Assembly: GCA_025058735.1 (NCBI GenBank)
Contig: JANXDX010000009.1
Coordinates: 1 to 54,995 of the forward strand
Length of the DNA stretch: 54,995 nt
Source: Archaeoglobaceae archaeon
GTDB lineage: Archaea > Halobacteriota > Archaeoglobi > Archaeoglobales > Archaeoglobaceae
Direction of reading: 5' to 3'
In this document: in pieces, positions 1 through 54,995 of the stretch
Layout: the number at the start of each line of letters is the position of its first letter
Position numbering within the stretch: the first letter of the stretch is position 1
Notes under the pieces: model-generated
The model's database searches: none
Told to the model about the DNA's origin: nothing
Seen by the model: only the letters and a program-made list of their open reading frames with translations
Position numbers and translations under genes: made by a program

Positions 1-551
1 TCGATCTCTTTCAGTATCTCGTAGTTTTCATCATTTCCAAGATAGAAAGTTATGAGATCCTCTAGAAGAATTACTGTAATTGAATCTGTTTCAACTTCGA
101 CATTTCTGCTCAAATAACCATCTTTTTGGACTAAAAATCTGAATCCTAGTTCTGTTGTATTGATCGTAACTTTTCCATCTTTGTCTGTCAACTTTTCGAT
201 CTCTCCAACTTTAATCAAAGCTTTTTCAATTGGATCTCTTTTTAAGTTTAAAACTGTAATAGAGAAAACTTCGCATCTCAGTTCAATTGTTAAACTCATA
301 TTACTTGCTAGTTCTACAAAGCTCTCGTTGAAACAAAGCTCGTAAGTTGCTTTAACTGTGTAATTCCCACCAAAAAGCTCAAATAGGGCTAAACCTTCGG
401 TTGTATACTTTGTCAGATTTAGAGTTTCGTTGGAAACTGAAACTATAGCATTTTCAAGAGCTGAGCTGTTCATCGTAACTTCTACACTGAGCTCATAACC
501 TGAACACGTTGCAAATAGTAACAAAAATAAAATTCCAAGCAAAATCCTCAT
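1..551 (-). CDS. Secreted protein with carboxypeptidase-regulatory-like repeats (partial)
   Basis: The frame is open from an ATG at 551 to the left window edge, about 183 codons, so the C-terminus is missing. GGAGGTG lies 5 nt upstream. Residues 1-18 form a signal peptide (MRILLGILFLLLFATCSGYE); the Cys in FATC makes a lipoprotein possible but the box is not canonical. The rest looks like two beta-sandwich units of carboxypeptidase-regulatory type: valine-rich strands, several N-x-S/T sites, and the turn TDKDGKVTINT about residue 130. Such domains are usually found in surface proteins. The family and function are not known to me. Divergent from the FAD gene at 922. Confidence 0.72.
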   Translation of the reverse strand, partial: MRILLGILFLLLFATCSGYELSVEVTMNSSALENAIVSVSNETLNLTKYTTEGLALFELFGGNYTVKATYELCFNESFVELASNMSLTIELRCEVFSITVLNLKRDPIEKALIKVGEIEKLTDKDGKVTINTTELGFRFLVQKDGYLSRNVEVETDSITVILLEDLITFYLGNDENYEILKEI

Positions 552-568
552 TTTTTAACACCTCCAAT

Positions 569-590
569 TTACTTGACTTAAGTAAAGTAA
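569..590. promoter_or_regulatory. Near-perfect 22-bp palindrome, candidate operator
   Basis: The left half TTACTTGACTT and the right half AAGTAAAGTAA match in 10 of 11 positions around a central CTTAAG. It lies 18 nt before the start of the secreted-protein gene, where a repressor could block transcription. It shares the half-site TTTACTT/AAGTAAA with the palindrome at 617-630. The function is inferred from symmetry only. Confidence 0.45.
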
Positions 591-616
591 TTTGAATTTA
601 AGCTTTTCCATTTTTC

Positions 617-630
617 TTTACTTTAGTAAA
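617..630. promoter_or_regulatory. 14-bp palindrome sharing a half-site with 569-590
   Basis: TTTACT-TT-AGTAAA has perfect 6-bp arms. The half-site resembles that of the larger palindrome 27 bp to the left, so the two could be a tandem operator. A further perfect 11-bp palindrome, TTAGT-C-ACTAA, sits at 641-651. Confidence 0.4.
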
Positions 631-718
631 CATTTTTTGATTAGTCACTAAAACTTTTTGTAGCAGTTTAAAAAGAAAAGTCTCTCTTTTTAGGACAAAT
701 AAAGTGTTAAGAACAAGA

Positions 719-744
719 GATTGTTAAGAAAGTTCTTTACAATC
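719..744. promoter_or_regulatory. 26-bp inverted repeat
   Basis: GATTGTTAAGAA (719-730) is mirrored by TTCTTTACAATC (733-744) with one mismatched pair per arm and a 2-nt centre. It lies about 180 nt upstream of the FAD gene, too far for a simple core-promoter operator, so a distal binding site or an RNA hairpin are both possible. Confidence 0.35.
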
Positions 745-892
745 AAAAACTTAATAGTTTTATTTTTTTAAGTTTTTTAAGGAAGATTAGTAAAAAGACC
801 AGTCTGGGATGAAATGAATATAATGAAAAATTCTAATTTTTAGAACTGAAAACAAAGTAAGAAAACATGCGATTACTGTGAAAGTCGAATAA

Positions 893-902
893 GTTTTTAA
901 AA
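893..902 (+). promoter_or_regulatory. TATA-like box of the FAD/GT2/CetZ-like operon
   Basis: TTTTTAAAAC is centred about 25 nt before the GTG at 922, the spacing expected for a leaderless archaeal transcript starting at that codon. No Shine-Dalgarno is visible, which fits. Confidence 0.5.
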
Positions 903-921
903 CTTAAAAAGTTGTTTAAGT

Positions 922-2187
922 GTGAAAATAGCAGTGATAGGCGGAGGCCTTGCAGGGCTTTCAGCTGCTTATTTCTTAAGAAAAAACCACGATGTAACGG
1001 TTTTTGAGGCATTTGAGAGACCATGTGGTCTTTTAAGAAGTGAAAATATCGATGGTTATGTATTTGATGCAGGAGGTTCTCACATAATATTTTCCTCAGA
1101 TCAGAAAATTTTAAAGCAACTGATATCTTTTACAGATTGCCTTGCTCACAGGAGGAGAACTCTTATCCATTACAAAGGGAAGTTCATAGAATATCCATTT
1201 GAAAATGGTATTTTTGCACTTTCAAAGAGAGAAAGGTTTGAAATTCTCAAAGATTTTGTTGAAAATCTTTTGAAAGAAAAAGAAAAACCAAAAAACTTGC
1301 TGGAACTTTTTCTATACACTTTTGGCAAAGCAATAACAGAAAAATATCTAAAACCTTACAATGAAAAGATTTGGAAGAGAAATCTTGAAGAGATAGAGAT
1401 AAATTGGGCATCTAGAATTCCAAATCCACCGATTTACGATGTTTTAAAGTCTGCAGTAGGAATAAGGACAATAGGCTACACACATCAACTTCGCTTTTAT
1501 TATCCGTTGAACGGGGGAATAGAGAGTTTGGCTAAGGGTATAGCTAGAAACTTAAAGATAAAAACGAAGTGTAAAGTTGAAAAGATCAAAATTGAAAACA
1601 ATAAAATTATAATTTTTGATGAAGAATTTGACAAAGTAGTATACACAGCTCCACTAGCTGAAGTTCATAAGATCGTTGATGGAGCAGAATTTTTGGAAGC
1701 TGATACTAAAAAATTAGATTACAACTCTTTAACTGTAGTTGGAATAGGAGCAAAAGGAAGGATTCCAAATATACATTGGATTTATGTCCCAGACAAAGAA
1801 ATATTGTTCCATAGAATAGCTTTTTTAAGTAACTATAGCCCAAACAATGCTCCGAAAAACAGAATTTCAATGATAGCTGAAATCTCTCATAGAGATGATG
1901 AGAAGTTGAAAGATGTTGAAGATGAGGTCTTGAATGGAATAGAAAAGCTTGGATTCGATTTAGAATTTGAATTTGTTAAAAGCTGGAGCTGGAAATATGC
2001 TTACATAGTATCTAGGAAAGGATCTTTTGAAGCGATCAAAAAGATAAAAGAATATCTGAAAAGTTTGAACGTAGAACCTTTTGGAAGATTTGGCAGCTGG
2101 GAGTATTTGAACATGGACATGGTGTGGAGGGATGCTTTTGAGAACTTTGGTAGTGATTTTGAACAAAGACAATGCAGAAGGGCTTAG
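922..2187 (+). CDS. FAD-dependent oxidoreductase, protoporphyrinogen oxidase / UDP-galactopyranose mutase-like
   Basis: 421 aa with a GTG start. The N-terminus has the Rossmann dinucleotide motif GGGLAGLSAA (residues 8-17), an acidic residue at the end of strand 2 (VTVFEA), and the second glycine motif CGLLRSE typical of amine-oxidase and UDP-galactopyranose-mutase folds. The protein is probably a soluble flavoprotein acting on a nucleotide sugar or another envelope precursor; the substrate cannot be read from sequence. The 3' end overlaps the following glycosyltransferase gene by 56 nt, so the two are surely co-transcribed. The final residues (about GSDFEQRQCRRA) are encoded in DNA that also codes for the next protein. 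Confidence 0.75.
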   Translation: MKIAVIGGGLAGLSAAYFLRKNHDVTVFEAFERPCGLLRSENIDGYVFDAGGSHIIFSSDQKILKQLISFTDCLAHRRRTLIHYKGKFIEYPFENGIFALSKRERFEILKDFVENLLKEKEKPKNLLELFLYTFGKAITEKYLKPYNEKIWKRNLEEIEINWASRIPNPPIYDVLKSAVGIRTIGYTHQLRFYYPLNGGIESLAKGIARNLKIKTKCKVEKIKIENNKIIIFDEEFDKVVYTAPLAEVHKIVDGAEFLEADTKKLDYNSLTVVGIGAKGRIPNIHWIYVPDKEILFHRIAFLSNYSPNNAPKNRISMIAEISHRDDEKLKDVEDEVLNGIEKLGFDLEFEFVKSWSWKYAYIVSRKGSFEAIKKIKEYLKSLNVEPFGRFGSWEYLNMDMVWRDAFENFGSDFEQRQCRRA

Positions 2188-3079
2188 GAGATGTTTGAAG
2201 TCTTTGATCGATCAAAGTTTAAAGATCTGTGAAGACTTCGATGTTCTAGTTATAGATGGGGGATCAAAAGATGGTTCGAAAGAAGTAGTTGAGGAGTTTT
2301 CAAAAACTTATCCATGTGTAAAATTCAAGGTGCAGAAAAAACTTGGAGGTACAGGATTTGCAAGAATTGAAAGTTGCGATTATGCTAAAAACTACGAATT
2401 TGTTATATGGGGAGACTCTGAAAATGAATATTCGAAAGATTACGTTGAAAAGATCGTAAAAGCTTTAGAAAAATATGATGTAGCTGGTGGTATTCCAATA
2501 GTTGAAAGTAGCTTTTACGGACATGCGTTTGCTTGGTACCATGCTCTACATTTAATTGTACCAAAGTTGAAAAATTACCATGTTCCCGGAAACAATAGAG
2601 GAGAAAGAACAGAAATTTACAAGTTAGCAACTTATCCTGAAACTAGAAGAGCTGAAGACTATGGCTTCTCACTCAAACTTATGAAAGCTGGGATAAAGTT
2701 GAAAGTCAAAGTTGTAGATGCAAAAGTAAAGATATCTTTACCAAAAACGTTCAAAGATATCATAGCCTGGCAAAAGAATCGAGCAAAAGGAGCTGCAGAA
2801 GCAGCTTATTCTGTAAAATTTTTTCCATACGATTCTTTGATTTGGATTTCAATTTTTCCAGTCTTGATTTTTTCTTTTTTAAAGCTGGAAATAGTAATTT
2901 TTTTGTTAGCTTTAAACTCTATGATTTTTCTACTTACAAAAAGATTTTTAGAGAAATTAAAAATGAGATTTTTCCTAGCGCCAATTTTTGGAATCCTGAT
3001 CCATTCTTTCTTCTCACTTTTAACTTTGATCGAATTCACAAAATTATTTTTAAGCAAGAGTGGAAAGAAGTTTAGATGA
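2132..3079 (+). CDS. Family 2 glycosyltransferase with C-terminal membrane segments
   Basis: 315 aa. The N-terminus has the GT-A start LVVILNKDNAEGLRRCLKSL, then VIDGGSKDGS about residue 40 and the metal-binding-like WGDSENEYS about residue 94. From residue 230 to the end there are hydrophobic stretches consistent with two or three membrane helices, as in dolichyl-phosphate glycosyltransferases. It would transfer sugar at the inner face of the membrane for glycan or glycolipid synthesis. ATG 2132 was taken as the start; TTG 2147 is possible. It overlaps the FAD gene by 56 nt and the CetZ-like gene by 4 nt (ATGA). Confidence 0.82.
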   Translation: MLLRTLVVILNKDNAEGLRRCLKSLIDQSLKICEDFDVLVIDGGSKDGSKEVVEEFSKTYPCVKFKVQKKLGGTGFARIESCDYAKNYEFVIWGDSENEYSKDYVEKIVKALEKYDVAGGIPIVESSFYGHAFAWYHALHLIVPKLKNYHVPGNNRGERTEIYKLATYPETRRAEDYGFSLKLMKAGIKLKVKVVDAKVKISLPKTFKDIIAWQKNRAKGAAEAAYSVKFFPYDSLIWISIFPVLIFSFLKLEIVIFLLALNSMIFLLTKRFLEKLKMRFFLAPIFGILIHSFFSLLTLIEFTKLFLSKSGKKFR

Positions 3080-3984
3080 GACTCTTGACTTTGGGCATAG
3101 GTATCAGAGGTGCAAAGATAGTTGAAATGCTTTCAAGGAAAGGACCAAAAGTAAACAAGATTCCACTTTTTAAACCATTCGTACTACTGAACGACGTTGA
3201 CGCTTTGAAAAGTATAGCTTTACCTGAAGATAGAAAAATTTTCATATTAAACGATTCAACTGGGGCTATAGCTTCAGCTACGAACTTGCATGAAATATCT
3301 GAAGGAAATCTGATAATTATATCTTTTGAAGACGAATTTGCCTACAAAACGGCTCTGGAAGTTGTAGGTAAGCTGAAGGAAATGACTGAGGAGTATACTG
3401 TTGTGGTTGGAATCGTTCCAAAGATCGTTGCACCAAATATAATCGAAATTAAAGAAAAAATTAGAAACATAAGAGAGTTGTGCGACGTACTTTTTTTATT
3501 CTCCGGAACATTTCAAACAGACGAGTTCATGTTCAAATCCTTAAGTTTGCTAGCTTTAGCTGGAGAAGTTGATCTTAAGAGAAGAGAGGCCGGAGAAGTA
3601 GTTATAGATACTTCCGATATTTTCAATTCTTTGAAAGGTGAGGGTTTTTCAGTTATCGGTTACGCTGAAAGAAACCTTCCTTTCTATTACTTTGGAAGAT
3701 CAAGGAGTGAGCTTAAAGCTCTAAGGACTAGAAGGATGCTAGATTTGCTGAACGAAGCTATGAAAAATTTAAGCATAGAAGCTGAAATAAGTGAGGCGAA
3801 GTCAGCTTTAATCCTTTTTGCATCTAAAGCTGAGGAGATTACAATGGAAGGTATATTTTCAGCAGTTTCTAGGATAGAAAAGTTAAACGATAACATAGTA
3901 GTTAGGTACGGAGATTGTCCTATGAAGACGAACAAGCTTCACCTAATTCTACTTTTCAGTGGAATTAAAAAACTTATTTTATAA
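3076..3984 (+). CDS. Divergent CetZ/FtsZ-superfamily protein lacking the GTPase glycine loop
   Basis: 302 aa. Several blocks match CetZ in order: N-terminal LGIGIRGAKIVEML in place of the GxGQAGGKIVD loop; VIDTSDIFNSLKGEGFSVIGYA about residue 175, matching CetZ (VVDASEIINTLxGGGVSTVGYA); an arginine-containing linker helix; then the C-terminal domain with ALILFASKAEEITMEGI, RYGDCPM and the final strand LHLILLFSG. Where CetZ and FtsZ have the nucleotide loop GGGTGTG or GGGTGSG, this protein has IIISFEDEFAY, so GTP hydrolysis is unlikely. It is the last gene of the FAD and glycosyltransferase operon. The homology is recognised by eye, without a search. Confidence 0.68.
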   Translation: MRLLTLGIGIRGAKIVEMLSRKGPKVNKIPLFKPFVLLNDVDALKSIALPEDRKIFILNDSTGAIASATNLHEISEGNLIIISFEDEFAYKTALEVVGKLKEMTEEYTVVVGIVPKIVAPNIIEIKEKIRNIRELCDVLFLFSGTFQTDEFMFKSLSLLALAGEVDLKRREAGEVVIDTSDIFNSLKGEGFSVIGYAERNLPFYYFGRSRSELKALRTRRMLDLLNEAMKNLSIEAEISEAKSALILFASKAEEITMEGIFSAVSRIEKLNDNIVVRYGDCPMKTNKLHLILLFSGIKKLIL

Positions 3985-4747
3985 AATATGAGAAAAGTTT
4001 ATATTCAACTCCCGCTCTAAAAACTCTTTTCTCTAGTCTTTTTTTGAGAGTTTCGAAAGCGTAATTGTCAACTTCAAATTCTACTCCATCGTATTTAACA
4101 TCTTTTAAAATTAAGCCATATGCTGGAACCGGCTCAACTCTTTCTCTGCGCTTCAGATTTAAGAGATCTTCAAACCAACTCAAATTTTTTCTTCCAGATC
4201 CAACTTCTAGGAGAGCTGTAACTAAACACCTAACCATGTTCCATGTAAAAGCATTTCCTTCTATCTCGAAGAGTATGGATTCTCCATCACTTTTAACGTC
4301 TGCTGAATATATAGTCCTCACACAACTTTTCCCCTCTCCAAACTTCTTTGTGAAATTTGAAAAATCGTGAGTTCCTATTAAGATCTCTGCAGCTTTTTTC
4401 ATTTCAGATGTTTTTAGATTTTTTGCAATTGTTACATACAAGTATGTTCTGCTTTTAGCTTTTTTTGGATTGAACTTTTCATCAACCTTAGCCCAAGCCC
4501 AAGCGGTCACATCTTCTGGAAGGAACGAATTTAGCATCCTTGGAGTTACAAGATCGTTGCAGTCAAATGCTACAACTTGTCCATACGCATGAACTCCTGC
4601 ATCAGTTCTACTTGCAATTTTAAGATCTTCTACTTTGAAGTTTTTTAAAGCTTTTAAGAGTTCTCCTTCAACAGTTCTAGCATCTGGCTGATATTGACTA
4701 CCTGCAAAGTTGTCTCCGAAGTAAGCTACCTTTAAAGCAATTTTCAT
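3974..4747 (-). CDS. truA: tRNA pseudouridine synthase A
   Basis: 257 aa. It isomerises uridines 38-40 in the anticodon arm of tRNAs. The catalytic Asp49 lies in SRTDAGVHAYG, the hallmark of the family; the N-terminal YFGDNFAGSQYQPDARTVEGEL and the C-terminal FTWNMVRCLV also match. The length is normal for archaeal TruA. It is the last gene of the cysS operon, overlaps the upstream 95-aa gene by 4 nt, and overlaps the convergent CetZ-like gene by 11 nt. Confidence 0.93.
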   Translation of the reverse strand: MKIALKVAYFGDNFAGSQYQPDARTVEGELLKALKNFKVEDLKIASRTDAGVHAYGQVVAFDCNDLVTPRMLNSFLPEDVTAWAWAKVDEKFNPKKAKSRTYLYVTIAKNLKTSEMKKAAEILIGTHDFSNFTKKFGEGKSCVRTIYSADVKSDGESILFEIEGNAFTWNMVRCLVTALLEVGSGRKNLSWFEDLLNLKRRERVEPVPAYGLILKDVKYDGVEFEVDNYAFETLKKRLEKRVFRAGVEYKLFSYFIK

Positions 4748-5031
4748 ATCTTTTTTCCGATCAAGGAAGATACGAATTCGTTTACAACGGAAAGTTTTCT
4801 GTTGAATTCCTCATAGGCCATCTTCTGGCCTTGATAAAAACCTAACGCAGTTCCAACTATGAAAAGGAATTCTACATCGTTCAACTGATATTTTTCTCTG
4901 ATTTCAAAAAGGTCTTTCACTCTTGACTCTGGGATCTCTTCTCCCTCCTCTTTAAATGCTACGTTTATCCATCTCTTTTTCAATTCGTTGAACGCATCCA
5001 TCAGTATGGAAGTTCTAGTTTCTATGTCCAT
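4744..5031 (-). CDS. Conserved small archaeal protein of unknown function
   Basis: 95 aa, mostly alpha-helical and charged, without cysteines or membrane segments. I do not recognise a family. Its short overlap with truA (4 nt) and its position between a flavin reductase gene and truA suggest co-transcription, and its codon usage matches its neighbours. The start is an ATG at 5031 reading MDIETRTSIL. Confidence 0.7.
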   Translation of the reverse strand: MDIETRTSILMDAFNELKKRWINVAFKEEGEEIPESRVKDLFEIREKYQLNDVEFLFIVGTALGFYQGQKMAYEEFNRKLSVVNEFVSSLIGKKI

Positions 5032-5064
5032 GAAGGAATTTGAAATATTGACTTAAAAATTTTT

Positions 5065-5586
5065 TCATCTGATCTTCGGCTTGATCGGTTCGCTAAAAGT
5101 TACAAAATCTCTTCCACCTAGATGAAGTAAGATCTTTGTTTTCCAAATCTTATCAAAGCTTCCCTCGTTAGCATAAGCATCGACAACCTCTGCTAAATAA
5201 ACTACGTTTTCTCCAACTTCAACTTTGTTTTTGACGATGCACTCAAGATTTGCTAGACAATTAGCAATTATATAGCAATCAATTTTTCTAGCCTTTTCGA
5301 GCTTTAAATTCGTAAGTTTAGCCTTGTCAACTTTCCTTCCACTTTTTGTTCCAGCGATCCAAACTTCGTTCAAAAGCTCTGGCTGTGGAATGTTTACTGT
5401 AAATACTCCCGATCTTTCTATCAGTTCATACGTATAATTACCTTTCCATATCGATGCTGCAATTGTAAAAGGTTCATCGCTAACAGGAGTGATCCAACTG
5501 CATGCCATGAAGTTTCTTTCTGCACAGATCAAAACTACTGGTCTAGGATGGAGTAACCTGTAAGCGTTTTCAACTTGTACTTTCAT
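5065..5586 (-). CDS. Flavin reductase-like (flavoredoxin family) FMN-binding protein
   Basis: 173 aa with the split-barrel flavin reductase pattern: N-terminal RLLHPRPVVLICA, then ACSWITPVSDEPFTIAASI, then FTVNIPQ and GTKSGRKVDKA. Homologues bind FMN and act as flavoredoxins or flavin reductases in anaerobes. It is the second gene of the cysS-truA operon; the metabolic link is unclear. It is cytosolic. Confidence 0.85.
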   Translation of the reverse strand: MKVQVENAYRLLHPRPVVLICAERNFMACSWITPVSDEPFTIAASIWKGNYTYELIERSGVFTVNIPQPELLNEVWIAGTKSGRKVDKAKLTNLKLEKARKIDCYIIANCLANLECIVKNKVEVGENVVYLAEVVDAYANEGSFDKIWKTKILLHLGGRDFVTFSEPIKPKIR

Positions 5587-5631
5587 AGAAATATTTTTCT
5601 TTAAATAATTTTTGCCTACCGTATTATAAAC

Positions 5632-7023
5632 TTAAGAAACATGGCACCACCTAGTTCCATGCTTTGTATCTATAAGCTTTAAACCGATCGTCAAAAACTC
5701 TTTTCTTATTTTATCAGCCAATTCGTAATTTTTCTTAGCTCTGGCATTTTCTCTCATCAAAATCTTTTCAGCGAGTTCATTATTTAAAACTGGAATTCTT
5801 ACATATTTTTCAAAAATTCCAAGAATTGAGCACATTGTTTTAAATTTTTCAAAAGCGATCTCTAGATCTTCTAGCTTTGTTGAATAAAGCGATGCATTGA
5901 TCAAAGATGCAGCCTCATGCAAAGCTGCTAAAGCTTTTGGAGTGTTGAGGTCGTTTTCCATAGCATCTTCAAAACTTTTTACAAAGTCTTCTAAGTTTAA
6001 AGAATTTTTCCTATCTTCTTTGAAAGTTTTTAGATAAGCGATTTCCATGTCCAAGTTTATCAGAGTGTTCTTCAATTTTTCGTACGCTTTTTTGCTGGTC
6101 TCTAAAGCATCTTCAGAGTAATCCAATGGACTTCTGTAATGTGCTGAAATTAGGAAATACCTGAGAACTTCTCCTTCGAACTTCTCTAGGACATCTCTGA
6201 TTCTAACTATGTTTCCTAAACTTTTACTCATCTTTTCACCTTTCACCGTGACGAAGTCGTTGTGAACCCAAATTTTCACAGGTTCAACGTTGAAGAGAGA
6301 GTAACTTTGGGCCCTCTCATTTTCGTGGTGAGGAAAGATAAGATCCTTTCCTCCTCCATGAATATCAAACGGAACACCTAAGTGAAGAGAAGACAGTACT
6401 GAACATTCTATATGCCATCCCGGCCTTCCTTTTCCCCACGGGGAATCAAAAACAGCATTAGCTTTAAAATCATCATCCTTTGCAGCTTTCCACAAAGCAA
6501 AGTCTTTTACATCTCTTTTTCTTGGATCAGGTTCGATCCTGTGCTTATTCAATTCATCTAAACTCTGTTTTGAAAGTTCTCCATACTTTTCAAAACTAGG
6601 AACACTAAAATAAACGTCTCCATCTACTACATAAGCATGACCTTTTTCAATTAATCTTTCTACGAATTCTATTATTTCTTTTATGTGTTCAGTGACCTTT
6701 GGGTAAGCGTCAGCTTTTTTTATGTTCAACTTTTCTACATCTTCGAAGTACTCCATTATGTATTTTTCAGCTATTTCTTTGAAACTCTTCCCTTCGCTGA
6801 CGGCTCTCTTCACTATTTTATCATCGACATCTGTGAAGTTCTGTACAAATTTAACTTTAAGTCCTTTATATTCAAGATACCTGCGAAGTGTGTCGAATAC
6901 AACAGCACTCCTTGCATGACCTACGTGGGAATGATCGTACGGAGTTATTCCACAAACATAAATTCTGATCTCAGCACTTTCAATTTTTTCAAGCCTTGAT
7001 GATAGAGTGTTGTAAAGTCTCAC
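5632..7023 (-). CDS. cysS: Cysteinyl-tRNA synthetase
   Basis: 463 aa class I synthetase. The HIGH motif is HVGH at residues 33-36, just after the zinc ligand Cys24 in YVCGITPYD. Further zinc ligands are in GWHIECS and HENERAQS, and EKMSKSLGN is the KMSKS loop. The length is normal. The start is a GTG at 7023; a TTTAAATTT element lies 14-22 nt upstream on this strand and may be the promoter. It heads the operon that ends with truA. Having CysRS means this organism does not depend only on the SepRS/SepCysS route. Confidence 0.95.
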   Translation of the reverse strand: MRLYNTLSSRLEKIESAEIRIYVCGITPYDHSHVGHARSAVVFDTLRRYLEYKGLKVKFVQNFTDVDDKIVKRAVSEGKSFKEIAEKYIMEYFEDVEKLNIKKADAYPKVTEHIKEIIEFVERLIEKGHAYVVDGDVYFSVPSFEKYGELSKQSLDELNKHRIEPDPRKRDVKDFALWKAAKDDDFKANAVFDSPWGKGRPGWHIECSVLSSLHLGVPFDIHGGGKDLIFPHHENERAQSYSLFNVEPVKIWVHNDFVTVKGEKMSKSLGNIVRIRDVLEKFEGEVLRYFLISAHYRSPLDYSEDALETSKKAYEKLKNTLINLDMEIAYLKTFKEDRKNSLNLEDFVKSFEDAMENDLNTPKALAALHEAASLINASLYSTKLEDLEIAFEKFKTMCSILGIFEKYVRIPVLNNELAEKILMRENARAKKNYELADKIRKEFLTIGLKLIDTKHGTRWCHVS

Positions 7024-7215
7024 AATTTGATCTCTCTTTAAATTTCAACTTAACTGGTTGAGTAAAACCATAATAATAATTTTTTTATATAAATTTTATT
7101 TATTTTTACAACAAATTTTTAATGTACATAAATTTTATTTTTAATTTATATATTGAAATTAATTCAAAATCTTTTTAAGTACTCGATTAGATTTTGTTGC
7201 AGTCAGCTTAAAAAC

Positions 7216-7551
7216 ATGAGAGGTCTTCCACCATCTCTGAGGAGTAGAAAAAGATATATTGCGTTCAAGGTAGTATGTGAAGTAGAAGTAGATGGTAAAA
7301 TGATTGAAAAAGCTTTAGAAGCTAAAATGGCTGAACTGTTTGGTGATATTGCTTTAGCTGAAAGCAAAATTAGTTTGGAGTATTTTAATGATAACAAAGG
7401 TATATTGGGATGTGAAAGAAAGAGTTTTGATAAAGTTCTAATAGCTTTGACGTTTTTAACTGAAATAAATGGTTTTAAAGTTCTTCCAATTACAGTTGGA
7501 GCTAGCGGAAATGTTAGAAAATGTAAAAAGAAGTATTTGGAGGTGTTATGA
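7216..7551 (+). CDS. rnp2: Ribonuclease P protein component 2 (Pop5)
   Basis: 111 aa. The N-terminus GLPPSLRSRKRYIAFKV is the Pop5/Rpp14 signature, and the C-terminal [14 protein letters not shown] is typical. It pairs with Rpp30 on RNase P RNA during tRNA 5' maturation. The frame stays open upstream to 7153, but the family start is MRGLPPS, so the ATG at 7216 was chosen. A TTTTTAAGTA element about 25 nt before a short leader is a likely promoter. The stop overlaps the next start (TTATGA). It heads the RNase P, proteasome and exosome superoperon. Confidence 0.9.
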   Translation: MRGLPPSLRSRKRYIAFKVVCEVEVDGKMIEKALEAKMAELFGDIALAESKISLEYFNDNKGILGCERKSFDKVLIALTFLTEINGFKVLPITVGASGNVRKCKKKYLEVL

Positions 7552-8291
7552 TGCACCTACCTCAGATGGGTTACGACAGAGCGATAACAGTGTTCAGTCC
7601 AGATGGCAGACTTTTTCAAGTTGAATACGCAAGGGAAGCTGTAAAAAGAGGTGCTACTGCTATAGGAATAAAGTGTAAGGACGGAGTCATATTACTTGCA
7701 GATAGAAGAGTAGCAAGTAAGCTGTTGGAAGCTGATACAATAGAGAAAATATACAAAATAGATGAGCACATAGCTGTAGCAACTTCTGGATTAGTAGCAG
7801 ATGCTAGAGTTTTAGTTGAAAGGGCAAGAATCGAAGCTCAAGTAAACAGACTTACTTACGATGAGCCTATAAGTGTTAAAGAACTTGCAAGGAGGATCTG
7901 TGATTTTAAACAACAGTTCACACAATTTGGAGGAGTAAGACCTTTTGGAGTTTCTTTACTCATAGCTGGAGTTGATGAACAGCCAAAACTTTATGAAACT
8001 GATCCAAGCGGAGCACTACTTGAATACAAAGCTACAGCTATAGGAATGGGAAGAAGTGTAGTTATAGAGTTCTTTGAAAAAGATTACAGAGATGACATGA
8101 GCTTTGAAGAAGCTTTGACGATCGGATTAGTAGCAATGGGAAAAGCCATAGAATCTGAATTGACCTTGGAAGGAATAGAAGTTGGATACATAAAAGTTAA
8201 AGATAAGAAGTTTAAAGAAGTTAGTGTTGAAGAATTAAGACCTTACTTGGAAAAAGCAAACGAAATTATAAGAAAAGAGTTGAAGAAGTGA
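7548..8291 (+). CDS. psmA: 20S proteasome alpha subunit
   Basis: 247 aa. The family start [20 protein letters not shown] is present in full; this N-terminal segment forms the gate of the outer alpha ring. The subunit does not itself cleave peptides. [14 protein letters not shown] and the C-terminal helix ending in KK fit the family. The start is ATG 7548 or the adjacent ATG 7551, behind GGAGGTG. It lies between Pop5 and SBDS, the classic archaeal arrangement. Confidence 0.97.
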
Positions 8292-8292
8292 C

Positions 8293-8997
8293 ATGGTTTC
8301 GCTCGAAAAAGCAGTCATTGCTAGACTTAAAAAATGCGGAAGTGAGTTTGAAATACTTGTCGATCCGTATTTAGCTAGAGATCTAAAGGAGGGGAAAGAA
8401 GTAAACTTCGACGAGTTGCTAGCAATTGAAGAAGTCTTCAAAAACGCTAGAAAAGGTGAAAGAGCTTCAAACGATGAACTTCAAAAAGTTTTTAATACTA
8501 CAGATGTTAGGAAGATTGCTAGAATTATAATAACTGAAGGAGAAGTCCAAATTACTGCAGAACAAAGAAAAGAAATGCTTGAAAGCAAAAAAAGACAGAT
8601 AATTGCTTTTTTGAGTAAAAATGCAATAGATCCAAGGACAGGAACTCCTCATCCACCTGCAAGAATAGAAAGAGCTTTAGAAGAGGCTAAAGTAAGCATA
8701 GATATATTTAAAAGTGTAGAAGCTCAAATAAAAGATGTAGTAAAGGCCCTCAAACCTATACTCCCCCTGAAATTTGAGGAGATGGAAATAGCTATAAAAA
8801 TACCTTCTGAATACGTTGGTAAAGCAATTTCTGCTCTTTACAATTTTGGTGGAATTGTAAAGGAAGAGTGGCAAAAAGATGGTAGCTGGATATGTCTTAT
8901 GCGAATACCTTCTGGAATGTATGGAGATCTGATGGATTTACTTGGTAAAGTTGCGAAAGGTGAAGCTTTAACAAAAGTTTTGAGGAGGATAGGATGA
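8293..8997 (+). CDS. Ribosome maturation protein SBDS homologue
   Basis: 234 aa, the usual archaeal length. The N-terminal FYSH domain runs to about residue 90 ([30 protein letters not shown]), followed by the helical domain ([20 protein letters not shown]) and a C-terminal ferredoxin-like domain. SBDS helps release the anti-association factor from the large ribosomal subunit; in archaea it is nearly always encoded with the exosome genes. It overlaps rrp4 by 4 nt. Confidence 0.95.
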
Positions 8998-9674
8998 GGA
9001 AGATCGTACTGCCTGGAGATCTAGTTGCAACAAATTCAAAGGTTGCTGGGCAAGGTACTTATGTTGAAAACGGGAAAGTTTATGCAAAGTATTTAGGTCT
9101 ATTAGATAAAGATGAAACCCAGGTTAGAGTCATACCGTTGAAAGGAAAGTACATCCCAACAGCTGGAGATATGGTCGTAGGTATAACGAAAGAAGTCACA
9201 GCAAACGGTTGGTTTGTGAACATAAATTCACCATATCAAGCTTTTCTTCCATTGATGGAAAATCCTGAATACAAGTCTAACAAAAAGCCAAATGAAGTTT
9301 TAGATATAGGTGACGCAATAATTGCAAGGGTTCTAAACGTCGATCCAAACATGAAAGTAACTTTGACGATGAAAGATAAGATGTGCCATCCAATAAGGTT
9401 GGGTAGAATAGTGGCAATAAATCCAGCTAGGGTTCCAAGAGTTATAGGAAAAAAGGGAAGCATGATAAAAATGTTGAAAAATGAACTAGGCATTCAAATA
9501 GTTGTTGGTCAAAATGGATTAATTTGGTTAAACGGAGATGCAAAGAAGATATCAATAGTAGAGGAGGCAATTTATATGATAGAAGAAGAAGCTCACACAG
9601 AAGGTTTGACAGATAGAGTTGCAGAATTCATAAAAAGGAGGAAAGGAGATGTTGAAGCCAAAACTAATAGTTGA
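8994..9674 (+). CDS. rrp4: Exosome RNA-binding subunit Rrp4
   Basis: 226 aa with an N-terminal strand-rich domain, an S1 domain ([20 protein letters not shown]) about residues 60-140, and a C-terminal KH domain ([16 protein letters not shown]). It forms part of the cap that feeds RNA into the Rrp41-Rrp42 hexamer. It is preceded by GAGGAGG and ends inside the beginning of rrp41 (26-nt overlap). Confidence 0.95.
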
Positions 9675-10380
9675 TGGAAAGAGATTAGATGGAAGAGCAT
9701 TTGATGAACTAAGACCTATAAAAATTGAAGCAGATGTTTTAAAGAGGGCAGATGGATCTTGTTACATAGAAATGGGTAAGAATAAAGTTTTAGCAGCAGT
9801 TTATGGACCGAGAGAGTTGCATCCGAGACATCTACAAGATCCTAGTAAAGCTATTATAAGGTACAGATACAACATGGCAGCTTTCAGCGTTGAAGAGAGA
9901 AGAAGACCCGGGCCAGATAGGAGAAGTATAGAAATTTCGAAAGTTAGCAAGGAAGTTTTTGAAGCAGTAATAATGAAAGAACTCTTTCCAAGATCAGCTA
10001 TAGACATATTTGTTGAAGTTTTGCAAGCAGATGCTGGAAGTAGAGCAGCTGGAATAAACGCTGCAAGTGTAGCTTTGATAGATGCTGGGATACCTGTCAA
10101 AGGTATAGTTACTTCAGTTGCGGTAGCTAAAGTTGATGGACAATTGGTTTTGGATCCTATGAAAGAAGAAGACTACTATGGAGAAGCCGATCTTCCAATT
10201 GCCTTTCTGATAAGAAATGGAAAGATAGAATCTATAACTTTACTGCAGATGGATGGAAGGATGACAAAGGATGAAATTAAAAGGGTCATAGAGCTTGCAA
10301 AGAAAGGTGTAATGGAAATTTATAGACTGCAAAGGGATGCTATAATGAGGAAGTTTATGGTTGAAGAAGATGAAGGCTGA
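9649..10380 (+). CDS. rrp41: Exosome catalytic subunit Rrp41
   Basis: 243 aa RNase PH-fold subunit that degrades RNA with phosphate, or adds tails, from the 3' end. Diagnostic are [15 protein letters not shown] at the N-terminus, the arginine-rich [16 protein letters not shown] that binds RNA and phosphate, and [20 protein letters not shown] around the active site. AAGGAGGAAAGGAG lies immediately upstream. It overlaps both neighbours. Confidence 0.96.
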
Positions 10381-11158
10381 GGACATTCTTTCTGAAATAA
10401 AAAAAGACTACGTTTTAGCAAAGTTGAAAGATGGAGAGAGAATAGATGGAAGAAAGTTCGACGAATTTAGAAAGATAGAAATTCATTCTGGAATTATACA
10501 AAAAGCGGAAGGTTCAGCTTTAGTAAAACTAGGAAATACTCAAGTTGTAGTCGGAATCAAGATGCAACCAGGAGAACCTTTTCCAGATACTCCAGATAAG
10601 GGTGTAATAATTACGAACGCTGAACTTGTTCCACTTGCATCTCCAACTTTTGAGCCTGGCCCTCCAGATGAACATTCAGTAGAATTGGCTAGAGTAGTTG
10701 ATAGAGGGATAAGGGAAAGTGAAGCTATAGACCTAGAAAAACTTTGCATAGAACCAGGAAAGAAAGTTTGGATAATTTTTATAGATATTCATGCAGTAGA
10801 CGATGATGGAAATCTCATGGATGCATCAAGCATAGCGACTATATCTGCTTTATTAAACACAAAAGTTCCTGCATCTCGTTTTGGTTTGGGGGAAGATTTT
10901 AAACTTCCAATCAGAGATCTTCCTATTTCTGTAACATCTTTAATCGTCGGAAATAAGTATTTAGTTGATCCATCAAAAGATGAGCTGAGTGTAGGTGAGA
11001 ACACTTTAACTATAACGACAGACAAAAATGACAACATAGTAGCAATTCAGAAAAGTGGAGGATACATGCTGAGTGAAGAACTTTTTTACGAACTCTTGGA
11101 CGTAAGTGCAAGGTGCGCTAGGAAGATCAGGGAAGATTATTTAAAAATTATAATATAA
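10370..11158 (+). CDS. rrp42: Exosome non-catalytic ring subunit Rrp42
   Basis: 262 aa from ATG 10370; the frame also has a TTG at 10361. It is RNase PH-like: [19 protein letters not shown], then [19 protein letters not shown], then [20 protein letters not shown]. It pairs with Rrp41 to make three heterodimers of the exosome core but lacks a working active site of its own. It is the last gene of the exosome block and is followed by an AT-only palindrome. Confidence 0.95.
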
Positions 11159-11162
11159 ATGT

Positions 11163-11182
11163 ATATTATAATTTTATAATAT
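11163..11182. repeat. AT-only 20-bp palindrome after rrp42
   Basis: ATATTATAA, two bases, then TTATAATAT: perfect 9-bp arms starting 5 nt after the rrp42 stop codon. It resembles other AT-only inverted repeats at gene ends in this window (17463-17495, 20144-20169). It may mark a transcript end. Confidence 0.4.
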
Positions 11183-11235
11183 TAAGTTAAACCTCCGCAA
11201 AATTAAAAAAGGTTGATGGTACTACAAATAGAATT

Positions 11236-11745
11236 GTGAAAGAGATCGACGTTGATAAGCTAGTTTTAGAACTAGTTGGAAGAGTAGCAGGAGAAATTGG
11301 AACTATTCTTTATTCTCTACAATTAGAGGATGAATTTACCGATGACAAGTTAGCTTTAGAGCTTGGTATAGATATAAGTGAGATCAGAAAAGCCCTCTTT
11401 GCAATGTATGAAATAGGAATAGCTGAATATAAAAGGAAGAGAGACGATGAAACTGGCTGGATGGAATACTATTGGAGAATAAATTACAGTAGAGCAAGAG
11501 AAGTCCTGAAAAGAGAACTTGAAAAAACAAAAAAGAAGTTAGAAGAAAAAATAGATTCTGAAAGTAACGCGATCTTCTACATCTGCCCAAATTATTGCAT
11601 AAAAGTTTCCTACGACGATGCAATAGAGCTTAATTTCTACTGTCCAAAATGCGGTTCCATGCTGAACTACTTGGACTGTGAAAATGCTATAAGGAATTTA
11701 AAGGAGGAGATCAAAAAGATAGACGAGATACTGAAAACACTTTAG
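11236..11745 (+). CDS. tfe: Transcription factor E (TFIIE-alpha homologue)
   Basis: 169 aa with a GTG start. The N-terminal winged helix runs to about residue 85 (DDKLALELGIDISEIRKALF), followed by a helical linker and a C-terminal zinc ribbon: CPNYC and CPKCG around YDDAIELNFY. TFE binds the RNA polymerase clamp and helps open the promoter. It stands alone between AT-rich gaps with its own promoter region. Confidence 0.94.
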   Translation: MKEIDVDKLVLELVGRVAGEIGTILYSLQLEDEFTDDKLALELGIDISEIRKALFAMYEIGIAEYKRKRDDETGWMEYYWRINYSRAREVLKRELEKTKKKLEEKIDSESNAIFYICPNYCIKVSYDDAIELNFYCPKCGSMLNYLDCENAIRNLKEEIKKIDEILKTL

Positions 11746-11822
11746 TATTAAATAAATATATATTATATTATTTTAATAATTTATAAATTTATTATTTTAT
11801 AATTAGCGAGCAAGCGAGTGAA

Positions 11823-11833
11823 ATTTTTATAAG
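11823..11833 (+). promoter_or_regulatory. TATA-like box for purQ
   Basis: ATTTTTATAAG is preceded by a purine-rich BRE-like GTGAAA. It lies just upstream of a short direct repeat (AGCGAG-CA-AGCGAG, 11806-11819). The spacing favours initiation close to the two ATGs at 11846 and 11852. Confidence 0.45.
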
Positions 11834-11851
11834 CTGCGAAAAAGCATGTTC

Positions 11852-12655
11852 ATGGATCTCAGTGAGATCAGAGTTGCAGTACTTCGAATCGAAGGTACAA
11901 ACTGCGAAGATGAAACTGTAGAAGCTTTTAAAAATCTTGGCGTTTTTGCAGAAGCGGTTCACTTAAAACAGTTCTACAGTGATATGATCAGGTTAGAAGA
12001 TCAGAGAAGTATTTTTGATTACCACTGCATAGTTTTTCCTGGAGGATTTTCTGCAGGAGATTACGTCAGAGCTGGAGCCATATTTTCTGCTAGATTTAAA
12101 AGCGTTTTGAGAAAAGATCTTGAGGAGTTCATAAAAATGGAATACCCTGTTTTAGGTATATGCAACGGTTTTCAAATATTAGCTGAACTGGGAGCATTAC
12201 CTGGACTTGATGAAGATAAGCCAATAGCAGATAAGCCGGAAATGGCTTTAACAGTTAACGAATCAAATAGATTTGAATGCAGACCATCTTTGTTGAAAAA
12301 AGAAAGTAGCAGATGTATTTTTACAAAAAAGGTTCCAGAAATAGTTATGTTCCCTGTAGCTCATGCAGAAGGAAAAGTAGTTTTTCCAAAAGATAGAGAG
12401 AAAGAGATATTAGAAAAATTGGTAGAGAATGATCAGATAGTTTTTAGATACATAGACGATAAAGGCAATTATGCAGGTTATCCATGGAATCCAAATGGAA
12501 GCTTTTACAACATAGCTGGACTCTGTAATTCAACGTACAACGTTTTCGGTCTAATGCCACATCCGGAAAGAGTTTTCTACGACTATGTAAACGATAAGTT
12601 TGGAGACGGATACTACTTGTTTAAGAGTATAGTTGAATACCTGGAATCATGGTAA
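11852..12655 (+). CDS. purQ: Phosphoribosylformylglycinamidine synthase, glutaminase subunit
   Basis: 267 aa from ATG 11852 (ATG 11846 also possible). Class I glutamine amidotransferase: the nucleophilic Cys is in VLGICNGFQILAELGALPG and the catalytic His is in GLMPHPERV. It supplies ammonia to PurL and PurS in purine synthesis. The length matches the longer archaeal type. The C-terminus overlaps the CBS-ParB gene by 7 nt, although no functional link between those two is evident. Confidence 0.95.
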   Translation: MDLSEIRVAVLRIEGTNCEDETVEAFKNLGVFAEAVHLKQFYSDMIRLEDQRSIFDYHCIVFPGGFSAGDYVRAGAIFSARFKSVLRKDLEEFIKMEYPVLGICNGFQILAELGALPGLDEDKPIADKPEMALTVNESNRFECRPSLLKKESSRCIFTKKVPEIVMFPVAHAEGKVVFPKDREKEILEKLVENDQIVFRYIDDKGNYAGYPWNPNGSFYNIAGLCNSTYNVFGLMPHPERVFYDYVNDKFGDGYYLFKSIVEYLESW

Positions 12656-13425
12656 AAGTGGCTGACTACATGACTAGAAAAGTGTACACGTTGAAACCGA
12701 ACAGTACAGTAGCTGACGCTATTCAGCTGATGAAAAAAACTAAGCACGACAGTTTTCCTGTTGTTGACGATGATAACAGGCTAGTAGGATATGTTTCTGC
12801 TGTAGACATAGTTGGAAAAACCTTGGAAACAAAGATAGAAGAAGTGATGTCGAGAGAACTTTACGTTGCTAGGGAGTTTATGAGTTTGAGGGATGCTGCT
12901 AGAGTTATGTTCAGAAGTGGACATTCCAAGCTACCAGTTGTCGATGAAAACAACAGAGTTGTAGGGATCATATCAAACGCAGACGTTATAAGAAGTCAAA
13001 TTGAAAGGGCAAATCCTGAAAAGATTGAAAAATTGAGAAAGACGATTGAGAAAGTTCACGGAGTTTCAACTTTAATTAAAAAAGAGAAAGTTGAAATAGC
13101 AAGATTGATCCCTACTCAGTCAAAAGTTTACGCTGATGAACTTAAAGGTAGAATTGAAGAAATAAAGAGAGGACTTGCTGAGCCTATAGTAGTTGTTGAA
13201 AAAGATTCTAGGTTGTACTTGGTCGACGGTCATCACAGAGTTGTTGCAGCTATGAAGTTGGGAATAAAGGAGCTAGACGCTTACATAATCTTAGTACCTC
13301 CGAACATCGAACTTGGGTTTGAAAAGCTCGTAAAGAGACTTGGGTTGAAAAGCGTAAAAGATATGGAAATAGTAGAAGATGTTTCACATCCCTTGGTTGA
13401 AATAACTTTTAGGAATCTGAGATGA
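12649..13425 (+). CDS. CBS-pair protein with ParB/SerK-like domain
   Basis: 258 aa. Two CBS domains fill residues 1-120 (ADYMTRKVYTLKPNSTVADA; EVMSRELYVAREFMSLRDAA) and would bind an adenosine nucleotide. The rest is a ParB-like domain with LYLVDGHHRVVAAMKLG about residue 190. The same fold with DGHHR is found in the archaeal ADP-dependent free serine kinase SerK, so kinase activity is at least as likely as nuclease activity. The CBS pair suggests control by energy charge. It is cytosolic. It overlaps purQ and, by 4 nt, the SRP19 gene. Confidence 0.8.
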   Translation: MVKVADYMTRKVYTLKPNSTVADAIQLMKKTKHDSFPVVDDDNRLVGYVSAVDIVGKTLETKIEEVMSRELYVAREFMSLRDAARVMFRSGHSKLPVVDENNRVVGIISNADVIRSQIERANPEKIEKLRKTIEKVHGVSTLIKKEKVEIARLIPTQSKVYADELKGRIEEIKRGLAEPIVVVEKDSRLYLVDGHHRVVAAMKLGIKELDAYIILVPPNIELGFEKLVKRLGLKSVKDMEIVEDVSHPLVEITFRNLR

Positions 13426-13706
13426 GGTACGTTATTTGGCCAGCAAATTTAGATGCTAAAAAAAGCAGGAACGAGGGAAGAAAGATCCCAAAGAAATTTG
13501 CAGTACCAGGTGTTCGTCTGAGTGAAATTGTTGAAGCTTGTAGAGAACTGAAACTAAATTTTGAAGTTGAAAACAAAAAGTATCCAAGGTGTTGGTGGGA
13601 AGAGGTTGGAAGAGTTTTGATTGAAAAGGATAAAAAAAGAAAAATAGATGTCATGATTGAAATATCTAAAAAAATATTGGAAATAAGAAAAAGAAAAAGC
13701 AAATGA
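13422..13706 (+). CDS. srp19: Signal recognition particle 19 kDa protein
   Basis: 94 aa. The start YVIWPANLDAKKSRNEGRKI and the motif PRCWWEEVGRVLI are the SRP19 signature. It binds the tips of helices 6 and 8 of SRP RNA and lets SRP54 bind. The tail is lysine-rich, as expected. It overlaps its neighbours by 4 nt on each side. Confidence 0.95.
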   Translation: MRYVIWPANLDAKKSRNEGRKIPKKFAVPGVRLSEIVEACRELKLNFEVENKKYPRCWWEEVGRVLIEKDKKRKIDVMIEISKKILEIRKRKSK

Positions 13707-14650
13707 AGCTACTCTTCTTTCTGTCTGGAGAAAACTTACCTTTGGCTGAATGGGAAGTTCTTCAGCTTGCAAAAATATACGGTGAAATCAAATATCATTA
13801 CTTGGACAAAAGATTTTTAATTATAAATTATTATGGTAAAGATTTTTACGAAAGGCTTGCAATGACTCATGAAGTTGGAGAAGTTTTAGCTGAAACAGAG
13901 TCGGATGAAGTTGAATCGGTTTTTAGAGAGTTGGAAATACCAAAAGAACCTTGCTGTGTAAGAGTCACAGGTTCTTTGGAACTAGAAAAAAAATTTGGAG
14001 AAATTCTTTGGAAGAGGGGAGCAAAGATTAGCGTTTCTAATCCAAAAATTGTATTCAAAGTCTATATTGGTAAAAAATTTTACATTTCAAAACTTCTTTA
14101 TGTAGTAAACAAGAAGCAGTTTTCATCAAGATCACCGAACAAAAGGCCTTTTTTCATGCCCTCAGTAGTTCTGCCCAAGTTTGCAAGAGCATTAGTAAAC
14201 CTCAGCTGCGCTAAAGAGAATATGCTAGATCCGATGTGTGGAACTGGTTCAATAATGATTGAAGCCTTGCTCATGAAGATCGATGCAGTAGGGCTAGATC
14301 TTTACGAAAAAGTTGCAAAGGGTTGTAAAGAGAATTTGAAGTTCTATGGACTAAAAGGTGATGTTTTTGTTGGAGATGCCAGATGTATGCCATTCAAAGA
14401 TAGCAGTTTCGAATCTATAGTTACAGATTATCCTTACTTGAGATCGACTAAAACAAAAGGAGATATATCTGAATTGTATGAAAAAAGTGCTGAAGAGTTT
14501 GCAAGAATTCTTAAAAAAGATTCTTTTGCAGTTGTTGTTAGTAATATGGATGTAGAAAACTTTTTTAAAGATTTTAAACTTTTAGCAAAATTCCATCAAA
14601 GAGTTCACGGTAGTTTAACTAGGAGAATACTGTTGTTAAGACTTGGTTAA
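13703..14650 (+). CDS. THUMP-domain tRNA (guanine-N2)-methyltransferase
   Basis: 315 aa. The N-terminal half is THUMP-like (GENLPLAEWEVLQLAKIYGE at the start). The C-terminal Rossmann methyltransferase has the SAM motif LDPMCGTGSIMIEAL about residue 175 and the catalytic motif TDYPYLRS about residue 245, a variant of the DPPY class. This fits the Trm11/TrmG10 group, which methylates G10 of tRNA. Exact substrate not proven. Confidence 0.85.
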   Translation: MKLLFFLSGENLPLAEWEVLQLAKIYGEIKYHYLDKRFLIINYYGKDFYERLAMTHEVGEVLAETESDEVESVFRELEIPKEPCCVRVTGSLELEKKFGEILWKRGAKISVSNPKIVFKVYIGKKFYISKLLYVVNKKQFSSRSPNKRPFFMPSVVLPKFARALVNLSCAKENMLDPMCGTGSIMIEALLMKIDAVGLDLYEKVAKGCKENLKFYGLKGDVFVGDARCMPFKDSSFESIVTDYPYLRSTKTKGDISELYEKSAEEFARILKKDSFAVVVSNMDVENFFKDFKLLAKFHQRVHGSLTRRILLLRLG

Positions 14651-14747
14651 TATAGTGGTATAATATTAATTAATTTTATTATATTAAACTAAATTTATTT
14701 GCAGAAAAAATATATATTGTTTCTAAAACATTGATCGGTGATTTAAA

Positions 14748-16121
14748 ATGATCGACAAGATCAGAATCTTAGCTTCAATAGTCAACAACCCTGTAACGAG
14801 AAAAGGTCTTCAAAAAATTTCAGAATTCTGTGAAAAATGCGGAAAAAACAGGATAGAAAATGCGATCGAATTAGCTTTAGGTTATAAAGAAAAAGCTTGT
14901 ATTTACTGTAGTGCAGCAGCTAAAATAATAGAGCCTGTTTTGAAAAAGGGGGCAGAGAGTTTCAACGTCCCCTTCGAAAAGATGAGAGAGAGGTTTTCAG
15001 ATCCGTACTGGAGAAAAGGACTTGCTAGTGTAATTAAAGGTTTAGCTCATTTTGGTGTTAGAAAACCTTTTGTTCCTGGAGCACCTTTTCAAGTTGTATG
15101 GGATATTACTTATGCTTGCAATTTGAGATGTAAACATTGTTATTCTAGTGCCGGAAAAATTGCTAGTGAAGAGTTGAACACTGAAGAAGCTTTGAAGGCC
15201 GTAGAAAAACTAGACAGATTAGGAGTTACAATAATTGCTTTTTCTGGAGGAGAACCTTTGATAAGAAAAGATTTCTTTAAGATAGCAAGATACGCTGCAG
15301 ATAAGGGAATTTACATAGCTGTAGCTACGAATGGAACTTTAATAAGTGATGAAGTTGCTAGAAAGATGAAAGAAAGTGGAGTGGGTTATCTTCAGATAAG
15401 CTTGGATGGATTAAAAGAAACGCATGACAGTTTTAGAGGAGTCCCTGGAACTTTTGATAGAACTTTGAATGGAATAAGAAATGCTGTAAAGTATGGATTT
15501 TTTGTGAACGTCTCAATGACAGTAACAAAGTTGAACTACCACGAAGTCCAAGCTGTAGTTGAACTCTGTGAAAAACTTGGAGTCGATTGGTTCATGCACT
15601 ACAACTACATACCTACTGGGAGAGGAGGAGCTGAGCTTGATATAAGTGCGGAAGAAAGAGAGAAATTGCTGGAATACCTTTGTCTTAAAAATCTAAACTC
15701 AAAGATGAGTTTACTTTCTACAGCTCCTCAATTTGCAAGAGTTGCTCTAAAAAATGAGTCGTCATTTATCCCAACTCATTTCTACAACTTATCTACAAGT
15801 GTAAAAGAGCTTGCAGAGTTTATAGGTGGCTGTGGAGCTGGAAGATTTTACTTCGCAATAAAAGCCAACGGAGACATACAGCCTTGTGTCTTTTTCCCAC
15901 TGAAAGTTGGAAACGTAAAGTTTGATGACCTTGAAGAGTTATGGTTAAAAAACAAAGTTTTTGAAGAGTTGAGAGGAAAAGATTTAATCGAAGGTTGCGG
16001 AAGTTGCGTTTATAGGTATATATGCGGCGGCTGCAGAGCTAGAGCTTTTAACTATTTTGGAAGTTATTTAAAACCAGATCCTGGTTGTTTGAGGAGTGTT
16101 CAATTTGCTGCGACGAAATGA
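14748..16121 (+). CDS. Radical SAM / SPASM-domain protein with N-terminal Cys-rich extension
   Basis: 457 aa. The radical SAM cluster motif CNLRCKHCY is about residues 124-132, followed by the SAM-binding FSGGEPL. The C-terminal SPASM region has cysteines in GGCGAG, DIQPCVFF, EGCGSCVYRYICGGCRA and PGCLRS, enough for auxiliary 4Fe-4S clusters. An N-terminal extension of about 110 residues carries CEKCG and CIYC pairs. The relatives are heme- and peptide-modifying enzymes such as AhbC/AhbD, but the reaction cannot be fixed here. GGTGAT precedes the ATG. It overlaps the next radical SAM gene by 4 nt. Confidence 0.85.
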   Translation: MIDKIRILASIVNNPVTRKGLQKISEFCEKCGKNRIENAIELALGYKEKACIYCSAAAKIIEPVLKKGAESFNVPFEKMRERFSDPYWRKGLASVIKGLAHFGVRKPFVPGAPFQVVWDITYACNLRCKHCYSSAGKIASEELNTEEALKAVEKLDRLGVTIIAFSGGEPLIRKDFFKIARYAADKGIYIAVATNGTLISDEVARKMKESGVGYLQISLDGLKETHDSFRGVPGTFDRTLNGIRNAVKYGFFVNVSMTVTKLNYHEVQAVVELCEKLGVDWFMHYNYIPTGRGGAELDISAEEREKLLEYLCLKNLNSKMSLLSTAPQFARVALKNESSFIPTHFYNLSTSVKELAEFIGGCGAGRFYFAIKANGDIQPCVFFPLKVGNVKFDDLEELWLKNKVFEELRGKDLIEGCGSCVYRYICGGCRARAFNYFGSYLKPDPGCLRSVQFAATK

Positions 16122-17464
16122 TTGCACTGATTAACCCAAGGGCTAGTGTTGAAGTTGTAGAAAGGCTCGACATTTCTACTCCTCCCCTTGGGTTATGTTA
16201 CTTAGCATCCTGTCTAAGAGAAGCGGGGTTCAAAGTTAAAATAATAGATGATCTGGTTGAAAAGCTCAATTTTGAGGAGCTGATAAAAAAGATAAAAAAT
16301 GCTATAATGGTTGGAATAACTTCCACAACTCCAACTTTCAACTCAGCTTTAAACTATGCTAAAAAAATAAAGGAAAAACTTTCAACTTTCATCATACTTG
16401 GCGGAGTTCATGTCACCTTTAAACCCTACGATGCTATGAAAAGTTACGTAGATGCGGTTTGCATAGGAGAAGGAGAAGAGACAATAGTTGAGGTAGCTGA
16501 AAGAGTTGAGGCCGGAAAAAATCTTGAAGGTGTCAAAGGGATATTTTACAGAGAGGGGGAAAAGATAATAGAAAATCAACCAAGGAAATTTATAGAAGAT
16601 CTTGATAGAATTCCTTTTCCAGCTTACGATTTAATTTCTCTAGAAAAATACACTGTTTTGGGAAAAAGATTAAGAAGTTTTCCAATGATAACTTCTAGAG
16701 GTTGTCCTTTCAGCTGTAACTATTGTAGTTCTTCCCTCTTTATGGGTAAAAAGTTTAGAGCTAGAAGTGCTAAAAACGTTGTCGATGAAATTGAATGGCT
16801 TGTAAACGACTTTAAAGCTAGAAGTATAGCTTTTAGTGATGACACTTTTACCTTAAACAAGAAAAGGGTTGAAGAGATCTGCAAAGAAATAAAGAATAGA
16901 GGACTTGAGATCAGTTGGAGCTGCTCCTCTAGAGTTGATACAGTTGATGAGGATACGATCAAGATCATGAAAGAAGCTGGATGTAAAGCTATCTACTTTG
17001 GTGTAGAATCTGCAAGCGAAAGAATTCTAAAATATTATAAAAAAAGGATCAGTGTTGAAAAAGCCTTCAAAGCTGTTAACTTAGCTAAGAAATACAAAAT
17101 AACAACTATCTGTTCTTTCATAGTTGGAGCTCCAGATGAAACTAAAGAAGAGATGGAGAAGACTTTAAAGTTGGCCATAGATCTTGATCCAAACTACGCT
17201 CAGTTCAGTGTCCTTACACCGTATCCTGGAACTGAAATTTACGAGGAAGCTAGATCGAAGGGTTTACTTTTGACTGAAAACTACGATGAATATACTGCTG
17301 CAAAACCTGTTTTAAGTAACTTCTATTTGAAACCTGAAGAGATTTCGGAATTCCTTAAGAAGTGCTATCTAAAGTTTTATCTTCGTCCAAAATTCTTATT
17401 TAGAGAGTTGAGGAAGGGGAATCTCTCGGTGATTTTAAAAGTAATTAAAAAATTTTTAAAATAA
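16118..17464 (+). CDS. B12-binding-domain radical SAM protein
   Basis: 448 aa from the ATG at 16118, which overlaps the previous stop (ATGA); a longer frame from 16085 is less likely. The N-terminal cobalamin-binding-like domain has PPLGLCYLASCLREAG and VGITSTTPTF. The radical SAM motif is SRGCPFSCNYCSSS about residue 190, and TPYPGTEIYEEA follows in the C-terminal part. This is the BchE/methyltransferase-like class (class B). Being translationally coupled to a SPASM radical SAM enzyme suggests a shared cofactor or natural-product pathway. Confidence 0.86.
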   Translation: MIALINPRASVEVVERLDISTPPLGLCYLASCLREAGFKVKIIDDLVEKLNFEELIKKIKNAIMVGITSTTPTFNSALNYAKKIKEKLSTFIILGGVHVTFKPYDAMKSYVDAVCIGEGEETIVEVAERVEAGKNLEGVKGIFYREGEKIIENQPRKFIEDLDRIPFPAYDLISLEKYTVLGKRLRSFPMITSRGCPFSCNYCSSSLFMGKKFRARSAKNVVDEIEWLVNDFKARSIAFSDDTFTLNKKRVEEICKEIKNRGLEISWSCSSRVDTVDEDTIKIMKEAGCKAIYFGVESASERILKYYKKRISVEKAFKAVNLAKKYKITTICSFIVGAPDETKEEMEKTLKLAIDLDPNYAQFSVLTPYPGTEIYEEARSKGLLLTENYDEYTAAKPVLSNFYLKPEEISEFLKKCYLKFYLRPKFLFRELRKGNLSVILKVIKKFLK

Positions 17465-17495
17465 AAATAATATTTTTAATTTAAATATTATTTTT
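17463..17495. terminator. AT-only hairpin spanning two convergent stop codons
   Basis: AAAAATAATATTT (17463-17475) and its exact complement AAATATTATTTTT (17483-17495) are separated by 7 nt. The hairpin covers the stop codon regions of both convergent genes and would end in a T-run on either strand, so it could terminate in both directions. A/T pairs alone are weak at high temperature, so the signal may be the T-run itself. Confidence 0.5.
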
Positions 17496-18657
17496 TATTT
17501 AAACTTTTTGAAAATTCCAAGATCTTTTCTGCAGCCTCCCTTAAAACTTCTATACTTCTAGTCATAGCAAACCTTACATATCCTTCTCCGTACTCTCCAA
17601 ACCCTATTCCAGGAGTAGCTATTATTCCAGTTTTTTCGAGCAGCAGTTTGACGAACTCGATGCTATTCATTTCAACCTTGCACCATACGTAAAAAGTTGC
17701 TTTTGGCATTTCAACTTCAAAACCAGCCTCTCTAAGTTTTTCTACAAAAACTTTTCTTCTTTCTGCAAAAATTCTACAATTTTGTTCTATTACATCATCT
17801 CTTCCCGTTAATGCAGCTATTGCAGCTTCTTGAACAGCTTCAAAAACTCCACTGTCTATGTTTGTTTTTACCTTAAGTAGACCTCTCAATATTTCCTCGT
17901 TTCCACACGCAAACCCTATACGCCAGCCAGTCATGTTGTAAGTTTTTGACAGAGAGTTGAATTCGATCGTAACTTCGAAAGAATTGTCAAATTCAAGAAA
18001 ACTTGGAGCTCTGTAGTTATCGAAAGTTATCTCTGAATAAGCTGCATCGTGTGCTAAGATGATCTTTTTTTCTATACAAAAATCTATAGCCTCTTTAATT
18101 TTTTCCTTATCTATAACTGCTGCAGTAGGATTGTTTGGATAGTTCAAAAAAAGTATTTTTGCTTTTCTAGTAACTTCTTCAGGTATCTCTTCAAAATTTG
18201 GTAAAAATTTATTTTCAGCTTTCAAAGGTATGTGATAAGGAATTCCACCTGCTAAGATTGTTGAGGCGTGATAAACTGGATAACCAGGATCTGGAACTAA
18301 AACGTACTCTCCATTGTCTACGAAAGCTAAAGGTAGATGAGCGATCCCTTCTTTAGAACCTATAAGAGCTATGACTTCTTTTTCAGGATCTACTTTTACT
18401 CCCTTCCTTCTTCTATAAAACTCCGATGCTGCAACTCTAAAGCTCAACATTCCCTCGTAGCTAGGATATTTCTGTCTCTCAACTTTTTCTACTGCTATCT
18501 TCATCGCCTCAACTACGTGCTTCGGTGTTGGTAGATCTGGATCGCCGACTCCAAGATCTATTACTTTTTTACCTTCCCTAATTTTTTTTCTCTTCATCTC
18601 ATCTATTTCTGCGAAAAGGTACTTGGGCAACTTCTTAACTTTGCTTGAAAGTTGCAT
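17488..18657 (-). CDS. dapL: LL-diaminopimelate aminotransferase (class I aminotransferase)
   Basis: 389 aa PLP enzyme. GVGDPDLPTPKHVVEAM at the N-terminus, FLNYPNNPTAAV, the PLP lysine in SLSKTYNMTGWRIGFACGN, and the C-terminal VRFAMTRS are the pattern of DapL-type enzymes, which convert tetrahydrodipicolinate directly to LL-diaminopimelate for lysine synthesis. The ATG at 18657 reads MQLSSKVKKLPKYLF. The subfamily assignment is by pattern; another substrate is possible. Confidence 0.83.
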   Translation of the reverse strand: MQLSSKVKKLPKYLFAEIDEMKRKKIREGKKVIDLGVGDPDLPTPKHVVEAMKIAVEKVERQKYPSYEGMLSFRVAASEFYRRRKGVKVDPEKEVIALIGSKEGIAHLPLAFVDNGEYVLVPDPGYPVYHASTILAGGIPYHIPLKAENKFLPNFEEIPEEVTRKAKILFLNYPNNPTAAVIDKEKIKEAIDFCIEKKIILAHDAAYSEITFDNYRAPSFLEFDNSFEVTIEFNSLSKTYNMTGWRIGFACGNEEILRGLLKVKTNIDSGVFEAVQEAAIAALTGRDDVIEQNCRIFAERRKVFVEKLREAGFEVEMPKATFYVWCKVEMNSIEFVKLLLEKTGIIATPGIGFGEYGEGYVRFAMTRSIEVLREAAEKILEFSKSLNKK

Positions 18658-18703
18658 AGTGAAAGTGTGTTATGTTTATTTAACTTCCGAGTGAATTTTG
18701 AAG

Positions 18704-19204
18704 ATGATAGTGCTATGCTTGGTCAACACTTACGACAAAGTAAATTTGAAGGAAGCTCATTTGAGAGCAATAGCTAGAGCTTCTGCTTTGTGTTATGCTT
18801 TTGACTTTCATTTAGCTCTTTTAGATTTCCCTTTTTGGAAAAACGTTGAAGAAGTTGTGGAAGAGGTTGCGAACTATACTACTATAGGAGATGGAAACTA
18901 CGTAAAAGAACTTGAAAAAGTGAAAAGACTTCACATAATCGAAAAAATTCCAGCTCATTTTGGTAAAATAATAGCTACTACTTCTAAACCCGATGAAAAG
19001 AAGAAGCTGAAGTTTGAAGAGATCTCGAAAATTAGGACCGCAACATTTTTAATAGGATTGGGTAGAAAAGGTTTGCCAAGAGAGTTGATGGATCTGGCAG
19101 AGTTTCATTTGGATGTAACTATGAAAGGTATAAGTCTTGAAACGTGTACGGCGATGGGAGCTATAGCTATGCTTATAGCGATGGTGAGAGGATGGAAGAA
19201 GTAA
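18704..19204 (+). CDS. DUF531 family protein
   Basis: 166 aa from ATG 18704 (a TTG at 18698 is the alternative). LVNTYDKVNLKEAHLRAIAR and AFDFHLALLDFPF mark the archaeal DUF531 family. The C-terminal half (LIGLGRKGLPRELMDLA; GISLETCTAMGAIAMLIA) resembles the knot region of SPOUT RNA methyltransferases, so an RNA-modifying role is plausible but unproven. Its 3' end overlaps the kptA gene by 13 nt. Confidence 0.8.
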   Translation: MIVLCLVNTYDKVNLKEAHLRAIARASALCYAFDFHLALLDFPFWKNVEEVVEEVANYTTIGDGNYVKELEKVKRLHIIEKIPAHFGKIIATTSKPDEKKKLKFEEISKIRTATFLIGLGRKGLPRELMDLAEFHLDVTMKGISLETCTAMGAIAMLIAMVRGWKK

Positions 19205-19836
19205 GATTTTGTCCAGAGCATGGATTTTACAGGGGAAAAGAATGTAAGTGCGGAAAATTAGGTGAAGTTGTTTTGGAAGCTGAAAAAGTTGAAAAAGTAG
19301 GAAGATTTATGTCTGGAATACTTCGCCATTTTCCAGATAGATTTGGATTAAATGTAGATGAAAATGGATGGGTCAACTTTGAATCTCTTGTCAGAGTCTT
19401 AAAAAAGAAGTTTAAATGGGTTGACAAGTGGGTTGTAAAGGCGATAGTGATGAGTGATTTTAGGGAAAGGTATGAAATTAGAGGAGATAAAATAAGAGCG
19501 AGGTATGGACACAGTATAGATATTAAATTGAACGACATGCCTGAAGCTGATGAAGAAGTCTTATTCTATGGTACGAGTGAAGAAGAAGCTCAAAGAATAG
19601 TTGAAGTTGGAATAAAACCTGTAAACAGAACTTTTATTCACTTGACTACTAGTGTAGAAAAAAGCTTGGAGGCTGCAAAACAACATTCTGACAATCCGGT
19701 AATATTTGAAGTTGATGCGAAAACTGCTAGAAGGGATGGAATAAAGATCGTAAAAGCAAACAAGTTTATAGCTTTAGCAAGGGAGATCCCACCGAAGTAC
19801 ATTAAGAGAGTTCAATACTCATCGTACTCCCCATAG
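19192..19836 (+). CDS. kptA: RNA 2'-phosphotransferase (Tpt1/KptA)
   Basis: 214 aa from ATG 19192; the frame is open upstream, but this start sits behind GGTGAGAGG. An N-terminal zinc-binding-like segment (CPEHGFYRGKECKCG) precedes the family start FMSGILRHFPDRFGL. RARYGHS, LFYGTS and the NAD-binding IHLTTS are the Tpt1 motifs. The enzyme removes an internal 2'-phosphate from RNA using NAD+. The C-terminus overlaps the convergent zinc-ribbon gene by 25 nt. Confidence 0.92.
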   Translation: MEEVRFCPEHGFYRGKECKCGKLGEVVLEAEKVEKVGRFMSGILRHFPDRFGLNVDENGWVNFESLVRVLKKKFKWVDKWVVKAIVMSDFRERYEIRGDKIRARYGHSIDIKLNDMPEADEEVLFYGTSEEEAQRIVEVGIKPVNRTFIHLTTSVEKSLEAAKQHSDNPVIFEVDAKTARRDGIKIVKANKFIALAREIPPKYIKRVQYSSYSP

Positions 19837-20063
19837 AACTCCTCTTCTTCTTCAAATTCTTCTTCCTCCTCTTCCTCCTCTTCCTCTTCACATTCTAGAT
19901 CTTCGATGTAAAACTCCTCGTTCGTTTCCATCAGCAAGATCTTACCTTTTTCAAAAATCATCAAAGATCCGCATAGACTACAAGTTATTTCCATTCCATC
20001 GTAAAGATCTGTTAACTCCAATTCTTCACTACAGTTTGGGCATCTGATAATTTTAGCTACCAT
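19812..20063 (-). CDS. Small zinc-ribbon protein with long poly-glutamate tail
   Basis: 83 aa. A zinc ribbon (CPNCSEELEL ... ITCSLCGSLM) fills residues 1-40; the second half is strongly acidic with an uninterrupted run of about 11 glutamates and ends EYDEY. The layout resembles the amino-group carrier LysW, but the terminal EDWGE motif of LysW is absent. TTAAAT about 25 nt upstream suggests a leaderless transcript. It could be a protein-binding adaptor or a carrier-like protein; no function is claimed. Confidence 0.75.
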   Translation of the reverse strand: MVAKIIRCPNCSEELELTDLYDGMEITCSLCGSLMIFEKGKILLMETNEEFYIEDLECEEEEEEEEEEEFEEEEEFYGEYDEY

Positions 20064-20143
20064 AAAGAACGTTTGTTGAGATGGATTTAAGCTTTTTGTA
20101 AAATAAGAAAATTAGAATTATAATAAAATTGTTAAATTAAATA

Positions 20144-20169
20144 TAAATATTATTTTATTTTAATATTTA
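20144..20169. repeat. AT-only inverted repeat
   Basis: TAAATATTA (20144-20152) and TAATATTTA (20161-20169) are perfect 9-bp arms around an 8-nt loop. It is the same style of AT-only dyad as at 11163 and 17463. It also overlaps the possible TATA box (TATTTAAAAG) of the structured RNA candidate. Confidence 0.4.
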
Positions 20170-20183
20170 AAAGTATAGTTTTT

Positions 20184-20201
20184 ACTTTTGTATGCAAAAG
20201 T
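20184..20201. repeat. Inverted repeat upstream of the GC-rich element
   Basis: ACTTTTG and CAAAAGT form perfect 7-bp arms with a 4-nt spacer. It is placed where a transcript driven by the TATA-like element at 20164-20173 would begin, so it could be a 5' hairpin or an operator. Confidence 0.35.
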
Positions 20202-20223
20202 TTTTGTTTTGAGAGGTTAACTG

Positions 20224-20285
20224 AAGAAAGGGCGAGGAGTTTCGCAACGCGACACTATGATCTCGCCCGGCTCCACCCTTTTTAT
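20224..20285 (+). ncRNA. Candidate structured non-coding RNA
   Basis: A GC-rich island in AT-rich DNA. GGGCGAG (20230-20236) pairs perfectly with CTCGCCC (20262-20268). Inside, TCGC-AAC-GCGA (20042 series: 20242-20252) forms a small hairpin. An alternative outer pairing, AAAGGG with CCCTTT and GGAG with CTCC, is also possible. On the plus strand the block ends in a T-rich stretch like a terminator, and TATTTAAAAG at 20164-20173 could be its promoter. It is not a tRNA, SRP RNA or RNase P RNA. No clear C/D or ACA boxes were found, so the class is open. GC contrast is an established way to find ncRNAs in AT-rich hyperthermophiles. Confidence 0.45.
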
Positions 20286-20368
20286 ATAAATTTCAAAATT
20301 AATTCAAAATTTCGTAAAAGTGGAAAAGTTATTTCTATATAATAATTAAATAAAAATAAAATAATAAT

Positions 20369-21283
20369 TTAAAGCTTTTCTCCGATCAGTTTTAACAGTA
20401 TAGCTTTCTGCATGTGCAACCTGTTTTCTGCTTGATCAAAAACTACACTGTATTTACTTTCTATTATTTCATCAGTTATCTCTTCTCCCCTATGAGCTGG
20501 CATGCAGTGCATAACTATTACATCTTTTTTCGCAAACTTCAACAACTCTGAATTTACCTGATACTTATTAAAAGCTTTTAATCTTTCATCTCTTTCCCTT
20601 TCTTGCCCCATCGAGATCCAAACGTCTGTATATACGACGTCAGCATCTACTACAGCTCTCCTAGGATCTCTTTCAAAAATTATTTTTCCTCCAATTTCAA
20701 TTGCTTTTTTGACTATTTCTGGATTTGGAGAATATTTTTCTGGAGTAGATACTACCATTTTCATTTTAGCAAGAGCAGAAGCTAAGATCAAAGAGTTGCA
20801 TACGTTGTTTCCGTCACCTACCCAAGTTATCATCAAGTTCTCTAGCTCTCCTTTGTGTTCGTATATCGTCATAAGATCCGATAAAACTTGACACGGATGT
20901 TCCAGGTTGCTCAGACCGTTTATCACTGGAACAGTTGAGTAGTGTGCAAACTCTTCTATAACTCTGTGATCTCTAACTCTTAGCATTACAGCGTGTACAT
21001 ATCTGCTTAAAACTCTTGCAGTATCTTTTATCGGTTCTCCTCTCCCTAGTTGAAGATCGTTCCAATTTAAATAAAGAGCATGTCCTCCAAGTTCTGTCAT
21101 AGCAACTTCGAAAGATACTCTAGTTCTTGTAGATGGCAGTTCAAAGATCATCGCCAAGCTCTTGTTTTTCAAGTAATCGGTTGTAACTCCTTTGAGTCTA
21201 TCCTCTTTTAATTTTTTGGCTAGTTTTATTAATTCTTTTATTTCTTTTTCGCTAACGTCAGCTACAGATATCAAGTGTCTCAT
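20369..21283 (-). CDS. argF: Ornithine carbamoyltransferase
   Basis: 304 aa from ATG 21283 (an in-frame GTG lies at 21289). It makes citrulline from ornithine and carbamoyl phosphate. The carbamoyl-phosphate motif PSTRTR is about residue 53, LEHPCQ about residue 130, and the ornithine-loop motif HCMPAHRGEE near the end. Length normal. The palindromic TATA element at 21301-21312 lies 23.5 nt from this ATG, which supports it as a leaderless start. Confidence 0.94.
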   Translation of the reverse strand: MRHLISVADVSEKEIKELIKLAKKLKEDRLKGVTTDYLKNKSLAMIFELPSTRTRVSFEVAMTELGGHALYLNWNDLQLGRGEPIKDTARVLSRYVHAVMLRVRDHRVIEEFAHYSTVPVINGLSNLEHPCQVLSDLMTIYEHKGELENLMITWVGDGNNVCNSLILASALAKMKMVVSTPEKYSPNPEIVKKAIEIGGKIIFERDPRRAVVDADVVYTDVWISMGQERERDERLKAFNKYQVNSELLKFAKKDVIVMHCMPAHRGEEITDEIIESKYSVVFDQAENRLHMQKAILLKLIGEKL

Positions 21284-21300
21284 CTCCACTGTAGATAGGT

Positions 21301-21312
21301 TAATTAATTAAC
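21301..21312. promoter_or_regulatory. Symmetric TTAATTAATTAA element shared by divergent genes
   Basis: This perfect palindrome lies about 22 nt from the CitG-like ATG on one side and 23.5 nt from the argF ATG on the other. Both distances match a TATA box serving leaderless transcripts, so one element probably drives both genes. Confidence 0.5.
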
Positions 21313-21327
21313 TTTTCTAGTATTTCT

Positions 21328-22167
21328 ATGCTGAGTGCAGAAGATGCAGCAATTGCTGCTACGATCTCTTTACTTTTAGAGGTCTCTGCTTCACCCAAGT
21401 CTGGTAACGTAGATAGGGACCACGACTTTGAAGACCTGAAATTTGAAGATTTCTTGATCTCTTCAGCAGCGGCTTTTCCATCATTTCTTAGAGCAGCAGA
21501 AAGTAAAAAAATTGGAGAAAACATTTTCTATGCAGTAAAAACAAGTTCTAGATGGCAAAGAGCTGGAAATGTACATTTTGGAGCCTTTCTACTTTTGATC
21601 CCTCTGCTCACGGGATGGGAGGGTAGGAGGGGGAAAGAGGTAGCTAAGATAGCTAGTGAAAATGTAAAAAGGACAACCTCTGATGATTCGATCTATGTTT
21701 TTAAAGCTTTTAAAATCTGCAAAGCGAGAGTTCTTGAAGTAGAAAAGTTCTCTCTAAAAGATGATAAAACTAAAAACTTTATAGTTGAAAAAAATTTAAA
21801 CCTCTACAACTGGATGCTATTAGCTCCAAAAGACAATTTGATAGCAAAAGAGTTAACAGAAGGTTTTAAAATCAGTTTAAAAGCTTCAGAAAAACTTTTT
21901 AACTATAAAAATAAAAAAGAAGCTATAGTCTACACTTTCCACGAACTTCTTGCCAGTTACTTGGATCCTTTGATATTAGCAAAGTTTGGTTATGAAAAAG
22001 CTGTAGAAATCAAAATTAAAGCTTCTGAAGCTTTAAAAGAAGGTATCGAAGGGTTTAAAAAACTAGATCAAGAACTTTTAAATATAAAAGCAAATCCAGG
22101 AACTATAGCTGATATAACTGCATCTGCAATATTTTTAGCCATATGCGACGGGTGGTTGTATGCTTAG
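21328..22167 (+). CDS. CitG/MdcB-like triphosphoribosyl-dephospho-CoA synthase family protein
   Basis: 279 aa. Family motifs: LLEVSASPKSGNVDRDHDFED near the N-terminus in place of the CitG PRPGLVDR region, GNVHFGAFLLLIPL about residue 85, and NPGTIADITASAIFLAI at the C-terminus. In bacteria the family joins ATP and dephospho-CoA to make the prosthetic group of citrate lyase. No citrate lyase genes are in view, so the substrate here is probably different. It is translationally coupled to the DUF447 gene (8-nt overlap). Confidence 0.75.
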   Translation: MLSAEDAAIAATISLLLEVSASPKSGNVDRDHDFEDLKFEDFLISSAAAFPSFLRAAESKKIGENIFYAVKTSSRWQRAGNVHFGAFLLLIPLLTGWEGRRGKEVAKIASENVKRTTSDDSIYVFKAFKICKARVLEVEKFSLKDDKTKNFIVEKNLNLYNWMLLAPKDNLIAKELTEGFKISLKASEKLFNYKNKKEAIVYTFHELLASYLDPLILAKFGYEKAVEIKIKASEALKEGIEGFKKLDQELLNIKANPGTIADITASAIFLAICDGWLYA

Positions 22168-22702
22168 AGAACTAGGTTTTACAGATGGAATAAACGAGGT
22201 CATAGCTGTAACTTTTAAGAAAGACGGTAGCATAAACACAGCTCCAATTGGAATAATATTGGAAGGTGATAAAACTTACGCTAGGATCTACAGATCTCAC
22301 ACGAGAGAAAACGTTGAAAGAGATAAAATTCTTTACGTTAACGTGATCTTAGATCCGATCGTATTTGCACTGTCAACTTTCGAAGATCTGGATGAAAGTT
22401 ACTTCGAGTCTTTAAATCCACCGAAGATAAAAGGAACTTTGAGTTGGTGCAAATTTAAAGCTGAAATAGAAGGTTTAATAGTTCATCTCCATTTCTTAGA
22501 AGGTGAAATTGTAAGAAAATATTTAAGAGCTTACAACAGAGGTTTTTCTGCTTTGATAGAGGCTTTGATCTTGGCAACTAGATATACCGATGAGAAGTTC
22601 GACGAAATGATGAAGTACAAGAACGTAGTGATGAGGTGTGGTAGTGAGATGGAAAAGAGAGCGTTCAAAGTTATAGAAGAGAAGCTTGGTATAAATTTTT
22701 AA
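22160..22702 (+). CDS. DUF447 family protein (FMN-binding split-barrel fold)
   Basis: 180 aa. The N-terminus GFTDGINEVIAVTFKKDG followed by NTAPIGI is the DUF447 pattern, related to flavin-binding split barrels. The central RIYRSHTRENVERD and the late NRGFSALIEALILATR also fit. The function is unknown; its partner upstream is the CitG-like gene, with which it overlaps. Cytosolic. Confidence 0.78.
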   Translation: MLRELGFTDGINEVIAVTFKKDGSINTAPIGIILEGDKTYARIYRSHTRENVERDKILYVNVILDPIVFALSTFEDLDESYFESLNPPKIKGTLSWCKFKAEIEGLIVHLHFLEGEIVRKYLRAYNRGFSALIEALILATRYTDEKFDEMMKYKNVVMRCGSEMEKRAFKVIEEKLGINF

Positions 22703-22721
22703 ACAAAAGCATACGATCTGC

Positions 22722-23690
22722 ATGGATCTTGAAGAAAAAATTGCACTTGCAACTAGGAACGCAGAAGAAGTTGTAACTGAAGATGAACTAAAAAAATTGT
22801 TTGAAAGTCGTAAAAAGCTAAGAGCTTACGCTGGTTACGAGCCGAGTGGAGAGATACATTTAGGTCACATGATAACTGTTCAAAAGCTTGTAGACTTGAA
22901 AGAAGTTGGTTTTGAAGTTGTAGTTTTGCTTGCAGACATTCACGCTTATTTGAACGAAAAAGGAACTTTTGAAGAAATAGCTGAAATAACTAAGATGAAC
23001 AGAAAAGTTTTCATGGCTTTAGGATTAGAAGATGCAAAATTTGTTTTAGGTAGTGAATTTCAATTGGAAGAAAAATACATGTTAGATGTTTTGAAATTTG
23101 CAAGGATTACAACTTTGAACAGAGCTAAAAGGAGTATGGATGAAGTTAGCAGAAGGAAGGAAGATCCGATGGTCTCTCAGATGATCTATCCCCTGATGCA
23201 ATCCCTCGACATAGCTTACTTAGAAATAGATGTAGCAGTTGGCGGAATAGATCAGAGAAAAATTCACATGCTTGCAAGAGAAAATCTACCAAAACTGGGT
23301 TACAAAGTTCCAACGTGTATACATACACCAATACTGCCAGGCTTGGATGGACAAAAGATGAGTAGTTCTAAGGGGAATTACATTTCAGTTAGAGACTCAC
23401 CAGAAACAGTTGAAGAAAAACTGAAAAAAGCTTATTGCCCAATTAAAGTCGTTGAAAACAATCCAGTAATTGAAATTACAAGGTTTTACATATTTCCAAG
23501 GTTTAAAGAATTCGTTGTTGAAAGAGATGCAAAGCATGGAGGAGACGTTGTTTATAGATCTTTCGATGAACTTAGGAAAGAGTATGAAGGGGGTTTGATA
23601 CATCCGCTAGATTTAAAGGTAGCTGTAGCAAGGTATTTAAACAAAATTCTAGATCCCGCAAGAAAAAAGCTGAGGTGTCAGTCTGAGTGA
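22722..23690 (+). CDS. tyrS: Tyrosyl-tRNA synthetase
   Basis: 322 aa, the archaeal/eukaryotic form. YEPSGEIHLGHMI contains the HIGH-like motif, GGIDQRKIHMLARE lies in the tyrosine pocket region, and KMSSSKGNYISV is the KMSKS loop. TTTTTAAAC about 22 nt before the ATG suggests a separate leaderless start within the end of the DUF447 gene. The last few codons overlap the presumed aIF1A start. Confidence 0.96.
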   Translation: MDLEEKIALATRNAEEVVTEDELKKLFESRKKLRAYAGYEPSGEIHLGHMITVQKLVDLKEVGFEVVVLLADIHAYLNEKGTFEEIAEITKMNRKVFMALGLEDAKFVLGSEFQLEEKYMLDVLKFARITTLNRAKRSMDEVSRRKEDPMVSQMIYPLMQSLDIAYLEIDVAVGGIDQRKIHMLARENLPKLGYKVPTCIHTPILPGLDGQKMSSSKGNYISVRDSPETVEEKLKKAYCPIKVVENNPVIEITRFYIFPRFKEFVVERDAKHGGDVVYRSFDELRKEYEGGLIHPLDLKVAVARYLNKILDPARKKLRCQSE

Positions 23691-23976
23691 GGAAGAAGTA
23701 ATAAGAATAAAGTTACCAGACAGATCGAAGGGGGAACTTCTAGGAGTTGTTAGAGAAATACTTGGAGCAGGACATATGAAAGTTTACTGCGAAGATGGAA
23801 AAGAAAGGCTCTGCAGGATACCTGGAAAAATGAAAAAGAAGATATGGGTAAAGGAAGGAGATATAGTCATAGTAGTTCCTTGGCCTTTTCAGCCAGAAAA
23901 AGGAGATATAATCTGGCGTTATACAGCTCCTCAGATAGAATGGCTTGAAAAAAGAAACTATTTAAAATTTTTATGA
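23683..23976 (+). CDS. eif1a: Translation initiation factor aIF1A, apparent CTG start
   Basis: 97 aa if started at CTG 23683. The S1/OB fold is unmistakable: CEDGKERLCRIPGKMKKKIW, then GDIVIVVPWPFQ and GDIIWRYT. It binds the A site of the small subunit during initiation. The first ATG in frame (23776) would delete strand 1, which includes EEEVIRIKLPDRSKGELLG. No ATG, GTG or TTG lies between the in-frame TGA at 23671 and that ATG. GAGGTG at 23672-23677 stands 5 nt before CTG 23683, so a CTG start is the best reading. It overlaps tyrS by 8 nt. Confidence 0.8.
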   Translation: MSEEEVIRIKLPDRSKGELLGVVREILGAGHMKVYCEDGKERLCRIPGKMKKKIWVKEGDIVIVVPWPFQPEKGDIIWRYTAPQIEWLEKRNYLKFL

Positions 23977-24887
23977 TAATAATAGATATAATTAAAAATA
24001 TTAAAAGGGCTTTTGTCTTTGGAATAGGTGGTGGAGGAGATATAGTTAGCACTATTCCCGTAGCGAACTTCTTAAAAAAATTCAATGTTGATGTTTTTTA
24101 CGGTAGTATTCTGTGGGATAGATTGGTAGTTGATCCAAAGCCCGGGCCGAGGAGTTTAGATGAACTTTTAAACTTGGAAAGAGTTGAGGAAACCCTAGCT
24201 TTTGTAAACGAAAATACGAGAACGGTAGATGGGATCGTTCCAAACGTTGCAAGAGCATCGAAAGTTCTGAAAAAAGTTGTAGCTTTAGATATAACCAAAG
24301 GATCTAGAAAATTAGCAAAAGACATATCGAGCTTCATGGAAAAAGAAAAAATAGAGATCGCCCTTGGAGTAGATGCTGGTGGAGACGCTATAGCAACTTG
24401 TTACGAATCTGGAGTCAAAAGCCCTTTGGCTGATGCTTTAAGTGTAGCTACCTTGAAAGAATTGAATGGAGTAGTAGCTATCTTTGGATTTGGAAGTGAT
24501 GGGGAGTTGAAGAGTGAAGAGTTGCTCATGAACATTTCGGAGTTGATAAAAAGGAGAGGTCTCTTAGGTTGCGTTGGAATGAGCTACGAGGATTATGAAG
24601 AGATGAAAAAGCTAGCAAACAGTGTAGTAACAGAGGCAAGCTTTTTACCTCTTTTAGCATTTGAGGGATTTTTTGGATTTAAAAAACTTAGAAGAGGTAG
24701 AACTACTTTTATTTCTCCAATAAGCATTTTAACTTTCTACTTCAAAGCCTCCTCAGTTTTTGAAATAAATGAGGCTGCAAAAATAGTAAGTGAAGCGAAA
24801 GATATTGAGGAGGCAAATTCTCTATTGCATAAAGCTGGTATACTAACTGAACTTGATCTTGAGAGAGCTTTGTCTGGTTTTATTTAG
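23973..24887 (+). CDS. DUF1152 family protein
   Basis: 304 aa. FVFGIGGGGDIVSTIPVANFL near the N-terminus is the DUF1152 signature, with later IALGVDAGGDAIAT and GFGSDGELKSEELL. The glycine-rich segments look like a nucleotide or phosphosugar site, but no reaction is known to me. It overlaps the aIF1A stop (ATGA), so it is the last gene of this run. The minus-strand RPA operon ends 5 nt beyond it. Confidence 0.82.
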   Translation: MIIIDIIKNIKRAFVFGIGGGGDIVSTIPVANFLKKFNVDVFYGSILWDRLVVDPKPGPRSLDELLNLERVEETLAFVNENTRTVDGIVPNVARASKVLKKVVALDITKGSRKLAKDISSFMEKEKIEIALGVDAGGDAIATCYESGVKSPLADALSVATLKELNGVVAIFGFGSDGELKSEELLMNISELIKRRGLLGCVGMSYEDYEEMKKLANSVVTEASFLPLLAFEGFFGFKKLRRGRTTFISPISILTFYFKASSVFEINEAAKIVSEAKDIEEANSLLHKAGILTELDLERALSGFI

Positions 24888-24891
24888 TAAG

Positions 24892-25530
24892 TCATTCAAA
24901 TAGATCTTTTATATCAAACTCTTCCTCCTCAATTTCTAGTTCTAACTCCTCCTCTTCAACCTCTTCAAGAAGTTCAAACTCCTCTTTCAGTTTCATCAAA
25001 ACATCTTTGACAGTTCTCTTATAATCTTCTAGATCAGTTTTGTAAATTTCTTTTGCGATCTTAGCGTCTTCAGTTTTTCCAAGTTCAACATCTTTTATCC
25101 TTTCGATCGTACATTTAGCAGCCTCGATTATCCAGCGATCTCTTACATCTGGATCTGCTGTGTTTATCATTTCAGGTCTTAGAATTACGAACTTCTTTTT
25201 TATACCTTCAAGAACTTTAACTTTTGCAGTTAAGGAGACGATCGATGGATAATCTATGTCGAGAAGCATTTCTAGAGCTTCTGGTTGGAATTTTCCTATG
25301 TATCCGACAAAGGAACCTGTTGGATCGGAAACTCTTATTCTCCAAATTCCAGATTCTGGTTTTGTCTCTTCTTTTTCAAGTAACGCCCCTACAACAAAAA
25401 CTCTGTTACATCTAAGGCCAAGGGGTGTTAAGAGGTAAACTGGAGCTTTCTCTCCTCCACTCCTTATTACATGGGTTGAGTTGTTTAACTCTTTTGCAAA
25501 AACTCTTCTGGCAACTTCTCTCTTCATCAT
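24892..25530 (-). CDS. RPA-associated OB-fold protein
   Basis: 212 aa. The N-terminal half has an OB-fold core (WRIRVSDPTGSFVGYIGKF); the C-terminal third is strongly acidic (LEEVEEEELELEIEEEEFD) and ends DIKDLFE. Archaeal genomes commonly place such a gene directly after the large RPA subunit, and the proteins are thought to act together on single-stranded DNA. Its ATG follows the RPA stop immediately. Two adjacent ATGs are possible starts. Confidence 0.85.
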   Translation of the reverse strand: MMKREVARRVFAKELNNSTHVIRSGGEKAPVYLLTPLGLRCNRVFVVGALLEKEETKPESGIWRIRVSDPTGSFVGYIGKFQPEALEMLLDIDYPSIVSLTAKVKVLEGIKKKFVILRPEMINTADPDVRDRWIIEAAKCTIERIKDVELGKTEDAKIAKEIYKTDLEDYKRTVKDVLMKLKEEFELLEEVEEEELELEIEEEEFDIKDLFE

Positions 25531-26459
25531 TTCAATTCCTCCAGAATCTTCTCAACTTCTTCTTTTATGTTCGGCTTGTAGAATTCTGCATAGGTTACTC
25601 TAAAAAATCTAACTCCTAAAAATCCAACAATTTTCAAATACTTTCCAAGCAATTTTTTCTTCAACTCATCTAAAACCGCTTTCCTTTCTAAATTTTCTTG
25701 TGCAATTTTCTTAGCAGTTTCTAGGTCGATCCCTACAAGCTTCTTTATAACCTCTTCTCCCATCAAAATTTCGTAGTTTTCAATACCGTTGTCAACTACA
25801 CCTCTGATCCTTAGATCATCTACAGTCTTAACTTTTCCGTGAACGATGCAGTTCCCACCTTTTGCAATTCTGTTGCACTGGGAACATCTTTGTATTAAAC
25901 CGCTGTTCTGATGTATAGCTACTAGACTTCCTATGAATTCAACTTCACCATAAACCTTTGCAGGAACTTCTGCAACTTTTACGTCTTCACTTATTTCTTC
26001 TATTTCACTGAAACGTGTTACGTTCAATCTCTTCATTCCAGCAAATTCATCTACAACAACATTTCTAAACACGTAGCTTTTGTTCTCTTGAACTTCTGGC
26101 TTTCCAGCTTTTGCCCAAATTAAGAATCTAATAACTCCAGTCTCATCTCCTATTAATCCTGTTTGAGATATCGATGGACTTACAGGTTCCCAAAGTTGTA
26201 TAACTTTTACTTTGACACTAACTCTTCCAGAACTTCCTATTTCGGCTATTTTTGTAAGTGGTGCTAGTACTTCGTACTTGGGAATCTTGTATTCTTTAAG
26301 TAGATAGTTTACAACTGTCGTGTAAGCCTCGTTTTCTGGAACTTTGAATTCATAGATCAACAACTTCAATCTGTCCATTATCTCTTTCCTACTTACTCCG
26401 TACTCCTTGAAGATCGAATATATCCTATCTACCAACTCCTCTATCCTCACTTCTCGCAA
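25527..26459 (-). CDS. rpa: Replication protein A, large subunit
   Basis: 310 aa single-stranded DNA-binding protein. OB-fold strands: VSVKVKVIQLWEPVSPSISQ then GLIGDETGVIRFLIWA, with a second OB region after residue 150. A zinc finger, CSQCNRIAKGGNCIVH (C-x2-C-x8-C-x2-H), lies about residue 187. The start is TTG 26459 or GTG 26450; both overlap the mechanosensitive channel gene upstream, so the genes are co-transcribed. Confidence 0.9.
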   Translation of the reverse strand: MREVRIEELVDRIYSIFKEYGVSRKEIMDRLKLLIYEFKVPENEAYTTVVNYLLKEYKIPKYEVLAPLTKIAEIGSSGRVSVKVKVIQLWEPVSPSISQTGLIGDETGVIRFLIWAKAGKPEVQENKSYVFRNVVVDEFAGMKRLNVTRFSEIEEISEDVKVAEVPAKVYGEVEFIGSLVAIHQNSGLIQRCSQCNRIAKGGNCIVHGKVKTVDDLRIRGVVDNGIENYEILMGEEVIKKLVGIDLETAKKIAQENLERKAVLDELKKKLLGKYLKIVGFLGVRFFRVTYAEFYKPNIKEEVEKILEELK

Positions 26460-27237
26460 ACCTTATCACCCTCTGTGGGAATGGTATCTCAATTCCATTA
26501 TCTTCAAGTGCTTTTTTAATTTTCCAGAGCAAACTTACTCTAACATTTGACAACTCAGTTACAGGAACCCAAATCCTGACAACCAGATCTACTCCATTTT
26601 CTCCCAAATTGTTTACAAAAACTTGCGGCTCAGGATTCTTCAAGACAAATGGATTTTCTTCAACTATTTCTTTTATTATATTTATTGCTTTTTCAGCGTC
26701 GTCGCTGTAACTTATGCTTACTGTGTACTCAAATCTCCTCGCAACGTTAGCTACAAGGTTTGTTATGTTGGACGTAAAAACTCGTTGGTTGGGAATTCTG
26801 ACGTAAAGACCATCGTAGGTTCTTATTATAGTAGACATAACTCTTACATCTTCAACGAACCCAGAAACGCCCTCTATTGTAACTTGATCACCTATCTTTA
26901 TTGGCTTTTCTGCAAGTAAAAATAGGCCAGATATGAAGTTCGAGACAACGTTTTGACTGGCAAAACCTAATATTATACCAGTTATCCCTCCAGCTACTAG
27001 TAAACCTGTGAGACTGATTCCTAAGATCGGAAGAATTGAAACGACTGCGATGAGTACTATGGAGTAGTACGTAACTTTCAGGATCAGTTCAAGCTGGTCT
27101 TTTGAGATCTTATCTGAAAGAAGTCTTCTGAGCTTCAAGCCGACGATTTTAGCGATCATTACGGATAAGAATATAGCTGTAAAAGCTATTATCAAATCCA
27201 AAACAGTTACATCTCCATAAACTGTGATGTCGATCAT
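26425..27237 (-). CDS. mscS: MscS-family small-conductance mechanosensitive channel
   Basis: 270 aa from ATG 27237, which overlaps the DUF432 stop (ATGA); GTG 27246 is the alternative. There are three N-terminal membrane segments, the third being the glycine/alanine-rich pore helix LLVAGGITGIILGFASQNV. Then comes the beta domain with KIGDQVTIEGVSGFVEDV and the cytoplasmic alpha-beta domain. It opens under membrane tension and releases solutes on osmotic downshock. It shares an operon with RPA, an unusual pairing. Confidence 0.92.
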   Translation of the reverse strand: MIDITVYGDVTVLDLIIAFTAIFLSVMIAKIVGLKLRRLLSDKISKDQLELILKVTYYSIVLIAVVSILPILGISLTGLLVAGGITGIILGFASQNVVSNFISGLFLLAEKPIKIGDQVTIEGVSGFVEDVRVMSTIIRTYDGLYVRIPNQRVFTSNITNLVANVARRFEYTVSISYSDDAEKAINIIKEIVEENPFVLKNPEPQVFVNNLGENGVDLVVRIWVPVTELSNVRVSLLWKIKKALEDNGIEIPFPQRVIRFARSEDRGVGR

Positions 27238-27929
27238 AAACCCCACTCCATGAAAAATTTCTTCTTGATAATTGGGATTTTTTTTGCAGTATAAAGCTCG
27301 ATCGACTTTTTCCCATAACTTATTTCGTTGAATCCAGTTTCTGCAACTTTAGATGAAAGTATGCGCACGTAGGCACTGGAGACTACTTTTTCATCGTAGT
27401 ATATTTTCATATCGTAAACGTTGAAAACTGCTTTCTTCATCTCTTGCCACTCTTCACTTTCGTTGTAAATTTTCAGTTCTATTAAACCCTCTTTTAGCCA
27501 GTCCAATTCTGGAAGATCTTCAAAAATTTTACTTGTCCAATACTTGCAAATTATTCCGTTTGTTGAGTCTCCGTACAAGGTAAACTTCTGTTTTACAAAG
27601 CTGAAAATGTCTAAAATTTTTATGTCTCTGCTTACAAGCAAAACTGCTACTTCGATCGGAAATGTTACGTAGAGAGTGCTGAACTCTCTTGGTTCTATAG
27701 ATATGGGCTTTTCGAACTCTATCAGTAGATAATTTGTTATAGGTTTTGGTAAGTTTACAGGTTCTACAGGATTAACCAAAACTTTTACATCCTTTGAAGC
27801 TATTAATTTTTCGACCTTTTCATTTCTAAACGATCTTACGTAAACGTACAAGTTCTTTTGTTTTTTAATTTCAGCGTAAAAATCCTCGTAACCGATTTCG
27901 AACTCTTCGATCTTGTATTCTCCGAACAC
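27234..27929 (-). CDS. DUF432 family protein
   Basis: 231 aa from GTG 27929; a TTG at 27938 is also in frame. GTG is preferred because ATATAT at 27951-27956 lies about 25 nt upstream, right for a leaderless transcript. The protein is rich in beta strands, has no membrane helix or signal peptide, and matches my memory of archaeal DUF432 proteins, which often neighbour mscS. Its central part has paired hydrophobic strands (TLYVTFPIEVAVLLVSRDIK). Function unknown; it may modulate the channel. Confidence 0.68.
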   Translation of the reverse strand: MFGEYKIEEFEIGYEDFYAEIKKQKNLYVYVRSFRNEKVEKLIASKDVKVLVNPVEPVNLPKPITNYLLIEFEKPISIEPREFSTLYVTFPIEVAVLLVSRDIKILDIFSFVKQKFTLYGDSTNGIICKYWTSKIFEDLPELDWLKEGLIELKIYNESEEWQEMKKAVFNVYDMKIYYDEKVVSSAYVRILSSKVAETGFNEISYGKKSIELYTAKKIPIIKKKFFMEWGL

Positions 27930-28008
27930 GTTTGTCAAAGTTAAACAAGAATATATCCCTTTCTATTCCACATGCTAGCGTAAGTACAAAATTAATTAAT
28001 ATAAAAAA

Positions 28009-29226
28009 TTAGTAGCTACTTCTATACTCAATTTCTCCAACTAGGTTTTGTTTTACAAGCTTTTTTGCCTCTTCCAGGTCGTAGTTTCCAAGAAGCCACA
28101 TCAACTTTACTAGAGCAACTTCTGGCAACATATCTTCACCCTCTATAACTCCAGCTTTCAGCAGATATCTTCCAGTATCGTAAACTCGATCGCAAACTCT
28201 TCCCCAGAGACATTGTGAAGTCATAACAATAACACTGTCTTCAGCTATCCTTTTTACAGTTTCAACCCAATCAGTAGAAACGTGTCCAAGTCCTGTACCT
28301 TCAACAACAAAACCTCTGTAACCTTTTGAATGGAAAAACTCCATTATTTCTGCGCTTAGCCCAGGATAAAATTTTATCAAAGCAACTTTCTCTTCAAGTT
28401 TCGCTTTACAATCTAAAGGCCTCTCGTTCCTTTTAAGTCTCCAAGAAAGCCATTCAACGTTTAAGGAAGGATAATCTATCTTTGCAATTGGCCTTGCATT
28501 TATACTTTGAAAAGCATCTCTCCTAGATGTATGATTTTTCCTAACTTTAACTCCTCTGTGCAAAAAACAGTAATCATCACTTGTCGTTGCATGAACACAA
28601 ACTGTAACTTCTCCAACATCGGAAATTGCTGCTTTTGCAGCGCAAAGTAAATTCATAGCTGCATCGCTACTCGGCCTATCACTACTCCTTTGAGCTCCGA
28701 CGAAAACTACTGGTTTTGGGGTCGAGAGAATGAAAGAGAGAGCAGCTGAACTGTAATGCATAGTGTCAGTTCCGTGGGTAATTATTACTCCGTCATAACT
28801 TTTTAAAGCATTGTAGACTCTTTTAGCTAACTCGATCCAATTTTTTGGTTTCATGTTTTCGCTCAGAATGTTGAATAGAAGTTCGGCATCTATGTTACAA
28901 ATTTCAGCGATCTCTGGAACTTCAGATACTATCTCTTCAGCAGTAAATTGACTCGTAACAGCTCCAGTTCTGTAGTCTATTTTACTAGCTATAGTTCCCC
29001 CAGTAGATATTATTTTTACATTTGGCAAGCCATCTTTCTTTTCCAACTTTTTGATTTCAGTTTTGGGTAAACTTTCTTCAAAAACTTCTAAAAGTTCGTA
29101 CTCTTTAAATCCTACATTGTAACCACTGTCAAGTTTTAAAACAAAGTTTCCTGTGAAAGATGGCATAGCTATTCCTTCAAATATTTTACCTTTTGCTCTT
29201 ATCCTGACCCTTTTACCTAGAACCAT
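28009..29226 (-). CDS. gatD: Glutamyl-tRNA(Gln) amidotransferase subunit D
   Basis: 405 aa. A small N-terminal beta-barrel precedes an L-asparaginase-like domain. STGGTIASKIDYRTGAV (about residue 75) carries the catalytic Thr, and IITHGTDTMHYSSAAL carries the second active-site Thr-Asp. GatD releases ammonia that GatE uses to convert Glu-tRNA(Gln) to Gln-tRNA(Gln); the system is archaeal. No gatE is in this window. It is the last gene of the mazG-pncB-argH-gatD run. Confidence 0.94.
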   Translation of the reverse strand: MVLGKRVRIRAKGKIFEGIAMPSFTGNFVLKLDSGYNVGFKEYELLEVFEESLPKTEIKKLEKKDGLPNVKIISTGGTIASKIDYRTGAVTSQFTAEEIVSEVPEIAEICNIDAELLFNILSENMKPKNWIELAKRVYNALKSYDGVIITHGTDTMHYSSAALSFILSTPKPVVFVGAQRSSDRPSSDAAMNLLCAAKAAISDVGEVTVCVHATTSDDYCFLHRGVKVRKNHTSRRDAFQSINARPIAKIDYPSLNVEWLSWRLKRNERPLDCKAKLEEKVALIKFYPGLSAEIMEFFHSKGYRGFVVEGTGLGHVSTDWVETVKRIAEDSVIVMTSQCLWGRVCDRVYDTGRYLLKAGVIEGEDMLPEVALVKLMWLLGNYDLEEAKKLVKQNLVGEIEYRSSY

Positions 29227-30617
29227 GTCTCAACACCCATTTCATTCAAGATCTTTCTGAGCTTCAAGATTCTGTTTTCAACATCTTTTTTGTAACGTTC
29301 AACTTCCATCACATCTCTACTTAGCTTTTCCAAAGCGTTACTCATCATCCTTTCCACTTCCTTTTTACACGTTCCTCCGATGTTCTTTCTGCTTTCAACT
29401 ATGAATTCTGCATCTAAGTTTTCATCGATTTTTACGTCGTAGCCAAACTCTCTAGCTGCATCCTCTATCTTTTCTCCTTTTAAATGTTTCCCTACGATCT
29501 TGTAAGCTATTCTAAACGGAATTCCAAAATTGATCACTAGATAGTCAGCTAATCCTGTAGCAGTTGTAGAAAACTTTGATGAATCCTCTTTAAGTTTTTC
29601 GCGATTGAACTCTAGTTTTTCAAACATCGAAGAAAAAACTTCAACAAAATCTACAGCACCGATCAATGAATCGTAAAGAATTGGATTCATTTCTTGAAAA
29701 TCTCTGTTGTAGCTGAAAGGTAGAGCTTTGTAAGTACACATAGCTGCTGTAAGATTTCCAACAAGTTTTGATGCTCTCGCTCTTAGAAGTTCTGCAAGAT
29801 CTGGGTTTTTCTTTTGAGGCATTATAGAGGATGTAGAAGAAAACTCTTCAGGTAACTTTATGTAGTTAAAGTTTGGATTTGAAAACAGAACTATTTCTTC
29901 TGCAATTCTACTCAGATCCAATAGCAACTGAGCAGCTACGTAAACGCTTTCTATCAAAAAATCCCTAGAAGAGACCGCATCCTCGCTGTGCTCTATCAAG
30001 TCATCAAATCCTAAGAGTTCTGCTGCAAAAGATCTGTCCAAGTTGTAGGGAGATGATGCAAACGCAGCTGAGCCAAGGGGGCATAGGTTAGAGCGTTTGA
30101 AAGCATCAATTATTCTTCTAAAATCTCTCTCTAACATAGAAACGTAAGCTAATAAATGGTGAGAAATCCTAGTTGGCTGTGCAGGTTGGAAATGTGTAAA
30201 TCCTGGCATCAGGAAGTTGATGTTCTCTTCAGCTTTTTTTAAAATAGAACTTCTCAGCTTACAAACTTTTTCTGCTAGTTCAAGCAATTTATCTCTAGCA
30301 AACATTCTAAGACAAGTTGCAACTTCATCGTTTCTAGATAAAGCTGTATGCATCTTTTTTCCTGCATCGGTAATTTTTACAACTTCAGACTCTACAGCTT
30401 CTTCAACATCCTCATAACCTTCAAAATCAATTTTTGAAATTTTAGATAAAGCTGTCAAGATCTCCTTAGCTTCTTCACTTGATATGTAACCAGACTTCGC
30501 TAAGTTCAGTGTATGCACCGCATTGACTAGTAGATCGTACTTCTTTATGTTTGAATCGTGGTGGAGTGAGGATGAGATCTTTAGAAATTTTTCATCTCTA
30601 CTCTTTAAGAAACTCAT
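29217..30617 (-). CDS. argH: Argininosuccinate lyase
   Basis: 466 aa. SSIMPQKKNPDLAELLRAR is the fumarase/aspartase superfamily signature with the catalytic Ser. TALSRNDEVATCLRMFARD and GFTHFQPAQPTRISHH carry other active-site residues. It makes arginine and fumarate from argininosuccinate. It overlaps gatD by 10 nt and pncB by 20 nt. argF lies elsewhere in the window, so arginine genes are scattered. Confidence 0.95.
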   Translation of the reverse strand: MSFLKSRDEKFLKISSSLHHDSNIKKYDLLVNAVHTLNLAKSGYISSEEAKEILTALSKISKIDFEGYEDVEEAVESEVVKITDAGKKMHTALSRNDEVATCLRMFARDKLLELAEKVCKLRSSILKKAEENINFLMPGFTHFQPAQPTRISHHLLAYVSMLERDFRRIIDAFKRSNLCPLGSAAFASSPYNLDRSFAAELLGFDDLIEHSEDAVSSRDFLIESVYVAAQLLLDLSRIAEEIVLFSNPNFNYIKLPEEFSSTSSIMPQKKNPDLAELLRARASKLVGNLTAAMCTYKALPFSYNRDFQEMNPILYDSLIGAVDFVEVFSSMFEKLEFNREKLKEDSSKFSTTATGLADYLVINFGIPFRIAYKIVGKHLKGEKIEDAAREFGYDVKIDENLDAEFIVESRKNIGGTCKKEVERMMSNALEKLSRDVMEVERYKKDVENRILKLRKILNEMGVETWF

Positions 30618-31749
30618 CTACTCTACCCAGCTTCTTCACTAATTCCATCTGTTTCAAAACTAACTCTCTAGATTTGTTTATGTCAGTACTTCTTAGAATT
30701 TTTCCATTTTCTATGTACTTCAAAAGTAGGGGTTCTTTATCTTTTGGCGCATCTTCTTTGAACAATCTGACTTCATCTTCAAGCTTTTCCCAATCCCTGT
30801 AAACTTGTTTCATTCCACTTCTTTTACCTCTTTTTGCAGCAAATTTTCCATCCCTTTCAACTATATCTAAAGCAAAATCTATTGGCTTTGCAGCACTTAT
30901 AGAAGTTCCAACTCCAAACGCATCTACGATGTCTTTCAGCTCAAAAACATCTTTTAGCGTTAAACCTCCACTTAAAAATATTTTAACGTTACCTTTTCCT
31001 CTTATTTTCAACTCCCATCTTACTTCTTCAATTATCTTCCTTATGTTTCCTCTCCTCGAAGATGGAGTATCTAACCTAACTCCGTCAACTCTCTCAACAT
31101 TTTCTACAGCCAAATTGGCTTCCGTTTTCTCATCGTAGTAAGTGTCTACCAACATAGTTCTAGGAACATTAGGATCTACAACTTCGTTGAAACTTTTCCA
31201 AGCTTCTACTTGATCTCCAAAGCAAATTATTAAAGCGTGTGGCATAGTTCCCATACTTTGAATACCAAGATATTTTTCTGCGGCAAAGTTACTGACTCCA
31301 TCAGCTCCACCTATGTAAGCAGATCTTTCGATCATAGCGGCGAGGAAAGGATTTGCCCTCCTAGTCCCAAAAGAAAACAACTTCTTATCTCCTGCAGCGA
31401 GTTTAAATTTGAAAGTCTTTGTAGCAATTCCGCTTGCATGGCAAACAAATCCTAGAAGTGGAGTTTCAAACCTTGCAAAATCTAAATATTTTCCAACTAT
31501 CGTCATCACTGGCTCGTGTGGAAAGAAAATAGTTCCCTCTGGCATAGCATATAGGTCTATTGGCAAACCCTCAAGTAGAGTTAAAACATCGTTCAGACCA
31601 GCAAAAACACCCCAATCACTTGTTGTAACTTCAGCAACAACGAAAGGATTTAAATTTTTAGCTTTTAAAATTTTTTCAGTCCATACAAAGTACTTGTCAG
31701 TAGTTATGCCGTTCTTCACATCTTCTTCACTTACAACTGTAAACTTCAT
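30598..31749 (-). CDS. pncB: Nicotinate phosphoribosyltransferase
   Basis: 383 aa, the archaeal short form. The core matches the family: SFGTRRANPFLAAMIERSAYIGG about residue 125, then MGTMPHALIICFGD, then the phosphate-binding FLSGGLTLKDVFEL about residue 265. It makes nicotinate mononucleotide for NAD salvage. GVRLDTPSSRRGN forms part of the PRPP site. It overlaps mazG by 4 nt and argH by 20 nt. Confidence 0.92.
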   Translation of the reverse strand: MKFTVVSEEDVKNGITTDKYFVWTEKILKAKNLNPFVVAEVTTSDWGVFAGLNDVLTLLEGLPIDLYAMPEGTIFFPHEPVMTIVGKYLDFARFETPLLGFVCHASGIATKTFKFKLAAGDKKLFSFGTRRANPFLAAMIERSAYIGGADGVSNFAAEKYLGIQSMGTMPHALIICFGDQVEAWKSFNEVVDPNVPRTMLVDTYYDEKTEANLAVENVERVDGVRLDTPSSRRGNIRKIIEEVRWELKIRGKGNVKIFLSGGLTLKDVFELKDIVDAFGVGTSISAAKPIDFALDIVERDGKFAAKRGKRSGMKQVYRDWEKLEDEVRLFKEDAPKDKEPLLLKYIENGKILRSTDINKSRELVLKQMELVKKLGRVDEFLKE

Positions 31750-32027
31750 GCTCTACACCCACAAGGTTTTCTACCACATTTTATACAATATCCTGGATAT
31801 TTTTTTAAAACTTCAGTCTCAACGTCGATGTTGCAAAGGTTTGCTAAACTTACTAGCCAAGCTAAGACGTCTGCGATCTCCTCTCCTATGTTGTCTCCTC
31901 TCCTTAAAGCTTCAGCTAGTTCACCAATTTCCTCGATCACCCACAGCATAGTTCTTTCTACTCCTCTTTCAAGATCTCGATCTTTGTAGATCTCTGCAAT
32001 CATCTGTTGAAACTCTTTTATGTGCAC
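31746..32027 (-). CDS. MazG-like nucleotide pyrophosphohydrolase with C-terminal Cys tail
   Basis: 93 aa. EEIGELAEALRRGDNIGEEIADVLAWLVSL has the acidic metal-binding pattern (E-x3-E ... E-x2-D) of the all-alpha NTP pyrophosphatases. The C-terminus adds CIKCGRKPCGC, a probable metal site. It may cleave non-canonical NTPs. The start is GTG 32027, with TATAAAT about 22 nt upstream, so it is probably leaderless and heads the operon. Confidence 0.87.
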   Translation of the reverse strand: MHIKEFQQMIAEIYKDRDLERGVERTMLWVIEEIGELAEALRRGDNIGEEIADVLAWLVSLANLCNIDVETEVLKKYPGYCIKCGRKPCGCRA

Positions 32028-32045
32028 GTACTAATTACCTTCTGG

Positions 32046-32053
32046 ATTTATAG
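32046..32053 (-). promoter_or_regulatory. TATA-like box for the mazG-pncB-argH-gatD operon
   Basis: On the minus strand this reads CTATAAAT. Its centre is about 22 nt from the GTG start at 32027, the spacing of a leaderless promoter. Confidence 0.5.
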
Positions 32054-32174
32054 TTTGCTTCTATGTTTGTTTCAGTTGGAGCTGAGAATTGGGAGCGGTA
32101 TAACAGCAAATAAAATTTCTTAATATATATTTAAGTAAAATATTTATTTTTTATAAATTTATTTGTTGCGTTTA

Positions 32175-32183
32175 TTTTAAATA
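32175..32183 (+). promoter_or_regulatory. TATA-like box for the rps13 operon
   Basis: TTTTAAATA is centred 26 nt before the rps13 ATG, which fits a leaderless ribosomal-protein transcript. No Shine-Dalgarno precedes that ATG. Confidence 0.5.
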
Positions 32184-32204
32184 TCCTGAGAAGATATCAC
32201 AAGT

Positions 32205-32642
32205 ATGTTCAAGCACGTAGTCAGAATAGCGGACACAGACTTAGATGGAAAAAAACCAATCCTTTTCGCTCTAACAGGGATAAAAGGTATAGGAATTAGG
32301 ATGGCACAAAACATAGTTTATGAGTTAGATCTAGATCCAAGAAAAAAACTTGGAGAACTTGAGGATGAAAAAATTGAAAAATTAAAAAAATTTATCGAAG
32401 AAAAAATTGAAGATCTCCCTTCATGGCTTTTAAACAGAAGAAAAGAACCACATTCAGGTAAAAGTTTTCATCTACTTTCGAAAGACATCGAATTGGCGAG
32501 GATTTTAGATGTTGAAAACTTGATAAAGATAAGGTGTTACAGGGGAATGAGGCATGCTAGAGGTAAGAAGGTTCGTGGGCAGAGGACTAGAACAACTGGT
32601 AGAAGAGGAAGGACTGTTGGAGTTCAGAGGAAAAAGAAGTGA
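32205..32642 (+). CDS. rps13: Small ribosomal subunit protein uS13
   Basis: 145 aa. GTKG-type helix-hairpin-helix start (ALTGIKGIGIRMAQNIVYEL), then RCYRGMRHARGKKVRGQRTR and a basic tail ending KKK. It sits in the head of the 30S subunit and contacts tRNA. First gene of a four-gene ribosome and RNA-polymerase operon. Confidence 0.97.
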   Translation: MFKHVVRIADTDLDGKKPILFALTGIKGIGIRMAQNIVYELDLDPRKKLGELEDEKIEKLKKFIEEKIEDLPSWLLNRRKEPHSGKSFHLLSKDIELARILDVENLIKIRCYRGMRHARGKKVRGQRTRTTGRRGRTVGVQRKKK

Positions 32643-32654
32643 TGAGGTGATAAA

Positions 32655-33173
32655 ATGGGAGATCCTAAGAGATGTAGGAAAAAGTACGTAACTCCGACAC
32701 ATCCATGGGACAGGGCTAGACTTGAAAAGGAAAGAGAGTTAGTAATAAAGTACGGTTTAAGAAACAAAAGAGAACTTTGGAGATTTCAAAACATCTTGAG
32801 AAAGTACAGGAGAGTAGCTAGAGATCTTTTAGGAAAAATAAATCTTCAAAGTAGAGAGGGAGACATTGCAAGAAAAATAGCAAGAGATGTGATTGAAAAA
32901 CTGAACAAAGTTGGAGTCCTTCACGAAAATGCAACACTTGATGACATATTGAATTTGAGAGTTGAAGACTTCTTAGAAAGAAGACTTCAAACTCTGGTTC
33001 ATAGACTTGGTCTCGCAAAGACGATAAAAGAAGCTAGACAATTGATAACTCATGGACATATAGCGGTTGGAGGTAGAAAGGTTACTGCACCGAGTTTTGT
33101 CGTTCCCAAGGATCTTGAGAGTACGATAACTTATTATAAGTATTCTCCACTTAATAAAGAGGTGAGTGTATGA
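32655..33173 (+). CDS. rps4: Small ribosomal subunit protein uS4
   Basis: 172 aa. Begins [18 protein letters not shown]; the S4 RNA-binding domain is about residues 105-150 ([20 protein letters not shown], then [14 protein letters not shown]). It is an early-assembly protein of the 30S subunit. GAGGTGAT stands just before its ATG. It overlaps rps11 by 4 nt. Confidence 0.97.
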
Positions 33174-33571
33174 GTGGAGAGAAGAAGAAGTCTAGATGGG
33201 GTGTAGCTCACATATTCAGCAGCAGTAACAATACGATCATAACTATCACAGATATAACTGGCAGCGAGGTAATAGCTAGAGTTAGCGGAGGTATGCTTGT
33301 AAAAGCTGATAGAGATGAAGGGAATCCTTACACTGCAATGCAAGCCGCTTTAAAAGCTGCGGCAATAGCTAAGGAAAAGGGTATAGATGGAGTGCATATA
33401 AAAGTTAGAGCCCCTGGAGGTAATAGAAGTATAACTCCTGGCCCTGGTGCTCAAGCTGCTATAAGAGCTTTAGCTAGAGCTGGTTTAAAGATTGGAAGGA
33501 TTGAGGATGTAACACCTATTCCGCACGATGGAACTAGACCACCTGGCGGTAAGAGGGGTAGGAGAGTTTAA
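33170..33571 (+). CDS. rps11: Small ribosomal subunit protein uS11
   Basis: 133 aa. [20 protein letters not shown] at the start, [16 protein letters not shown] in the middle, and the C-terminal [20 protein letters not shown] are diagnostic. It binds the 30S platform near the mRNA exit. GAGGTG precedes the start. It abuts rpo3 with a 1-nt overlap. Confidence 0.97.
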
Positions 33572-34362
33572 TGATAGAAGTAATTGAAGAAAACGAAAGA
33601 TATATAAAATTTTTGTTGAAAAATTCTTTTCCAGCATTTGCAAACTCTTGGAGAAGAGCAATGAAAAGTTTAGTTCCTACGATGGTAATAGATTACGTAG
33701 ATTTTTATGTAAACAACAGCTTTTTCTACGACGAAGTAATAGCTCACAGGTTAGCTTTGATACCAATAAAAACAGATCTCAATAGATACAATTTTCAAGA
33801 GAAATGCTCTTGCAAAGGAGTCGGATGTCCAAGCTGCCAAGTAATTTTTAGGTTGAATGTAGAGGGTCCAAAAGTCGTTTATTCTGGAGATCTCGTGAGT
33901 GAAGATCCAGAAGTACACTTTGTTTACAAAGACGTACCAGTCCTTGAACTTTTCAAAGGTCAGCAACTGATGATAGAAGCAGTTGCTAGGCTTGGAATTG
34001 GGAAAGAGCATGCAAAGTTCCAACCAGTATCGGTTTGTTTTTATAAAATAGTTCCAAAGATAACTGTACTTGAAAACTGCAACCTCTGCGGAGCCTGCGT
34101 TAATGAATGTTCAAAAAAGATTCTAAGGATTGATAAAAAGTTAGAAGTTCTCAACATCCTAGATTGCTCTCTGTGCAAGGAGTGCGTAAAAGTTTGTGAA
34201 AACAAAGCTATAAAAGTTGAAGAGACAAACGATTTTCTATTTACAATCGAGTCTACCGGAGCTCTTCCAGTGAGAACTATAATGAAGAAAGCTCTGGAAG
34301 TCTTGATAGAAAAAGCAAAAGAAATGAACAAAATATTAGAAGAGGTCCATCAAACGAGTTAA
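33571..34362 (+). CDS. rpo3: RNA polymerase subunit Rpo3 (D) with two 4Fe-4S motifs
   Basis: 263 aa. SFPAFANSWRRAMKSLVPTM is the alpha/D-family assembly motif, and the last 45 residues return to the dimerisation domain. Between residues about 168 and 215 lies a ferredoxin-like insertion with two full C-x2-C-x2-C-x3-C motifs, CNLCGACVNEC and CSLCKECVKVC, so two clusters could bind. It also has CSCKGVGCPSC about residue 83. D pairs with subunit L to nucleate polymerase assembly; the clusters may make this redox-sensitive. Confidence 0.95.
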   Translation: MIEVIEENERYIKFLLKNSFPAFANSWRRAMKSLVPTMVIDYVDFYVNNSFFYDEVIAHRLALIPIKTDLNRYNFQEKCSCKGVGCPSCQVIFRLNVEGPKVVYSGDLVSEDPEVHFVYKDVPVLELFKGQQLMIEAVARLGIGKEHAKFQPVSVCFYKIVPKITVLENCNLCGACVNECSKKILRIDKKLEVLNILDCSLCKECVKVCENKAIKVEETNDFLFTIESTGALPVRTIMKKALEVLIEKAKEMNKILEEVHQTS

Positions 34363-34365
34363 AAG

Positions 34366-34635
34366 TTAGAATTGAGATCTCCTGTTTCCAAACTTTCCAG
34401 GTTGTACTATACCTAAATTCCTAGCACACTTTGGACAGTAGTACATTTTATGAACTCCAACATGTACGTTTTTCTCTCCAACGAGCTTTACAATATCGTG
34501 ATCGATCCTAAGACCCCTGTAAGCTACAAAAGTTTTAAACCTCGGCACTTTTCTTCCACAGCCGTCGCATCTTATCATGTAGTCTTTTCCTCTAGACTTA
34601 CTACTCTTGTACTCTCTAACGTATGGAGCCTTCAT
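34366..34635 (-). CDS. eS26-like zinc-ribbon ribosomal protein
   Basis: 89 aa, basic. IRCDGCGRKVPRFKTFVAYRG, a central helix, then YYCPKCARNLGIVQPGKFG: two CxxC pairs with the spacing and flanking residues of ribosomal protein eS26 (CDxCG.xVPxxKA ... YCxxCA..xGI). It lies right after, and opposite to, the ribosomal operon. The call is by pattern and the family member could instead be a stand-alone zinc ribbon. The ATG at 34635 starts MKAPYVREYK. Confidence 0.58.
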   Translation of the reverse strand: MKAPYVREYKSSKSRGKDYMIRCDGCGRKVPRFKTFVAYRGLRIDHDIVKLVGEKNVHVGVHKMYYCPKCARNLGIVQPGKFGNRRSQF

Positions 34636-34681
34636 AGTTGAACTTTTTCTTCTGGAGAAAATAACCTTTTCGGAGAGAAAT

Positions 34682-34738
34682 TTTAAAATTTTTATTTTTT
34701 AAAAAGATATTTTTTAAATATTTAAAATTTTTATTTTT
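34682..34738. repeat. AT-rich 18-nt direct repeat
   Basis: TTTAAAATTTTTATTTTT occurs at 34682-34699 and again at 34721-34738 in the gap between the eS26-like gene and the small helical gene. It may be simple-sequence drift in an AT-rich spacer. Confidence 0.4.
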
Positions 34739-34797
34739 AATATAAATATTATAATTAAGTTTGAGAAAGATTAAAATCTCCTGAACTTTCTTGAAGC

Positions 34798-34989
34798 ATG
34801 GATCGAAATAAGTTGAAGTCTATGATTGCTCATTGGATCGAACACAGTAAGGAGCATACAGCAAAATATTATGAATGGGCTGAAAAGTTATCGAAAGATC
34901 TTCCTGAAGTTTCAGAACTTTTAATTAAAGCAGCTAAATACTTTGAGGAGGGGGAAAAATACCTTGAACAAGCTTCAAAGAAAATTTAG
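34798..34989 (+). CDS. Small all-helical protein
   Basis: 63 aa, predicted to be two amphipathic helices: MIAHWIEHSKEHTAKYYEWA then SELLIKAAKYFEEGEKYLEQ. I recall similar HWIEH-type small domains in other euryarchaea without a known role. The histidines of HWIEHSKEH could bind metal. Its last 26 nt overlap the start of hisA, suggesting co-transcription. Confidence 0.65.
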   Translation: MDRNKLKSMIAHWIEHSKEHTAKYYEWAEKLSKDLPEVSELLIKAAKYFEEGEKYLEQASKKI

Positions 34990-35692
34990 AGTTATCCCTT
35001 CAATAGATCTAATGGGAGGTAAAGTTGTTCGCCTTGTACAAGGAAAACCTGAACTTTTAACGTTTCAATCATCTGATCCTGTTAAAATAGCTGAGGAATG
35101 GGTGAAGAGAGGTGCAAAAGTTTTGCATGTAATAGATCTAGATGGAAGTTTTCATGGAAAGATCAAGCATGAAGAATTGATCAAAGAGATCGCATCTCTC
35201 GCAGAAACCCAAGTTGGCGGTGGAATCAGAGATGTTGAAGTTGCTGAGAGACTTTTGAAGTATGGAGTTGAAAGAGTGATCTTTGGAACTCTCGCATTTG
35301 AGAAGGCAGAAATTGTTAGGAATTTTGCTAGAGAAAATCCTGGAAGAGTTATGATTGCGATAGATTCTAAAGGAGGAAAGGTTGCAGTGAAGGGTTGGAG
35401 GAATGTTACAAACCTTACACCTTTTATGTTAGCTGAAAAATTTATAGATCTCGATGTATCTTTCCTCTTCACAGACATAGAAGTTGAAGGTCTTGTATCT
35501 GGAATTGATAGGAAAAAACTCTTAGAAGTTTCAAAGATCGGGAAGCAAATATACTTTGCAGGAGGTTTTTCCAATATTGAAGAAATTAGGTTTGCAAAAA
35601 AAATTGGAGCTGCAGGAGTTGTTTTAGGTTCTGCTCTTTATCTTGGAAAAATAAATTTTGAGGAGGCGTTGAAAATTGAGGAGGAAGACTAG
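34964..35692 (+). CDS. hisA: Phosphoribosylformimino-AICAR-P isomerase
   Basis: 242 aa from TTG 34964, which has GGAGGGGG nine nt upstream; an earlier TTG at 34943 would include that Shine-Dalgarno in the coding region. FRVIPSIDLMGGKVVRLVQG is the family start with the catalytic Asp, and TQVGGGIRDVEVAERL and FAGGFSNIEEIRFA carry phosphate-binding loops of the TIM barrel. Fourth enzyme of histidine synthesis. It overlaps hisB by 17 nt. Confidence 0.94.
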   Translation: MNKLQRKFRVIPSIDLMGGKVVRLVQGKPELLTFQSSDPVKIAEEWVKRGAKVLHVIDLDGSFHGKIKHEELIKEIASLAETQVGGGIRDVEVAERLLKYGVERVIFGTLAFEKAEIVRNFARENPGRVMIAIDSKGGKVAVKGWRNVTNLTPFMLAEKFIDLDVSFLFTDIEVEGLVSGIDRKKLLEVSKIGKQIYFAGGFSNIEEIRFAKKIGAAGVVLGSALYLGKINFEEALKIEEED

Positions 35693-36203
35693 AGAAACTG
35701 ACGTGACGGTAGTTATTGGTGGAGAAAAGGTAGAAATAGATACTGGTGTAAAGTTCTTAGATCACATGCTCGAAACTTTTGCAAAGTTCTCTGGTATGAA
35801 CTTAGTTGTGAAAGCTTCGGGTGACCTCGAGCATCACCTGATGGAGGATGTAGCGATCTGCTTGGGTGAAGAGATCTCTAAGATAGAAAAGAGGGGCATC
35901 AGGAGGTTTGGAGATGCAATAGTTCCGATGGACGATGCAGTTGCAATATGTGGTCTCGACTTCAGTGGGAGAGGGTATCTAGTAGTAGAAGGTGAACTTG
36001 GAGATGGAGAAGTGAAGGAATGCAATTTCATACACTTTTTTGATACTCTTTGCAGAAAAGGTGGAATAAACATTTACGTTCAAGTAAAAGGAAAAAATCC
36101 TCACCATAAGATGGAAGCAATGGTCAAAGCAATATCTTTAGCCTTTAGAAAGGCTTTGGAAAAAGTTGGTGAGGACTACTTCAGCTTGAAAGGTATACTA
36201 TGA
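35676..36203 (+). CDS. hisB: Imidazoleglycerol-phosphate dehydratase
   Basis: 175 aa with a TTG start (35676) inside the end of hisA. FLDHMLETFAKFSGMNL and GDLEHHLMEDVAICLG carry the manganese-binding histidines, and PHHKMEAMVKAISLAFRKAL is the C-terminal counterpart. It makes imidazole-acetol phosphate in histidine synthesis. It is a single-function enzyme, without the phosphatase domain seen in some bacteria. It overlaps the next ABC gene by 4 nt. Confidence 0.94.
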   Translation: MRRKTRETDVTVVIGGEKVEIDTGVKFLDHMLETFAKFSGMNLVVKASGDLEHHLMEDVAICLGEEISKIEKRGIRRFGDAIVPMDDAVAICGLDFSGRGYLVVEGELGDGEVKECNFIHFFDTLCRKGGINIYVQVKGKNPHHKMEAMVKAISLAFRKALEKVGEDYFSLKGIL

Positions 36204-36832
36204 TCAGAGCAGAAAGAGTTTCAAAAACTTTTTCTTCACAAGTAGCTTTAAAAGATGTAAGTTTTAAAATAGAAAAAGAAAAAGTAGCAGTTTTAGGGAA
36301 AAATGGAGCTGGAAAGACTACTTTATTGAAAATAATAGCAGGTATTTTGAGACCAAGCCATGGAAGGATGTACGTTTTCGATTCAGATCCAGCAAAAGAT
36401 CCAGAGGTTAGGAGAAAGATCGGTGCTGTTTTTCAAAATCCTATGCTTTACAGTGAGCTTACGGTTGAGGAGAACTTGAAGTTCTTCTCAAAACTTTACG
36501 GCTGTGAATTGAATGAGGAAATATTAGAGATACTTGATATAAAAAAGAAAATGAATTTTAAAATTTCAGAGTTGTCTGCTGGTTGGGTTAAAAGAATTTC
36601 GATTGCAAAAGCGTTCATGCACGATCCGAAGATCGTTCTGATCGATGAACTTCCAGCTTTAGATTTTGAAGGTAAGAGTAGAGTTTTCGATCTGCTGAAA
36701 AAATTCGATTGCCTAATTTACGTAACTCATGAAACTGAAGAACTGAAATTTTTCAATAGATTCCTAGTTTTGCGCGATGGAAAGCTTGTTTACGATGGTA
36801 GAAGCTATGATGAGGCAATTTCTTTTTATTGA
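36200..36832 (+). CDS. ccmA: ABC transporter ATPase, CcmA-like
   Basis: 210 aa. Walker A is GKNGAGKTTLLKI about residue 33, the Q loop is AVFQNPMLYSELTVEENL, the signature is degenerate (LSAGWVKRIS instead of LSGGQ), and Walker B is KIVLIDELPALD, missing the usual Pro-Thr pair. The partner downstream is a CcmB-like permease, so this is probably the ATPase of the heme exporter used in cytochrome c maturation. It is co-transcribed with hisAB by overlap. Confidence 0.82.
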   Translation: MIRAERVSKTFSSQVALKDVSFKIEKEKVAVLGKNGAGKTTLLKIIAGILRPSHGRMYVFDSDPAKDPEVRRKIGAVFQNPMLYSELTVEENLKFFSKLYGCELNEEILEILDIKKKMNFKISELSAGWVKRISIAKAFMHDPKIVLIDELPALDFEGKSRVFDLLKKFDCLIYVTHETEELKFFNRFLVLRDGKLVYDGRSYDEAISFY

Positions 36833-37442
36833 AGTTGTAAAAAAAGATTTAAAAAGTGAACTGAAACTGAAATCTATTTTTAGCTTAAGTCTGATCTTTG
36901 CAACAGCAGTTTCATTTTTACTGAGTTCTTCAGGTATAAAAGAGCCTTCGGTGATCTTTTTGATCGTTCTCTTCACAAGTCTCCTGAGTCTATCTTTTAT
37001 TTATTTGAAAGAGATCGATTCTGGAACAATAGAAGCCTTAAAGTTGTCACCTCTAACAGCTCAAGAAATACAGGCAGCAAAACAAATTTCAAGTATAATA
37101 ATCAATTTTTTGATCCTTTCCGTTGTTTATCCAATATGTTTTGCCCTTTTTGAAGTTAACGGAGACTTTTTTCTAGGTTATCTATCTTTCATCCTTGCAA
37201 GTTCCTCGATCGCAGTTTGTGTAACATCTCTATCTCCACTCCTCTCAAATTCGAGGGCAAGGGATCTACTCCTTCCAGTGATGATCTTCCCAGTGATATA
37301 TCCGGTACTAAATTCGAGTGTTTCTGCAGTTGAAAACGCTTTAAATGGAGTAATTAGTTATTATAGTTTTCAATTTGTTCTTTTTTACTCTTTAGCACTT
37401 TTTGTCCTTTCACTTCTCCTGGCTGACTATCTTCTACCTTAA
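36807..37442 (+). CDS. ccmB: Heme exporter permease, CcmB-like
   Basis: 211 aa from ATG 36807 (or the adjacent ATG 36810); the open frame extends upstream into the ATPase gene. Six hydrophobic segments, a conserved loop LKEIDSGTIEALKLSPLTAQ matching the CcmB EKExGTLDALLLxP region, and a C-terminal tail after the last helix. CcmB is the membrane subunit of the CcmABCD complex for heme delivery. No ccmC or ccmF is in the window. Confidence 0.82.
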   Translation: MMRQFLFIEVVKKDLKSELKLKSIFSLSLIFATAVSFLLSSSGIKEPSVIFLIVLFTSLLSLSFIYLKEIDSGTIEALKLSPLTAQEIQAAKQISSIIINFLILSVVYPICFALFEVNGDFFLGYLSFILASSSIAVCVTSLSPLLSNSRARDLLLPVMIFPVIYPVLNSSVSAVENALNGVISYYSFQFVLFYSLALFVLSLLLADYLLP

Positions 37443-37490
37443 CTTTCCTTGAACGTTTTCACTTTTAAAACAATTGATCGTAACAAGAAC

Positions 37491-37507
37491 CGAAAAATTT
37501 AAATAAT
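37491..37507 (+). promoter_or_regulatory. BRE/TATA promoter of the cdrS-ftsZ transcript
   Basis: CGAAAA followed by TTTAAATAAT is a good archaeal BRE-TATA pair. The TATA centre is about 24 nt before ATG 37525, so transcription probably starts at that ATG rather than at the cdrS start 86 nt further on. Confidence 0.55.
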
Positions 37508-37524
37508 ATAATGTCCGACAATAT

Positions 37525-37638
37525 ATGCCTAAAAGATCCCACAATGTGAGACAAATGGGTCGTGATGGAAGTATGGTGGTAACACAAAGGCCGTCAAAAT
37601 TGGTGGAATTATGCCGGCAACTAGGAAAATTAGTGTGA
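37525..37638 (+). CDS. Possible leaderless small protein upstream of cdrS
   Basis: 37 codons, MPKRSHNVRQMGRDGSMVVT and onward to QLGKLV, basic. Its ATG stands at the predicted transcription start, and its 3' end overlaps the cdrS start by 28 nt in another frame. It could be a translated upstream ORF that couples to or limits cdrS translation, or just an untranslated leader. No homologue is known to me. Confidence 0.35.
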   Translation: MPKRSHNVRQMGRDGSMVVTQRPSKLVELCRQLGKLV

Positions 37639-37793
37639 GACTTACTGAAAGACAGTACGAACATCTTGAAATTTTGGTTGATCAGGGCGAATATACCTCA
37701 GTTAGCGAAGCTATCAGAGCAGCAATAAATGAATTTATTGAAAGAAAGAAGGAAAAGATTGCAGAATATGCTCGTTTAAAAGAATATAGGTGA
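37611..37793 (+). CDS. cdrS: Ribbon-helix-helix regulator, CdrS-like
   Basis: 60 aa. The RHH fold is plain: strand [13 protein letters not shown], helix [10 protein letters not shown], then [18 protein letters not shown]. In haloarchaea the RHH protein CdrS is encoded with ftsZ2 and controls cell-division genes; the same linkage holds here, with the ftsZ start overlapping or directly following this stop. GGTGG precedes the ATG by 4 nt. The symbol rests on position and fold. Confidence 0.8.
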
Positions 37794-37798
37794 TGTTT

Positions 37799-38926
37799 AT
37801 GAAAAGTATAATTAGCAAAGCTTTAATGTATTGTAGCGATAGTAAGGAAGAATTGAAGGAAGATTTGAAAGATTTTGTTCCTAAAATAGTTGTTGTAGGA
37901 TGCGGCGGTAGCGGAAATAATACTGTAACTCGTTTAACTGAAGTAGGTGTTGACAACGTAGTTAAAATTGCGATCAATACAGATAAAAGACATCTTGAAA
38001 TGACAAAAGCTGATGTAAGAGTTTTAATTGGAAAAAGCATAACTGGCGGTTTAGGTGCTGGTGGATATCCAGAAATAGGAAGAAAAGCTGCAGAAATGGC
38101 TAGGACAAAGTTAGAAGAACTTTTAGCTAATGCTGATATGGTCTTTATTTGCGTTGGATTAGGCGGTGGAACCGGGACTGGATCTGCTCCAGTTGTAGCT
38201 GACATAGCGAAAAAGATCGGGGCAATTACGATCGCCTTTGCAAACATGCCGTTTAAAGTTGAAAGGGCAAGGATTGAGAAAGCAAAACAAGGATTGATAG
38301 AATTAAAAGATGTTTGCGATACAGTTATAGTTTTAGACAACAACAAGCTACTTGAATACTATCCGAACTTACCAATAAATGCTGCGTTCAGTGTAATGGA
38401 TCAGTTGATCGCGGAAACGATAAAGGGAATTTCAGATGCTATAAACAAACCTTCTCTAGTCAACATCGATTTTGCAGATGTTAAAGCAGTTATAGGACAA
38501 GGAGGAGTATCGGTTATGCTTGTAGGAGAATCAAAGGGACAAGACAAGTCAAAAGCAGTAGTTAGAGATTGTTTGAAGCATCCACTTCTAGACATCGATT
38601 ACAGGGGAGCTACTGGAGCTTTGCTCCACATAACTGGTGGACAAGATCTAACGATAAAGGAAGCTCAGGAGATAGCAAACAACATAACCTTCGAGATCTC
38701 TCCAAATGCGAACGTAAAAATGGGAGTAAGAATAGATCCAGAGTTTGAAAATGCTGTAAGAGTCTTAGCAATAATGACTGGTATAAAGCATAAAGAATTC
38801 GTTGGAAGCTTTGAAGATCTAGAAGTTCCAAAATTAGAAGTTCCAAAGGTTGAAGCTCAAAAAAAGGTTGAAAACAAGAAGAAGCAAAGCAACAACATAA
38901 TGGGTATAATAGATGTAATAAAGTAA
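37799..38926 (+). CDS. ftsZ: Cell division GTPase FtsZ
   Basis: 375 aa from ATG 37799, placed 6 nt after GGTG; the frame also has GTG 37790 and ATG 37793. [15 protein letters not shown] is loop T1, [15 protein letters not shown] is the tubulin signature loop (T4), and [13 protein letters not shown] begins the C-terminal domain with its T7 catalytic region. The tail is basic and glutamine-rich, ending in a short hydrophobic [11 protein letters not shown] that may bind partners such as SepF. It is fully competent, in contrast to the CetZ-like protein at 3076. Confidence 0.96.
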
Positions 38927-38929
38927 CAG

Positions 38930-39211
38930 ATGATCGTTGAAGTTTCAGCGATCCCCTTAGGCTACAGATCGCTGAGCGAATTCGTAGCCAAGATCCTAAG
39001 AGAAATAGAATCTTTAGGAATAAAGTACCAGATAAATCCAATGGGTACAGTGATCGAACTAGAATCTTTTCAGAAGTTAGCTGAGGTACTGGAGAGAATA
39101 AACAAGATCCTCGAAGAATCTGGTTCTGAAAGAAACTACTACGTCGTAAAAATTGATACAAAAAAGGGAAAGATGGAAGAGAAAGTCGAAAGTGTTTTGA
39201 GGAAAAAATGA
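38930..39211 (+). CDS. MTH1187/YkoF-family thiamine-binding protein
   Basis: 93 aa ferredoxin-like fold. VEVSAIPLGYRSLSEFVAKI at the N-terminus and YQINPMGTVIE in the middle mark the family, whose members bind thiamine or related compounds. It begins 3 nt after the ftsZ stop and overlaps mfnE by 4 nt, so it is co-transcribed with both. Confidence 0.85.
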   Translation: MIVEVSAIPLGYRSLSEFVAKILREIESLGIKYQINPMGTVIELESFQKLAEVLERINKILEESGSERNYYVVKIDTKKGKMEEKVESVLRKK

Positions 39212-39795
39212 TAGTTAAAGTTGGAGGGAGTGTAGCAAATGCACTAGTTTCTATAGTTGATTTTTTAAAAGATAAAAAAGTTTTGATAGTTCCGGGTGGA
39301 TGGATCTTTGCAGACCTCGTCAGAACTTTAAAAGTTAGCGAAGAAGCTGCGCATTGGATGGCAGTGATGGCAATGAATCAGTACGGCTATTATATAGCAG
39401 AAAAAGGTCTTGAAACAATTGAGCCTGAAGATTTCAACTTTAAATGGGAAAAAACATGCGTCCTTTTACCTTACAAACTTTTAAGAAAATACGATGAACT
39501 CCCCCATTCTTGGAAAGTAACATCGGACAGCATATCAGCTTGGATCGCTTACAGGCTTGGAGAAAAGATGGCAGTTAAGTTGTGCGCAGTTGATGGAATA
39601 TACTTGGATGGAAAAATTTTAAGGAAGGTGAAAGCATCTGAACTTAGGGAAATCAAAACTGATGTTGTTGATGAGTACCTTTCAGAACTCTTAAGTAGTT
39701 TAAGAATAAATTACCTTGTATGCAACTTCGATGGACTAAAAAACTATATACTTAGAAGAGAAGTTGTTGGCACGCTGATAGTTGGAGGTGAATAG
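39208..39795 (+). CDS. mfnE: Amino acid kinase-family protein, MfnE-like
   Basis: 195 aa. IVKVGGSVANAL and IVPGGWIFADLVR are the glycine-rich kinase motifs, and PHSWKVTSDSISAWIA is characteristic of the methanofuran kinase MfnE. That enzyme phosphorylates aminomethyl-furan-methanol phosphate on the way to methanofuran, a C1 carrier that archaeoglobi share with methanogens. The family assignment is by motif recall. It is followed directly by a zinc-ribbon gene. Confidence 0.78.
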   Translation: MIVKVGGSVANALVSIVDFLKDKKVLIVPGGWIFADLVRTLKVSEEAAHWMAVMAMNQYGYYIAEKGLETIEPEDFNFKWEKTCVLLPYKLLRKYDELPHSWKVTSDSISAWIAYRLGEKMAVKLCAVDGIYLDGKILRKVKASELREIKTDVVDEYLSELLSSLRINYLVCNFDGLKNYILRREVVGTLIVGGE

Positions 39796-39945
39796 ATGAA
39801 CTGCATAAGCTGCAACACCGTATTGTTCGGAGATAACTATGTTAAATTCCCCTGTCCAATTTGCGGAGAAATGATCTACAGGTGCAAGAAATGTAGAAAG
39901 CTTGCAAATCCATACGAATGTAAGTGCGGATTCGTTGGGCCGTGA
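39796..39945 (+). CDS. Small zinc-ribbon RNA-binding-like protein (COG2888 type)
   Basis: 49 aa starting MNCISCNTVLFGDNYVKFPC and containing CPICGEMIYRCKKCRKL and a C-terminal ECKCG. Eight or more cysteines in CxxC pairs make two zinc sites. GGAGGTGAAT precedes the ATG, which follows the mfnE stop directly. In archaea such a gene is usually followed by elongation factor 1-beta, as it is here, supporting a link to translation. Confidence 0.88.
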   Translation: MNCISCNTVLFGDNYVKFPCPICGEMIYRCKKCRKLANPYECKCGFVGP

Positions 39946-39954
39946 GGTGTTGAG

Positions 39955-40221
39955 ATGGGAAAAGTTCTGATGAAAATCAAAGTTATGCCAGAGGATACAG
40001 ATGTAAACTTGGAAGAGATCGTTGAAAGAGTAAAAAACATAAAGATAAAGGATGTTGAGATAAGAGATTGGGGTATAAAACCGATAGCTTTTGGCTTGAA
40101 AGCTTTAATTATCTTAGCAATTTTACCAGACAGAGCTGAGATTGGAGATGTTTTAGTTGAAGAGATCCAAAAAGTAGAAGGGGTTGGAAGTGTAGAAGTC
40201 GAAGACGTGGAATTGCTATGA
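39955..40221 (+). CDS. ef1b: Elongation factor 1-beta
   Basis: 88 aa. KVLMKIKVMPEDTDVNLEEI, IKPIAFGLKALIILAILPD and the closing EGVGSVEVEDVELL are the archaeal EF-1beta pattern. It exchanges GDP for GTP on aEF-1alpha during elongation. GAGGTG precedes the start. It overlaps the downstream hydrolase by 4 nt. Confidence 0.95.
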   Translation: MGKVLMKIKVMPEDTDVNLEEIVERVKNIKIKDVEIRDWGIKPIAFGLKALIILAILPDRAEIGDVLVEEIQKVEGVGSVEVEDVELL

Positions 40222-40844
40222 TGTTACGCAGAATAGTAGCTCCACCTCTAGCTGCCAACTGCTATTTAATATTGGATGAAAAAAACGTTCTGATAGACGT
40301 TGGAGGAGATGCTGAATTTATAATGAAAGCTTTGAAAAAGTACGTCGATCCAAAGAAGCTTGACTACGTGATCTTAACACATTCTCACTACGATCATGCA
40401 GCAGCAGCTGGATTTTTCAAAGGAGTAGCGAAGATAGCTATGCATAAACTTGAATATGCTCTTCTGAAAGCTCAGGGATTCGTTTCGATCTTCGGAGTCA
40501 GTTTCAGACACTTCGATCCAGATGTAGAATTGGTTGGTGGAGAAGTCTTTGACTTTGGGGAAACTGAACTGAAAGTCATCCATACTCCAGGCCACTCACC
40601 TGGAAGTATCTGTCTTTATGAACCAAAGAAAAAATGGCTTTTTAGTGGAGATACAGTTTTTGCCTACGGAAGCTTTGGAAGAGTAGACTTTCCGGGTGGA
40701 AGTGCAATTGATCTGATAAGATCTTTAGAGATTTTAGCTAAGCTCGACGTTGAAAACCTTTACCCAGGACATGAGGAAGTTGTTGAGGGAGATGCAAGGG
40801 AACACATAATGAGATCTTTGAAAATTGCAAAGATGTTCCTATGA
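40218..40844 (+). CDS. Metallo-beta-lactamase-fold hydrolase, glyoxalase II-like
   Basis: 208 aa. THSHYDHAAAAGFF is the HxHxDH metal motif, with later TPGHSPGSICLYE, LFSGDTVFAYG and the last His in LYPGHEEV. These are the features of glyoxalase II-type thioester hydrolases; the real substrate is unknown. Co-transcribed with EF-1beta and serB by 4-nt overlaps. Confidence 0.88.
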   Translation: MMLRRIVAPPLAANCYLILDEKNVLIDVGGDAEFIMKALKKYVDPKKLDYVILTHSHYDHAAAAGFFKGVAKIAMHKLEYALLKAQGFVSIFGVSFRHFDPDVELVGGEVFDFGETELKVIHTPGHSPGSICLYEPKKKWLFSGDTVFAYGSFGRVDFPGGSAIDLIRSLEILAKLDVENLYPGHEEVVEGDAREHIMRSLKIAKMFL

Positions 40845-41986
40845 AAGTAGCTATAATTGTTCACGGTAAAGATGATCCAAAAATAGTCCACGAATTGTCT
40901 AAAGCTCTAGCTGAAAGAAGAGCGAACATAGTAGATATTGAACAAAATGTTTTTCACAACGTCTTTTTTATGTTTCTAGTTGCCGAAGCTGAAAATGAGA
41001 GAGTTTTTGAAATAAAAGACCTGGAAGAAAAGTTAGGAGTTTCAATAGATTTCAAAATAATAGAGAAAATTTGTGAGGAGAAAAAGGAAAACTACGTTGT
41101 AACAGTTCTAGGAAGAGATAGAGTTGGGATTGTAAGGGATGTGACGTCGATCTTTATGGATTACAAAGTAAAAATAAAGAAGACATCCCTAACTGCGAGA
41201 GGGGATTTGATAGCTATAGAGTTCGTTGTAAGTTACGATGGAGATTTTGAAGAGTTGAAAAGAAGGTTGAAAAAAGAAGCAGAAAAACTCAAGTTAGACA
41301 TAGTAATTCAGCCGTACGAGGTATATAGAAAAGAGAAAAGGCTTGTAGTTTTTGACATGGATTCAACTTTGGTAGATGCTGAGATAATAGATGAAATTGC
41401 CAAAGAAGCTGGAGTTTACGATGAGGTAAAAGAGTTGACGGAAAAAGCAGTAAAAGGAGAAATCGATTTCAAAAGAGCTTTAATTGAAAGAGTAAAACTT
41501 CTAAAAGGATTACCTGTTGAGGTTTTGGAGAGAATATACTCGAAGGTTAAGTTGACCGAGGGGGCTAGGGAGTTGATAAAAGCTTTAAAAGATTCTGGTT
41601 ACAAAGTAGCTGTTGTAAGTGGTAGCTTTAGCTACTTTACAAACAAGTTGAAAGAAGAGCTTGAATTAGACTACGCTTTTGCAAACGAACTTGAAATTGT
41701 TGATGGGAAAATTACTGGAAAGATAAAAGGAGAAATCATAGATGCTGAAGAAAAAGCAAAAATAATAGAGGAAATAGCAAAGTTGGAAGGAATAAAGCCA
41801 GAAAATATAGTTGCAGTTGGAGATGGAGCAAACGATGTATTGATGATAGAAAAGGCTGGTCTTGGAATTGCTTTTAATGCAAAAGAAATTTTAAAAGAGG
41901 TTTCAGATGGAAACTTATCGAAGGAGAACTTGATAGGACTTGCAAGTGTTTTGAAGATACATTCTGAATTCAAAAAGAGGATTTAA
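40841..41986 (+). CDS. serB: Phosphoserine phosphatase with N-terminal ACT domains
   Basis: 381 aa. Residues 1-165 form two ACT-like domains (VAIIVHGKDDPKIVHELSKA; VTVLGRDRVGIVRDVTSIF), usual sites of serine feedback. The HAD phosphatase follows with FDMDSTLVDAEIIDEIA (nucleophile Asp), VVSGSFSYFTNKL and VGDGANDVLMIEKAGL. It makes serine from phosphoserine. Its last 17 nt overlap the convergent aminotransferase gene. Confidence 0.94.
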   Translation: MKVAIIVHGKDDPKIVHELSKALAERRANIVDIEQNVFHNVFFMFLVAEAENERVFEIKDLEEKLGVSIDFKIIEKICEEKKENYVVTVLGRDRVGIVRDVTSIFMDYKVKIKKTSLTARGDLIAIEFVVSYDGDFEELKRRLKKEAEKLKLDIVIQPYEVYRKEKRLVVFDMDSTLVDAEIIDEIAKEAGVYDEVKELTEKAVKGEIDFKRALIERVKLLKGLPVEVLERIYSKVKLTEGARELIKALKDSGYKVAVVSGSFSYFTNKLKEELELDYAFANELEIVDGKITGKIKGEIIDAEEKAKIIEEIAKLEGIKPENIVAVGDGANDVLMIEKAGLGIAFNAKEILKEVSDGNLSKENLIGLASVLKIHSEFKKRI

Positions 41987-43112
41987 TAAAATCTTCAAAT
42001 CTATTTAGAAACTCTATTATGTTTTTCCTAGACGTTGCATAGCTAAGCCTTACCCAGGTTTTAAAACTAGGTCCGAAAGCGGCACCAGGTGTCAGTGCTA
42101 CGTACTTCTTTTCTAACATCTCTTCACAAAACTTGAAACTATCTCTTTCTGAGTCGAAGAATATGTAAAAAGCTCCTTTTGGTGGAGCAAATTTAATTCC
42201 AAGTTCCTTGAACTTTGAAGTTATTATTTCTTTCCTAGCTTTGAACTCTTCGACCATCTTCTTTACAAAACTCTGATCACTTTTCAACGCAGCTACTCCT
42301 GCGTACTGAACAAAAGATGCTGGATGACTCACAGAATGAGACTGAATTCTCTCGATCCTTTCTATTATCCATTCTGGAGCAGCTGCATAACCTAAACGCC
42401 AACCTGTCATCGAATAAGTTTTTGAAAAGCCGTTTACTGTTATCGTTCTTTCAAGCATACCATCGAAAGAAGCTAAACTTACGTGTTCACCTTCGAATAT
42501 TATTTTTTCGTAGACTTCATCTGATAAAACGAAGAGGTTGTGATCTACTGCTAGATCTCTAACCTTTTTTAGAAAGCTCTTAGGATAAACAACTCCAAGT
42601 GGATTGTTTGGAGAATTCAATACGATCATCTTAGTTTTTTTCGTCAAATAGTTTTCGATCGGAGCATCTTCGAAGTTCTCTTTGTGAAGAACCCAGACAA
42701 CTTTCCCACCAGATAAGTTTACACAAGCTTCGTAAGTTACCCAAGATGGATCGAGCAAGATCACTTCATCTCCCTCATCGATCAAACAGCTTATAGCAGC
42801 GTATATCGCAAACTTCGCTCCGGTAGTTACAATTATGTTTTTGCTCGTAACATCTATTTTGTTCTCTTCCCTAAGCTTCTCCGCTATAGCATCTAGAAGT
42901 TCAGGTATTCCCCTAGTTGGTGTGTAGAAAACTTTTCCTTCGTTCATAGCTTTTACAGCAGCTTCAATGATGTGGCTAGGTGTTTTGAAGTCTGGCTCTC
43001 CTACACTCATATCGATTACATTTTTTCCCTCTTTAGCAAGTTTTTTAGCCAAAGTTGAGAACTTTAAAGTTGCTGAAGGTTGAACTCTTTCTACCCTTTC
43101 AGCCCCTCTCAT
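41970..43112 (-). CDS. Class I aminotransferase, aspartate aminotransferase-like
   Basis: 380 aa PLP enzyme: NVIDMSVGEPDFKTP, then NSPNNPLGVVYP, then the PLP lysine in NGFSKTYSMTGWRLGYA about residue 230. This is the I-gamma aspartate aminotransferase group common in thermophiles. Substrate may be aspartate or an aromatic amino acid. It overlaps ribH by 14 nt and serB by 17 nt. Confidence 0.9.
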   Translation of the reverse strand: MRGAERVERVQPSATLKFSTLAKKLAKEGKNVIDMSVGEPDFKTPSHIIEAAVKAMNEGKVFYTPTRGIPELLDAIAEKLREENKIDVTSKNIIVTTGAKFAIYAAISCLIDEGDEVILLDPSWVTYEACVNLSGGKVVWVLHKENFEDAPIENYLTKKTKMIVLNSPNNPLGVVYPKSFLKKVRDLAVDHNLFVLSDEVYEKIIFEGEHVSLASFDGMLERTITVNGFSKTYSMTGWRLGYAAAPEWIIERIERIQSHSVSHPASFVQYAGVAALKSDQSFVKKMVEEFKARKEIITSKFKELGIKFAPPKGAFYIFFDSERDSFKFCEEMLEKKYVALTPGAAFGPSFKTWVRLSYATSRKNIIEFLNRFEDFIKSSF

Positions 43113-43524
43113 ACTCTTTCAACCTCTTTACCAATTTTACAGCAGCTTCAACAGCCCTCTTAGCATAATCTACTCTTTCAGCTGCAGCTACTCTCCCCAT
43201 TCCAGGACCGCTTATGCCGAGGGTTACAGGTTTCCCATACTCTATTGCAAGATCCATAATTTTCCTAGCAGCATGTTGTGCAACAACTTCGTCATGTTCA
43301 GTTTCACCTTCGATTATGCAACCTATCGTTACAACAGCGTCAACTTTTCCCTTTTCAAGCATCTTCTTCACAGCTATTGGTATATCGAAAGCACCTGGTA
43401 CTCTGATCGTTTCAGCTATCTCAGCACCTAGAAATTCTGCATGCTCCTTGGCTAGAACCTCCATCATGTAAGTTATGTCTCTGTTGAACTCTGATACAAC
43501 TAAGCCCAACTTTACTTTTTCCAT
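43099..43524 (-). CDS. ribH: 6,7-dimethyl-8-ribityllumazine synthase
   Basis: 141 aa. VPGAFDIPIAVKKMLEKGKVDAVVTIGCII with the catalytic GETEHDEVV motif is typical of lumazine synthase, which forms the direct precursor of riboflavin and assembles into pentamers or capsids. The N-terminal LGLVVSEFNRDI carries the substrate-binding aromatic. It is the first gene of the pair with the aminotransferase, with ATG at 43524. Confidence 0.93.
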   Translation of the reverse strand: MEKVKLGLVVSEFNRDITYMMEVLAKEHAEFLGAEIAETIRVPGAFDIPIAVKKMLEKGKVDAVVTIGCIIEGETEHDEVVAQHAARKIMDLAIEYGKPVTLGISGPGMGRVAAAERVDYAKRAVEAAVKLVKRLKEYERG

Positions 43525-43558
43525 GGTAGCAGAGAAATGCTAAGTTATTTATATTTGA

Positions 43559-44482
43559 TCATTTCAAGCGGTAGTTTTCGTAAACGAAATCTAAGATTCC
43601 TTTCAACGAATTTTTTATGAAGAAATCTTCTCTTCTCTTTACATCATCATCGAGCAAGTGGTACCTAGCAAATCTTTGGTCTTTTTTAAGCAGTTCTTTT
43701 TTAGCAGTTTCTATTATCTCTTCTTCACTTCTGAAATCTCTCCTAAAAGCCACATCGTAAACAGTCTCTACCCAGAGTTTTATCTGTCTTTTTGATTCCT
43801 TGGCAATTTCTTTGCTATCTTTGTTGAATCCAAAGTGACCAAAACAAACTTTACAACTTGGTAATTTTTCAATTTTTTCTATAGTACTGTAAGCTGTATC
43901 GTAGAAAAACTTTGGCGGTGTTGCTGGTCTAAGGTAGAAGTCGTTTTTCATTGGAAAATGGACTCCCAAAGCTTCACCAGAAAAAAGGAGATCTCCGTAA
44001 AAATAGCTTTGATGGTGAGGAGCATGGCCTGGAGTGTCTATTATTTCAACTATTTTCCCTGCAAAAAGGATGTCTCCTTCAAATATTTTTTCTTTATCTA
44101 CAGGCTTAGGCTTTCCATAAGCTTTTGCATATTCTCCAAGAACTTCCAAAGATGACTTCCACAGCTTTTCAGGATCGATTATATGCTTTAAACCTTTCTC
44201 ATGAACTACAACACTTGCTTCTGGGAAAATTTCAAGGAAATGACCAACTCCTCCAGCATGATCGAGGTGGATGTGAGTTAAAAGGACGAACTCAACTTTT
44301 TCTATTTTCAAAAATTTTATAGCTTCAACAAGTTTAGGAACTGTTGCAGCAGGGCCAACGTCAACAACTAGGGCTTTACCTTTATCTTTAACTATCCAGG
44401 AGCTTATAAATTTCCTAAAACCTTCCATCTTCATCTGAAGATCGACCAGGGAAACATCTCTATCAACTTCAACTATGTGCAT
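43559..44482 (-). CDS. Metallo-beta-lactamase-fold hydrolase
   Basis: 307 aa. LTHIHLDHAGGVGHF is the metal motif; DTPGHAPHHQSYF, LFSGEALGVHFP and CFGHFGFNKD give the other metal-binding residues. The C-terminal 80 residues are helical and lysine-rich. Family members hydrolyse phosphodiesters, lactones or thioesters; the substrate is not known here. It is monocistronic in appearance, with ATG 44482. Confidence 0.85.
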   Translation of the reverse strand: MHIVEVDRDVSLVDLQMKMEGFRKFISSWIVKDKGKALVVDVGPAATVPKLVEAIKFLKIEKVEFVLLTHIHLDHAGGVGHFLEIFPEASVVVHEKGLKHIIDPEKLWKSSLEVLGEYAKAYGKPKPVDKEKIFEGDILFAGKIVEIIDTPGHAPHHQSYFYGDLLFSGEALGVHFPMKNDFYLRPATPPKFFYDTAYSTIEKIEKLPSCKVCFGHFGFNKDSKEIAKESKRQIKLWVETVYDVAFRRDFRSEEEIIETAKKELLKKDQRFARYHLLDDDVKRREDFFIKNSLKGILDFVYENYRLK

Positions 44483-44560
44483 ATGTAAAGTACAATTTTT
44501 TTAATAAAACTTTTCTTGAATTTTTTTCAAATTTTTGACTGAAATTCTAAAGGTCACGCA

Positions 44561-44571
44561 AAAAATTAATA
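44561..44571 (+). promoter_or_regulatory. TATA-like box for the AMP phosphorylase operon
   Basis: AAAAATTAATA is centred about 27 nt before the ATG at 44594, and no Shine-Dalgarno is present there, which fits a leaderless transcript for the operon 44594-49263. Confidence 0.45.
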
Positions 44572-44593
44572 TTCTGATAGCAGAAGTTTCACA

Positions 44594-46072
44594 ATGAAGT
44601 TCAAAGTTAAAGTGTTACCTCTTAGAAGCGAAAAGTTTTGTGTTTTGATGAACAGTGAAGACTCACGAGATCTCGGCATATTGCCGGGGGATCGGGTTAA
44701 AGTTGTAAAAGGTAAAAAATCTTTTGTTGCAGAGGTTGAAATTGCAGATTTTGTTAATAAAGGAGAAATTGGTGTATGTAGTTTTACTGCTGAAAGTTGT
44801 AAAGTTGATGAATGTGTTGTTGAAGTTTATCCAATTACAAGGTATGAAAGTGTTGAATACATAAGGAAGAAACTTGATGGTTTCAGATATACGAGGGAAC
44901 AGATTAGAAGGATAATTCTTGACCTAGCTTCAAACGTTTTGAGTGATGTTGAACTTTCTGCGTTTGTTTTAGCAAACGAGATCCTCGGAATGGACACTGA
45001 TGAAATAGGATGGTTTACAGAAGCTTTAGTTGAAACTGGAGAAAAATTGACCTTTGAAAAGGGAACAGTTGTTAATACACATAGCATAGGTGGAGTTCCT
45101 GGGAATAGATATTCTATGGTAACGGTTCCAGTGTTAGCATCTTCTGGCTTGATCATTCCAAAAACTGCTAGCAGAGCAATAACTTCTGCAAGTGGAACAG
45201 CAGATACTATGGAAGTTTTGGCAAACGTGAACTTGAGCGTTGATGAGATCAAGGAGATCTGCGAGAAAGTCAACGGAGTTATAGCTCTTTCTGCAAAAAT
45301 ATCTCCAGTTGATGAGAAAATAATTAGGATGGAGCATCAGCTGGAAATTAGTCCAAAGCCAAATTTAGTAGCAAGCCTTTCAGCCAAAATAGTTGGAAGT
45401 GGTGCAAAATTTGTAACAGTAGATCTTCCAGTTGGTGCTAAAATAAACAATGTTGACGATGCTAGAATTTTATCATTAAATTTCATAGAAATAGGTAGAA
45501 GATTTGGAGTAGAAGTTGGAACTGTGATCTCAGATGGTTCACAGCCATTGTGCAAAGCTGTTGGACCTGCTTTGGAAGCTAAAGAAGTTTTAAAGGCTTT
45601 CGAAGAAAAAAAGTTTGAAGATTTTGTCGTAAAAGGGATCGAAATTGCATCAATACTCATGGAGTTTTCTGGAATAGCTTCAAATGGTTATGAAATGGCA
45701 AGAAACATATTCGAAAGTGGAAAAGCGCATGAAAAATTCCTTCAGATAATAGAAGCTCAAGGAGGTGAAATTCTTAGATCAGAAGATGTCCCCATCGGCG
45801 ATAAGAAGTACACTATAACGTCGAAGAAGGAAGGGTACGTTCAAAAGATCGATGTCAAAGCTATAAATGCCATAGCAAGAGCTGCTGGAGCACCTAAAGA
45901 TAAAGGTGCTGGAGTATATCTGCACAAAAAGAAAGGTGATGTTGTGAAGAGGGGAGATCCTATAATAACTATATACTCCGAAAAAGACTGGAAGCTTGAT
46001 TCTGCTTTGGAGATAGCATCTGAGAAAAAAATAGTAGAGATTTCTGGAGTAGTTTTAGAAACTAGGTGGTAG
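44594..46072 (+). CDS. AMP phosphorylase paralogue, diverged active-site loop
   Basis: 492 aa in the thymidine/AMP phosphorylase family. The N-terminal archaeal domain (LRSEKFCVLMNSEDSRDLGI) is followed by NTHSIGGVPGN and SGTADTMEVLANVNLS. Compared with the downstream copy, the segment WGGSTNIAPADD is replaced by LSAKISPVDE (2 residues shorter), and GGQPIGR is replaced by GSQPLCK. The enzyme may therefore have a different substrate or be inactive. Long stretches of DNA are almost identical to the second copy (see repeats). It is the first gene of the operon. Confidence 0.85.
   Translation: MKFKVKVLPLRSEKFCVLMNSEDSRDLGILPGDRVKVVKGKKSFVAEVEIADFVNKGEIGVCSFTAESCKVDECVVEVYPITRYESVEYIRKKLDGFRYTREQIRRIILDLASNVLSDVELSAFVLANEILGMDTDEIGWFTEALVETGEKLTFEKGTVVNTHSIGGVPGNRYSMVTVPVLASSGLIIPKTASRAITSASGTADTMEVLANVNLSVDEIKEICEKVNGVIALSAKISPVDEKIIRMEHQLEISPKPNLVASLSAKIVGSGAKFVTVDLPVGAKINNVDDARILSLNFIEIGRRFGVEVGTVISDGSQPLCKAVGPALEAKEVLKAFEEKKFEDFVVKGIEIASILMEFSGIASNGYEMARNIFESGKAHEKFLQIIEAQGGEILRSEDVPIGDKKYTITSKKEGYVQKIDVKAINAIARAAGAPKDKGAGVYLHKKKGDVVKRGDPIITIYSEKDWKLDSALEIASEKKIVEISGVVLETRW
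45141..45286 (+). repeat. Near-identical block A shared with 46627-46772
   Basis: 146 nt, with about 3 differences between copies (CTG/CCG, ACA/ACG, ACT/ACA). It encodes the LIIPKTASRAITSASGTADT region of both phosphorylase paralogues. The flanks diverge abruptly, with WGG starting right after the block in copy two. Confidence 0.9.
45667..45824 (+). repeat. Near-identical block B shared with 47168-47325
   Basis: 158 nt, about 6-7 differences. It encodes SGIASNGYEMARNIFESGKA and the segment through DVPIGDKKYTITS in both paralogues. Confidence 0.9.
45872..45994 (+). repeat. Identical block C shared with 47373-47495
   Basis: 123 nt, no differences seen. It encodes IARAAGAPKDKGAGVYLHKK and onward through TIYSEKDWK in both paralogues. 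Synonymous sites are also identical, which points to recent gene conversion rather than selection on protein alone. Confidence 0.92.
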
Positions 46073-46073
46073 A

Positions 46074-47588
46074 ATGATCTTGAAAGCTTTAAAACTTCCA
46101 ATTCATTCGGGAAGGTTTGTTGTTGTATTAAATGAACTCGATGCTGTAGAAATTGGTGTGATGGAAGGAGATAGATTGAAAGTAAAATTTGGAAAGAATT
46201 CTGTATACACAACAGTTCAATTAACAAAGGAAGTTGTACCTCCTGGAAGTTTGGGACTTTCAAATATTGTTGCATCTGAATTGAAAGTTCTCGATGATAG
46301 TTCTGTAGAAGTCCATCCTACGTCTAAACCGAAAAGTGTTGATTATATAAAGGAGAAGATGAAGGGGAGAAAGCTTAGCAGTGAAGAGTTGAGAGCTATA
46401 ATCTACGATATAGTGAACAACAAACTGAACGAAGTTGAAATAACATCTTTTGTATTGGGCTGTATGCTGAAAGGAATGGACTTCGATGAGATAGAGGCTA
46501 TGACTAGAGTTATGATTGAGAGTGGCGAAAGACTCTACTTTGACAGGGGGATCGTCGTTAATAAGCACAGTATAGGCGGTGTTCCAGGAAACAAGATTTC
46601 CCTTTTAATTGTTCCAATAGTAGCTTCTTCCGGCTTGATCATTCCAAAAACTGCTAGCAGAGCAATAACTTCTGCAAGTGGAACGGCAGATACAATGGAA
46701 GTTTTGGCAAACGTGAACTTGAGCGTTGATGAGATCAAGGAGATCTGCGAGAAAGTCAACGGAGTTATAGCTTGGGGTGGAAGTACGAACATAGCTCCAG
46801 CTGACGATAAGATCATAAGAATTGAACATCCTTTATCAATAGATCCACGCCCACAACTCCTTGCAAGTGTTATGGCAAAGAAAGGAGCAGTAGGAGCTAA
46901 GTACGTTGTCATGGATATACCAGTCGGTGAAGGTGCAAAGATAGAAAGTGCAGAAGTTGCAAAAAGTCTAGCAAACGACTTCATAGAGCTTGCAAAAAGG
47001 TTGGGAATTGAGATGGCTGCAGCAATAACTTACGGAGGACAACCAATTGGAAGAACGATAGGTCCAGCTTTGGAAGCTCACGAAGCTTTAAAAGCTTTAG
47101 AAAATCGTTCAGGACCAGCAAGTTTAGTCGAAAAATCTCTTGGAATTGCAGGAATTCTTTTTGAGATTTCTGGAATAGCTTCAAACGGTTATGAAATGGC
47201 AAGAAACATATTTGAAAGTGGAAAAGCACATGAAAAATTCCTTCAAATAATAGAAGCTCAAGGAGGTAAAATCTTTAGATCAGAAGATGTCCCCATCGGC
47301 GATAAGAAGTACACTATAACGTCGAGTGTTGAAGGTGCAGTAGTTTCTGTCCACAACAAAACGCTTGTAAAAATAGCAAGAGCTGCTGGAGCACCTAAAG
47401 ATAAAGGTGCTGGAGTATATCTGCACAAAAAGAAAGGTGATGTTGTGAAGAGGGGAGATCCTATAATAACTATATACTCCGAAAAAGACTGGAAGTTAGA
47501 TAAAGCAGTTGAGGTTGCTAGAAAAGAAAAACCTATAATAATTTCTGGTATGGTTTTGGAAGTTGTTAGGAGAGGTGTTGTCTTATGA
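46074..47588 (+). CDS. deoA: AMP phosphorylase
   Basis: 504 aa with all expected motifs: NKHSIGGVPGNKISLL, WGGSTNIAPADDKIIRIEHP and YGGQPIGRTIGPALEAHEAL. The family splits AMP with phosphate into adenine and ribose 1,5-bisphosphate, the first step of the archaeal AMP route that ends at RuBisCO; RuBisCO and R15P isomerase are not in this window. It starts 1 nt after the stop of its paralogue and overlaps citrate synthase by 4 nt. Confidence 0.93.
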   Translation: MILKALKLPIHSGRFVVVLNELDAVEIGVMEGDRLKVKFGKNSVYTTVQLTKEVVPPGSLGLSNIVASELKVLDDSSVEVHPTSKPKSVDYIKEKMKGRKLSSEELRAIIYDIVNNKLNEVEITSFVLGCMLKGMDFDEIEAMTRVMIESGERLYFDRGIVVNKHSIGGVPGNKISLLIVPIVASSGLIIPKTASRAITSASGTADTMEVLANVNLSVDEIKEICEKVNGVIAWGGSTNIAPADDKIIRIEHPLSIDPRPQLLASVMAKKGAVGAKYVVMDIPVGEGAKIESAEVAKSLANDFIELAKRLGIEMAAAITYGGQPIGRTIGPALEAHEALKALENRSGPASLVEKSLGIAGILFEISGIASNGYEMARNIFESGKAHEKFLQIIEAQGGKIFRSEDVPIGDKKYTITSSVEGAVVSVHNKTLVKIARAAGAPKDKGAGVYLHKKKGDVVKRGDPIITIYSEKDWKLDKAVEVARKEKPIIISGMVLEVVRRGVVL

Positions 47589-48727
47589 GTGACATTATTA
47601 GTGATGTCAGGGAAGGGCTTGAGGATGTGATTGCTTGTGAGACAAAAATTTCTAGAGTAGATTTTGTAGATGGGAAGGCTGTTTTGGAGTATAGAGGTTA
47701 CGATATAAGAGATCTTGCGTTGAATTCAACATACGAAGAAGTAGTATACCTTCTGCTCTACGGAGAACTTCCAAAGAAGTACGAGCTTGAAGATTTCAAA
47801 ATAGAACTGGCTGAGAGAAGAGAGCCTCCTCCGCAGATAATAGGATTGTTAACGCACCTACCACCTTACACGCATCCGATGGTTGTTCTTAGAACATCTA
47901 TAAGCTACATGGGTTCTTTAGATAGAAAGATAGACGTCAAGACTAAGGAAGAATGTTTGGAAAAATCTAAAAATTTGATAGCAAGGATTCCAACTGTAAT
48001 AGCTTATTTCCATAGGATAAGGACTGGAAGAAATCTAATTCAACCAAACTTCGAGTTTGGGCATGCTGCAAACTTCTTGTACATGTTGCATGGAGAAAAA
48101 CCTAGCAAAACTGCCGAAAAAGCTTTAGACATGGATCTAATTCTGCACGCTGAGCATGAGTTGAACGCATCAACTTTTGCAGCTAGAGTTGCAGCATCAA
48201 CTTTAGCAGACATGTACGCTTGCATAGTCGCAGCTACTGGAACTTTGATGGGATCTTTGCATGGAGGTGCTGCAAACGAAGTTATGAAAATGCTGAGAGA
48301 AGTTGCATCACCTAGAAGAGCTGAGGAGTACGTTAAGAGAAAACTTGAGAGGAGAGAAAGGATAATGGGTTTTGGGCATAGAGTTTACAGGGGAGTGATC
48401 GATCCAAGAGCAGAACTTCTAAAGGAGCTTGCAAGGAAGTTGTCTGAAGAGACAGGATCTATATGGTTCAAGGTAAGTGAAGAGATAGAAAGAGCTGTTT
48501 ATGAAAACAAGAAACTTTATCCAAACATAGATTTCTATTCTGCAAGTGTTTACGCAGCTTTGGGAATTCCAGACGATCTTTTCGTCAACATATTTGCAAT
48601 GGGAAGGATAGTTGGATGGTGTGCACATGTAATTGAACAGTACGAGAACAACAGACTTATAAGGCCTAGAGCAAAGTACTCTGGAGAAGTTGAGAAAAAA
48701 TACATCCCAATTTCAGAAAGGATATGA
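47585..48727 (+). CDS. gltA: Citrate synthase
   Basis: 380 aa, the short archaeal/Gram-positive type. [24 protein letters not shown] at the N-terminus, [14 protein letters not shown] (with catalytic His), [15 protein letters not shown], and [10 protein letters not shown] in the C-terminal half are the signature motifs. It condenses oxaloacetate with acetyl-CoA. It shares an operon with AMP phosphorylases and an XTPase by 4-nt overlaps. Confidence 0.95.
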
Positions 48728-49263
48728 TATACTTTGTTACAAGTAATGAGGGAAAATACAGAGAAGTTTTGGCTATAGCAAAAAAGTACGGCTTAGAATT
48801 TGAATGGATGAAAGAGAAGTACGTAGAAATTCAAGGAAAAGACCTTGAAGAGATAGCAAGGAAGAGCGCGGAAATTCTTTCTGAAAAAATGAAAGATAAG
48901 AAATTCTTCTTAGAGGACAGTGGTCTATTCATAGAGGCTTTAAATGGATTTCCTGGACCTTATTCTAGCTACGTCTTCGAAACAATTGGGAATGAAGGAA
49001 TTATTAAGTTGATGAAAGGTGTTAAGAATAGAAAAGCTTATTTCAAAGCAGTAATAGCTTACTGGGATGGAAAAGAAATAAGAACGTTTACAGGAATTGT
49101 TGAAGGGGAAATTTCAGATGAGATAAGAGGATCCTATGGATTTGGCTTCGATCCAATTTTTCTTTACAGCGGAAGAACTTTTGCAGAAATGAGAGAGGAG
49201 AAAAATGAAGTCTCTCATAGAAGGAGGGCTCTTGAGAAATTCTTTGAGTGGCTCAATGCTTGA
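48724..49263 (+). CDS. rdgB: XTP/dITP diphosphatase (HAM1/RdgB family)
   Basis: 179 aa. [20 protein letters not shown] is the nucleotide-binding start; [20 protein letters not shown] and [12 protein letters not shown] complete the signature, with HRRRALEKF at the end. It removes deaminated purine nucleotides (ITP, XTP) from the pool. Length normal. It overlaps the convergent HD-hydrolase gene by 11 nt. Confidence 0.95.
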
Positions 49264-50368
49264 TTCCAAAGTAATCGATTGCAGCTTTTGAAACTCTATC
49301 CAAAAACTCTTTTTTTGTATAAACTCCAATTTTCCAATCTTCTGCAATAGCTGTTTTTAGTATTTTGACGAGAGGAGATAAGGCTTCAAGTTCAAAGACT
49401 TTCCCATCTACTTCAACTTTCACTTTGAACTCCTTTACATCTTCCTTAGGTATATCTACTAGAACGTACTTCTCATCAACACCAGCTTTTTCAGCGATCT
49501 CCTTTTCAGCCTCCTCCTCCTTAACTTTTATCTCTTCAAAATTCAAAGAACTTTTTCCAACGTAAACAGCTCTCTTGAAAAGCCTTCTGTTGACTAGCAT
49601 ATCGTAGAATTCTCTCTCTTCTCTCTTCATAAGCATCATAGCCTCGCAATCGTCCATTTCAATTAAATTTTTAGCATCAAATCCCCTCTCAATAATTCTC
49701 AACATAGCCTTCTCGTACATCTTTTTTGCAATCCTGCAAACGTGATGATAATAGACTGTCGAGTACATCATGTACCTAGAAATTAGAAGAGCTTCTACAG
49801 CTTTCAGCCCACCCTCTTCTATCAGAACTTCACCTTCGAACTTTATCTTGTTAACCAACCTTTCAAGGTCTATTATTCCATAAGCTACTCCAGTGTAGTA
49901 GGAATCTCTAACTAAGTAGTCCATCTTATCTACATCCACATCCCCGTTTACGATCGATCTCTCCTTACCAGAAACTATTTCAGAAATTCTCGAAGTTTTT
50001 AAACCTAATTCATCCAAAACATCTTTAATTTCACCCTTTATAGCAAACTTTACATCTTCATGCCTAATTGAAAATTTTTCAAGCAAAGCTTCGCTGCTGT
50101 GGGAAAAAGGAGGATGAGCTATATCGTGAAGTAAAGCTGCAGCTAAAACGTGATCATCTATTTCTATCCTCTCTTTAAGTCTTAGAGCTAGGTAAACAGT
50201 TCCTAAGCTGTGCTCAAACCTTGTATGATTTGCTCCTGGATATACTAAATTTGCAAATCCAAGTTGCTTTATTCTGCGCAACCTTTGGAATTGGGGTGTA
50301 TCTATTATTTTTAACATCCAATCTTCAAGCTTTATAGCTCCATGGATAGTGTCTTGTACGATCTTCAC
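49253..50368 (-). CDS. HD-domain phosphohydrolase
   Basis: 371 aa. [20 protein letters not shown] leads into [44 protein letters not shown] is the HD motif and [11 protein letters not shown] a further metal ligand. It is related to SAMHD1- and dGTPase-like triphosphohydrolases. The C-terminal 100 residues are unique to archaeal members. The substrate is unproven; dNTPs are likely. Leaderless or weak promoter; no Shine-Dalgarno obvious. Confidence 0.88.
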
Positions 50369-50443
50369 ATCTCTTGTTGTCTCGATTATTTTTGATTTTT
50401 GTTTTCTAAAAAATAAATATAAATTTTTAATTAATTAACAAAA

Positions 50444-50453
50444 AATTTATTAG
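50444..50453 (+). promoter_or_regulatory. TATA-like box of the manC-type gene
   Basis: AATTTATTAG is centred about 24 nt before GTG 50472 and only about 12 nt before GTG 50460, which argues for the downstream start codon and a leaderless transcript. Confidence 0.45.
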
Positions 50454-50471
50454 TACGAAGTGACTTGTAAT

Positions 50472-51827
50472 GTGAAAGTTGTCATACTAGCTGGAGGGAA
50501 GGGAACAAGGCTTTGGCCGTTGAGCAGAGAATCTATGCCAAAACAGTTCTTAAAGATCTTTGGAGAAAGCCTTTTTCAAAAAACTGTTAAAAGAGCTACT
50601 CTTTTATCGGACTTGAAAGATATATTTGTTGTTACTAACAAAGAGTACAGATTTCGTGTTCTAGATGATCTTGAAGAGATAGGGTTGAAGATCCCAGAAG
50701 AAAACGTGATCTTGGAACCAAAAGCAAAGAGTACTTTGCCAGCTATATGCCTTGCAATGAAAATTGCTGGAGATGGAAAATTTGCAGTACTGCCTTCTGA
50801 TCAAGTTGTTGGAGTCAATGAAAAGTACTTGAAAGCTTTCAAGACTGCTGAAGTTTTGAGCGATCGATTTTTGATAACATTTGGAATAAAGCCGAGAAAA
50901 CCTCATACTGGTTACGGCTACATAAAGCCAGGAGAAAAGATCTTTGCTGGAGAAGTTGAGGCTTTTAAAGTTGATAATTTTAAAGAAAAACCTAAAAAAG
51001 AAGTTGCAGAGGAATTTCTGAAGATGGGTTATCTTTGGAACAGTGGAATGTTTTTATTTGATAAAAAAAATTTTGTTGAAGAATTAAAAAAACATTTGCC
51101 AGAGATGTTGAAAGTGCTTGAAGATGGAGAAAAAGCTTACGATGAAGTTCAAGAAATTTCAGTAGATCATGGATTACTGGAAAGATCTGACAAAGTTGCA
51201 GTAGTTCCAATGGAAGTTGAATGGAGTGACGTTGGAAGTTTCGATTCAATATACGATCAATTTCAAAAAGATGGCAATGAGAACGTCTTCTTAGGAGAAG
51301 TTCTATCTTTGAATTCAAGAAGAAATCTCGCAATGACTGAGAAGTTGGCTGTACTTTTAGACGTTGAAGATCTGATCTTAATCGACACCGAAGATGCTTT
51401 GCTAGTAGCGAAGAGGGGAAATGCTGAAAAAGTCAAGAAGATCTACGAAATTTTAAAAGAAAGAAAAGATAAAAGAGTTGAAATCCATAGAATAGCTTAT
51501 CGTCCATGGGGAAGTTATCTTTTGCTTGAAGAAAGAAATGGATACAAGATCAAGAAAATAGTTGTTAGACCTGGAAAAAGGCTGAGCTTGCAGAGGCATT
51601 ACCACAGAAGTGAGCATTGGATAGTTGTTAGTGGTACTGCTAGAATACTTGTAGATGGTAGAGAAGTTTTGCTGAGAAAAGGTGAAAGTACTTTCGTTCC
51701 AGCTGGATCTTTGCACAGAATTGAGAATCCTGGAAAAATCCCTTTGGAAATAATTGAAGTTCAAATTGGAGAATACCTTGAAGAGGATGACATAGAAAGG
51801 TTTGAAGATGATTATGGGAGATGTTGA
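50472..51827 (+). CDS. manC: Bifunctional mannose-1-phosphate guanylyltransferase / mannose-6-phosphate isomerase
   Basis: 451 aa from GTG 50472 (GTG 50460 would add four residues). The N-terminal nucleotidyltransferase has LAGGKGTRLWPLSRESMPKQ, FGIKPRKPHTGYGYI and EWSDVGSFDS. The C-terminal cupin has RPWGSYLLLEERNGYKIKK, LSLQRHYHRSEHW and GESTFVPAGSLHRIEN. Together they make mannose-6-phosphate and GDP-mannose for glycans. Next to it is a glycosyltransferase gene. Confidence 0.94.
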   Translation: MKVVILAGGKGTRLWPLSRESMPKQFLKIFGESLFQKTVKRATLLSDLKDIFVVTNKEYRFRVLDDLEEIGLKIPEENVILEPKAKSTLPAICLAMKIAGDGKFAVLPSDQVVGVNEKYLKAFKTAEVLSDRFLITFGIKPRKPHTGYGYIKPGEKIFAGEVEAFKVDNFKEKPKKEVAEEFLKMGYLWNSGMFLFDKKNFVEELKKHLPEMLKVLEDGEKAYDEVQEISVDHGLLERSDKVAVVPMEVEWSDVGSFDSIYDQFQKDGNENVFLGEVLSLNSRRNLAMTEKLAVLLDVEDLILIDTEDALLVAKRGNAEKVKKIYEILKERKDKRVEIHRIAYRPWGSYLLLEERNGYKIKKIVVRPGKRLSLQRHYHRSEHWIVVSGTARILVDGREVLLRKGESTFVPAGSLHRIENPGKIPLEIIEVQIGEYLEEDDIERFEDDYGRC

Positions 51828-52019
51828 AATTATTTTATATTAATATTTAAATTTACTTTTTTCAAGACCTTTTTATCTTGCACTTTTTAAATCGATTAAA
51901 CGCGACTTTGTAACAATTAAACGTTGAAATTTTCGACGGTGATCAAATTGGTTTGAACGAACACTTCACTTCTTTACAAATTAATTTACAAATTAAGATG
52001 AAAAACTCAGACATGATTT

Positions 52020-52039
52020 TTCTGTTGAATAGTTCGATT
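52020..52039. repeat. 20-nt element repeated at 53030-53049
   Basis: TTCTGTTGAATAGTTCGATT upstream of the glycosyltransferase gene, and TTCTGTTGAGCAATTCGATT about 20 nt after its stop, match at 17 of 20 positions. The similarity weakly extends into ATGATT on the left side. Together they flank the gene as direct repeats. Confidence 0.5.
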
Positions 52040-52068
52040 AAACACTATAAAAAGATTTTTTAGCGTTC

Positions 52069-53010
52069 ATGAGTAAATTTCTTGTGAATTGTTCAGTGAT
52101 CATTTCGACCTACACTACAAAAAGATGTAAAGACCTTGTGAGATGCTTAAAATCGATTAAAAGGCAGTCAATTCAGCCTGATGAAGTTATAGTAGTCCTT
52201 GATCCTTCTGAAAAATTACTAAGATTCTATTCTAAGAGATTGAAGAGATTTAATGTAAAAATTATATTATCACAAGGTTTTGGTCTATCAAATGCGAGAA
52301 ACACTGGAATAGAGGTATCAAAAGGAGAAATACTTGTTTTTATTGACGATGATGCATATGCAAAGAGAAATTGGCTTGAAAAACTTTTAAAAAACTTTGA
52401 AGATGAGAAAGTTTGGGTAGTAGGGGGAAAAGTTGTTCCCAAATTTAAAATGAGTAGACCGAAATGGTTTCCAAAGGAGCTTGACTGGATCGTTGGATGC
52501 TCGTACAAAGGTATGTCTGAAAGTAGAGAAGTTAGAAATCCATTGGGTGCAAATATGGCCTTCAAAAGATCTGTTTTTAAAGAAGTAGGTTTATTTAGAA
52601 CAGAAATTGGTAGATTTGGAAAGCTATTGCTTGGAAGTGAAGAAACAGAGTTATGCATTCGTTTAAAGAAAAAATTTCCTGACATAAAAATAGTTTATGA
52701 GCCATCTGCAGTTGTTTACCACAAGGTTTCGAAGGAGAGGCTTAGTTTTACTTACGTTCTAAAAAGAGCTTATTACGAGGGTGTTTCAAAAGCAGTTATC
52801 AGTAATGGGTTCAAACTTGGAAACGAGAAGTTTTATCTAAAATTCTTAGTGAAGAGCATATTTTCATACTTTTCAAAATTGAAAATTAGGAAGGTTTTTA
52901 TAATAATCCTTGTAATATGTTCTACATTAACTGGGTTCTCTTTACATAAAATAAGGAAAAGTTTTCAAGTAAAAAAGTATTTTTACCAGAGCGAATCAAA
53001 GAGTTCATGA
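52069..53010 (+). CDS. Family 2 glycosyltransferase
   Basis: 313 aa. SVIISTYTTKRCKDLVRCLK, then RNTGIEVSKGEILVFIDDDA with the DxD metal site about residue 90, then the acceptor-region NPLGANMAFKRSVFKEVGLF and GSEETELCIRLKKKFP. A hydrophobic stretch near residue 275 (KVFIIILVICSTLTGF) is one membrane anchor. TATAAAAAG lies 19 nt before ATG 52069, short for leaderless, so GTG 52084 is an alternative. It is probably part of glycan or S-layer glycosylation with the GDP-mannose enzyme. Confidence 0.87.
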   Translation: MSKFLVNCSVIISTYTTKRCKDLVRCLKSIKRQSIQPDEVIVVLDPSEKLLRFYSKRLKRFNVKIILSQGFGLSNARNTGIEVSKGEILVFIDDDAYAKRNWLEKLLKNFEDEKVWVVGGKVVPKFKMSRPKWFPKELDWIVGCSYKGMSESREVRNPLGANMAFKRSVFKEVGLFRTEIGRFGKLLLGSEETELCIRLKKKFPDIKIVYEPSAVVYHKVSKERLSFTYVLKRAYYEGVSKAVISNGFKLGNEKFYLKFLVKSIFSYFSKLKIRKVFIIILVICSTLTGFSLHKIRKSFQVKKYFYQSESKSS

Positions 53011-53785
53011 AATTCCAAGATGATTGGTCTTCTGTTGAGCAATTCGATTGAGAGATAAATGTACGTTATCTGGAAGTCTACTACGTAAAATCATCTTGTC
53101 CAATCCTTTGCAATCTGAAAGCTTTTATCTAGTAATGGATTGCTCCAGTCAAGCATGAACTAAAACTTTTGAATTGAAATCAAGACTTCGTCTCTTTCCA
53201 GCTAGGAAAAATCTTTCGGAAGCATCTTTAAAAAGAATGGACTTCTGCATACTCCGAAAGTAGGCGAATAATGTAATAGCTTATTCCGAGAGGAGACGTT
53301 TTGAAGGGTAAAGATGTCGTACTCTTAGATTGACGTTTACTTCTTAATATTTTTATTATTTTTTAAATCTTTCACTTTGAAACCATTCTTTAATTCTTCT
53401 CTTAAAATTTCAGCTCCTTTATCTCCGATATCTTCATACTTCTGAACTTTAAAAGTTCGCCTCGATCCTCGACACTTTCTGAAGGTAGCATCACATCTTG
53501 ATAATGTATTAAAATGTATAGCAATTCCTCAATTCTTTCGGCACCTAAAATCGTTTTTTTCTGTTAATTCTATATTTCGTCTGTGGCTCTTAGATGCTTC
53601 TCTTACCAATGAAAAGCGCTTTTAAAATTTTTTAACAGCTTGTTAGGGAAAGAAGGTGATCTAAAGTATCTTCTTCAATAAAACTTATATCATTCTTCGT
53701 TTTAAGTCTTCTGTTTCCTTTTCACTTTTATGTTGCAATCTTATAAAAGCTTTTGCAAAAGAATAAATATCTCCCTTTGAATTTT
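53011..53785. other. 775-nt gap with degenerate coding remnants
   Basis: No intact gene. The minus strand has short coding-like pieces in different frames, the best at 53337-53528 (see pseudogene). Others encode fragments such as FAYFRSMQKSILFKDASERF, broken by stops. Codon pattern and many lesions point to decayed genes or a mobile element remnant. Downstream follow broken toxin-antitoxin genes. Confidence 0.5.
53337..53720 (-). pseudogene. Decayed gene fragment, family unknown
   Basis: Minus-strand frame 53528 to 53337 reads HFNTLSRCDATFRKCRGSRR and then KYEDIGDKGAEILREELKNG and stops at TAA. Upstream pieces up to about 53720 (DISFIEEDTLDHLLSLTSC) are in another frame with stops between. 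No start codon joins them. The cysteine and arginine content recalls transposase N-termini, but I cannot assign a family. Confidence 0.35.
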
Positions 53786-54143
53786 ATGTGAAAAAGAAAT
53801 AGATCTTTATTTAAGAAGGGCAGAAAATTCGAAGCAAATGCGCAGTTTAACTTCGATAGGAAAGATTACGATCTGGCTATGTTTCACATTGAGCAAGCAA
53901 TGCAATTGCTTATTAAAGCTGTTGAACGATAAAGGATATTTCGAAAGAACTCAAAGCTTAAGAAAACTTCTCTTAGAATTTCAGGATAAGGAGAGTGTGA
54001 AGGAATTTCTTGAGAAATACAAAAAAGTTCTGAGAAATCTTGAAAGAGCTTACGTTTCATCAAGGTATTACTTTGAGGAATTCTTTGAAGATGAAGTCGT
54101 TGAAGCTTTAGAAGAACTGAGGAATTTGTTATGGAAAGAATAG
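53786..54143 (+). pseudogene. HEPN-domain protein, frameshifted
   Basis: The parts are EKEIDLYLRRAEN, FEANAQFNFDRKDYDLAMFH and LLIKA, and LNDKGYFERTQSLRKLLLEF to the end NLLWKE, the normal HEPN order, but they lie in two frames. At least two shifts near 53836 and 53926 are needed, and one T after the ATG at 53786 also breaks the start. The stop overlaps the nucleotidyltransferase gene by 13 nt, the usual HEPN-MNT toxin-antitoxin layout. The intact C-terminal frame runs 53838-54143. Confidence 0.7.
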
Positions 54144-54445
54144 AATATTTTAAAAACTATAGAAAATATTTGCAAGAAATTTCTGAAATTCTTTCAAATT
54201 ATCTTAAAAAATTCGAAGTCTACGTCTTTGGCTCTGTTGTAAGAGGAGATTACTCTCCTGGACTTAGTGACATAGATGTTGCAATCGTTTCAGAAGAATT
54301 CGAAAATTGAAACCTTAGACTTGAAATCTACGACCTACTATTTGAAAAATACTTCCATTCACCTTTTGAATTCCATCTGCTTACAAGGAAGAAGTGGGAA
54401 TTCTTCTTGAAATTCATTGGAAAAGACTTTGAGAGGATCTTTTAG
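54131..54445 (+). pseudogene. MNT-type minimal nucleotidyltransferase with internal stop
   Basis: It begins MERIEYFKNYRKYLQEISEI and has the polymerase-beta-like motif FGSVVRGDYSPGLSDIDVAI. A TGA at 54308-54310 interrupts it after EEFEN, and the same frame continues to LLFEKYFHSPFEFHLLTRKK and a TAG at 54443-54445. One substitution would restore it. In intact pairs the nucleotidyltransferase neutralises the HEPN RNase by AMPylation. It overlaps the HEPN remnant. Confidence 0.75.
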
Positions 54446-54479
54446 AAACAAAAATAAAAACAAATATTGCAAAAGATTT

Positions 54480-54860
54480 TGTTTATTGAACGAAAAAGGA
54501 GATTGAGACATTTCTAAGGAGAGCGGATGGATTTTTAAAGATGTACAGGAGTATATGAAAGAAGAGATTACGATTTAGCTATGTTTCACGTTTAACAGGC
54601 TTGTCAGTTAATTTTAAAGGCAAAGCTTTTAGATTAACTGGCTACTTTGAAAAAACGCATAGCTTGAGAAGATTGATGGAAGAGCTATCGAAAATTTTTT
54701 TCCCATGAAAAACTAATGGAATTTAAGAGAGAGAATTGGAGTGTTCTGAGAAACCTCGAGTTCGCTGTCTTCTCAATACTATCCAGAGGATTTTGAGAGA
54801 GAAGAAGTAGAGGAGGCTTTAAAGGTGTATAAGGTCTTGAGGGGTCTGCTTTGGAGCTAA
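54480..54860 (+). pseudogene. Second HEPN-domain gene, heavily degraded
   Basis: Recognisable pieces in shifting frames: KKEIETFLRRADGFLKMYRS, RRDYDLAMFHV, QLILKAKLF then LTGYFEKTHSLRRLMEELSK, and a last GLLWS. At least three stops or shifts separate them. The similarity to the HEPN remnant at 53786 suggests duplication of the whole module. Confidence 0.65.
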
Positions 54861-54995
54861 TAAAAAATTCTTACGAGTGCAGAAAGAAATATTTCGAAAA
54901 TCTTGAGAGTTATTTACTTGGGATAAGGAGAACTGTGAAAGAAGAAGCTGCTGAAGCGGAGCTTTTCCTCTTTGGTTCTGTTGTTGAAGGAGATT
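54851..54995 (+). CDS. MNT-type nucleotidyltransferase, second copy (partial)
   Basis: Open from TTG 54851, which overlaps the stop of the second HEPN remnant, to the right window edge, so the C-terminal part is unseen. The reading is SYECRKKYFENLESYLLGIR and then AEAELFLFGSVVEGD, the start of the GSxxxGD active-site motif. No lesion is visible in the 48 codons present. Partner of a broken HEPN gene; whether it is intact depends on sequence outside the window. Confidence 0.62.
   Translation, partial: MELIKNSYECRKKYFENLESYLLGIRRTVKEEAAEAELFLFGSVVEGD

Follow-up and report, generated by a model that had tools for sequence, protein, structure and literature searches.

The window, a stretch of 54,995 nucleotides (positions 1 to 54,995 of contig JANXDX010000009.1, Archaeoglobaceae archaeon assembly GCA_025058735.1), contains two genes of the AMP phosphorylase family, here called A and B, lying 1 nt apart (Table 1). 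Both score above the curated cut-off of TIGR03327 (535 bits), gene A with 567 bits and gene B with 725 bits, and the nearest solved structure to both is the AMP phosphorylase of T. kodakarensis. This enzyme converts AMP or other nucleoside monophosphates (NMPs) and phosphate into the base and ribose-1,5-bisphosphate (PMC8376864, PMC9700705). The window genome also encodes both other genes of the pathway, R15P isomerase and a type III RuBisCO, the latter being cut at a contig edge. A HAM1-like NTP pyrophosphatase gene lies downstream of the A/B pair together with citrate synthase. In nearly all intact family loci examined, an AMP phosphorylase gene, single or in tandem, is found directly 5' of citrate synthase.

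Table 1. Genes, homogenised blocks and the non-converted catalytic segment at the A/B locus (window coordinates)
Feature	Coordinates	Strand	Basis
Gene A (492 aa), upstream copy of the AMP/NMP phosphorylase pair; pocket and tail diverged	44594..46072	+	TIGR03327, fold match, N-terminal tree
Gene B (504 aa), canonical AMP/NMP phosphorylase, downstream copy	46074..47588	+	TIGR03327, conserved positions
Homogenised block 1 in A	45141..45286	+	143/146 identical to 46627-46772
Homogenised block 1 in B	46627..46772	+	counterpart of 45141-45286
Homogenised block 2 in A	45667..45824	+	151/158 identical to 47168-47325
Homogenised block 2 in B	47168..47325	+	counterpart of 45667-45824
Homogenised block 3 in A (C-terminal domain)	45872..45994	+	123/123 identical to 47373-47495
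Homogenised block 3 in B	47373..47495	+	counterpart of 45872-45994
Catalytic segment of A that escaped conversion; altered WGG/APADD and GGQPIG motifs, two deletions of 2 residues each	45287..45666	+	A-B alignment
Citrate synthase, start overlapping stop of B	47585..48727	+	

A first reading of the letters of this DNA, hereafter the sequence-only reading, had described three blocks nearly identical between the two genes, including at synonymous sites, with diverged DNA between them. The alignment bears this out. The codon-aligned identity of A and B is 67.8% overall and about 55% outside the blocks (mostly 42-67%), and the DNA identity of blocks 1, 2 and 3 is 97.9%, 95.6% and 100%, respectively. 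At codons encoding the same amino acid in both genes, the same codon was used in 124 of 135 cases (92%) inside the blocks versus 74 of 152 (49%) outside (Fisher p 2.7e-16), and the longest run of identical codons, 41, was reached in none of 5000 shuffles. At the seed length used, a search of the 55-kb window found no direct repeat of at least 50 nt besides the A/B blocks.

For comparison, loci were taken from the family of the window genome, which yielded eight other complete tandem pairs, nine with the window: G007 and G009 from the window's genus, G040, G041, G042 and G045 from genus g5, and G049 and G050 from genus g4. Closed genomes consisting of a single contig are G040 (2,178,400 bp), which we take to be A. 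fulgidus DSM 4304, G050 and G014. The patchwork was present in all nine complete tandem pairs and at nearly the same positions (approximately B codons 180-230, 360-412 and 434-480), with ends varying among lineages, and every one of these pairs has the same gene order and the citrate synthase neighbour. The A. fulgidus tandem beside citrate synthase mentioned in the sequence-only reading is supported by G040, which carries the pair at that place, and the two genes have been reported as AF1341/AF1342, named 'thymidine phosphorylase' and both induced at mid-log phase (PMC3949148). A search of named genome contigs with gene A returned a single relative, in Methanoperedenaceae.

The window genome is a draft of 29 contigs, and many drafts have the pair broken or fused at the repeat, so that a read-level or assembly error copying blocks between A and B had to be considered. 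We rejected this source of the blocks as highly improbable: the closed genomes G040, G050 and G014 have the same patchwork, and in the window the A and B copies still differ at 3 sites in block 1 and at 7 in block 2. The drafts do show breakage and fusion at the shared blocks (loci L042-L046, L048, L049, L051, L052, L057, L058, L060, L061, L064-L067 and L073). Contigs end inside an AMP phosphorylase gene in G001, G004, G006, G008, G012, G013, G016, G023 and G047, and in G004 a 116-nt overlap of identical sequence, within block 1, links two contig ends. In G002 and G003, and in an incomplete copy of G008, the gene is a chimera that is A up to about codon 180 and then B, and in G043 and G044 an A gene carries the last codons of B; the junction of A and B in these chimeras lies in block 1 or block 3. 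The broken and chimeric copies most likely arose when assemblers collapsed the tandem repeat, and real deletions between A and B may also have occurred in the chimeric drafts. Such breakage and fusion at the repeat yields false single 'AMP phosphorylases'.

In the seven pairs of g1 and g5, the within-genome A-B same-codon fraction was 0.82-0.98 in the blocks and 0.40-0.54 outside. No such block effect was found in the between-genome A-A and B-B comparisons (e.g. 0.41 inside and 0.35 outside for B of G000 versus G040). Strong protein or codon constraint acting in the blocks, with no conversion at all, might be invoked for block 1, which is fairly conserved in the family, but it is refuted by this between-genome control and by the conservation profile presented below. 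Synonymous sites in the blocks are not conserved from one genome to another, and in block 2 the B copies of more distant genomes are 0.63-0.76 identical, against 0.91-1.00 for A and B within a genome in six of the seven pairs (0.74 in G009). We consider the chance of this explanation to be negligible.

Segment trees and quartets point in the same direction. Each quartet comprised A and B of two genomes, and sites were counted as concerted/orthologous/crossed. For G000-G007 the counts were 35/0/0, 48/0/0 and 33/1/0 in blocks 1, 2 and 3, and 5/29/5 and 5/20/9 in codons 1-80 and 253-322, outside the blocks. Block 2 gave counts of 48/0/0, 47/0/0 and 42/0/0, and still 11/0/0 for the close pair G042-G045. 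Gene trees by block, which had been proposed as a check, agree: in the N-terminal tree the A copies of three genera (18 rows) group together with support of 100/100, as do the B copies with 99, and in the block trees A and B from one genome mostly join. The concerted sites and the within-genome joining in the blocks imply that each lineage underwent its own recent conversions there. With same-codon fractions, segment trees and site patterns in agreement, the repeated gene conversion proposed at the outset is strongly supported, in the form of recurrent, lineage-by-lineage conversion between old A and B paralogs.

Similarity within genomes would likewise be expected if each genome had recently duplicated the gene independently, with fast divergence outside the blocks. 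For g1, g5 and g8 this is refuted by the N-terminal tree; it also fits poorly with the shared gene order and citrate synthase neighbour, and we regard it as very improbable. A tandem duplication older than the split of the genera carrying the A/B pair is the best explanation, and the earlier suggestion of an old pair is strongly supported. The AU test gave p 0.14 for adding the g4 A copy to the A clade and 0.0495 for adding g4 A together with the g6 extra copy; the g4 and g6 pairs may be separate duplications.

The direction of conversion was from B to A in all three readable cases, G042, G007 and G009. In G042, A has B-type codons 414-432, with an amino acid identity of 1.00 to B and of 0.26 to A of G045, and in G007 and G009 the A copy contains the B-type WGGATNIAPADD. 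Exact-identity tracts can be much longer than the common blocks. In G042 the tract is unbroken over codons 358-478, and in G049 (L062:5339-8418) the two genes match without a difference over 777 nt spanning the active site (codons 142-400) and remain nearly identical up to codon 490. The stretch shared in G049 resembles A until about codon 270 and B from there on, so a canonical pocket may be absent. In the closed genome G014, two dispersed copies (L071 and L070) lying about 258 kb apart round the circular chromosome are perfectly identical over 119 and 173 nt in blocks 1 and 3; the sharing of blocks over this distance indicates that conversion there needs no tandem arrangement. Another dispersed extra copy, in G054 (L068:5637-7165), is interrupted near residue 270, where it falls into two overlapping frames, and is either a frameshifted gene or an assembly error; unlike in G014, no clear tract shared with its partner was found.

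Gene A is not a decaying copy. Outside the blocks, dN/dS (YN00, from non-saturated pairs) was 0.04-0.23 for A and 0.03-0.05 for B, values showing that both sequences evolve under purifying selection. The AF2 model of A (pLDDT 88, pTM 0.83) is of high confidence along almost all of its length and has 4ga5 as its best PDB match (TM 0.89, with about 43% identity to the 4ga5 protein over the full length), and A is thus predicted to fold as a complete phosphorylase. The family motifs of B are kept, only D163N, G229N and G307A being changed among 111 conserved positions. In A, 18 of the 111 are changed, including W234, G236, A241, A243, D245, K270 and G326; these counts are based on 99 'canonical' rows, three of which are very probably A copies picked by locus, which lowers them slightly. 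The sequence-only reading had stated that the upstream copy lacks WGGSTNIAPADD and GGQPIG, and L--SAKISPVDE and GSQPLC are indeed found in their places in the alignment. Among the residues of the family site, window A retains H165, S166, S265 and K269. The A-specific residues Q253, E255, S257, D320 and V338 occur in 90-100% of A rows, and the compared A copies have a GRW(W/Y) tail, of which only RW is present in the window.

The KHSIGG phosphate-loop lysine (window B residue 164) is near universal in the compared AMP phosphorylases, with V at this place in T. kodakarensis 4ga5. It is missing in 18 of 18 A copies of g1, g5 and g8 and kept in the g4 upstream copies. Some A copies have lost H165, 8 of 18 A rows have lost G172, and WGG/APADD is changed but restored in two. 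A dead A, argued from the missing lysine, was dropped as a candidate: the active T. kodakarensis enzyme lacks the same lysine, and its loss therefore proves nothing about A. For this reason a 'lost active site' would be an overstatement. That one of the two active sites has diverged, as first proposed, holds for A of the window and not in general, since in two congeners a longer tract has brought WGGATNIAPADD back into A.

Could the blocks simply be the segments still alike enough to recombine? According to such a mechanical account, alike segments would keep recombining, drifted ones would be locked out, and the differences would not be selected. The non-converted DNA, at its low identity, is probably too diverged to start recombination, and related genera could have inherited their similar block positions. 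Part of the persistence of the blocks could be due to poor recombination of diverged DNA, with no functional selection. However, the tracts of G042 and G049 run through diverged DNA, which makes recombination mechanics alone a weaker account. Moreover, outside block 1 the best conserved windows of the family are the active-site loops (161-180, 231-240 and 261-270; conservation 0.84-0.90), and these are only partly homogenised (DNA identity 0.58-0.78), whereas blocks 2 and 3 have a conservation of 0.43-0.69 and yet a core A-B DNA identity of 0.94-1.00. In these alignments, family conservation does not predict the homogenised blocks. The mechanical account appears unlikely to us, and selection against conversion where A and B differ would fit better than mechanics alone. 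The idea that selection protects the differences, put forward in the sequence-only reading, thus gains indirect support from the escape of the conserved active-site windows, the purifying selection on A and the tracts across diverged DNA.

What escapes conversion is the catalytic segment 253-322 for the most part, together with the two ends of the protein, the N-terminal domain and the C-terminal tail. The pattern marks which parts of an NMP phosphorylase A and B may share, and it thereby predicts where their functions differ. Residues at the C-terminus have been linked to multimer formation in the T. kodakarensis enzyme (PMC8376864). This region is not homogenised, so that the position of the blocks alone is no argument for co-assembly, and converted blocks as oligomer interfaces were abandoned as unsupported.

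Together, these observations are best explained as follows. An AMP (NMP) phosphorylase gene was duplicated in tandem before the genera with the A/B pair split, and three segments have since been overwritten repeatedly in each lineage by conversion between the neighbours, from B to A where readable. Conversions into the differing parts were presumably removed by selection, A and B having separate jobs. The least certain steps concern A itself. It might serve as a specialised subunit that partners B, its nucleotide pocket reshaped and probably weaker; both proteins would be made from one mRNA and act jointly, perhaps assembled into mixed multimers, in the route from AMP via ribose-1,5-bisphosphate to ribulose-1,5-bisphosphate. 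The whole, an old tandem pair with recurrently converted blocks, selected differences and a specialised, possibly weakly catalytic A partnering B, is in our judgement probable from the sequences compared.

Between genomes, segment 231-322 of A changes 1.9-3.6 times more than that of B, the N-domain being as slow as B's; the rate interaction had p values of 5e-5 to 0.12 in eight comparisons that share sequences. This faster change of the catalytic segment but not of the N-domain counts against A being a separate, self-sufficient phosphorylase with another nucleotide preference rather than a partner subunit. The losses of H165 and G172 among A copies also speak against such an enzyme, as does the single NMP phosphorylase of T. 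kodakarensis, which already takes all four NMPs (PMC8376864). In its favour are the clustering of the A-specific Q253, E255, S257 and D320 in the pocket segment, the purifying selection on A, its complete predicted fold, and the retained H165, S166, S265 and K269, with which A could be an independent enzyme. We hold a self-sufficient A, with conversion as described above, to be possible but doubtful, and modestly prefer a specialised partner to a second enzyme acting independently. The most specific version of the partner role, in which A would be a non-catalytic or weakly catalytic regulatory subunit of a mixed A/B multimer and block conversion would keep the chains compatible while pockets and N-domains diverge, is tentative and on its own rather unlikely. 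The non-homogenised C-terminal tail counts against a partner role, and against a weak pocket it can be said that the g4 upstream copy keeps KHSIGG and that in G049 the two copies resemble each other throughout the active site; A-type pockets may therefore be active there.

The literature found on this A/B pair comprises annotations and an expression note (PMC3949148), and no published report of such conversion for an AMP phosphorylase was found in the literature searched. The kind of process is known; the A/B pair appears to be undescribed and to record, with unusual clarity, conversion and selection working against each other within one enzyme. T. kodakarensis AMP (NMP) phosphorylase TK0352 (4ga4, 4ga5, 4ga6) shares family and fold with both proteins, B being canonical. 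In contrast to the tandem pair, with one pocket and tail reshaped, a single gene is named in T. kodakarensis (PMC9700705), which is described with one broad NMP phosphorylase in the same pathway. The closest precedent is the partial concerted evolution of mtrA-1/mtrA-2 in Methanococcales and Methanomicrobiales (PMC4632066). Like A and B, these methanogen genes are archaeal paralogs in one operon, of which one part is homogenised by long-lasting, lineage-by-lineage conversion and another stays different; in A/B, trees and quartets likewise show homogenised blocks beside segments that are orthologous across lineages. In mtrA, homogenisation covers a complete domain and domain shuffling supplied the other end (PMC4632066), whereas in A/B three blocks alternate with diverged segments in one enzyme and it is the most conserved active-site loops of the family that escape.

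A second parallel is the prozyme type, in which a catalytic enzyme is paired with an inactive, activating paralog, as in the AdoMet decarboxylase of trypanosomatids. Like such a paralog, A is old, retained, diverged and made together with an active enzyme; unlike it, A keeps several catalytic residues. If the reading of A as a regulatory subunit in a mixed multimer is true, A would be a prozyme maintained by gene conversion.
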